Below are positions 1 to 30,471 of a stretch of 30,471 nt of DNA, in pieces. The number at the start of each line of letters is the position of its first letter. Position 1 is the stretch's first letter. Source of the stretch: a virus. The stretch is taken from positions 1-30,471 of IMG/VR virus record IMGVR_UViG_3300032829_000029; one strand, given 5' to 3'. The notes beneath the pieces were generated by a model. It ran no database searches. It saw only the letters and a program-made list of their open reading frames with translations, and had not been told where the DNA came from. Position numbers and translations under genes: made by a program.

Positions 1-230
1 ACATTCGTATCGGCTGGATCGATCGTACCGGTTGATAGTGCTGTAGCATATGGAAGACCGAGACTTGCTCCTACCGTATTAGTTATCCAATCTTCCACAG
101 CATTAAACTCTGTTTCAAGTAACGCTTTTAGAATCGCATCAGTGAAAGCTCTCTTTTGCGCGTCTGTAAGCGTTGCGAGATATTCTATGAGATTTGTATG
201 GACATTATCACCGAGTACACCAGTTCCCAC
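1..230 (-). CDS. Baseplate-region protein, 5' part only
   Basis: An open frame of 76 codons runs off the left edge of the window, so only the N-terminus is present. The likely start is GTG at 230, preceded by an AAGGGGG ribosome binding site that lies in the end of the spike gene. The peptide begins VGTGVLGDNVHTNLIEY and contains a mostly helical, acidic stretch (residues about 17-50). I do not recognise a family. Its place directly after the spike gene in a contractile-tail operon suggests another baseplate component, which is inference from position only. It is in the same reading frame as the spike gene, separated only by a TGA and one sense codon. Confidence 0.6.
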   Translation of the reverse strand, partial: MGTGVLGDNVHTNLIEYLATLTDAQKRAFTDAILKALLETEFNAVEDWITNTVGASLGLPYATALSTGTIDPADTN

Positions 231-233
231 GAA

Positions 234-785
234 TCAAGCCCCCTTCAATTTTCTGATTCCGCCAAGTATTCCGCCATGCGGTGCAAGAGTCATCGGACAT
301 ATTGATATATTGCTCGGACACCATGACCCCGCATCGCCGGTGTTAAGCGTTATTCCTGTAGAATCGAGTATGATCTTTGCAACGTTCGCCATGATAAATT
401 GTTTCAACGTCTCATCGAAAATCAAGCTCGCATCTCCTTGTTCGAATATCACATCCTTACTCGTATCGGTATATGACTTCGTGACCTGATCTTTCATCTC
501 ATTCGCAATTCCAAGATACACCGGATGATCTTTTTCTCCACCCATGAAATAGACTTCTACCCAGTCGTTAACTTTTGGTACAATCATTCCTCTCTTGTCA
601 CGAGGAAAACACCAAGGAGCTTGAGAAGAAGAGAACCATCCGAGATATGGAATTATTGCTCGGACACATCCTTTATTATTCGGATCATTCGTATCTACAA
701 TTTGACCGACATAATGACGGAGAAATCTTGTTTCCTGAATCACAATTTCTTGAATTAGCCCTCGCATTGTTCTGGTATTATCCAT
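234..785 (-). CDS. Baseplate spike / assembly protein V-like (gp5 OB-fold)
   Basis: A 183-residue protein that resembles the N-terminal OB-fold of contractile-tail spike proteins (P2 gpV, Mu gp45, T4 gp5 N-domain). Residues 24-95 hold the typical pattern: HYVGQIVDTNDPNNKGCVRA, then IPYLGW, then an aromatic PWCFP segment, and KVNDWVEVYFMGG...PVYLG. The C-terminal part (110-183) is rich in short beta strands, as expected for the start of a spike beta-helix. In the family the protein trimerises under the hub and forms the membrane-piercing tip. Its ATG overlaps the stop of the hub gene (TAATG), so the two are probably translationally coupled. It lacks an obvious lysozyme domain. Confidence 0.8.
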   Translation of the reverse strand: MDNTRTMRGLIQEIVIQETRFLRHYVGQIVDTNDPNNKGCVRAIIPYLGWFSSSQAPWCFPRDKRGMIVPKVNDWVEVYFMGGEKDHPVYLGIANEMKDQVTKSYTDTSKDVIFEQGDASLIFDETLKQFIMANVAKIILDSTGITLNTGDAGSWCPSNISICPMTLAPHGGILGGIRKLKGA

Positions 786-2083
786 TAGAATAATTCTCCT
801 GTAGGGCTAATTGAAAATGCATCAACAATTTCAACATCCGTAAAATATCCGCTCATGCTAATCGAATGTGTTACTTTTCGAATGAACCATTTATTTTTCT
901 GAGAACTTGTAATATTTCCCGTATAAGCATGGCCCGGCAATATTACTTTTCCGATTTGATCCGGGAAATTATCTCCGAATAAAGCCTCGTTAGGAGGAGT
1001 AATCAAAGGATTACCGAGTACATGACAGTTAATAGAATATCCATAACCTTGTGGAGCTGTACAACTTTCAATCGGAGTGAAAAATCCATCATGTACAAGT
1101 ACAGCAAAATCATTAACGCCGAGATATTGGCTGACAAATTCCATTTGTCCCTGAACGCCATTCTTTGCATCTGCCGAGGCAAGATGTTCTTGAATTTTAT
1201 CAGTATTCAATCGATAAGTAACAACTTTCTGCTGTTCAGCGATATATTTTCTTGCCACGATCTGACCATCAACAATCGAAAGAATCGTATTATCTCCTGT
1301 ACCATTTTCTCCTTCTTTATTTTCCCATGAGTAGGAAATCACATTTGCTACTTTCCCTCGATAATCAAAATAGTTACTTGATCCAGTAGCCTCAAGAATT
1401 TGATTTTGAAAAGGAGATGTCCCGAGATACCGAGGTGATAGAAACATTCCCGCAATATCCCCGCTTTGTGTATATGCAATTCTGAAAATTGCTTGCCATT
1501 CATATGCTTTTGTTGATAAAAACTTAAAATCTGTTTCTTCTTGAATGATCGGATTATAATTTGTGACTTGCGCTACTCCTCGATCGAATCGAATATCTCT
1601 AAGAGCTGGAGATATTTTCATTCTATCGAAAACTTGTGCAATAATATCTGCTTTTGTTCCTGAGTTGTAAATTATTTCTTCTTTATTCCCTCTAAATCCG
1701 AATTCTCCAAAGTTCATATTATATGTAATAACACCTTGAGGAGAAGCCGATCCAGATGGATTGACTACATATGCCAGAATACCACGCCGTTCAATCTGTC
1801 CTATCATTTCATTAGCATTCATCATATTTCCGAGTTGAGATTGTAGGGCTGTATCGGACTTTTTATAACCGAATGATATCAATAATCGGGCACCGACTCG
1901 GAACATACGAGCAAGCGTAAGATCAGGATCATATAGAACAAGCGAACCCATGCCGAGTTTTTGCATTTCTTCGATGTATGAGAAGCTGATCACCTGGCGA
2001 GAAATATTCTGATATTTAGTTTCAATATCAGGTGATTCTATTATGAAAAATGAACTATCTTTATTGTTCAGTCCTATGCTCAC
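785..2083 (-). CDS. Baseplate hub protein (gp27/gpD-like)
   Basis: A 432-residue protein placed directly before the spike gene, where contractile phages encode the hub (P2 gpD, Mu gp44, T4 gp27). The sequence is beta-rich with hub-like segments: an early SFSYIEEMQKLGMGSLVLYDPDL portion (residues about 33-55), RVGARLLISFGYK, TKADIIAQVFDRMKISP (about 143-158), and a C-terminal PGHAYTG...KWFIRKVTHSISMSGYFTDVEIVDAF. The hub joins the tail tube to the spike trimer. The start is a GTG overlapping the previous gene's stop (GTGA). The family call rests on length, order and general motif appearance, not on a catalytic signature. Confidence 0.7.
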   Translation of the reverse strand: MSIGLNNKDSSFFIIESPDIETKYQNISRQVISFSYIEEMQKLGMGSLVLYDPDLTLARMFRVGARLLISFGYKKSDTALQSQLGNMMNANEMIGQIERRGILAYVVNPSGSASPQGVITYNMNFGEFGFRGNKEEIIYNSGTKADIIAQVFDRMKISPALRDIRFDRGVAQVTNYNPIIQEETDFKFLSTKAYEWQAIFRIAYTQSGDIAGMFLSPRYLGTSPFQNQILEATGSSNYFDYRGKVANVISYSWENKEGENGTGDNTILSIVDGQIVARKYIAEQQKVVTYRLNTDKIQEHLASADAKNGVQGQMEFVSQYLGVNDFAVLVHDGFFTPIESCTAPQGYGYSINCHVLGNPLITPPNEALFGDNFPDQIGKVILPGHAYTGNITSSQKNKWFIRKVTHSISMSGYFTDVEIVDAFSISPTGELF

Positions 2084-2358
2084 TCGATTGGTACCTGTAT
2101 TTTTCTAAGCTGAGTAAGATCAAAATTGGCGTCAACGATCGCTATACAATTCTGATCGAATAGTTTATAAACTTTATCTTCTCCTCCATCTCCGAATACT
2201 TCTGGTTTGACGGCGACCGAATCAAGAAGTTCTGTTCCGCTCTTGTCGACTGAATAAGATGAGGCAGCAGGAACAATAGGTCGTACATCTTTAAGCGTAT
2301 ATGTCTTTCCGTTGATATCAGTGAATATTCTTGTTCCTACTTGAAAATCGTTTACCAT
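2080..2358 (-). CDS. Small baseplate-module protein
   Basis: A 92-residue protein (MVNDFQVGTRIFTDINGKTY...) between a tail/baseplate protein and the hub gene. I do not recognise a family. It is beta-rich with a central Ser/Val/Gly linker and an acidic GDGGEDK turn near residue 59. The chosen ATG at 2358 overlaps the upstream stop as TGATG, and the TTG one codon earlier is less likely. Its stop overlaps the hub GTG, so it is probably translated stoichiometrically with the baseplate genes. In related operons such small proteins are baseplate connectors or tail-tip adaptors, which is only a positional guess here. Confidence 0.6.
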   Translation of the reverse strand: MVNDFQVGTRIFTDINGKTYTLKDVRPIVPAASSYSVDKSGTELLDSVAVKPEVFGDGGEDKVYKLFDQNCIAIVDANFDLTQLRKIQVPIE

Positions 2359-2948
2359 CAATAAACCTTTCCGTTTCTGACTTGATTATCGATTACATCA
2401 AATGCGCTGAGTGCTTCACCTCCGAGCGCCGATAAAGTACGAAATGCTTCTTCGAGTTTGTATAATGGACTCGTCTCATCAAGCGTCAATTCAATACTGA
2501 TTTCTGAATACTGCGGATACCCGAGTTGATTCACCCATCCTTTTTTATGTGTTACGTCACACTTTGAGACGTACCATTCAAGCGGAGCTGAACCAATACC
2601 CCAGTAATAAAGTACCTTCGGATTCGGTGTAAATTGTCCACGAACGCCGGTAAAAATATTTCCTATTCCGATTCCCTGATTTCGTAGCTGATCAAATTGT
2701 TTCAACATGAGAACATTCCCGACCGTGTTATTTCGCTTGATTAACTGTAAAGTAAAACTGACTTTTCTATTCGAATTCCCTGCCGGCTGTATAGGAGCAT
2801 AATTGAGACCAGGTATAGGAGTCTCTACGAGCACGATTCCCTTTGTGTCCGATATATCACCCGGGATGATAGGAGTTGTTATCAATTGCTGATTGTAGAG
2901 ATCATACATAAACCAGGGTAACGCGAATACATATCTCGGTATGTTCAA
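2358..2948 (-). CDS. Tail/baseplate protein downstream of tape measure
   Basis: A 195-residue protein with a conserved-looking core: VLVETPIPGLNYAPIQPAG (residues about 39-57), NRKVSFTLQLIKRNN, and LEWYVSKCDVTHKKGW...YPQYSEISIELTLDE. This pattern fits the group of myovirus proteins encoded between the tape measure and the hub (the gp53/XkdP-type tube-baseplate connectors). A C-terminal LysM domain, common in XkdP, is not visible. The start is a TTG at 2948 overlapping the tape measure stop (TTGA), with a GGAG ribosome binding site 8 nt upstream inside the tape measure gene. The general role (tail-to-baseplate joining) is fairly secure from position, the exact family is not. Confidence 0.65.
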   Translation of the reverse strand: MNIPRYVFALPWFMYDLYNQQLITTPIIPGDISDTKGIVLVETPIPGLNYAPIQPAGNSNRKVSFTLQLIKRNNTVGNVLMLKQFDQLRNQGIGIGNIFTGVRGQFTPNPKVLYYWGIGSAPLEWYVSKCDVTHKKGWVNQLGYPQYSEISIELTLDETSPLYKLEEAFRTLSALGGEALSAFDVIDNQVRNGKVY

Positions 2949-4225
2949 TATCCCGCTCCTATCAATTCGAGATTGAGTCTCGATCTTATCCCGTCATAAA
3001 TACCATCGATAAAATTAACGCCTGCCGTTTTTGCGTTTCCTTCGGTCACATTAAGATTGATTGCTCCAAAGTTAACAGTAACAGATTTCCCGGCATTCCC
3101 TTTCGTCGCAAGAATATTATCTTCTGGGTTTAGCTTGATAACATCGCCTTTTTTCGTTATAAGCGCATCATCAATTTTGTTTGTATAATATCCGTTTTCG
3201 GAAACATATTTACCGAATCTCGGATCATTCGAAAGCTCAAAATATTCTCCGCGCTTGTTATATAATCCTATTCCTTTTTTTACATTCTCAAATCGTCTTG
3301 CCTGTTCGGTTCTTTTATCCTTTTCTTTCTGTTTTTCAACTTCCGAATTGTACCATTTCTCATATCCAGCCTCGTCACCCTTGACGACGAAACTGAGAGC
3401 TTTCATAAGCTGACTTAATGCTGTGACCGTATTCCCTACAAGCTCGCCGATTGTGGTAAAAACTGTCTTCCATCCTTCGAGTGCATCTTCACCGGTATAG
3501 AGCTTGTCAATTATTATGCTCATGGAATCTGCCATACTTTTGAATGTGTCTTCAAGATCAGGAAGATTTTTTCCGAATCCTTTTACAAAAGCATCCGCAA
3601 GCTGTACAAAGAGATTGAGAATTTTACCGACGATTTCCTCGGTCTTTGTAAAAAAATCACTTTTGGTAATCCCTTTCAGAATCCCCCCAATGAACTCTGC
3701 AATCAAAGCGAATTTGAAAGATAAAACATTCAGAAGTTCATCAAAATTCTTAATCTGTGATCCGAAAATATTATTGACGAGATTCAAGAATGCGCTTCCG
3801 ATTGCTTTAGCTACTTCAAATATTTCTTTTCCAACGGTAAGAATTACCTTGAATACATTCGCTATCGTCTGCCCCCAGACTACGAATTGACCGCGATTAT
3901 CACGAACCCAGTTGAGGATGCCTTGTAAAAGCGGCATCAATTCTTTTCTAAGCGGCCAGAGAAGATTTTTGAAAAAGATGTCCCCCGCTTGCTTGAATAC
4001 CATGCCGACTTCTGGAATACGTGCTATTATTGCCTTGACTCCAAGAAATCCAGCTGTAACAGCTCCGATTTTCATAACCGCGTTTGTCATCCCTTGGCTT
4101 ATCTTTTTGACCATATTTTCAGTGTTCTTCTCGGTATGAGCCATTGATTCATTCATTTTTTTGAATCCGTTAACAAATGGTTCCGGATTGAAACCGAATT
4201 CTATATCATCTCGTCCGTTCGGCAT
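2945..4225 (-). CDS. Tape measure protein (short)
   Basis: A 426-residue protein with a helical N-terminus (residues 1-60, with MAHTEKNTENMVKKI), several hydrophobic helices (about 60-85, 115-155 and 165-190), and a charged C-terminal part. It sits immediately after the frameshifted tail assembly chaperone gene, the classic location of the tape measure. It sets tail length while the tube polymerises and is later ejected, and its hydrophobic segments may enter the host membrane. At 426 residues it is short. With the family rule of about 1.5 angstroms per residue it predicts a tail of about 60-65 nm. It overlaps the chaperone's -1 frame extension by 20 nt. Confidence 0.8.
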   Translation of the reverse strand: MPNGRDDIEFGFNPEPFVNGFKKMNESMAHTEKNTENMVKKISQGMTNAVMKIGAVTAGFLGVKAIIARIPEVGMVFKQAGDIFFKNLLWPLRKELMPLLQGILNWVRDNRGQFVVWGQTIANVFKVILTVGKEIFEVAKAIGSAFLNLVNNIFGSQIKNFDELLNVLSFKFALIAEFIGGILKGITKSDFFTKTEEIVGKILNLFVQLADAFVKGFGKNLPDLEDTFKSMADSMSIIIDKLYTGEDALEGWKTVFTTIGELVGNTVTALSQLMKALSFVVKGDEAGYEKWYNSEVEKQKEKDKRTEQARRFENVKKGIGLYNKRGEYFELSNDPRFGKYVSENGYYTNKIDDALITKKGDVIKLNPEDNILATKGNAGKSVTVNFGAINLNVTEGNAKTAGVNFIDGIYDGIRSRLNLELIGAGY

Positions 4226-5227
4226 TCTCTTTCCTCAGTTCATCAATAATCATTTCATAATCCGTATAACTTATATCCATCAATTCTGATATCGTAATTG
4301 CTCCAAAAGTTGCTTTTGCTACTTGTAATCCTTCCAGAATGAATACGCGCCGATCAATATCGATATATCGCAAGCTTGATGCTACCCATTCCGTTCCTTC
4401 GGTCTGTACACCGTTTAGTTCGATGCCAGACCTGAAACGAAAAAATTACTCGTGTTAACCGTCGCCTCCCACACCTTACCGCACTCATAACATCGTTTCT
4501 CTACCGTCGATTGTAATCCGTACTTCTTGATCGGTTCATAAATTGATCGCATATCGGATTGATTCAGATTCTCGAAAATATAGACACCCCATTCAGCGCG
4601 GAACTTTGAATCAACATGTTCTGCATTCGCAGTAATAAGACAATTCTTATATAGAACAATCTGGAATCGTGTTCCGCCCGTTATTGATGTTTGTTTCGCC
4701 GTTAGAATGCAATCTCCGAGAGTAGGAATCCGAAGCTCGACAGAATCAATCTCCATCCTGAAAGATTCATCTTTGACGCTTTTAATTATAATAGGAGATT
4801 CAAATTGATATTGAATTGTATTTGTCGGTTGGTCTTCTACAGTAATAGCAAGATCAGAAATCCTGTCTCGCGTGTCGGAATCATCTTTCAGTTCCGCTAT
4901 GATCTTCTTACCACATCGAGGGCATGTATATATACCTTCGATATAATCCTGTGGATCGACAAGAAGCATAGTCTTGATTGCCACAAGTTCCGCCGATCGA
5001 TAAGGCATAGCCTTAATCAGTTCCTTGAGTTTTGCCGAATCATCAGTTATGTCATCATCGGAACTTATTGATTCTGTGCATCCGAGAATGAACTGATACA
5101 TAGCGGAATAGATGTCTCCGGTGCTCGCTGTCTCTTCAACATCGGCAAGCACCTTAACTTTAGGCTTTTTGATTTCTATATCGGTGTAAATCTTGTCATT
5201 CAGGAATATCGCCTTCGGTAGTTTCAC
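4206..5227 (-). CDS. Tail assembly chaperone, -1 frameshift product
   Basis: Ribosomes that slip back one base at the heptamer T TTT TTC (4445-4439) leave the zero frame after residue 263 and read 77 more codons to a TGA at 4208-4206. The product has 340 residues. The extension starts RFRSGIELNGVQTEG and contains a well-formed alpha/beta stretch (RYIDIDRRVFILEGLQVAKA...ELMDISYTDYEMIIDELRKE). The -1 frame has a TAA directly 5' of the heptamer and no start codon near its beginning, so it is explained only by frameshifting. In lambda (G/GT), Mu and many other phages the shifted form bridges the tube protein and the tape measure. Here it overlaps the tape measure start by 20 nt. Confidence 0.85.
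4415..5227 (-). CDS. Tail assembly chaperone, zero-frame product with zinc ribbon
   Basis: A 270-residue protein between the tail tube and tape measure genes. It resembles T4 gp26/gp51-type proteins (the T4 baseplate protein family), which act as tail assembly chaperones in many myoviruses. It has two CxxC knuckles, CPRC near residues 102-105 and CYEC near residues 248-251, that could form a structural zinc site. The start is GTG at 5227, with GGAGG 8 nt upstream in the end of the tube gene. This is the G-like short product. A slippery T TTT TTC at codons 262-263 allows a longer GT-like product, listed separately. Confidence 0.75.
   Translation of the reverse strand: MKLPKAIFLNDKIYTDIEIKKPKVKVLADVEETASTGDIYSAMYQFILGCTESISSDDDITDDSAKLKELIKAMPYRSAELVAIKTMLLVDPQDYIEGIYTCPRCGKKIIAELKDDSDTRDRISDLAITVEDQPTNTIQYQFESPIIIKSVKDESFRMEIDSVELRIPTLGDCILTAKQTSITGGTRFQIVLYKNCLITANAEHVDSKFRAEWGVYIFENLNQSDMRSIYEPIKKYGLQSTVEKRCYECGKVWEATVNTSNFFVSGLASN
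4439..4445 (-). promoter_or_regulatory. Slippery heptamer T TTT TTC for -1 frameshift
   Basis: In the zero frame the codons read AAT TTT TTC, which gives the X XXY YYZ heptamer T TTT TTC in the correct phase. After slippage both tRNAs re-pair on TTT TTT. It lies 21 nt before the zero-frame stop and directly after a TAA in the -1 frame. I did not find a strong downstream stem-loop by eye. Confidence 0.85.
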
Positions 5228-5230
5228 GAT

Positions 5231-5638
5231 TTACGCCTCCGCTGCTATCTTGTTCACGTCCCATGGAACGAGCCCGACCGTTATCTGTGCATAAGTAGGT
5301 GACGCTCCATCGAACGGAGGATCAACGAGTTTATTGCATTCGGTCGATGGCAAGAGTACACGTGCGAACTCTTTACCATCTCTGTCGCATCGTATGATTG
5401 TCACATCATGAACTTCCTTATTCTCGAAATACGAACGAAAATACGTAAGCGTATTAGAATCACGAGCAACCTTGTAGACGAGTTCGAGCAAAGGTTCTTT
5501 CATGACTCCGCTTGTAATATTCCTGATCTTCGAGAATTCCGGTACTTCGATTGTTGCCTCTTCGAGTAAGAATCCTGGATATTTTACGAGCCCTGCAATC
5601 TCTACGCCGTCATAGAGCACTCGTACTTTTTCGGCCAT
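5231..5638 (-). CDS. Tail tube protein
   Basis: A 135-residue protein that follows the sheath gene and has the composition and size of myovirus tube proteins (gp19 or XkdM class): an N-terminal VRVLYDGVEIAGL strand pair, GFLLEEATIEVPEF, KEPLLELVYKVARDSNTLTYF, and a C-terminal PTYAQITVGLVPWDV. Hexamers stack to form the inner tube through which DNA passes. No Shine-Dalgarno sequence precedes its ATG in the genomic sequence. The upstream 248 bases are the 3' core of a group I intron. An AAGGAG at the end of the sheath gene would come next to this ATG only after splicing. Confidence 0.8.
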   Translation of the reverse strand: MAEKVRVLYDGVEIAGLVKYPGFLLEEATIEVPEFSKIRNITSGVMKEPLLELVYKVARDSNTLTYFRSYFENKEVHDVTIIRCDRDGKEFARVLLPSTECNKLVDPPFDGASPTYAQITVGLVPWDVNKIAAEA

Positions 5639-6486
5639 CGTTTATGTTCGTTATCAATCGCTATTTGATAACCGCCTTTCGGCTGCTCATGGTTCCCCAT
5701 GAGACCAGACTATATCATCGCTTTTCGGCGCCCCGTGCTTCCGCTCGCTTGAGCGTACTCCTTTCGGATAGTCGTTACACCTTCCGTTTATACGGCTCGG
5801 CTCGGTATTGCCCTATCTGGGTATCCACCGAATTCTCGGGGTTTAATCGGGACAATATTTCATCCCGCGTTTGCATATCGTTTCGCTCCTATCCTGCAAA
5901 ACTATTTTGCAGTATTATGTATTCTCTTTCAGAGTTATAAAAACTCTTACTTCTATACCATTCAAGAAAATCATTATTTGATTTACTTGAATTACATTTA
6001 GCGCAAGCCCCAAAAAGATTGTTTATTATGTGTTGCCCGCCTTTTGAAGTTGGAAATAAATGTTCTACACTTTTTTTATTTTTACTTCCACAATAACAAC
6101 AGCCTTCAAGAATATTAAATCTATCTATTAACTGTTTTCTTGTTATCCCTAAGTGTTCTTCAACGTTAGGATATTGATCAGGATGTAGAAGCATATGAAA
6201 TCCAAACATTTCTTTTTTTTGTTCTGGAGTTTTTTTATCTCCGTGAACCATTAAATATTTTTTATCACTTTTATGTTTAGATTCTTTGTATTTATCAGGG
6301 TTTCTTATTCTCCATTTTCTTGTTCTTTCAAGTTGCCCCTTTTTCTTTCCTGCTTCATGAAGTAAGAAAGAGCATGATTTGCTACATGCAATTTTTCTTT
6401 GATAATGTGTCTCAAATGTTGATCCGCAGATAATACATTTTCTTTTAAAAGATTTCATATTTATTTTCATGCTCTTATTATCTCAC
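5639..6486 (-). ncRNA. Group I intron containing an HNH gene
   Basis: The region 5' of the tube ATG has the hallmarks of a group I intron core. P7 strands are GACTAT (5773-5768) and ATAGTC (5713-5708, within the typical GATATAGTC block). P8 is CGCTC-AAGC-GAGCG (5755-5742). P9 is CTCATGG-GGAA-CCATGAG (5703-5686). It is followed by GCC-GAAA-GGC (5783... region 5683-5674) and an 8-bp stem GTTATCAA/TTGATAAC (5672-5650). Upstream of P7 lies the GGCAATACCGAGCC block expected for P5/P6. The 3' end is inferred at G5639 just before ATG. The 5' splice site is inferred after the T of GGAGAAT at 6487. P1 was not identified, so the 5' border is uncertain, but the 3' core is solid. Confidence 0.8.
5889..6470 (-). 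CDS. HNH homing endonuclease in group I intron
   Basis: A 193-residue protein with an N-terminal zinc-finger-like segment (CIICGSTF...CSKSC, about residues 12-33) and a C-terminal HNH nuclease: CCYCGSKNKKSVEHLFP, then NNLFGACAKCNSSKSN (about 119-165). The two CxxC pairs bind structural zinc, and the EH of SVEH and the Asn before FGAC are the expected catalytic positions. Such enzymes cut intronless alleles and drive intron homing. It is clearly richer in A+T than the flanking tail genes. Its last codons form a perfect 8-bp hairpin (CTGCAAAATAGTTTTGCAG, 5912-5894), suggesting the 3' end of the gene is also part of the intron fold. Confidence 0.85.
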   Translation of the reverse strand: MKINMKSFKRKCIICGSTFETHYQRKIACSKSCSFLLHEAGKKKGQLERTRKWRIRNPDKYKESKHKSDKKYLMVHGDKKTPEQKKEMFGFHMLLHPDQYPNVEEHLGITRKQLIDRFNILEGCCYCGSKNKKSVEHLFPTSKGGQHIINNLFGACAKCNSSKSNNDFLEWYRSKSFYNSEREYIILQNSFAG

Positions 6487-6493
6487 ATTCTCC

Positions 6494-8317
6494 TTAGAAT
6501 TGAAGCAATCCGGTTGAAATCACGATCGACGATGCCGGAGGCGGTGCGCTGAAATAAATGTAATAATTTCGCTGGCCAGCCTGTATCGTTGTTGCCGTGT
6601 TCACCGTTGCGTCTGATATTACCTGAAAATGATCTTCGAACTTTGAAAATGATCCATCCGGTAATTGATATTGACCGAACGTCTCACCTGCTGGAACCGA
6701 TCCAGTTGATCCTCTATCCCAGAGGGCTTGACCGAAGTTGAGAATAGCCATTTTACCAGCTTTGATTCTATCGTAACTATTCGGCTCGTTCACATCACCG
6801 CCGAGAGATTCTATACAAGAAATCTTGATATAATTTCGAAGCAGAATCGCGTTAGCATATTGATAAGCCGTAACTGTCGATGGAGTGAACAGGTTCATAA
6901 TTCTGATCCCCTGCCCGATGATGTTTCTGATCACGTTGACGCCAGCCGCCGCTACGAGCGTGCGGTTATCATCGTTGACAAGCTGATCTCCTTCAACATC
7001 ATTAACTCCCCGAAGTGTCACATTTGCTACAGCCGGTATTACGTGGATTCCGTTATTTGCGATATCCCATATCCATGCACCCATAACATGGCCTACCGGA
7101 GGAATTGCTCGATTAGGTGAATATACTGATGTATCGAACGGATTATCAACATACAACCAGTTTGCCACAAGTACAGCATCAACCTCGTTCGATCTCTGTA
7201 CATTATTTCCGAGTGTGATAAGTTGAGCCTGGCTTTGATTTTCTGGAAGGGTATAGATACATATCGGATTGTCATCTGTTCGAGCTGCACAATAAGTTTC
7301 GATTGCATCCTGTATTGATTTTGTACTTGTTTCTGGGTTTGCTATGAATCGCATCGGTAGATTATCGAAATTGGAGAGAGCATGAGACCAGTGAGAAGCT
7401 GTAGTAGGGGCTGTTCCATCTGCTCCATTTGTCGGATAAGACGGACTTGCTACATCTGCCGGGAAATCTTTATCCGGTGTTGACGGTGTAGTAGCTGCTC
7501 GTGTAATCTGTATCCATTTAGAGTTTTTAAAAATATTCGTAATATAATATTGAGTGACAGCCGAAGAAATAGAGCAGTAGGTTTTCCCAAGATCAGGATC
7601 AACCTCTGTGAGATATCCTGTAAGATCGAGTCTCCATACTCTGAGTCTAATTCCCCTGACTGTTGCTGCATCGGTTGCCGCGAGATTCGCGCTTGCATGG
7701 AATGCACCGGAAAAACTCACCTTTTTGAGGTTTTGATCTACTGCGGTAATGACCTTGTATACCGTCGCTCCACCGCCGCCCGTAGCTACGAATTTCATCG
7801 TATCTCCGATATTGATATCAGAAACCGAATTAAGAAGAGCAAAGGTATCGTCTTTTGTTCCTGTCGTCGCCACGGTTGTGGAAAATCTATCACCATTTGT
7901 GATTGTTATTCCTGTTCTATTACCACTTACTCCATATCCTAAGACATTGAGATAAGCATCTTTAATAGTGAGTAATGGATTTGAATCTCCATTGTTTACG
8001 ACTTGACTTGCTGTCACCGCATCAATCGCACTTCCTGTATATCCGACATACGAATTAACATAAAGTTTCGCACTTACACCGGACACGTTATCAAAAAATC
8101 CTTTGACCGCATCATATCCGTATGTTGTAGTGCTTATCTGTTTGCCGAAAATGGTTCTGAAATCATCGAACGTTTGCACGAGAAAAGCCTGATCATATTT
8201 CCGCTCGAATATTCCGAGAATTCCACCTATAGAGAAATCCGAGGGCGTTACCGATGAAGGCGCTTTGACCGGGAGATTCGCCCCATGTATCCCAAGTTTG
8301 CGCATATTAGTGCTCAC
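6494..8317 (-). CDS. Contractile tail sheath protein
   Basis: A 607-residue protein with sheath signatures. The N-terminus has SDFSIGGILGIFERKYDQAFLVQTFDDFRTIFGK (residues about 27-60), a segment typical of gp18/XkdK-like sheaths. The C-terminal domain has GVNVIRNIIGQGIRIMN followed by the NAILLRNYIKISC helix (about 465-505) and a final beta strand exchanged between subunits. About 300 residues between these are a variable, surface-exposed insertion region. The sheath contracts to drive the tube through the envelope, so this gene defines the phage as a myovirus. An AAGGAG overlapping its stop codon (6495-6490) appears to be the ribosome binding site of the next exon, the tube gene. Confidence 0.92.
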   Translation of the reverse strand: MSTNMRKLGIHGANLPVKAPSSVTPSDFSIGGILGIFERKYDQAFLVQTFDDFRTIFGKQISTTTYGYDAVKGFFDNVSGVSAKLYVNSYVGYTGSAIDAVTASQVVNNGDSNPLLTIKDAYLNVLGYGVSGNRTGITITNGDRFSTTVATTGTKDDTFALLNSVSDINIGDTMKFVATGGGGATVYKVITAVDQNLKKVSFSGAFHASANLAATDAATVRGIRLRVWRLDLTGYLTEVDPDLGKTYCSISSAVTQYYITNIFKNSKWIQITRAATTPSTPDKDFPADVASPSYPTNGADGTAPTTASHWSHALSNFDNLPMRFIANPETSTKSIQDAIETYCAARTDDNPICIYTLPENQSQAQLITLGNNVQRSNEVDAVLVANWLYVDNPFDTSVYSPNRAIPPVGHVMGAWIWDIANNGIHVIPAVANVTLRGVNDVEGDQLVNDDNRTLVAAAGVNVIRNIIGQGIRIMNLFTPSTVTAYQYANAILLRNYIKISCIESLGGDVNEPNSYDRIKAGKMAILNFGQALWDRGSTGSVPAGETFGQYQLPDGSFSKFEDHFQVISDATVNTATTIQAGQRNYYIYFSAPPPASSIVISTGLLQF

Positions 8318-8319
8318 TG

Positions 8320-8547
8320 TTATACTCCTTTGCTACTGACATAGCTAACGCTAAAATATTTTGCTTGTTGTTTAAAATCAGGATGATCGAGATACGAAAC
8401 TGGTATCTGTTTTGATTCCGATCCCATAAACGTGAACTGCTCAGAACCGATAAAAAGTTCGAACTTTCTATTCTCAAGAAATGTTATGCTCACAACTCCG
8501 GAAGTCTGTGTCTGTACTGGTTCCTGTTTGATTTCTGTATCTGACAT
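8320..8547 (-). CDS. Small protein before the sheath gene
   Basis: A 75-residue protein (MSDTEIKQEPVQTQTSGVVSITFLENRKFELF...), acidic at its N-terminus and then beta-rich. It starts with ATG at 8547 after a strong AGGAGG (about 8554-8559). No family is recognised. Its stop lies 2 nt before the start of the sheath gene, so it is cotranslated with the tail genes. It may be a small neck or sheath-associated protein, by position only. Confidence 0.6.
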   Translation of the reverse strand: MSDTEIKQEPVQTQTSGVVSITFLENRKFELFIGSEQFTFMGSESKQIPVSYLDHPDFKQQAKYFSVSYVSSKGV

Positions 8548-8556
8548 TTTTTCCTC

Positions 8557-9735
8557 CTATGTTATATTTACTGTTTGATTTATCGAAGTTGTTATAGAAA
8601 TTGCAGCACGTTGCCACAATTCTTCTTTGACTTCGACGCTTGACGTATATTGAATCTTCGGAACAATATCACCGGCCTGAGTTGGAAGAACTTCTGTTGC
8701 TGGTACTGTTTCGAATAGATCGTGCTTTTTACCGTTAATCCACATGACTTCTTTCCCGATAAGATGGTGTACGGCCTCGCTCATCATTACGAGCGTTTCA
8801 TTTTGTCGGGATTCACAATCGATAAGCGTATGCCATAGATGGATATGACCTTCGCGCCGATCAGTTGGAGTACTGCCTACTGTCCATGAATCTGTAATGC
8901 GTTCAAGCTTTGATCCACGAAGCACATCTTCTGGAGCAAGCCCCCATACTGTGATTGACGGTAAGATAATATCGGTCTGTTCTTTCCCGTATTCGATCGG
9001 GAATATCAGATATATTGTCGCCGTAGTGTAATTATGTAAGAGCATTATACCATCATAAAGATCGGAAAAAGTGAAGACCGTATCCGTTCGATTAGCTATC
9101 GTATGTCGTTCGCTGTTTATTCCATCCGTTATTAGGATTGCAGAATATCTATCAATCCAATTAGGAGCAGTAAGCGTAAGCGCAGTATCTCCGGTGTTTC
9201 CTGCATATCCAGATGCTACAGTTAATCCAGTTCCGTAAAGCGTTGCGAACTCTTTTCCGATACCCTCTTGAAGGCCGATAAAGAGATCAAGAGGCATCTG
9301 TTCTTTGACCATCATAATATCTGAAACAATGAGCCAATCATCAGTCAGGAATAGCGGAGTAATCGTAATCTGATTGATTGTCGATATTCCAGCCAAGCTG
9401 ATAGTCACATGAGTGAATGAATCATATGTTGAGAAATAAAACTCATGAGTATCATCAAGTTTTATTTTGTATGAATAATCAGAAGCTTTATGATATGTCT
9501 GTCTCCCATTACGGAATGAGAATACGTTGAATACAAGTTCTTCGTATCCGGACGTACTGACTGAGAAAGTTTTTGTAGCTGTACGCACGATATCGAGAGC
9601 GTTGAAATAGAACATGAGTGAAGCCGTATTATTGAATCCGGCGATATAATCGTCAAACTGGTTAAGAGAAACTACGGACGGTGCTGTCATCGTCCATCCG
9701 ATTGTAGCTGTACAAGTATCAATACTTTGTTTCAT
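8557..9735 (-). CDS. Neck/tail structural protein
   Basis: A 392-residue, beta-rich protein between the gp10-like neck gene and the sheath. Residues 1-160 look like a jelly-roll or carbohydrate-binding type fold with many short strands (TFSVSTSGYEELVFNVFSFRNG...FTHVTISLAGISTINQITITP). The C-terminal half has SITVWGLAPEDVLRGSKLERITDSW and EGHIHLWHTLIDCESRQNETLVMMSEAVHHLIG, a segment resembling tail terminator or tail-completion proteins. One reading is a terminator domain with an added N-terminal binding domain. This is inference from gene order and composition. The ATG at 9735 has only a weak ribosome binding site. Confidence 0.6.
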   Translation of the reverse strand: MKQSIDTCTATIGWTMTAPSVVSLNQFDDYIAGFNNTASLMFYFNALDIVRTATKTFSVSTSGYEELVFNVFSFRNGRQTYHKASDYSYKIKLDDTHEFYFSTYDSFTHVTISLAGISTINQITITPLFLTDDWLIVSDIMMVKEQMPLDLFIGLQEGIGKEFATLYGTGLTVASGYAGNTGDTALTLTAPNWIDRYSAILITDGINSERHTIANRTDTVFTFSDLYDGIMLLHNYTTATIYLIFPIEYGKEQTDIILPSITVWGLAPEDVLRGSKLERITDSWTVGSTPTDRREGHIHLWHTLIDCESRQNETLVMMSEAVHHLIGKEVMWINGKKHDLFETVPATEVLPTQAGDIVPKIQYTSSVEVKEELWQRAAISITTSINQTVNIT

Positions 9736-9773
9736 TTAGTCATTACCAACTCTATCCATGAAAATATTAAATT

Positions 9774-10427
9774 TCATTTCTCTTCGAACTTCTTACCTTC
9801 TTGACTATCTTTTAAAACATCTTCAAAATATTTTGATTGTCCTGTCTTAATCCATTTTGTTATTTCAGCTTTGAACTTTTTTGCCGGGTCTTGCTGCGCT
9901 CGTTCATTCAAGAATCGTCTATATGCCAGAAAGAAGGCCGGGCGCGGAGGAATACGAATTGCTGTACCATTTTCTTTAATGATCGTCCGTCCTTTCTCAT
10001 GGACATCAAATAAGTCTTTTAATTTCATATCAGACTTATGATGTTTTGCCCACGAGGGCATAACTTTATACATTTTGCTTCGTTTGAATATTCGGAGCAT
10101 ATTGATATACGTCTTCTGGTCGATGTCAAGCCCAGCACCATAAAGCGGAGTTTCCGGCTGTTTGTATGCTATTTCTGATTTTGCTTTTCCCTTCCCTCGA
10201 CCTTTTAAAAATGACATATTTCGTTTTGCTTTGACTGTGGAATCTTTAAGCGGAATCAAACTGAGATTGTTTTTCTTTATCCCGTCTTTCCATATTTTGA
10301 TAAATCGTACAGCATACTTCATGGCGTGAGCTTCGAGGAATCCCGGCATGAGCTTCGGGAGATTCTGCAATCTTTTTTCAACTGCCCGATATTCCAAACT
10401 GTATTTAACTTCCGCCATCATTTTCAT
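9774..10427 (-). CDS. gp10-like head-tail joining (neck) protein
   Basis: A 217-residue basic protein with an N-terminal helix (YSLEYRAVEKRLQNLPKLMPGFLEAHAMKYAVRFI), a flexible Lys-rich middle (GRGKGKAKS), and the common RPAFFLAYRRF segment near residue 165 seen in HK97-gp10/virion morphogenesis-type neck proteins. The start was set at ATG 10427 because it overlaps the previous gene's stop as ATGA. An in-frame ATG at 10439 lies inside that gene. The expected role is completing the neck between the head connector and the tail terminator. Confidence 0.65.
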   Translation of the reverse strand: MKMMAEVKYSLEYRAVEKRLQNLPKLMPGFLEAHAMKYAVRFIKIWKDGIKKNNLSLIPLKDSTVKAKRNMSFLKGRGKGKAKSEIAYKQPETPLYGAGLDIDQKTYINMLRIFKRSKMYKVMPSWAKHHKSDMKLKDLFDVHEKGRTIIKENGTAIRIPPRPAFFLAYRRFLNERAQQDPAKKFKAEITKWIKTGQSKYFEDVLKDSQEGKKFEEK

Positions 10428-10702
10428 AATTTCACACATCCCAAAGTAATATATAGATATGTGTCTGCAAATTGGCTGAATTGATTCTTCGCCTTTACCT
10501 GATATCTACATCCTTCGATATCAACAGTTGTTCGAATCACTTCGATACCTTCATACGTAAGTCCCGCGTCAATCCAATCCTGTTGAGCCGTGTACAAGAG
10601 AACATCGACATTCTCCTTGATCCCCGCTTTCTCCATCTGATGTTCAGTCGGTGAAAACTCGATCGGATATGCATAGCAGACGTTCGATTGACTTATAAAC
10701 AT
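10424..10702 (-). CDS. Head closure protein, C-terminal frame
   Basis: This frame encodes the conserved part of a head-closure-like protein: AYPIEFSPTEHQMEKAGIKENVDVLLYTAQQDWIDAGLTY, then QFSQFADTYLYITLGC. The frame is open from 10801, but the piece with protein-like character starts around CYAYPIEF at about 10680. An ATG at 10702 is available but has no Shine-Dalgarno sequence. The expected N-terminal part of the protein (SLRAESDITRDVYKSIE) is in the overlapping frame of the next entry. The two together look like one gene of about 140 codons interrupted by a +1 shift near CGTCTGCTATGC. It may be a programmed shift, a mutation, or two genuinely separate overlapping genes. Confidence 0.6.
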   Translation of the reverse strand: MFISQSNVCYAYPIEFSPTEHQMEKAGIKENVDVLLYTAQQDWIDAGLTYEGIEVIRTTVDIEGCRYQVKAKNQFSQFADTYLYITLGCVKL

Positions 10703-10847
10703 CGCGTGTAATATCCGATTCCGCCCGTAAACTGATTTTGACAAGCCTGCCCATTTCCTGACATGTCTGTTGCGCATCTGCGAGCGCATCACGTTGATCA
10801 AGATGAATACCTATTCGTGATATCGGAAGCTTAATCAATCCCATCAA
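10644..10847 (-). CDS. Head closure protein, N-terminal frame
   Basis: A 66-67 residue frame (MGLIKLPISRIGIHLDQRDALADAQQTCQEMG..., then KISLRAESDITRDVYKSIERL) starting where the connector gene stops (TGATG). The ITRDVYKSI motif is what I would expect at the N-terminal third of head-closure proteins that continue into the YPIEFSPTE segment, which lies one frame away. Residues after KSIERL (LCISDRVFTD) look like out-of-frame reading. See the previous entry. Confidence 0.5.
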   Translation of the reverse strand: MMGLIKLPISRIGIHLDQRDALADAQQTCQEMGRLVKISLRAESDITRDVYKSIERLLCISDRVFTD

Positions 10848-11668
10848 TTCCCCATCACATTCGTGATATATTTCTGCATCGCCGATTGAGCTTCGCGAGC
10901 AAGCTCATTTCGTATTGTGTTGTATTTCCCGCGCTTTCCGAAATGTCTGCTATACGCTTGTACCGAGATATCTCCTCCGCCGGTCTTTCCTTCGAGGTGC
11001 GTGAGGATTCGGGAACATGTCAAAGCGGATATCGCATCATCGAGATCGGAAGCTGCATAACAAGTATACGTACATTTCAGATTGAGCTGACCTCGCGGGA
11101 AATATCCGATGTAAGATTCCCAGTATAGATAAGACCGAACACGTAGAATCCCTGTCCATCGCTCAACCTCGACCATAGTTGTATTGAGCTGTGCGTTTAT
11201 GATTCCCTGTAAAAGTTCAATCTTATCGATTGTCTTGATGTTTCTACGATTGAGCAATAACTCCGGCTGTCCTGTACCTGAATGAAGCTCGCTGAATTGT
11301 TGATCGACTGTCGTACTCATTTTAATTCGAGCTTCGACCCATGGGATAACAATATTATCCCTGAATCGAGTTATGAGCGCATCGCTGATTATGTCGTAAT
11401 AGATAATAGTGAGCGTTACCGATCCGGTACCTGTAGCAGGAGCGTTAAGAGTGATCTGACTTGTAGAATCGACTGATAGAATATAAGCGCCGACGGGGAT
11501 TCCCGAAATTGCTGAGACTTTCATGAATTGAGCAAGGCTTGTGGTATCGATTCCAGTGATAATAGGCGAGCCGGGAGCAATTGTACCGGTCTTTGTCATC
11601 GTAGACGTGGAGTCGAGTCCGTATCCTTCGAGAAAAGCTCTTATCTGATCAGTCGTCGGTATACCCAT
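10844..11668 (-). CDS. Head-tail connector (adaptor) with Ig-like insertion
   Basis: A 274-residue protein in the adaptor position after the capsid genes. Residues 1-25 (TTDQIRAFLEGYGL) and 90-270 (ITRFRDNIVIPWVEARI..., and the helical C-terminus with DLDDAISALTCSRILTHLEGK) fit gp6/gp15-type connector proteins, which form a ring below the portal. Residues about 27-88 are a compact beta-rich insertion (GSPIITGIDTTSLAQFMKVS...VDSTSQITLNAPATGTGSVTLTI), a common small beta module in phage virion proteins. It ends in TGATG, overlapping the next frame. The connector call is by order and helical pattern. Confidence 0.6.
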   Translation of the reverse strand: MGIPTTDQIRAFLEGYGLDSTSTMTKTGTIAPGSPIITGIDTTSLAQFMKVSAISGIPVGAYILSVDSTSQITLNAPATGTGSVTLTIIYYDIISDALITRFRDNIVIPWVEARIKMSTTVDQQFSELHSGTGQPELLLNRRNIKTIDKIELLQGIINAQLNTTMVEVERWTGILRVRSYLYWESYIGYFPRGQLNLKCTYTCYAASDLDDAISALTCSRILTHLEGKTGGGDISVQAYSRHFGKRGKYNTIRNELAREAQSAMQKYITNVMGN

Positions 11669-11676
11669 GCTCCCTC

Positions 11677-12183
11677 TTAATATGTGTGATAATGGATTTT
11701 GAGATTCAGCGTATTGGCCGCAGCGTTACTTGAGCTGATTGCCCCGCTGATTCTTGTGTTTGCCGCTTGTACCGGACACTGAATCGGGATAGCCCCTTCT
11801 TGTGAAGCTGACGCCGTCTTAACTACACTTACTACTGCAATTTCGACTTCTGCTCCGATTGCTCCCGAATATAGTTTGACTGTATAGTTACCATTCGCTG
11901 AGATTGTATCTACAAGGATGAAATGAATATCGAATGGAGAAGCTATAGTATTGATCGGAACTATCTCAGTTTTGCTTGCCGGATAATCTGCCCATGCTCC
12001 CGCAGCTTTCGTGAGAGTGACGGGATTGGCAAGTTCGGGATATACTTTTGCAGAACTGTGAAGATGCTCATCTATTTTCTTTGTTCGACCGAATATAGTA
12101 TTGACGCTCGCTGCATCTGTATTCGCGCCTTGCCCTGTGAGCACCGACTGAATCGTTGAAAGAAGATTGCCTATCCACGTCAT
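11677..12183 (-). CDS. Virion protein, possible head decoration
   Basis: A 168-residue protein with a short helical N-terminus (MTWIGNLLSTIQSVLTGQG) and a motif IDEHLHSSAKVYPELANPVTLT (residues about 37-58) that I associate with a widespread class of uncharacterised phage structural proteins in the head-to-connector region. The rest is a beta sandwich-like domain (FDIHFILVDTISANGNYTVKLYSG...SGAISSSNAAANTLNLKIHYHTY). It probably decorates the head or connector. No enzymatic signature is visible. Confidence 0.6.
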   Translation of the reverse strand: MTWIGNLLSTIQSVLTGQGANTDAASVNTIFGRTKKIDEHLHSSAKVYPELANPVTLTKAAGAWADYPASKTEIVPINTIASPFDIHFILVDTISANGNYTVKLYSGAIGAEVEIAVVSVVKTASASQEGAIPIQCPVQAANTRISGAISSSNAAANTLNLKIHYHTY

Positions 12184-12184
12184 A

Positions 12185-12532
12185 TTACTGGCACCTCACC
12201 GTCATTTTTGCCGTTCCTGCGTTGATCTGTACAAGCCTGATTGCCGTCACTGGGACACAAAAATCTTGTGTTGTCGATGATACTTCACCCGCTGGCCAAT
12301 CGACAGTTACAGGAGAACCCGTCTTGACCGTATTGAGAACATCGGTTGTCGTTTGTACCTTGCCCGATCCTCCACCTGAAAACGAGAGTGTAACCGATAA
12401 GCCCTGTACTTCATCAGGAATAAGAAGCCAATCGCTATTACCTGGAGCGGCAAGATCGATTTCTTTTTCCCACGCTACCTTTCGGGCATCTCCGGTATTT
12501 TCTCCGCAAACGTCCATTTCTTTATAACTCAT
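12185..12532 (-). CDS. Small virion protein, beta-rich
   Basis: A 115-residue protein (MSYKEMDVCGENTGDARKV...) with many alternating hydrophobic residues, typical of an all-beta fold (SVTLSFSGGGSGKVQTTTDVLN, PVTAIRLVQINAGTAKMTV). The start at 12532 has a GAGGAAATC ribosome binding site. It lies just after an intrinsic terminator-like hairpin. No family is recognised. With its neighbour it probably belongs to a decoration or connector complex. Confidence 0.55.
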   Translation of the reverse strand: MSYKEMDVCGENTGDARKVAWEKEIDLAAPGNSDWLLIPDEVQGLSVTLSFSGGGSGKVQTTTDVLNTVKTGSPVTVDWPAGEVSSTTQDFCVPVTAIRLVQINAGTAKMTVRCQ

Positions 12533-12547
12533 GATTTCCTCTTCAAA

Positions 12548-12567
12548 AGGGCGAGAACACTCGCCCT
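12548..12567 (-). terminator. Intrinsic terminator-like hairpin
   Basis: A perfect 8-bp stem AGGGCGAG-TGTT-CTCGCCCT followed on the minus strand by TTTT. It lies in the 39-nt gap after the beta-helix gene. With only four T residues it is probably a partial terminator that lowers transcription of the connector and tail genes relative to the capsid genes. Confidence 0.6.
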
Positions 12568-12571
12568 ATCA

Positions 12572-13600
12572 TTAAGCTTCTCTTGTTATCAATCCACTTT
12601 CATTATAGTTATTTGGCATAAATACCCCAGTAGGTATTTTTGCTTTAGCTTTAGCAGCACCATATCCTGTAGCTGTTGTCGTATCTGCGAATGTGTTCGA
12701 TGTTACAAGTCCAGTACATCCAGTCAAATCCATAAACCGAACTACCGAACCACCTCCGAGAGCCGGAAAAGCGGGGAAATCATTATCTCTAATTATGACA
12801 CCACTTACGCCCGACCCTGCTGCAAGATAAATATTACAATCAACATTCGCAGCAAGTCCACCGAAAACATTATTTTCGATTATTATATCTTGTGGTACCG
12901 ATATACTTGTTCCGAGAAGAACAATATCACCGACATTTTTATAAAATCGATTATTGACAACGAATACTTGCCAGCCTCCACCAGTAGAAGACCATTGAAT
13001 TGCTCCACCTGTTCTTGCATCTGTTGCCGAAGAACCTTTACAGTTTTTAAAATGGCAATTCCAAATAGTTGTTCCGAACGCGGATTTTGTTGATGAATCA
13101 TCATCAAGAAGTATTCCGCCTCCTATTGATCCTGAGCCATTAATTCCAAGTCCTGCGATAAGACATCCTGGTGCTCGTATTGTAATAAGAGCAGCAGAAC
13201 CTGATCCCATATTAATTTGAGGCATACCTCCTTGAGTTCTTCCCGTGTTATATCCAATAAGTGAAAGACCTGGTTTTGTTGCTGGAATAATAAGCGTTTC
13301 AGCATAGTTGATAGGATCGGTTCCGCCCGCCGCAATTACTCTCGGTTTAATTAAGATTACATCGCCTGCAACTGCTTTATTGATTGCTCCGCCAATTGTT
13401 TGGAGAGCCAAATCCCAGCTATGCCCCTCGTTTCCATCTGCTCCATTATCACCATCGACATACCATTTTTTATTTCCTGGAACAATTGAAATTGCATCAA
13501 GTGCATTCTTGATTTTCGTTCCTATTCCATAAGCTCCACCTGCTGGACACATTGCATTAATTGATAGAGCTTCAGCATTTGAAAGATAATTTGTGCTCAA
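12572..13600 (-). CDS. Parallel beta-helix (pectate lyase-like) virion protein
   Basis: A 342-residue protein. Residues 40-120 contain the start of a right-handed beta-helix (KKWYVDGDNGADGNEGHSWD...LQTIGGAINKAVAGDVILIKPR). About six further turns follow with the alternating pattern and Asn-rich turns of such folds (IWNCHFKNCKG, VFVVNNRFYKN, IIIENNVFGG, VIIRDNDFPA). This fold is used for glycan binding or cleavage. Finding it among head genes rather than tail fibers suggests a head decoration fiber. No catalytic carboxylate set can be assigned by eye. It is A+T-richer than the capsid gene and is followed by a terminator hairpin, as expected for an acquired accessory gene. Confidence 0.7.
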   Translation of the reverse strand: MSTNYLSNAEALSINAMCPAGGAYGIGTKIKNALDAISIVPGNKKWYVDGDNGADGNEGHSWDLALQTIGGAINKAVAGDVILIKPRVIAAGGTDPINYAETLIIPATKPGLSLIGYNTGRTQGGMPQINMGSGSAALITIRAPGCLIAGLGINGSGSIGGGILLDDDSSTKSAFGTTIWNCHFKNCKGSSATDARTGGAIQWSSTGGGWQVFVVNNRFYKNVGDIVLLGTSISVPQDIIIENNVFGGLAANVDCNIYLAAGSGVSGVIIRDNDFPAFPALGGGSVVRFMDLTGCTGLVTSNTFADTTTATGYGAAKAKAKIPTGVFMPNNYNESGLITREA

Positions 13601-14199
13601 TTTTCCACCTCCTTAGGCGAGCCCCCGCCGAAGAATCCGGCTTTGAGCAGGGCTTCATAGACGAGCTTGTCATCAGTTGTGACAATTCCGTTGATCATCT
13701 TCACGTTTTTAGTTACCTGTTTCCCATCTTCGCCGAGCATCGGCTGCCCGTCGTCTCCTACGAGCACGAGACCAATTGATCCGTTGAGCTTGCATCCGTC
13801 CGTATATTCAGGGTGTCTCATCCGGTAGATAAGATCGCTCGGAACTGGAACGAATGGAGCAGGAGCATTCGATACGGTAACGTCTCGGAAACCTTCTTTT
13901 TCGAGCGCCGCTATAATCTCTCTCTTGTTATCCGCATCAGCTTTCACTACATAGCACTTGTCTACGAGTTTAAGCTGATAAGAGTTGCGCCGTCCTTCGA
14001 AGTTGTGAACTATCGAGATATTTGCTTCTCCGAGTGGAGCAAACGGACATTCAAAAATCCTGTCGATCGGCTTCTTGACTTCAGGTTTAATCGGTTCAGG
14101 TTCAATAGATGGAGACGGATTGGTTACCGTCTCCTCTGTCGTTTCTGTTTGTTGATCGAGTTCTGATTGCGTTAAGATTGCGCTTTCGTTATCGCTCAT
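13597..14199 (-). CDS. Capsid-adjacent structural protein
   Basis: A 200-residue protein whose ATG overlaps the major capsid stop (TAATG). The first 45 residues are acidic and low-complexity (EPEPIKPEVKKP), like a flexible arm. Residues about 60-115 (SIVHNFEGRRNSYQLKLVDKCYVVKADADNKREIIAALEKEGFRDV) look like a small alpha/beta domain. The C-terminus (GDDGQPMLGEDGKQV...EALLKAGFFGGG) is turn-rich. No family is recognised. The direct coupling to the capsid gene suggests a head-associated protein. Confidence 0.55.
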   Translation of the reverse strand: MSDNESAILTQSELDQQTETTEETVTNPSPSIEPEPIKPEVKKPIDRIFECPFAPLGEANISIVHNFEGRRNSYQLKLVDKCYVVKADADNKREIIAALEKEGFRDVTVSNAPAPFVPVPSDLIYRMRHPEYTDGCKLNGSIGLVLVGDDGQPMLGEDGKQVTKNVKMINGIVTTDDKLVYEALLKAGFFGGGSPKEVEN

Positions 14200-15593
14200 T
14201 AAGCTACTCTCAATCCCCTGATCATTCCGCAGGTCGGCTCGAATGTTCCGACGAGTGTCGCATAGGCTTTGATGAGGAAATCATCGGTATCGTCGGTCTT
14301 TGCAAGTGGTATAATTGTTGCGAGTCCGTCGAGTCTGTTACCGTCTTCGTTCGTGTATGCGACTTTACCGAGCCCCTGATATGGGTCGAGATCCCAAAGG
14401 AAAATAGTTTCGGGAGGAACTGAGGCCGTATAGTTGAGCGGTACATCCGCAGCCTGTGCTGCTGTAGTGCTGAGTACATCGCGAGTTGTCGGGTTGACGC
14501 CTGTCCATACAACTGTGAACGGAACGCCTGGGACTGCTCCGAGTGTAATCGTGCCGTTACCGTCATAAGTAAACGCCGATACGATCCTCTTGAGTGTCTC
14601 GGTTCCGGTTGTCTCCGATTCGTATATCTTGTAGAAGAGCGCATTCGGATATGTATTGAATGTAAGCGTCTGCGTATCGCTTGTAGCTGTCGTATCGCTT
14701 GTTTCTGCGCTTGCGATCTGCTCCCCATCCCATGTGACTGGAGCCACCTGGAAATACCGAATATGATCGGGGATTGTTCCGCCGCCGCCTGCGTGTGTTG
14801 CAACTACTGCGCCCATCTGGCCCTGTGGCCGTGTCTGCGAGGATTCGAGAATCGGAATGTGCCGATATGTCTGGATTCTCCATCCGCCGTCAATCTCGAC
14901 TGCATCGATCCCGCGTGAAGCGTCTCTGTTGTCCCTGACTGAGGTGTACATCTGATTGAACTTCGTGAGGATTTCGGGCGACATGATGAATGCCCTGCGG
15001 TGTGCCTGTGCTTTCCTTCTGTTCGATGCATCGATGAGAGCGTCGAGATAGGAGAAGTTTGTCGGAACTACGCCGCCTACCGAAAGGTTTGTCCTGTTTG
15101 TCGAGATGTAGGTGTCGAGTCCGTTGAATGCGTACTGATCAGCTCCGTTTGATCCGTAGAGCAGATAGGTTGCAAAATCGAATCCGAAGCTCTGAAGGTG
15201 ATTTTCGATTTCAACTTCAACTGCATCGTAATTCTTTTTCGCTGCTGCTCTGAGGTATCCTGTCACGGAACCTTTGCGCTTCATGACACGGAGAGTCGCG
15301 GTCTGTCTTACCATAGCGGACTGACGAGTAGGTGTCGTGCTTCCTTCACCCATCGCTGATCCTGCGACTGGCAGAGCCGTAATAGCGTTGAAGCTGTGCA
15401 CGGTCTGCGGATCGTACTTGTATTCCGGAAGGGCGAGCTCTGGAACGAGCCTTATAAGCTGGTTCGTGATCACCGTTTCCAGATTTTCTGCGACTAACGG
15501 GCCGCCACTTATGGCTCCCGTTGTCAAGGCTTTTTGAAGGATTCTTTTTCCTTCGGGTGAGCCGAATAACCTTATATATTCTTCAGTTCTCAT
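14199..15593 (-). CDS. Major capsid protein (HK97 fold)
   Basis: A 464-residue protein after the protease and scaffold genes. The N-terminal helical arm is RTEEYIRLFGSPEGKRILQKAL. The P-domain part includes TATLRVMKRKGSVTGYLRAAAKKNYDAVEVEIENHLQSFGFDFATYLLYG (about 97-150), and the A-domain part includes HRRAFIMSPEILTKFNQMY and GGWRIQTYRHIPILES. Residues about 290-390 look like an Ig/fibronectin-type insertion (TDTQTLTFNTYPNALFYKIY-like strands), after which the capsid fold resumes (TIFLWDLDPYQGLGKVAYTN...GTFEPTCGMIRGLRV). The insertion probably projects from the shell. It is the highest-G+C gene of the cluster, consistent with high expression. Confidence 0.85.
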   Translation of the reverse strand: MRTEEYIRLFGSPEGKRILQKALTTGAISGGPLVAENLETVITNQLIRLVPELALPEYKYDPQTVHSFNAITALPVAGSAMGEGSTTPTRQSAMVRQTATLRVMKRKGSVTGYLRAAAKKNYDAVEVEIENHLQSFGFDFATYLLYGSNGADQYAFNGLDTYISTNRTNLSVGGVVPTNFSYLDALIDASNRRKAQAHRRAFIMSPEILTKFNQMYTSVRDNRDASRGIDAVEIDGGWRIQTYRHIPILESSQTRPQGQMGAVVATHAGGGGTIPDHIRYFQVAPVTWDGEQIASAETSDTTATSDTQTLTFNTYPNALFYKIYESETTGTETLKRIVSAFTYDGNGTITLGAVPGVPFTVVWTGVNPTTRDVLSTTAAQAADVPLNYTASVPPETIFLWDLDPYQGLGKVAYTNEDGNRLDGLATIIPLAKTDDTDDFLIKAYATLVGTFEPTCGMIRGLRVA

Positions 15594-15606
15594 TTATGTT
15601 ACTCCT

Positions 15607-16446
15607 TTATTCCTGATTCGCTGCGTAGTTCTTGCGAGCTATTTCAACCCGCGGATCGGGCCCGTGGATATAATCCGCGATAGCTGCGAGGTCTTTCCTC
15701 ACATCGCCGCGTTTGCTAAACGGAGTCGAAACAGGATGATTGAACGGCTGGTTTGTCGTTGTTTGCTGTTGCTGAAGTTGTGGCATCGACTTGAAAACTT
15801 CGACAAGAATGTCTTTCACGACATCCGCCGTATTCTGCTGAATCGGTCTCCCTTTGGGAGCCGTATTATCGTTCGTGGCAGGGATGCTCTTCTCAACTAC
15901 ATCCTTAGTCACTCCAAGAGCTTCGAAAAGATGCGTGTTGAGCGTTTCTTGGTTCTGCTGGGCTTTCACCACGATTCCAAGTGTTTGGTTGAGCTTCTGC
16001 AATTCTGCGAGCACTGGATCAGCACCTCTGTTGACGGATGTTATTGATTTTCTTACTGGCTGCTTGTCCATGACAAGTCGGGTGAGCTGAGAGATCGCTT
16101 TCTTGATGTCTCTCATACTCTCAGTGTTAACATCGGTTCTCTGGGTGTCGTCCATGTCAAGTCTCTGCTCTGCTCCAGCTTCATTTGTGTCGCCCTTGCC
16201 TGCGCCTGCGCCTTTCTTTTTGGCGTCGGCGTCGGTCATATGCTCTTCGTCTCCAAGAGAGACTTTCGGATAAGATGCGACATCTTTTTCGACCTCGTCA
16301 CCTTCGGGCTCTTCGTCGAGTGCGTCACCTACTCCGGGCGAAGCAGACGAACCCTGCATGGCGAGAAGCTGCTGGAATAGAGAGATGATGTTCTCGATGA
16401 TTGGTTTTTCAGACGGGTCGAGTGCCCCTGCGTTTGGTTCTGGCAT
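15607..16446 (-). CDS. Candidate scaffolding protein
   Basis: A 279-residue protein between the protease and the capsid gene, the usual scaffold position. It has an acidic N-terminal half (DEEPEGDEVEKDV, DMDDTQRTD), long helical stretches (ESMRDIKKAISQLTRLVMDK, LAELQKLNQTLGIVVKAQQNQETLNTHLFEALG) that could form coiled coils, a Gln-rich run near residue 220, and a basic C-terminus (KRGDVRKDLAAIADYIHG...RKNYAANQE) of the kind that contacts the capsid shell. It is probably degraded by the upstream protease during maturation. It overlaps the protease gene by 38 nt in another frame. Confidence 0.65.
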   Translation of the reverse strand: MPEPNAGALDPSEKPIIENIISLFQQLLAMQGSSASPGVGDALDEEPEGDEVEKDVASYPKVSLGDEEHMTDADAKKKGAGAGKGDTNEAGAEQRLDMDDTQRTDVNTESMRDIKKAISQLTRLVMDKQPVRKSITSVNRGADPVLAELQKLNQTLGIVVKAQQNQETLNTHLFEALGVTKDVVEKSIPATNDNTAPKGRPIQQNTADVVKDILVEVFKSMPQLQQQQTTTNQPFNHPVSTPFSKRGDVRKDLAAIADYIHGPDPRVEIARKNYAANQE

Positions 16447-17428
16447 ATTTAATCTCCTTTGATTGTGTTCGGGTCTTGATGACAGTCATCAGCCCGTTAA
16501 GTCGTTCTTCGATGTCCTTGAAAACTTTCAGGCGTTTTGCTTTCATTACGTCTTCCTGATAATCGTTTTCAAAGTTTCTCTGTCCGGCTTCTTCACGCTC
16601 AAAGGCAGATTTGTTTTCATTTATCAATCCGATCATCACCTGTTTATATTCATCGAACAGGATATTGAGTCGGTCATTCATTTGTGTGCCCATGTTGAGG
16701 ATATACTCTATCGACTCCTCAAGCATTTCATCGATCTTGCATTTCTTCGTGTAATAGCTCGACTGGGCTTGCTCTTTCTCAAGTTTCGCCTGGAAATTAT
16801 TTCGCATCTTCCCGGCTATTCTTCCGCGGCTCTCGTTAGGTAATTCGTCGATGTCAAGAGCCTTGTAAATTGCTATGATGTTACTATCGGTATAAGCAGG
16901 CCGAGGCGTCACGATAACGCCGAGTAAATCCACAGCGTCGATCACGCGCTCTCCACCGGTCTGCTCATTCATCGAGATAATGCCGCCTTCGGGGATCAGC
17001 CCTTCGATGGAAAATCCCTTTCTGATTGGTGTCTCATACGGAGGGAGCCCGCATACTTGTTTCCAAAGCTTATCGGCTTTTTCCAAAGTCTGTGACCCTG
17101 CTTCGAAACCATCCATACTGTCGTATAGCCGACATTCGATAACCCATTCTCCAGCTATCGTTACTTCGGCCTCGACGAGACGCCCCAGATCGTCGGTGTA
17201 ATCGACTCCATGCTGTCCCTCGTACATCAGGATTTCTCCTGATCGTGACTGAGCCAACATGCCATCAATACATCTTTTCGTCATTCTCTCGTTAGTTGCA
17301 TCATATTTGATACCAGACGCGATGCCTTTCAAGTATCGGCGCACCTGGCCTTTATCGTCCGCTTTCTCTACATGAGTCGTGAGATCGAAATGGATAGGAA
17401 TCCTTTTCCCTACTTTGGCAACGTTCAT
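16409..17428 (-). CDS. Prohead protease (XkdF/HK97 type)
   Basis: A 339-residue protein from the ATG at 17428, which overlaps the MuF-like gene stop (ATGA). It shows the prohead protease pattern: YLKGIASGIKYDATNERMTKRCIDGML (about residues 32-58), EGQHGVDYTDDLG with the candidate catalytic His at about 73, and IRKGFSIEG with the candidate nucleophile Ser at about 140, then AVDLLGVIVTPRPAY. The last 120 residues form a charged helical tail (EREEAGQRNFENDYQEDVMKAKRLK) that may be a fused scaffold-like domain. In the family the protease cleaves scaffold and capsid arms during head maturation. Confidence 0.82.
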   Translation of the reverse strand: MNVAKVGKRIPIHFDLTTHVEKADDKGQVRRYLKGIASGIKYDATNERMTKRCIDGMLAQSRSGEILMYEGQHGVDYTDDLGRLVEAEVTIAGEWVIECRLYDSMDGFEAGSQTLEKADKLWKQVCGLPPYETPIRKGFSIEGLIPEGGIISMNEQTGGERVIDAVDLLGVIVTPRPAYTDSNIIAIYKALDIDELPNESRGRIAGKMRNNFQAKLEKEQAQSSYYTKKCKIDEMLEESIEYILNMGTQMNDRLNILFDEYKQVMIGLINENKSAFEREEAGQRNFENDYQEDVMKAKRLKVFKDIEERLNGLMTVIKTRTQSKEIKYARTKRRGTRPV

Positions 17429-18183
17429 TTTGTTCCCTTCGTATATGAAACTATCCAGTCGCAAGAACAGCCGATCACCTGTTCAGCCGGCGCTTTCGGA
17501 TCATGCGGTCTGCTCATCCGATCGAACTTCCCCGGTTCTCTGTCGCGCTCTACTTCGAATACTGAATCGAATGGTACTGATTGACCGTTCAGCTCCATGT
17601 GTGACCGCCGCGGCTTCTTCGACAACGATCGGTTGTGTATCCATGTCTTGACCGCGAGCAAGTCCGGATTCTTCTGTTGAAATCGATTGTGATACTGTTC
17701 TTTGACGGCGTTGATCGTGCTCCGCGTCTCGGTTACTGCGATATTCCGCACATTTCCGGGTACACCTGTCTTTAGATCACGTTTCACGCTTGATTCGAAT
17801 GTTTCTTTGATGCGCGATTGAAAATCTTTGATGAGAGTTCTACTGATGCGCCCTTCTTTCGTCTCAAGCGGATGCTTCGCCATTACGTCGCGCAAATCGC
17901 GCTGAAGCTTATCTCGCATCGTCTCCATAATAATATCACCCGATTGCGCTGCCTTGATCATGTGTACTGATCGCTTCGGCAACACATTTGCCATATCAGG
18001 CAAGTTCACTTGTTTGCCCTTAGTCTGTTTCTGGAAATGATCATTTGTCAAACGGCCTACAGCGTTCCCGATCTTCTCATTATTGTGTGCAAGAATCATT
18101 CTGATCACGTCACGGTATTTCCCGCCTGTGAGAGCATCGGAGCCGTATTTCTTTTCAAGCCGTTTGAAAAATGAGCTTGCCAT
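17425..18183 (-). CDS. MuF-like minor head protein
   Basis: A 252-residue protein from ATG 18183 (ribosome binding site GAGG, TAATG overlap with the previous gene). It has the MuF C-terminal domain: RNIAVTETRSTINAVKEQY (residues about 150-168), KTWIHNRSLSKKPRRSHMELNGQSVPFDSVFEV, then MSRPHDPKAPAEQVIGCSCDW near the end. The N-terminal half is helical and basic. In Mu, SPP1 (gp7) and relatives this minor head protein binds the portal or DNA and acts in head morphogenesis or DNA ejection. No toxin domain is attached. Confidence 0.85.
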   Translation of the reverse strand: MASSFFKRLEKKYGSDALTGGKYRDVIRMILAHNNEKIGNAVGRLTNDHFQKQTKGKQVNLPDMANVLPKRSVHMIKAAQSGDIIMETMRDKLQRDLRDVMAKHPLETKEGRISRTLIKDFQSRIKETFESSVKRDLKTGVPGNVRNIAVTETRSTINAVKEQYHNRFQQKNPDLLAVKTWIHNRSLSKKPRRSHMELNGQSVPFDSVFEVERDREPGKFDRMSRPHDPKAPAEQVIGCSCDWIVSYTKGTK

Positions 18184-18398
18184 TATTTCCTCGTTATTGC
18201 CTTGCAAACCATAGAACATAAATCAGTGAGTGATTTAAACATTACATGCCGAGTCTCGCTCTTCTTTGCTTCGTTGTAGATGCCTTCGCATTTCCCAACT
18301 GCGGCTTCTTGATCAGTTCCTTTATCCATTTCTTCTTTAACACATCTTGATACAAAAGTATTTCGATCCTCTCCACTTTTTACTGAACACTTAGGCAT
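18183..18398 (-). CDS. Small Cys-containing head-module protein
   Basis: A 71-residue protein beginning MPKCSVKSGEDRNTFVSRC, followed by acidic/Lys helix and KCEGIYNEAKK. The pattern SGE-x-x-x-x-F-V-S-R-C...C resembles the short N-terminal motif often found fused to portal or protease proteins in other phages. Its ribosome binding site (GGGAGGGAG) lies inside the end of the HNH gene just upstream. A second copy of its first codons (MPKCTPRSGEK) lies upstream of that HNH gene, showing the HNH gene was inserted into this gene. Confidence 0.65.
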   Translation of the reverse strand: MPKCSVKSGEDRNTFVSRCVKEEMDKGTDQEAAVGKCEGIYNEAKKSETRHVMFKSLTDLCSMVCKAITRK

Positions 18399-18984
18399 AT
18401 CTCCCTCCCTTAATAATATTTTCTATTTTCCATAGAGGTTGCAGATTGGAATAATGGAAACATTCATTCTGTTGTTTAGGATCACTTAAATCAAAAGAAC
18501 AGCAAGGTTTAATATGGTCTATAACCCATCCGTCTTGTCCATAATTATTCCAAGTCATACCAAATTGAAATTTAGCTTCAAGATATCCTTTCAAAAAATC
18601 GATACTACATCCTAATAATTCAATTGTATTTGATGATTTAGCATTTCTTTTTAAAGCATCATATATTCTTGATCTTAGATATGATTTTAATTTGAAATTG
18701 ATATCGTTTTTTCTTTTTTCTCGTTTATAATTATTAATTCTTTCTTTATGCTTTTCTTTATATTTATGATAACATTCTCTTACTTTTGCTTTTGCTTTTT
18801 CAGTTCTTATTCGATTATAATTATATAATCTTATTCTTTCTTTCGTTATTGGATTTTCTAATCTTTTATGTTCCATATCTAATAAACATTTTTTACATTC
18901 ATTTCTATATTTATTTTGATCTTTTCTAAAATAGAATTGATCGAGACTTTTTTCTTTTCCACAAATCTTACAAACTTTATTCAT
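18391..18984 (-). CDS. Free-standing HNH homing endonuclease
   Basis: A 197-residue, very Lys-rich protein. It has an N-terminal zinc ribbon (CKICGKEKSLDQFYF...CKKC, residues 5-33), a long basic helix region (about 50-105) likely for DNA contact, and a C-terminal HNH-type core (GWVIDHIKPCCSFDLSD...NLQPLWKIENIIKGG, about 152-194) with the DH of VIDH and the Asn of NLQPL as catalytic positions. Base composition is strongly A+T-rich relative to neighbours. There is no group I intron core around it. The gene ends by supplying the ribosome binding site and overlapping the ATG of the following gene. Confidence 0.85.
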   Translation of the reverse strand: MNKVCKICGKEKSLDQFYFRKDQNKYRNECKKCLLDMEHKRLENPITKERIRLYNYNRIRTEKAKAKVRECYHKYKEKHKERINNYKREKRKNDINFKLKSYLRSRIYDALKRNAKSSNTIELLGCSIDFLKGYLEAKFQFGMTWNNYGQDGWVIDHIKPCCSFDLSDPKQQNECFHYSNLQPLWKIENIIKGGRYA

Positions 18985-19024
18985 TTATCTGTTTTTCTCC
19001 GCTTCGCGGTGTACATTTCGGCAT
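18977..19024 (-). pseudogene. Orphan 5' fragment of the interrupted small head gene
   Basis: A 15-codon frame MPKCTPRSGEKQINE stops right after the point where the HNH gene begins. It has its own ribosome binding site (AAGGAG, about 19034). Its first ten residues match MPKCSVKSGED of the intact gene at 18398 at the protein level while the codons differ at many third positions. It is best read as the original 5' end of that gene, stranded by insertion of the HNH gene. Confidence 0.7.
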
Positions 19025-19031
19025 ATGACTA

Positions 19032-19706
19032 CTACTCCTTATTATTTTCTACCCACCAACCTTCTAAGTCAGGTATTTGGGGTTCATAATTATCATAATC
19101 TTCTTTACTTATTTCTATAGGAGCATATTTTCCTCCTGGAACAAATAAAAATTCATCATCCGCGCCTAAATCGTGAGTTATAACATATCCTATGTAAAAA
19201 TGTTTTTTATTTTCTTCGCCTTGAGCAGCAAAGGATTGTGTTTTTTTAAATCCTTTCAATTGAGCTAAACTTGTACCAGCTTCTTTTTTATTTTCTCTTT
19301 TATTCCATGACCGACCTTGAGCTTCTCCATATCGCCAGCCTACCGATAAAAATGGTTTTGGCCTCTTTTTTGCTCCTGCCATTAAATAAGCATGTGACAA
19401 AGAATCAGGGTCAATATCTCCTAATTCCTCCCATATTTTAGGATTCGAATTTGTTTCTAATCCCTTTTTATATAGATTATTTGCTTTTTCTTCATCTATT
19501 AATGATACTTGATATTTATCAATTATTTCTTTATTATTCTCTTTCTTACCTTTTATTTCTTCAGTTACTCTCTCCCACACTCCCGGCGCAGTCTTTTTGT
19601 ACTTCCCATCCTTGCGTTCACTCACGGTTCCGACGGGTTTACCTGCTTTGAAAACTAATAAACTTGTGAATATTGTCAAAGCTTTCATGATCACAACTCG
19701 GCTCAT
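19032..19706 (-). CDS. Unknown A+T-rich accessory protein
   Basis: A 224-residue protein. The N-terminus (TIFTSLLVFKAGKPVGTVSERKDGKYKKTAPGVWERV) resembles a short leader also seen on other phage head-region proteins. Residues 45-85 are highly charged and helical. The C-terminal half (FLSVGWRYGEAQGRSWNKRENKKEAG..., and FYIGYVITHDLGADDEFLFVPGGKYAPIEI) looks like a compact alpha/beta domain that I do not recognise. It starts with ATGA over the previous stop. It is A+T-rich like the adjoining HNH gene, so both probably arrived by transfer. It could be a moron or toxin-like accessory gene, but no function can be assigned. Confidence 0.55.
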   Translation of the reverse strand: MSRVVIMKALTIFTSLLVFKAGKPVGTVSERKDGKYKKTAPGVWERVTEEIKGKKENNKEIIDKYQVSLIDEEKANNLYKKGLETNSNPKIWEELGDIDPDSLSHAYLMAGAKKRPKPFLSVGWRYGEAQGRSWNKRENKKEAGTSLAQLKGFKKTQSFAAQGEENKKHFYIGYVITHDLGADDEFLFVPGGKYAPIEISKEDYDNYEPQIPDLEGWWVENNKE

Positions 19707-19879
19707 CTCAACAAACCCTCAATAAACTCTTCCAGATCCCGCCCTTCATGCGCTTCAATCAGTTCGAGCAAATCGTCTTGTAACACGCGGAAGAACGCGA
19801 TCAGGTCAAGTTCCATCGGTACAGCAAGAGCCTCGGCGTCGGATTGCGTGATGCGCTTGTCCTTGATCTCAATCAACAT
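19703..19879 (-). CDS. Small acidic helical protein
   Basis: A 58-residue acidic protein (MLIEIKDKRITQSDAEALAVPMELDLIAFF...DLLELIEAHEGRDLEEFIEGLLR), predicted mostly helical. The start was set at ATG 19879 with an AGAGGGA ribosome binding site. A TTG further upstream lies within the preceding gene. It sits between a metalloprotease-like small gene and an accessory gene. No family is recognised. Confidence 0.5.
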   Translation of the reverse strand: MLIEIKDKRITQSDAEALAVPMELDLIAFFRVLQDDLLELIEAHEGRDLEEFIEGLLR

Positions 19880-20243
19880 ATTCCCTCTGCGTTGTCTCAA
19901 GCACGTTCGCTACATCATGCCCCTGATCGTAGTTATCGCCTCGGCTCATCATGAAGCGTTCAAGCAGCTCGTGAGAGATCGTATCATTCCATTCGGCTTC
20001 GTCGAGCGTGTTATCAATCCATATCTCATCATCCGGTATGAATACGTATTTCTCCCCGTTCCCGCCCTCGGTGAAATCAACGTACAGATTGTCCCGTATA
20101 TATTTCCCGTCGACAAGCCAGACGATTACATCGGGAAGCGTCTTTAAGATACGAACATAAGGCAGCTTCGGTGTTTTTCCGAGCGCCTTGTAAACGTACC
20201 GAGTGAGAGCGCACAGGCTATGAAGGAATACGTCTTTTCTCAC
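19869..20243 (-). CDS. Small HExxE-type protein, possible metallopeptidase fold
   Basis: A 124-residue protein after the portal gene (4-nt overlap). Its C-terminal half contains IWIDNTLDEAEWNDTISHELLERFMM (residues about 75-100), then GDNYDQGHDVAN. HELLE followed by a His about 18 residues later is reminiscent of zinc-binding peptidase motifs (HExxE...H). Similar small phage proteins often lie near portals. Whether it binds metal or has activity cannot be judged from sequence alone. The N-terminus (LHSLCALTRYVYKALGKTPKLPYVRIL) is hydrophobic and basic. Confidence 0.55.
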   Translation of the reverse strand: MRKDVFLHSLCALTRYVYKALGKTPKLPYVRILKTLPDVIVWLVDGKYIRDNLYVDFTEGGNGEKYVFIPDDEIWIDNTLDEAEWNDTISHELLERFMMSRGDNYDQGHDVANVLETTQREYVD

Positions 20244-21787
20244 CCGGCGTTCCTCATGTTAAACGGGTTCATCTGCGAGCCGTCCGGCTGCTGCCCCTGC
20301 GGTTGCGTCTGTTGCAAGCTGTCATTCCCTTGCTCGATGATCGGCTCTGCACCGCGGGCTATACGAATCTCGTTCTTCGTCCATGACGTTGATTGTGCCC
20401 GCTTCGCGTCGAGCTCTACCTGCTCATTCTCTGTCAAACCCTTCTTGAACTGGTAGATTGCGTATGTCCCGAATCGGTAGGGGAGAATGTCCTTGTTGTA
20501 GAACGTCTCGTAGTCTTTCTTGAGTGGAGTCGTGCCCTTACCCTCATCAATCTCTTGCTGGCTCTCCGAAGTCTCACGTCCATTCGTAAACTCGCCGCCT
20601 GCGAGGTTGATTTCCATATTGCTCAGATTGAACACAAGCGCGATATCGCGGAGGAGTTTATCTTGTCGAAGTGCCATAGTCGGGAAAGTATCGGCTTTCG
20701 AGATATCGGCAATCACCGGCTGACCTACGCCTGAGAGTGAGGCGATAGCGCCCTTGCGAAGTACGTTCAGTTTCTCTTCGATTCGCTGTTGCTCCCCTGC
20801 ATCCATAGGCACGTTAAGATCACCGTCGCCGTCCCATCCTGCGAAAGGCGAATGAGTATCGCCGAATATTATCAGCTTTTCGGGCTCTTTGTTTCCGTCC
20901 GCGCGTTCTGCGGCATATTGAGCAAAAAGAAGCTGCTCGGCAATCTTGTTCACAAGCGCATCAAGTGGCACGTATCCATACGACCGAGCAGCACTTGGGA
21001 GATAGGAAGAGAAAGAAATCTCATCAGAAAAGTAGATAGAAGGTTCATAATTGATTACAATCTGGGCATAGGCGAGATAGCCACCGACATAGATCGATCG
21101 CATCGGATATACTGTGCCGCCCGGAAGGTTGTAGTAGTTCTCGATGCGGCGATTATCGGGCGACCATTCTTTGTATACGGGTCTAGCACCGTGCAGAAGG
21201 AGGTTTTCGAAATACTTCTTTGTAAACGATTCATAAGTATCTTCTTGATTCGGTTGATTGATCCAGTCGATAATTTCCTGCATGGATTGCTGTTGCCGCA
21301 AGTCGGTGCGCTTCTTGAATCGTAAGAATGCAGAATCGAAATTGCTCATGTCGTCTTTCAGATCGAACAGCTCTTCCTTGATTTTGTTCTTTGCCTGTAA
21401 GCGAATCATTAGGTGTTCAAGATTATTCGGATCATCGTACTCATCGAAAAGCTGTTTGAGATGCTTGATCTTGATCTCGATCTTGTCTTGGATTTGTTTC
21501 TTCGGTATGACTGTCCATTCCATCGAGGACATGCGCTGCATACGGGAGCCAATAACAGCCTGAACATAGTCGCAAGCGGCCATTATTCCTATTCTTTCCT
21601 CAGGGGCGAGGTTGAACATGGGGTTTTGTACTGTACCGTGGATTCGCTTGCCGTCTTTGGCGTGCCCGGTAATAGCGCGTAACTCGGAGAGCGTCCAGAC
21701 GTTGAGACCGCGTTTAGTCTTATCAACAGGCTGCCGGAATGGACTTGCTTCCTCAACACTACTCTGAGCAATTACAAAGCGTGCCAA
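20240..21787 (-). CDS. Portal protein
   Basis: A 515-residue protein directly downstream of the large terminase. The pattern fits phage portals: an N-terminal arm, a helical stem region (DKIEIKIKHLKQLFDEYDD...), a crown/wing region with IDWINQPNQEDTYESFTKKYFENLLLHGARPVYKEW (residues about 165-200), and RDIALVFNLSNMEINLAGGEFTNGRETSE (about 385-415), a typical portal segment. The C-terminus is Gln-rich. Twelve copies form the DNA channel at one head vertex. The start is TTG at 21787, chosen for its GGGAGG ribosome binding site 7 nt upstream. Confidence 0.85.
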   Translation of the reverse strand: MARFVIAQSSVEEASPFRQPVDKTKRGLNVWTLSELRAITGHAKDGKRIHGTVQNPMFNLAPEERIGIMAACDYVQAVIGSRMQRMSSMEWTVIPKKQIQDKIEIKIKHLKQLFDEYDDPNNLEHLMIRLQAKNKIKEELFDLKDDMSNFDSAFLRFKKRTDLRQQQSMQEIIDWINQPNQEDTYESFTKKYFENLLLHGARPVYKEWSPDNRRIENYYNLPGGTVYPMRSIYVGGYLAYAQIVINYEPSIYFSDEISFSSYLPSAARSYGYVPLDALVNKIAEQLLFAQYAAERADGNKEPEKLIIFGDTHSPFAGWDGDGDLNVPMDAGEQQRIEEKLNVLRKGAIASLSGVGQPVIADISKADTFPTMALRQDKLLRDIALVFNLSNMEINLAGGEFTNGRETSESQQEIDEGKGTTPLKKDYETFYNKDILPYRFGTYAIYQFKKGLTENEQVELDAKRAQSTSWTKNEIRIARGAEPIIEQGNDSLQQTQPQGQQPDGSQMNPFNMRNAG

Positions 21788-21813
21788 TAGAGAACCTCCC
21801 AGTTACTCAGCTA

Positions 21814-21842
21814 AAAGTACGACTCCTTGCATTACTTGTCAA
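21814..21842 (-). promoter_or_regulatory. Possible promoter between terminase and portal genes
   Basis: In the 75-nt gap after the large terminase gene the minus strand has TTGACA (21842-21837), a 17-nt spacer, and TACTTT (21819-21814), a weak -10. It could add extra transcription of the head genes. The poor -10 keeps confidence low. Confidence 0.35.
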
Positions 21843-21862
21843 GCATTATTTTATTATTATGC

Positions 21863-23449
21863 TCACTTTCTTGCTCCCACAATCACAAGCAGCTTTCGTG
21901 CTATAAGCGCGTATCCTATACAGTGATGATAGTGATCAGCCTTGCTTCCTTCGACCCAGTTATAATCCCCTTCACCCTTACGCGCTTTCTCATCAAACAC
22001 GCGGGTTGAAGCGCACATCTGTGCGTAAAAGCCTTCGATTGATCGTGCATTCGATGGTAGCTCAATCAACTTCATCAAGATTGCCTCTTTTACGTTGTCA
22101 AGCGCAACGGTACGATTTCGTGTCACGCGCTTGCGATCGGCATCGACCGTAGGCTTGGCTACGCCCGTTATGTAATCGCAACGGAACATGCCCGGGACAC
22201 GAGCGCATATTGCAGCGCTGATTCTACGTTCCGGGCCCGCGTCGATCACCCCACAGCGCACGTTGTAAGATTTGAGAAGTTGCTTCAATCCCTTGTAATC
22301 GCGAATTGTGTTGATGTAGACTGCCCGGAGCTTATCGTCGATGATCTGCAAAATCACGACGTTGAAAAATGGGTAATTGACATCGATTCCGGCCACGCTT
22401 GCGCCTTCGGTCAATCCCTCTGGCATAGTGTACGGCTGGATACATGCATCAAGCATAAGCTCGGAAATCTTCGCGCCTTTCGCGGTGAAAGCAAGGCCGA
22501 GGTCAAAGTTGTAGAAATCTTGAAGTTTGCTATCGTTCTTAAGCCCATCTCCGAATCGCCCTACGAGCTCGGTGATTTTATCGGTCGAGGCATAGAGCTT
22601 GCTTATCTGGTAGCCTGTGTTTGTCCTATCGAGATAAGACGCAATCCATCGCCCTTCAGAGTATCGATCGACTGCCCTTCCGCACTTATCGCAAATAAGG
22701 CGTATGTCTTTATCGCTTGCCTTGTCGTATTCTTTGTCACGAATTGCGTATCTGCCATTTCCTACATCTCGTACTACATGAGCAAAGAAATCAGGCTGAA
22801 ACTCATGCCCGCAATCACATTTGATATGCCATTTAAATTGATTCGACTTAGAATACTCTTCGTCAATCCCATATGCTTCGATAGTAGGGTTGCTTATCTT
22901 TTTGATCATCTTGTGCTTGCTTGCGCTAAGTCGAGAAAGCCCTTTGTTGACGTTCTCGATTACTGTACGGTCAAGTTCGTCCACGATTAATGTATCGGCG
23001 GGAAACTCGATGAAGCTTGCAGGGGTGAACGCGCTGACAAAGATCACCGTCCCCTTACCGAGTTTGAACATACTGAGAGAGCTCGTCTTGTTTGCGTTCT
23101 CGCTCACCATCTCTTTGTGGAGCTGTTGATAGTATCGGGTATAGATGTAGCTCTGGTTGAATCGGTTATTAACGAATCGATAGACGAGCTTGTCATTAGG
23201 GAAGGCGTAGAACACAGAGCGGCCTTGAATCAGCTCGGCATACGTGAAGCAATTAAGATACTCGGTCAAGCCGACCTGTGAACATTTGATCACGATCATG
23301 TAGGGAGAATCGTCAAGAAATATTTGTCGGAGGAAGGGAAAGTGTACGAAGTCGATAACTTCGTCTTTGTTCGTGCGGTGATGATTCCATGCAAGCCAAG
23401 TCACAAGCGACTGCTGCCGCATGACTGCGTTCAATTCATCGAAGGTCAC
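21863..23449 (-). CDS. Large terminase subunit (GpA-like)
   Basis: A 528-residue packaging motor protein. The ATPase half has a deviant Walker A KCSQVGLTE (residues 55-63) and Walker B TLIVDELDR (about 153-161), followed by KKISNPTIEAYG. A zinc-ribbon pair follows (KCDCGHEF, ICDKCGR). The nuclease half has AGIDVNYPFFNVVILQI (first catalytic Asp), CGVIDAGPERRISAAI, and a final DHYHHCIGYALIARK. The KCSQVG motor motif and zinc ribbon fit the lambda gpA-type terminases. The GTG start overlaps the stop of the 49-codon frame upstream (GTGA), and no good Shine-Dalgarno sequence precedes it, so it probably depends on translational coupling. Confidence 0.88.
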   Translation of the reverse strand: MTFDELNAVMRQQSLVTWLAWNHHRTNKDEVIDFVHFPFLRQIFLDDSPYMIVIKCSQVGLTEYLNCFTYAELIQGRSVFYAFPNDKLVYRFVNNRFNQSYIYTRYYQQLHKEMVSENANKTSSLSMFKLGKGTVIFVSAFTPASFIEFPADTLIVDELDRTVIENVNKGLSRLSASKHKMIKKISNPTIEAYGIDEEYSKSNQFKWHIKCDCGHEFQPDFFAHVVRDVGNGRYAIRDKEYDKASDKDIRLICDKCGRAVDRYSEGRWIASYLDRTNTGYQISKLYASTDKITELVGRFGDGLKNDSKLQDFYNFDLGLAFTAKGAKISELMLDACIQPYTMPEGLTEGASVAGIDVNYPFFNVVILQIIDDKLRAVYINTIRDYKGLKQLLKSYNVRCGVIDAGPERRISAAICARVPGMFRCDYITGVAKPTVDADRKRVTRNRTVALDNVKEAILMKLIELPSNARSIEGFYAQMCASTRVFDEKARKGEGDYNWVEGSKADHYHHCIGYALIARKLLVIVGARK

Positions 23450-23595
23450 TTACGGTTTAGTACCTTTTCAATCTCGCATTCGGGACAAAGCTTTATCAAT
23501 ATCCATTTAACTGATTTATTAGTGAAATGTGGCTTCACCGTATTTAATATCTTAATTATTTTTTTATCGAATGATTCAATTTTATTCTTACGCAA
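23446..23595 (-). CDS. Small coupling ORF between terminase subunits
   Basis: A 49-codon frame fills the gap between the terminase genes. It begins at TTG 23595 (AGGG 7 nt upstream), overlapping the small-subunit stop, and ends in TGA overlapping the large-subunit GTG. The peptide is basic (KNKIESFDKKIIKILNTVK, then KWILIKLCPECEIEKVLNRK) with one CPEC knuckle. No other frame in the gap is open. It may be a real small protein or may serve to couple translation. The start codon is the least certain part. Confidence 0.5.
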   Translation of the reverse strand: MRKNKIESFDKKIIKILNTVKPHFTNKSVKWILIKLCPECEIEKVLNRK

Positions 23596-24055
23596 TCTTT
23601 AACCCTGGGAACATCGCCTGCATGTTCTCTTTAACCTTCGCCTTCTGCTCTTCGGTGATCGGTACATCGGCGTTCAGATTCATGTTGACTATTTCTTGCC
23701 GATTCGTCCACTCTTTGCGCCTGCGGTTCATCAAGTAAAACTCACATGCTCTTGTCTGCGGCGGATAATATTCTTTAACGATTACGACTTCACCATTCTT
23801 GTCGAGTCGTTCAACTTCTTTATCGTATCCAATAGCAAGATTGTAAAGTGATTTTTCAACAGCATCGTTGCACGCTTCTTTACCCGTCTGAATGGACTCC
23901 GAAAATGTAGGATGTTTCTTTTTCCAAAGATTCAACGTTGATTCCGATATTCCCATTTTCTCGGCAATCTCTCTATCGGTAAGATGCATGGAAGCGAAGC
24001 TATAAGCTATTTTGTCCATCTTGTTAGTATAATCTGTCAATCTACCACTACCCAT
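23588..24055 (-). CDS. Small terminase subunit
   Basis: A 155-residue protein with an N-terminal helix-turn-helix (DKIAYSFASMHLTDREIAEKMGISESTLNLWKKKHPTF, residues 14-51), the DNA-recognition domain expected for TerS. A helical oligomerisation region follows (GKEACNDAVEKSLYNLAIGYDKEVERLDKNG), then a PPQTRACEFYLMNRRRKEW segment often found in TerS-like proteins. The C-terminal tail (ITEEQKAKVKENMQAMFPGLKIA) likely contacts the large subunit. It recognises the packaging site on phage DNA. Confidence 0.82.
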   Translation of the reverse strand: MGSGRLTDYTNKMDKIAYSFASMHLTDREIAEKMGISESTLNLWKKKHPTFSESIQTGKEACNDAVEKSLYNLAIGYDKEVERLDKNGEVVIVKEYYPPQTRACEFYLMNRRRKEWTNRQEIVNMNLNADVPITEEQKAKVKENMQAMFPGLKIA

Positions 24056-24067
24056 GATTCTATGATA

Positions 24068-24412
24068 TTACTTCTTAGCCTTCTCGTCAATATTTGTTTT
24101 TGCCGTTTCTTCTTTCGTAGCTTTCTCGAATTGAGTGTATATCTTCCGGAGCATACGGTTGAAACTCCATCGAGCAAAGCGATGCTTACAGAGAATGTAA
24201 TCCGATACGATATTACGCACTTGTAAGTCCATGATTGCATTACGGTAGGATTCGAGTTGAGCAGGTGCTTCTCGTGCTGTGAGATTGAGTTTTTTAAGTA
24301 GTTCCTCTCGCTTTTTGAATGCGCTATCGGCTTGAATGAAGTCGAGCATTTCTTTTAGGTAATTGCAGCGGGTATAGATGCGAGAGAGGAGCAAGATGAG
24401 TACTCGGTTCAT
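24068..24412 (-). CDS. Unknown helical protein before the terminase
   Basis: A 114-residue basic, helical protein (MNRVLILLLSRIYTRCNYLKEMLDFIQADSAFKKREELLKK...). The N-terminal 12 residues are hydrophobic. The C-terminus is highly charged (EKATKEETAKTNIDEKAKK). The start was placed at ATG 24412, which overlaps the Tad2-like gene stop as ATGA and has GGAGG 7 nt upstream. No family is recognised. Confidence 0.55.
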   Translation of the reverse strand: MNRVLILLLSRIYTRCNYLKEMLDFIQADSAFKKREELLKKLNLTAREAPAQLESYRNAIMDLQVRNIVSDYILCKHRFARWSFNRMLRKIYTQFEKATKEETAKTNIDEKAKK

Positions 24413-24621
24413 TCGACTGCCTCCCAATCCAGAGCGAGAATGTCAGTCTGTGATGCGAACCATGGAACAAATAAATCTTGAACGTCTTTCATTTCGATAT
24501 AATCTCTTTCATGCGATAATTGAGATTTATGGATATGAATCCACATTCCTTTTCCATTCCATCCTGAACGAGCTATCTTTCTTCCCTTCTTTAGATTATC
24601 CAAAGCTGCTGAAAAATCCAT
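24409..24621 (-). CDS. Tad2-like (DUF2829) anti-Thoeris protein
   Basis: A 70-residue protein with the DUF2829 layout: MDFSAALDNLKKGRKIARSGWNGKG at the N-terminus and a C-terminal FVPWFASQTDILALDWEAVE. Proteins of this family in phages (Tad2) bind and sequester the cyclic ADP-ribose isomer made by the Thoeris ThsB TIR protein, so the ThsA effector is not activated. The start is ATG 24621, which has AGGAGGT 4 nt upstream. An upstream in-frame start would lie in the preceding gene. It is second in the late operon, whereas anti-defense genes are more often early. Function is inferred from the family, and binding residues cannot be checked by eye. Confidence 0.75.
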   Translation of the reverse strand: MDFSAALDNLKKGRKIARSGWNGKGMWIHIHKSQLSHERDYIEMKDVQDLFVPWFASQTDILALDWEAVE

Positions 24622-24623
24622 AT

Positions 24624-24923
24624 TTACCTCCTGTACCATACGAATAATCGATTGTTGATAATCTTAAACTTTCGAATAATTCCGGCATGACATTTTCTAA
24701 GTGATGAACAATTCTTAAAACACCATGAAGGAGTATCCGATATTCTAAAATTATCGATTTGCGAAAGATCGCAACTTTGTTCGATCATATAATTTCCTAA
24801 ATATATTTTATCATGCATTCCGTTTTCTATTATTTTTTTGTACATATAAGATATGAATATTTCTCTATCTTCTATGGTAATTTCATATGGGAAAAAACTA
24901 CGAATCCACTTAAATAATCTCAT
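24624..24923 (-). CDS. First gene of the late operon, small Cys-rich protein
   Basis: A 99-residue basic protein (MRLFKWIRSFFPYEITIEDREIFISYMYKKII...). Residues 62-85 contain CDLSQIDNF and a cluster of cysteines (SWCFKNCSSLRKCHAG) that could bind zinc. The start at ATG 24923 has an excellent AGGAGGT ribosome binding site 6 nt upstream, just after the leader hairpin. Its end contains the ribosome binding site of the Tad2-like gene. No family is recognised. Being directly behind the leader, it is the gene most exposed to its regulation. Confidence 0.6.
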   Translation of the reverse strand: MRLFKWIRSFFPYEITIEDREIFISYMYKKIIENGMHDKIYLGNYMIEQSCDLSQIDNFRISDTPSWCFKNCSSLRKCHAGIIRKFKIINNRLFVWYRR

Positions 24924-24941
24924 TCTTTTACCTCCTAAATT

Positions 24942-25009
24942 AAAGAGCCCGAGTACATCTGCGACGAAGTACGATCGGGCTCTTTTTATCGCCTCTTTTT
25001 GTCGCAGAT
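24942..25009 (-). promoter_or_regulatory. Pseudoknot leader A of the late operon
   Basis: Leader of the minus-strand transcript. The outer stem is AAAGAGCCCGA (24985-24975) with TCGGGCTCTTT (24952-24942). The inner stem is GTAC (24972-24969) with GTAC (24956-24953). The loop segment GTCGCAGAT (24965-24957) directly precedes the inner 3' strand and is fully complementary over 9 bp to ATCTGCGAC (25009-25001), which is at the predicted 5' end of the transcript. The ribosome binding site AGGAGG follows about 6 nt after the hairpin. It has the same plan as leaders at 25279, 27851 and 29995. Confidence 0.75.
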
Positions 25010-25014
25010 GATTC

Positions 25015-25043
25015 ACTTTACCATATTGTGGGGAAGATGTCAA
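25015..25043 (-). promoter_or_regulatory. Late operon promoter
   Basis: The minus strand has TTGACA (25043-25038), a 17-nt spacer and TAAAGT (25020-25015). Transcription would start near 25008, so the pseudoknot segment is the first part of the RNA. The -35 box lies within the first of three 18-bp repeats, suggesting regulation. Confidence 0.7.
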
Positions 25044-25086
25044 GCGGAAGTGGAATGTCATCCATGACTGGGATGTCATGGCTGTC
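25033..25086. repeat. Three 18-bp direct repeats at the late promoter
   Basis: ATGTCA occurs at 25037, 25055 and 25073, exactly 18 bp apart. The units are GAAGATGTCA, TGGAATGTCA and TGGGATGTCA plus 8 variable bases. A 14-bp inverted copy of the third unit, CATGACATCCCAGT, lies at 25145-25158 (partner ACTGGGATGTCATG at 25067-25080). Likely binding sites of a regulator of the late promoter, or iterons of an origin. Confidence 0.65.
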
Positions 25087-25237
25087 TATGGTTTTTGAAA
25101 AGTAGGTCACACGAGAGATAAATAATCTAGAAGTTTTGTAAACTCATGACATCCCAGTGCACGCCACTATAGAGATATTAGAGATTTGACGAGTTTCATC
25201 TATTATAGGGTGATTTTGAAAAGATTATTTTTTATGA
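25087..25237. other. Divergent intergenic region, A+T-rich
   Basis: Non-coding on both strands between the late and early transcription units. It contains the inverted operator copy (25145-25158), a 13-bp palindrome AGTTT-TGT-AAACT (25132-25144) and an A+T-rich stretch (25190-25237). The position next to the primase-helicase gene makes it the best candidate for a replication origin in the window, but I see no decisive origin signature. Confidence 0.4.
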
Positions 25238-25266
25238 TTGACATTTATTTTAGATAGGTATAATAT
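25238..25266 (+). promoter_or_regulatory. Early promoter P1
   Basis: TTGACA at 25238-25243. The -10 is either TAATAT (25261-25266, 17-nt spacer) or TATAAT (25259-25264, 15-nt spacer). The start would be near 25272, just before the first pseudoknot segment. It drives the primase-helicase operon. Confidence 0.75.
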
Positions 25267-25278
25267 GCACTTTGTTGA

Positions 25279-25355
25279 CTCACACCAACGGTGAAGCGTA
25301 TTTGTCGGGAGGGGGCGAGAGCCCGTGTGAGCCTCCCGGCTGATACGCTTTTTTT
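25279..25355 (+). promoter_or_regulatory. Pseudoknot leader P1
   Basis: Pairings: CTCACAC (25279-25285) with GTGTGAG (25325-25331). Outer stem AAGCGTAT (25294-25301) with ATACGCTT (25343-25350). Inner stem CGGGAGG (25306-25312) with CCTCCCG (25332-25338). An apical hairpin GGGC-GAGA-GCCC (25313-25324) fills the loop exactly, so helices abut with no unpaired bases. Seven T residues follow (25349-25355), then the ribosome binding site and the gene at 25373. Confidence 0.8.
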
Positions 25356-25372
25356 ATTGAAAGGAATGATAG

Positions 25373-25639
25373 ATGAAAAGACTTGAATCATACATGATGT
25401 ATAATTTTATTAGTCAATTTATAAAAGATAATTATATTTTGAAGAATAATACTATAATTTCTCTTGAAGAGATTTATATTAGATGGCTTTCATATTGCAA
25501 AAGTAAGAATATAAAAGTCTGTTCATCAAAACATAATGAATATTATAAATTGTCAAAAATGCTTGAATATATCGGTATTGAAAAGGTATGCAATTCTCCT
25601 ATTATATTAAGAGGCTTAATTTCAAAGAAAGTAGCTTAA
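25373..25639 (+). CDS. Small winged-helix-like protein related to primase C-terminus
   Basis: An 88-residue basic protein with AAGGAA upstream of ATG 25373. Residues 30-45 (LEEIYIRWLSYCKSKN) closely resemble the C-terminal segment of the adjacent primase-helicase (GELYQAYANYCKSMN). Both fit the helical part of the winged-helix domain that ends D5-type helicases. It may be a diverged free-standing copy that binds the origin or the helicase, or a small regulator. It is more A+T-rich than the helicase. The function is inference from this similarity and position. Confidence 0.55.
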   Translation: MKRLESYMMYNFISQFIKDNYILKNNTIISLEEIYIRWLSYCKSKNIKVCSSKHNEYYKLSKMLEYIGIEKVCNSPIILRGLISKKVA

Positions 25640-25640
25640 T

Positions 25641-27788
25641 ATGAGATCGTGGGTAGCTTCTCATTTTAAGGTTGCTTCACAATCGGGAGTTAATTGGTCG
25701 GTTTTTTGTCCTCTACACACAGACAATAATCCATCAGCTTCAGTTCATATCGAGAAGGGACTTTTCAATTGTCATAAATGCGGAGGTATGACGCTTGCAA
25801 AATTAGCGGATCAATTATTCTGGGATGCTCCTCCATCGCAATATAAACATAGTGACAGCAAGTTAACTATGCAGGAAGTAGCACGGTATGATTACACGGA
25901 TGAATCGGGACATGTGCTATATCAGCAAATAAGATATTTGATGTCAAATGGTGAAAAGAGTTTTCGCGGGTATAATCCAACAACGAAAGAATGGAAGCTT
26001 GAAGGTATTCGTCGTGTTCCATATCGTCTTCCAGAGCTATTGAAGGGGATAGAGCAGAAAAAACATATATTTATTGCTGAGGGTGAGAAGGACGTTGATA
26101 CTCTTGTAGACTGGGGATTTGTTGCAACTACCAATTCGAATGGAGCTCGATCTACAAAGCAGTGGAATGAGTTCGCACATTTCTTTTATGAGGGGATTCA
26201 AGTTTTTATTTGCCCCGATGCTGATATCGACGGCAAGCAATATGCGGAAATAATTAAGGCTATTTTAGAAAAAAGACGATGCAAGGTAAAAATACTTGAT
26301 TTCGGATATTCTATAACTGATAAACATGGAAAGGATGTAACAGACTGGAAAGCGGAAGGGAATACGCTTGATGATTTTATCAATCTGATAGGTGATTCGG
26401 CTACGGTGGAAGAGAAATCGATTGAACAGCCGCCCGTTGAAAGTGACTGGGGGCATGCTTGTACGCTTGCACCTTATTTCATGGGACGGTTTCGGTATGC
26501 CTTACATCGGAAATGCTGGATGGAATATACGGGCAAATTGTGGGAACCTATTAACGATGAGAAGCTTAATTGTATTGCTGCTGAGTTTTTACTGAAGCAT
26601 TATTTCGAACGTGTTCAAGTTTCTATGCAAGATTATGACAAAGAAGCGTTGAGCAGAGCTATGAAAGCATGGAGAGAATCACAGAAGTATTATAAGATTC
26701 AAGGCGCTGTCAATTTCTTGAAAGGCTGGAAAGGCCTATTGACACAATATTTTGAATGGGATCAATATCCGTGGCTATTGAATGTAAATAACGGCTTAAT
26801 CGATTTACATGATATGACACTAATCGATCATGATCCCGATAAACTGATCACGCAGATCGCGCCAGTGGATTACGATCCTACGGCTACGGGCGTTTTGTGG
26901 CAGTCACATCTTGAAAAGTTCTTGCCTGATGCGGATACAAGAAGGGAAGTACAGCGCAATCTCGGTCTTTCGATTTGCGGAGCGCAAAACTCTGAAATAT
27001 TCCCTATTTGGTACGGAACGGGAGCAAATGGGAAGAGCACGACGATCAAAGTCATTCAACAAGTACTCGGGAATTACGCTATTAAGGCGGCATCTGATAT
27101 TTTAATTGCTTCGAAGTTCGATAAGCATCCGGCAGAAATAGCCGATCTATGCGGAGCTCGATTGATTTTCTCGGTAGAAACTGATGATCAGAAAAGACTC
27201 GCTGAAGCTAAGGTTAAGGAATTGACAGGAGGCGATACCATGAAAGCCCGGAAGATGTACGGCGACTTTTTCCAATTTGAAAAGACATGGACTATTTTTC
27301 TATTGACAAATCATAAGCCAATTATCCATGGTACCGATCATGCCATATGGAGACGTATCCGACTGATTCCGTGGAATGTCAAAATAGAAGATAAAGAGAA
27401 GCTTCCACAGGACGAAGTGATTAAGTTGCTTGGAGATGAGAAACCGGCGATCTTGAATTGGTTATTGAACGGGCTCAAAGATTCGATCGACGATACAAAC
27501 TGGCAAGCTGAACAGGTAAGAGTTGCAACAGAGGACTATAAACATGATCAAGATTGTTTATCGGGATTTATAGACTCAGAGTGTGATATCGATTCGAATT
27601 ATAGAGTTGATACCGGAGAGCTTTATCAAGCATATGCTAATTATTGTAAAAGCATGAATGATGAACCATACAAAATGAGAACATTCACGAAAATGATGAA
27701 AGAACGTGAATATATAATTGTCCGCGGAACGGGGAATAAAAGTAATTTTGTGGGCTTGCGAATAAAAGGAAGTGAGCTTGATTTTTAG
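25641..27788 (+). CDS. Primase-helicase (CHC2 zinc, Toprim, SF3/D5)
   Basis: A 715-residue replication protein. A CHC2-type zinc motif lies at C23-x2-H26...C44-x2-C47. A Toprim-like domain has IFIAEGEKD (Glu147) and CPDADIDGK (Asp193, Asp195). A central D5-N-like segment follows (MEYTGKLWEPIND, NVNNGLIDLHDM). The SF3 ATPase has Walker A GTGANGKST (about 459-467), Walker B-like DLCGARLIFSVETD, and FLLTNHKPIIHGTDHAIWRR. A C-terminal winged-helix-like segment ends the protein. It primes and unwinds at the phage origin, like P4-alpha and other phage primase-helicases. It starts 2 nt after the previous gene without a clear ribosome binding site, implying coupling. Confidence 0.9.
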   Translation: MRSWVASHFKVASQSGVNWSVFCPLHTDNNPSASVHIEKGLFNCHKCGGMTLAKLADQLFWDAPPSQYKHSDSKLTMQEVARYDYTDESGHVLYQQIRYLMSNGEKSFRGYNPTTKEWKLEGIRRVPYRLPELLKGIEQKKHIFIAEGEKDVDTLVDWGFVATTNSNGARSTKQWNEFAHFFYEGIQVFICPDADIDGKQYAEIIKAILEKRRCKVKILDFGYSITDKHGKDVTDWKAEGNTLDDFINLIGDSATVEEKSIEQPPVESDWGHACTLAPYFMGRFRYALHRKCWMEYTGKLWEPINDEKLNCIAAEFLLKHYFERVQVSMQDYDKEALSRAMKAWRESQKYYKIQGAVNFLKGWKGLLTQYFEWDQYPWLLNVNNGLIDLHDMTLIDHDPDKLITQIAPVDYDPTATGVLWQSHLEKFLPDADTRREVQRNLGLSICGAQNSEIFPIWYGTGANGKSTTIKVIQQVLGNYAIKAASDILIASKFDKHPAEIADLCGARLIFSVETDDQKRLAEAKVKELTGGDTMKARKMYGDFFQFEKTWTIFLLTNHKPIIHGTDHAIWRRIRLIPWNVKIEDKEKLPQDEVIKLLGDEKPAILNWLLNGLKDSIDDTNWQAEQVRVATEDYKHDQDCLSGFIDSECDIDSNYRVDTGELYQAYANYCKSMNDEPYKMRTFTKMMKEREYIIVRGTGNKSNFVGLRIKGSELDF

Positions 27789-27789
27789 C

Positions 27790-27818
27790 TTGACAAATGA
27801 TACGCCATACTATATTGT
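27790..27818 (+). promoter_or_regulatory. Early promoter P2
   Basis: TTGACA (27790-27795), beginning one base after the primase-helicase stop codon, a 17-nt spacer and TATTGT (27813-27818). Predicted start near 27825. It drives the small-protein operon that begins at 27966. Confidence 0.65.
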
Positions 27819-27850
27819 ATATGTTGTTGGCAATAGCCATGCTGACAAAA

Positions 27851-27948
27851 CCAGGTAGAAGTTTAAAGAGCCTTTGCCGCTCGATGGGAATCGGAACTAC
27901 TTGGCCGAGTAGGTGGCCCCTACACCCTGAGAGCAGCGAAGGCTTTTT
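27851..27948 (+). promoter_or_regulatory. Pseudoknot leader P2
   Basis: Pairings: CCAGGTAG (27851-27858) with CTACTTGG (27897-27904), 8 bp with one G-U. Outer stem AGCCTTTGCCGCTC (27869-27882) with GAGCAGCGAAGGCT (27931-27944), 13 of 14 paired counting one G-U. Inner stem TCGG (27891-27894) with CCGA (27905-27908). A further hairpin GTAGG/CCTAC (27909-27923) follows. TTTTT ends at 27948, 7 nt before the AAGAAGGA ribosome binding site. It is the largest of the four leaders. Confidence 0.7.
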
Positions 27949-27965
27949 ATTTTAAGAAGGAAAGA

Positions 27966-28382
27966 ATGAAGATTTATAAACTAGAAGATGGTGAATATTC
28001 TGATTATCGTGTAATAGGAATATTCACAACGAAAGAAAATGCGAAGAAAGTTCAAAAGATTGTCGGTGGTGAAATTGTTGAAGACAAAACTGATCCCGAT
28101 ATCTATCAAATAAATAAGGGGCTATTTCGTTATAGAGTTGCCATGTTGAGAGATGGAACAACAAAATCAATAGAGCTTAATGATTTACAACGTGAAGTTG
28201 GTTCTCCTGAGAAAATAAGTATTATTCGTCGATCTAAATATTGGCCACCCGGAATGCCTGATGATATATTAATGCCTGCTGATATATTAAATGCTATCAT
28301 ATGGGCAAAAGATGAACAGCACGCAATCAAAATAGTAAACGAAAAGCGAATCCAACTTATCGCAAATAACGAATGGCTATAA
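27966..28382 (+). CDS. Unknown small early protein
   Basis: A 138-residue protein (MKIYKLEDGEYSDYRVIGIFTTKENAKKVQKIVGGEIVED...). The N-terminal 40 residues have the beta-alpha pattern common in small phage proteins of unknown function in which a YS-x-Y-x-I-x-G-I-F-x-T-x-E-x-A motif occurs. The C-terminus has AIIWAKDEQHAIKIVNEKRIQLIANNEWL, a second similar beta-alpha unit, so it may be an internal duplication (KENAKKVQK versus DEQHAIKIVNE). The ribosome binding site is AAGGAAAGA. No function assigned. Confidence 0.6.
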   Translation: MKIYKLEDGEYSDYRVIGIFTTKENAKKVQKIVGGEIVEDKTDPDIYQINKGLFRYRVAMLRDGTTKSIELNDLQREVGSPEKISIIRRSKYWPPGMPDDILMPADILNAIIWAKDEQHAIKIVNEKRIQLIANNEWL

Positions 28383-28394
28383 TAGGAGGTAATA

Positions 28395-28565
28395 GTGAAA
28401 ATAATTTGTGTCGAATGTGGTCTTGAGTTTGAGATACAGGCGTGGTTACTGCAAAGCATATGTCCGCGATGCCAGCGTATCCAGCCGATTGACCCTGATC
28501 CGATAGTCGATCTTGCAGACAAGGATGACGGACAAACATTATTGTTTGAGGACGATGAAGAATGA
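28395..28565 (+). CDS. Small zinc-ribbon protein
   Basis: A 56-residue protein with a GTG start at 28395 behind a perfect AGGAGGT. The N-terminus is KIICVECGLEFEIQAWLLQSICPRCQ: two CxxC knuckles (C5/C8 and C23/C26) forming a zinc ribbon. The C-terminus is acidic (DPDPIVDLADKDDG...EDDEE), which could mimic DNA or bind a protein partner. The stop overlaps the next gene (ATGA). Such small zinc-ribbon, acidic-tail proteins in early phage operons may be inhibitors or transcription modulators. That is inference. Confidence 0.65.
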   Translation: MKIICVECGLEFEIQAWLLQSICPRCQRIQPIDPDPIVDLADKDDGQTLLFEDDEE

Positions 28566-28744
28566 GACGCACTCCACGTAAAGATTGTCTCAATTATGCT
28601 TCCGTCGCTCTTTCTCGTTTTACAAAAGAATGGCTTGATAATACAAGCAAGGCTACGGGCAAAAGTAGAGCATGGATAATCGAAGATGCGCTGCTTGATA
28701 GTCTACCGGAAGAGTATATGCCTGCCGTTGGCAATAGCATATAA
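28562..28744 (+). CDS. Ribbon-helix-helix-like DNA-binding protein
   Basis: A 60-residue protein. The segment YASVALSRFTKEWLDNTSKATGKSRAWIIEDALLDSLPEE (residues 12-51) matches the ribbon-helix-helix pattern: a beta strand (SVALS), helix, a GKSRAWI turn with the usual S-R/A-x-I, and a second helix. The N-terminus is basic (MRRTPRKD). It may be a repressor of phage promoters and a candidate ligand of the 18-bp repeats at 25033. It is translationally coupled to the zinc-ribbon gene. Confidence 0.6.
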   Translation: MRRTPRKDCLNYASVALSRFTKEWLDNTSKATGKSRAWIIEDALLDSLPEEYMPAVGNSI

Positions 28745-28825
28745 AAATAGTAGCGCCGCTCCGTATGGAGGGTGATCTTTGAAACATAGAAAAGGATAAT
28801 TGTCGAGTAAAGAAAAGATGTAGAC

Positions 28826-28861
28826 GAGACCGAAAGCCCCCGTAGGTGGTTCTCCGGGGGC
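28826..28861 (+). other. Hairpin upstream of tRNA-like gene
   Basis: A 7-bp stem GCCCCCG (28836-28842) with CGGGGGC (28855-28861). The loop segment GGTTCTC (28848-28854) directly precedes the 3' strand and could pair with GAGACC (28826-28831) with one bulge. This resembles the four pseudoknot leaders but has no U-run and no clear promoter. It may be a degenerate fifth copy. Confidence 0.4.
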
Positions 28862-28865
28862 GCAA

Positions 28866-28943
28866 GCGAGCGTGGTGGAATGGCATACACGTTATCCCTA
28901 GACGGGACGCAAACGCATGAGGGTTCGACTCCCTCCGCTCGCA
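28866..28943 (+). tRNA. tRNA-Leu-like gene with irregular anticodon arm
   Basis: A 78-nt cloverleaf: acceptor stem GCGAGCG/CGCTCGC (7 bp), discriminator A, D-arm GTGG...CAC typical of tRNA-Leu, and T-arm GAGGG-TTCGACT-CCCTC. The anticodon arm is poor. The standard register gives anticodon UAG (Leu) but with C at position 33 and only weak pairing. Shifting by one base gives a better stem and anticodon AGA with U33. The variable arm is short for tRNA-Leu and CCA is not encoded. It is either a decayed or unusual phage tRNA. The methyltransferase frame runs through it. Confidence 0.65.
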
Positions 28944-29761
28944 TAGGAAGTGAGGGAAGAATTAATAGAATCGAGCTTTTCAATGATCATTTTCAAAACT
29001 TTAAAAAATATGGTATCCCTAAAGCCCAACTCGTATTAACCGATATCCCTTATAATGTGGGGGTCAATGCTTACGGCTCGAATCCGATGTGGTATATAGA
29101 TGGCGATAACAAAAATGGCGAAAGTAAACTTGCCGGGAAGACATTCTTTGATACTGATGAAAGATTTAAGATTCCTGAATTCCTCGCATTTTGTACAAGG
29201 ATGTTAAAGCCGGAACCAAAGGAACGCGGCGAGGCCTCCTGTATGGTGGTGTTTTGTGCATTCGATCAGCAATGGATATTAATCGAAGAGGCGAAGCGGC
29301 ATGGTCTTAACAACTATATCAATCTTGTATTTCGAAAAGATTATTCGGCGCAAGTACTCAAGGCCAATATGCGTATAGTAGGGAATTGCGAATACGCTCT
29401 TGTTCTTTATCGAGAAAAACTTCCTAAATTTAGAAATAATGGTCGGATGGTTTTTAACTGCTTGGATATGCCAAGAGATAATAAAACGCCGAAAGTGCAT
29501 CCAACTCAAAAAAGCTTGCCATTAATAGAATTGTTAATCAGAATATTCACCGATGAAAATGACGTTGTTATTGATCCATGCGCCGGGAGTGGGGTCACAC
29601 TTCTTGCGGCGGCTAATCTTAATCGATTAGGATATGGATTTGAGATTAAAAAAAACTATTTCAAGGATGCTAACGGAAAAATATTATCTTGCGTTAATAA
29701 ATATCTCTTTATCGATGAAAATAAAGAAGATATTGAAATAATCCAAGGAGAATTGATATGA
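28880..29761 (+). CDS. DNA methyltransferase (beta class)
   Basis: Up to 293 residues. Motif IV is LVLTDIPYN (residues 51-59), and the AdoMet-binding motif I comes later as VVIDPCAGSGVTLLAAANLNRLGYGFEI (about 228-255), preceded by HPTQKSLPLIELLIR (motif X-like). This order (IV then I) marks a beta-class N6-adenine or N4-cytosine methyltransferase, which may protect phage DNA from restriction. The only standard in-frame start before motif IV is ATG 28880 inside the tRNA-like gene. The first conserved-looking residues are at about 29 (NRIELFNDHF). An ATT at 28961 after AGGAAGTGAGGGA is a possible non-canonical start. The true start is unresolved. Confidence 0.82.
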   Translation: MAYTLSLDGTQTHEGSTPSARIGSEGRINRIELFNDHFQNFKKYGIPKAQLVLTDIPYNVGVNAYGSNPMWYIDGDNKNGESKLAGKTFFDTDERFKIPEFLAFCTRMLKPEPKERGEASCMVVFCAFDQQWILIEEAKRHGLNNYINLVFRKDYSAQVLKANMRIVGNCEYALVLYREKLPKFRNNGRMVFNCLDMPRDNKTPKVHPTQKSLPLIELLIRIFTDENDVVIDPCAGSGVTLLAAANLNRLGYGFEIKKNYFKDANGKILSCVNKYLFIDENKEDIEIIQGELI

Positions 29762-29955
29762 CCATACATATGCCGAATTACGATTTACGCGATACGCCAA
29801 GGTTCCGAGATGCGTGGATAATCCGATACATTACCGGGCTTTATGGTTCGCGGTGCGATGAGTATTGTAAAATGAACCATGTGCGATTCAGAGCCGATAA
29901 TGACCGGTTCAACGAAGAGGAAAAAGTCGATTTATTCCATAAAAAATATTGTTGA
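29758..29955 (+). CDS. Small protein coupled to the methyltransferase
   Basis: A 65-residue protein (MTIHMPNYDLRDTPRFRDAWIIRYITGLYGSRCDEYCKMNHVRF...) starting with ATGA over the methyltransferase stop. It has CDEYC and a terminal KKYC. No family is recognised. Its stop codon is embedded in the -35 box of the next promoter. Confidence 0.55.
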   Translation: MTIHMPNYDLRDTPRFRDAWIIRYITGLYGSRCDEYCKMNHVRFRADNDRFNEEEKVDLFHKKYC

Positions 29956-29980
29956 CAATCTGTAGGCCGTATGCTATAGT
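29952..29980 (+). promoter_or_regulatory. Early promoter P3
   Basis: TTGACA (29952-29957), overlapping the stop of the preceding gene, a 17-nt spacer and TATAGT (29975-29980). Predicted start near 29987, just before the first pseudoknot segment. The best consensus match of the early promoters. Confidence 0.75.
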
Positions 29981-29994
29981 TTAAGGCGTTACGA

Positions 29995-30080
29995 CTGGAA
30001 GCGTGACGTATAGCCGATTGAATCGGTACGCTTTCCCTTCCGGGAGACTTCCAGGGCGTACCGATCGAGTCGGCTTTTTT
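29995..30080 (+). promoter_or_regulatory. Pseudoknot leader P3
   Basis: Pairings: CTGGAAG (29995-30001) with CTTCCAG (30048-30054). Outer stem AGCCGA (30012-30017) with TCGGCT (30070-30075). Inner stem TCGGTACGC (30023-30031) with GCGTACCGA (30056-30064). An apical hairpin TTTCCC-TTCC-GGGAGA (30032-30047) abuts the loop segment. Six T residues (30075-30080) precede a GGAGGTGA ribosome binding site. The layout is the same as leader P1 with different bases throughout. Confidence 0.8.
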
Positions 30081-30093
30081 GTTGGAGGTGATT

Positions 30094-30471
30094 ATGAACG
30101 AGGGGCGATTGATATACGAGGTTGAACTACGCGAAGCAAATCTGTTTGTAAAGCAGCATCATAGACATCATAAGCCGGTTCAAGGGCATAAATGGAGTCT
30201 CGGCCTTTACGAGAATCAAAAACTTGTTGGAGTGGCAATTTGTGGTCGGCCAGTCGCAAGGAATCTTGATGATGGAAAAACTATCGAAGTGACGCGACTC
30301 TGTACTGATGGTACTCGCAATGCATGTTCTCAGCTTTATGCAGCAAGTGCAAAGAGAGCGAAAAAAGTTGGATACAAAAAAATCATCACCTATATTTTAG
30401 AGAGCGAAACAGGAGCAAGCTTGAAAGCAAGCGGATGGGCTTTTGCCGGTATTTGTGGTGGTGGCTCATGG
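30094..30471 (+). CDS. XF1762-family protein, 5' part only
   Basis: A 126-codon open frame cut by the right edge, starting at ATG 30094 behind GGAGGTGATT. The sequence KQHHRHHKPVQGHKWSLGLY, VGVAICGRPVARNLDDGKTIEV, TRLCTDGTRNACSQLY, and KIITYILESETGASLKASGW is the conserved pattern of the XF1762 family, which is common in phages and mobile elements and resembles a GNAT acyltransferase fold. The substrate is unknown. It is expressed from its own promoter and pseudoknot leader. Confidence 0.85.
   Translation, partial: MNEGRLIYEVELREANLFVKQHHRHHKPVQGHKWSLGLYENQKLVGVAICGRPVARNLDDGKTIEVTRLCTDGTRNACSQLYAASAKRAKKVGYKKIITYILESETGASLKASGWAFAGICGGGSW

Follow-up and report, generated by a model that had tools for sequence, protein, structure and literature searches.

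Four operons with leaders of one plan

The window, that is the whole stretch of 30,471 nucleotides analysed here, contains four operons on both strands that are each preceded by a leader (P1 to P4). A sigma70-type promoter is followed by a 5' segment of 7–10 nt (A) and by a strong terminator hairpin with the complement of this segment (A') in its loop. The claim of an initial annotation that four leaders of one plan stand before four operons is confirmed, all of them being present as listed.

25015-25043, minus strand: P1 promoter (TTGACA 25043-25038, 17-nt spacer, TAAAGT 25020-25015)
25001-25010, minus strand: P1 segment A, sequence CATCTGCGAC, without a flanking hairpin
24965-24956, minus strand: P1 A', GTCGCAGATG, 10 bp with A 25010-25001
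24942-24985, minus strand: P1 terminator-like hairpin AAAGAGCCCGA / TCGGGCTCTTT, inner GTAC/GTAC, weak U-run
24624-24923, minus strand: first ORF downstream of P1, without a family match
25238-25266, plus strand: P2 promoter (TTGACA, 17-nt spacer, TAATAT; alternative -10 TATAAT at 15-nt spacing)
25274-25289, plus strand: P2 small 5' hairpin (H1) GTTG[ACTCACAC]CAAC, the loop carrying A = CTCACAC (25279-25285)
25294-25355, plus strand: P2 terminator hairpin, 18 bp, apical hairpin 25313-25324, U7
25325-25331, plus strand: P2 A', GTGTGAG, adjoining the 3' strand (25332-25350) on its 5' side
25373-27788, plus strand: P2 operon, a small ORF (25373-25639), then a primase/helicase (25641-27788; D5_N, zinc-ribbon, toprim)
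27790-27818, plus strand: P3 promoter (TTGACA, 17-nt spacer, TATTGT)
27824-27864, plus strand: P3 5' hairpin (27824-27848), then weak H1 AAAC[CAGGTAGAA]GTTT (27848-27864)
27851-27858, plus strand: P3 segment A, CCAGGTAG, in the weak H1; pairs with A' CTACTTGG (27897-27904), one G-U
27870-27948, plus strand: P3 terminator hairpin GCCTTTGC / GCGAAGGC with inner stem, containing A' (27897-27904), U5
27966-28744, plus strand: start of P3 operon, DUF7336 protein, small zinc-ribbon-like and RHH proteins
29952-29980, plus strand: promoter of leader P4 (TTGACA, 17-nt spacer, TATAGT)
29986-30009, plus strand: H1 of leader P4, GCGTTACG[ACTGGAAG]CGTGACGT, 8 bp, the loop carrying A = CTGGAAG (29995-30001)
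30012-30080, plus strand: terminator hairpin of leader P4, 19 bp, apical hairpin 30034-30045, 3' strand 30056-30075, U6
30048-30054, plus strand: A' of leader P4, CTTCCAG, complement of A 29995-30001
30094-30471, plus strand: Mom-like DNA-modification gene, continuing past the window end

Of the six best sigma70-like sites in 24600-30471, four are the predicted promoters of the leaders, and the other two fall within coding sequence. The U-runs of the intrinsic terminators lie directly 5' of the start codon. Judged by sequence only, the arrangement is that of an attenuator leader, with a promoter, then an intrinsic terminator and then the first gene of the operon; the U-run of P1 (CUCUUUAAUUU) is weak. 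The apical hairpin and U-run that had been described as part of the plan are both present in P2 and leader P4, but P1 has no apical hairpin and its U-run, as stated, is weak. In P3 the inner stem is ambiguous, A' being paired with a downstream TAGGTGG in the minimum-energy fold. Segment A is found inside the loop of H1 in three leaders (P2, P4 and, weakly, P3), whereas P1 has no H1. An intramolecular kissing loop therefore fits better than a plain pseudoknot: the long-range complementarity of A and A' first noted is real, but it is mostly a loop-loop contact.

Complementarity and chance

Loose descriptors of nested complementarity matched shuffled sequence as often as, or better than, real sequence, and the earlier worry about chance nested complementarity is thus justified for generic searches. 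An early hairpin descriptor was not specific, and specificity was reached only once H1 and the promoter had been added. Dinucleotide shuffling of the four 5' segments yielded p = 0.0025, 0.092, 0.085 and 0.013 (P2 and P3 each ≈0.09), which by our own calculation gives a Fisher-combined p of ≈2e-4. Among 25 elements, the best partner for each of the four A segments was its own A', and no above-expectation second copy of A or A' was present elsewhere in the window. The pattern occurred at 15 of 163 promoter-proximal terminators, compared with 0 of 163 in the reversed-sequence control (Fisher 4e-5) and with 22 of 1843 at terminators that lack a promoter (5e-8). It could be argued that the hairpins are ordinary terminators and that their complementarity reflects coincidence and selection by the earlier reader, which would agree with the behaviour of the loose descriptors and with the individual values of P2 and P3. 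This explanation is very improbable in view of the promoter association (15 versus 0 in the control) and of the compensatory changes described below for three homologous sets that are independent of one another.

The architecture in other phages

The plan recurs, with unrelated leader sequences, in phages with related primases, so that eight leaders from three phages can be compared: four in the window, two in L013 (at 5762 and 10802) and two in L111 (at 9786 and 14583). Several metagenomic phages that are unrelated to these and have Bacteroidetes-type promoters carry it as well, as do the isolated Flavobacterium phages 11b, the tooticki/lillamy/mumin group and elemoA. The expectation that homologous structures precede genes in other phages is borne out by all these cases. 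The leader unit comprises 90–150 nt with both pairing partners inside, is present in up to four copies per phage and often lies 5' of replication genes. The position of A' directly 5' of the 3' strand, a further element of the plan as first described, is common but not universal: A' is placed nearer the 5' end of the loop in tooticki and, by our reading, in elemoA. Between the tooticki, lillamy and mumin phages the kissing letters differ, and candidate starts are located at TATATTTG sites.

The element was not convincingly found in the isolates phi46:1, Leef_1, BT-TP2 and part of ctfjg026, and the parts of Bacteroides phage C3_41T2LP and of Leptospira phage LE1 that were scanned showed none. 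Phage records contained no close DNA relative of the window, a single-sequence primase search of viral contigs gave no relatives, and TerL and primase alignments against genome contigs found nothing. The relatives of the Mom-like protein belong to unrelated phages, which showed no leader upstream of Mom in the stretches read; the structural relative G002 is without primase, and a convincing leader was not found in it. A pattern scan for the L046 family produced mostly chance matches away from leaders.

The leaders of the window are too diverged for alignment, and covariation was read from independent phages. In the Flavobacterium set, three of the eight kissing pairs changed on both sides and none was broken, while sliding the partner by 1–3 positions as a control left no compensatory changes. 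Compensatory changes are present in four of eight kissing pairs of L056/L061 and in two of eight of L046/L050, where one pair is broken in one sequence. The idea of conservation by pairing and not by sequence is thereby upheld in three homologous sets outside the window, and, at the sequence level, covariation in independent phages is the decisive evidence for the predicted architecture. Because unrelated phages preserve the pairing while its letters change, the leader probably serves as an RNA switch for the transcription of mostly early and replication genes.

Comparison with known RNAs

RNA control of early genes has been worked out in detail for a few phages (lambda N and Q, HK022 put, CI of satellite phage P4). 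No Rfam family matches the leaders, a result that for the window rests mainly on a permissive search; the whole-window search at gathering cut-offs missed a tRNA found by the permissive one. By analogy, the leader RNA of satellite phage P4, terminating its replication operon, is the nearest functional precedent. In its CI/C4 system (RF01695; seqA/seqC, isrK-like leader RF01394) premature termination ahead of the replication (primase) operon is controlled by short complementary segments of the leader itself, and here too one sees a loop with complementarity to a segment upstream. The antisense RNA of satellite phage P4, however, is processed, conserved in sequence and directed at two target sites, whereas the new leaders combine both partners in one unit, end in an intrinsic terminator with U-run and number up to four per phage. 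With E values allowed up to 2, the C4 model (RF01695) matched nothing in 24900-30120 of the window (positive control satellite phage P4, 74.9 bits), the isrK model (RF01394) had none in the window leaders (same control, 60.8 bits), and neither matched the Flavobacterium leaders, L046, L050, L037 or L045.

As in satellite phage P4, the leaders might act in trans as an RNA immunity or feedback system, in which a short terminated leader with free A and A' loops would bind A or A' on transcripts newly made from its own operon and alter their termination, the circuits being kept apart by the different letters of each leader. The replication operon of satellite phage P4 is silenced via premature termination by CI RNA from its own leader (PMC4825925), and in that genome our descriptor picks out TTCTCAC and, within a hairpin loop, GTGAGAA (minus strand, 8448-8396), a site that lies in the Rfam C4 match at 8507-8420 and runs slightly beyond it. 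The finding that each A pairs best with its own A' is in line with such a circuit, and a 2-nt linker makes pairing in trans easier than in cis. Shuffled genomes of satellite phage P4, however, give ≈0.13 such matches each (7 in 60 shuffles), so this match alone is weak; its hairpin is without a clear U-run, and both the lack of extra A or A' copies above expectation in the window and the failure of the leaders to match C4 or isrK speak against feedback in trans, which we consider unlikely.

The put RNA of HK022 likewise lies close to the 5' end of early phage transcripts, and it affects termination. It comprises ≈70 nt in two stem-loops, its copies are alike in sequence and without built-in terminator, and it affects distant terminators through the beta' zinc-binding domain of the polymerase (PMC9378689). 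The new leaders share no sequence and bring their own U-run terminator, and the proposed put-like role is therefore not maintained. A related explanation takes the leaders as docking sites, shaped by the kissing fold, to which either RNA polymerase itself or an antitermination protein of phage or host would bind (lambda N/Q, LoaP or put type). Promoter-proximal terminators at several operons together, four in the window, typify phage antitermination; but the leaders of one phage have no sequence motif in common, as put has (PMC9378689), and the element accompanies both sigma70 and Bacteroidetes-type promoters. Docking is accordingly judged improbable.

An HDV-like ribozyme topology (A as P1, the stem as P2, the apical hairpin as P3, with similar strand order) was rejected: the P4 helix and the catalytic junction are absent from the sequence and A' abuts the 3' strand. 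Antisense-RNA attenuation through kissing complexes is known from the plasmids pT181 and pIP501. As there and in RnaG/icsA, loop contacts would decide on formation of the leader terminator, but the partner lies in cis in the new leaders, whereas in RnaG/icsA it is a separate antisense RNA (PMC5394118). A search for antisense promoters on the opposite strand of the eight leaders (≤3 mismatches) found none at seven and two weak 9-of-12 matches near P2. Gifsy-1 IsrK, a prophage promoter-terminator RNA, is made both as a short RNA that ends at the terminator and as an mRNA arising by readthrough (PMC4825925); it differs in activating translation in trans and in belonging to a sequence family, and no isrK model matches the leaders. 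Kissing-loop terminators in phage leaders were not found described in the open-access literature.

Mechanistic model

We propose that each leader is a self-contained co-transcriptional attenuator in which A-A' pairing opposes the terminator and so allows readthrough, a reading to which we assign a probability of slightly below one half (≈0.48). The polymerase would start at the predicted promoter and make segment A, usually presented in the H1 loop, followed by the 5' strand of the terminator and then by A', just ahead of the terminator 3' strand. While this 3' strand is still within the polymerase, A could catch A' as a kissing loop, and closure of the terminator would be slowed or prevented, leading to readthrough into the operon. 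If A is unavailable, the terminator would close and only a short RNA result; availability of A would then be the regulated step. The leader plan is consistent with the earlier suggestion of an attenuator close to the promoter that includes a kinetic element and in which termination may be the default.

The linker between H1 and terminator measures 2 nt in P2, leader P4 and L111_1 and ≈5 nt in P3, and by a simple rod estimate these linkers cannot span H1, the kissing helix and the full terminator, which suggests that in the short-linker leaders the pairing opposes the terminator. Linkers of 13–34 nt, as in the Bacteroidetes-type leaders, L013_2 and L111_2, allow kissing and terminator to coexist, and mutual exclusion is thus not general. 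According to this estimate the exclusion would be geometric only in P2, P3, leader P4 and L111_1 and kinetic elsewhere. Since the predicted stability of the terminator hairpins greatly exceeds that of the kissing helix, the pairing could have an effect only through kinetics. The absence of H1 from P1 and the lack of a convincing element in several scanned isolates also count against the attenuator model.

The long linkers of many members, together with the compact form of RNAs bounded by a 5' hairpin and a 3' terminator, would also suit a kissing contact that guards the terminated RNA or the mRNA 5' end from nucleases, with a fixed attenuation ratio and perhaps a stable small RNA as product. 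Such protection seems rather unlikely, because it explains neither the short-linker members, in which both structures cannot form, nor the placement right before start codons.

Returning to the attenuator, a bolder and rather doubtful extension is that the leaders form a widespread class of phage RNAs with private kissing-loop codes per operon. In each leader the 5' loop and the terminator loop, as a matched pair, would set termination in cis. Once terminated, the leader would act back in trans, but solely on the operon it precedes, and phages would thereby gain operon-specific RNA feedback or RNA-based superinfection immunity, diversifying by compensatory loop changes.

The element spans phages with sigma70-type and with Bacteroidetes-type promoters, cultured Flavobacterium phages included. 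Its structure is kept while its sequence is fully turned over, and it is therefore missed by Rfam-style searches. If the proposed function is true, many phages of unexplained early regulation would carry a small RNA switch before their replication genes, and the matched loops would represent natural, mutually orthogonal attenuators.

Leader anatomy in the window

The 30,471-base virus record carries its structural genes (terminase, portal, sheath, tape measure) on the minus strand, with Leptospira phages LE3/LE4 (37%) as the only portal relatives among phage records, and early-type genes on the plus strand.

Features of the window
25067-25158, divergent region between leaders P1 and P2: perfect 15-base inverted repeat ACTGGGATGTCATGG ... 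TCATGACATCCCAGT, operator- or iteron-like
near 25057: further partial copy of this repeat
from 25.3 kb, plus strand: early-type genes (D5/toprim primase-helicase, small proteins, tRNA-Ser, DNA methyltransferase, Mom-like modification gene)
28745-28943: tRNA-Ser(AGA) gene within an operon, with GC-rich hairpins (GCCCCCGTAGGTGGTTCTCCGGGGGC) ahead of it
28880-30471: DNA methyltransferase (N4/N6 type), then the Mom-like gene; possibly unusual DNA modification

All four promoter-terminator leaders of the initial annotation, P1 (minus strand) and P2, P3 and P4 (plus), were found as described. Of the six sites in 24600-30471 that best resemble sigma70 promoters, four belong to these leaders and two lie inside coding sequence. 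The 5' segment A is complementary to A', a stretch of the terminator-hairpin loop region that immediately precedes the hairpin's 3' strand. A forms the 8-base loop of a small hairpin (H1) in P2 (GTTG[ACTCACAC]CAAC) and leader P4 (GCGTTACG[ACTGGAAG]CGTGACGT), both with an additional apical hairpin on the 5' side of A', and the 9-base loop of a weak hairpin in P3, where an alternative fold pairs A' downstream. P1 has a plain 10-base A without hairpin and a weaker U-run. With A in a hairpin loop in P2 and P4 (weakly in P3) and A' in the terminator loop, the two make contact over a distance as kissing loops; the long-range pairing originally proposed thus stands, with its pseudoknot plan refined accordingly.

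The leader plan alone proves little, since generic nested-complementarity searches match shuffled sequence equally often. For the four leaders themselves, dinucleotide shuffles of the 5' segment gave p = 0.0025, 0.092, 0.085 and 0.013, combined by Fisher's method to ~2e-4. When 25 A-side segments from window leaders, relatives and unrelated phages were tabulated against 25 terminator loops, matched pairs averaged -16.7 kcal/mol versus -6.9 for unmatched ones and the own loop was the best partner for 21/25 segments, which indicates orthogonality, not independent significance, because the elements had been picked for good pairing.

Occurrence in other phages and contigs

Similar structures do occur upstream of genes in other phages. 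The search via methyltransferase and primase led to two contigs with related primases, L013 (71%; also as L012) and L111 (65%), each with one leader directly before the primase operon and another further down. Their promoters have -35 boxes of TTGACA or TTGACG type, and the leaders have no sequence in common with those of the window. The leader L111_1 (TTGCTT[ATCGCGC]GAGCAA) closely matches P2 and P4 in plan: a linker of 2 nt, an apical hairpin, and A' abutting the 3' strand.

A descriptor demanding H1, kissing helix, terminator and promoter was scanned over 200 strands of fetched contigs, a non-random sample mostly retrieved for carrying a related methyltransferase, and gave 17 promoter-bearing matches versus 0 in a reversed-upstream control at equal cut-off. 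The pattern accompanied 15/163 terminator hairpins with a good upstream promoter versus 0 in the control (Fisher 4e-5) and 22/1843 without promoter (5e-8), counts that are approximate because some matches duplicate one sequence (L060/L065). Many promoters are of Bacteroidetes type (TAnnTTTG), others of sigma70 type. First downstream genes include apparent replication proteins and primases (contigs L050, L037, L023, L055, L045; backed by tblastn for L050, L055 and L037) and small ORFs without assigned function. In L045 (10835-10960) one terminator loop contains complements to both GCGAGGAC and ATTTTATGCGTG, which lie upstream; this may be a double version of the element. In L008 (contig G002, a structural relative), structural genes flank promoter-like sites and, after these, a strong hairpin, GGAGGGATGGCTA / TAGCCGTTCCTCC (6306-6520).

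Among named isolates, Flavobacterium phage 11b has one leader upstream of PHG11b_62 (A CGGGCAG / A' CTGCCCG), and a leader precedes a small ORF in the tooticki/lillamy/hemulen group, in morran9-1 and in the snusmum/mumin/mymlan group. The order is leader, small ORF, hypothetical protein, primase in tooticki and leader, small ORF, replication protein, primase in elemoA; both leaders were recognised by reading the sequence, the automatic descriptor making no call. Because their A' is placed towards the 5' side of the loop, the adjacency of A' to the 3' strand, correct for the window leaders, does not hold universally. Leptospira phage LE4 (L006, ~4323-4450) has TTTTCTCCCAA complementary to TTGGGAGAAAA just before a start codon; the latter may contain the ribosome binding site, and this may be a different, translation-type leader.

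Covariation

Covariation, originally invoked for the window leaders, is seen in other phages as compensatory kissing-pair changes in three homologous sets. Four distinct Flavobacterium sequences align with 116/116 cells paired; each set's structure was drawn from one member, which biases this percentage upwards but does not favour compensatory change. Here 3/8 kissing pairs are altered on both sides and 0 broken (GTGAGACG/CGTCTCAC, GTGAGAAG/CTTCTCAC, GTGGAACG/CGTTCCAC), and 0 compensatory pairs remain when the partner is slid by 1-3 columns. Contigs L056 and L061 differ by 4/8 compensated kissing pairs, to which H1 and the inner terminator stem add 2 compensated pairs each; L046 and L050 have 2/8 compensated and 1 broken in one sequence.

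Known systems and mechanism

Rfam searches, including a permissive one of window 24900-30120, found no family in the leaders, while phage P4, a satellite phage distinct from leader P4, matched C4 and isrK as positive control. Tests of the leaders against put (sequence and architecture) and against C4 and isrK (Rfam models) did not support membership. The put-like role once considered is disfavoured, as HK022 put is built differently and is conserved in sequence in another way (PMC9378689); a rival reading is that an antitermination factor docks at the leaders. The closest functional precedent is phage P4, where CI RNA derived from the phage's own leader causes transcription of the replication genes to terminate (PMC4825925); feedback or immunity in trans is a further rival. 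The untuned descriptor found a single match there, in the immunity region (8448-8396, minus), which is suggestive at most, because 7/60 shuffled P4 genomes also match. On the same strand of phage P4 (L126), GTGAGAA lies in two hairpin loops (8667-8661 and ~8416-8410), both complementary to TTCTCAC (8448-8442) of the C4-type RNA. RnaG/icsA relies on a distinct antisense RNA as partner (PMC5394118). Around the eight leaders scanned, the opposite strand showed no convincing promoter for such an RNA.

The sequences provide promoter-like sites, matched loops, terminator-like hairpins, gene order and covariation. In a rod model that allots 2.8 A to each base pair and 6 A to each linker base, H1, kissing helix and complete terminator do not fit together when the linker is 2 nt (P2, leader P4, L111_1) or ~5 nt (P3), whereas the 13-34 nt linkers of the other leaders let them coexist. 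RNA stabilisation is another rival, but we favour a kinetic attenuator: A-A' pairing would form before the terminator 3' strand is free and would favour readthrough, a reading whose regulatory sign we infer and to which we give slightly less than even odds (about 0.48). These elements are a real, structure-conserved phage leader class, of which we found no description in the literature searched and which, judged from sequence, most likely would work like an attenuator.
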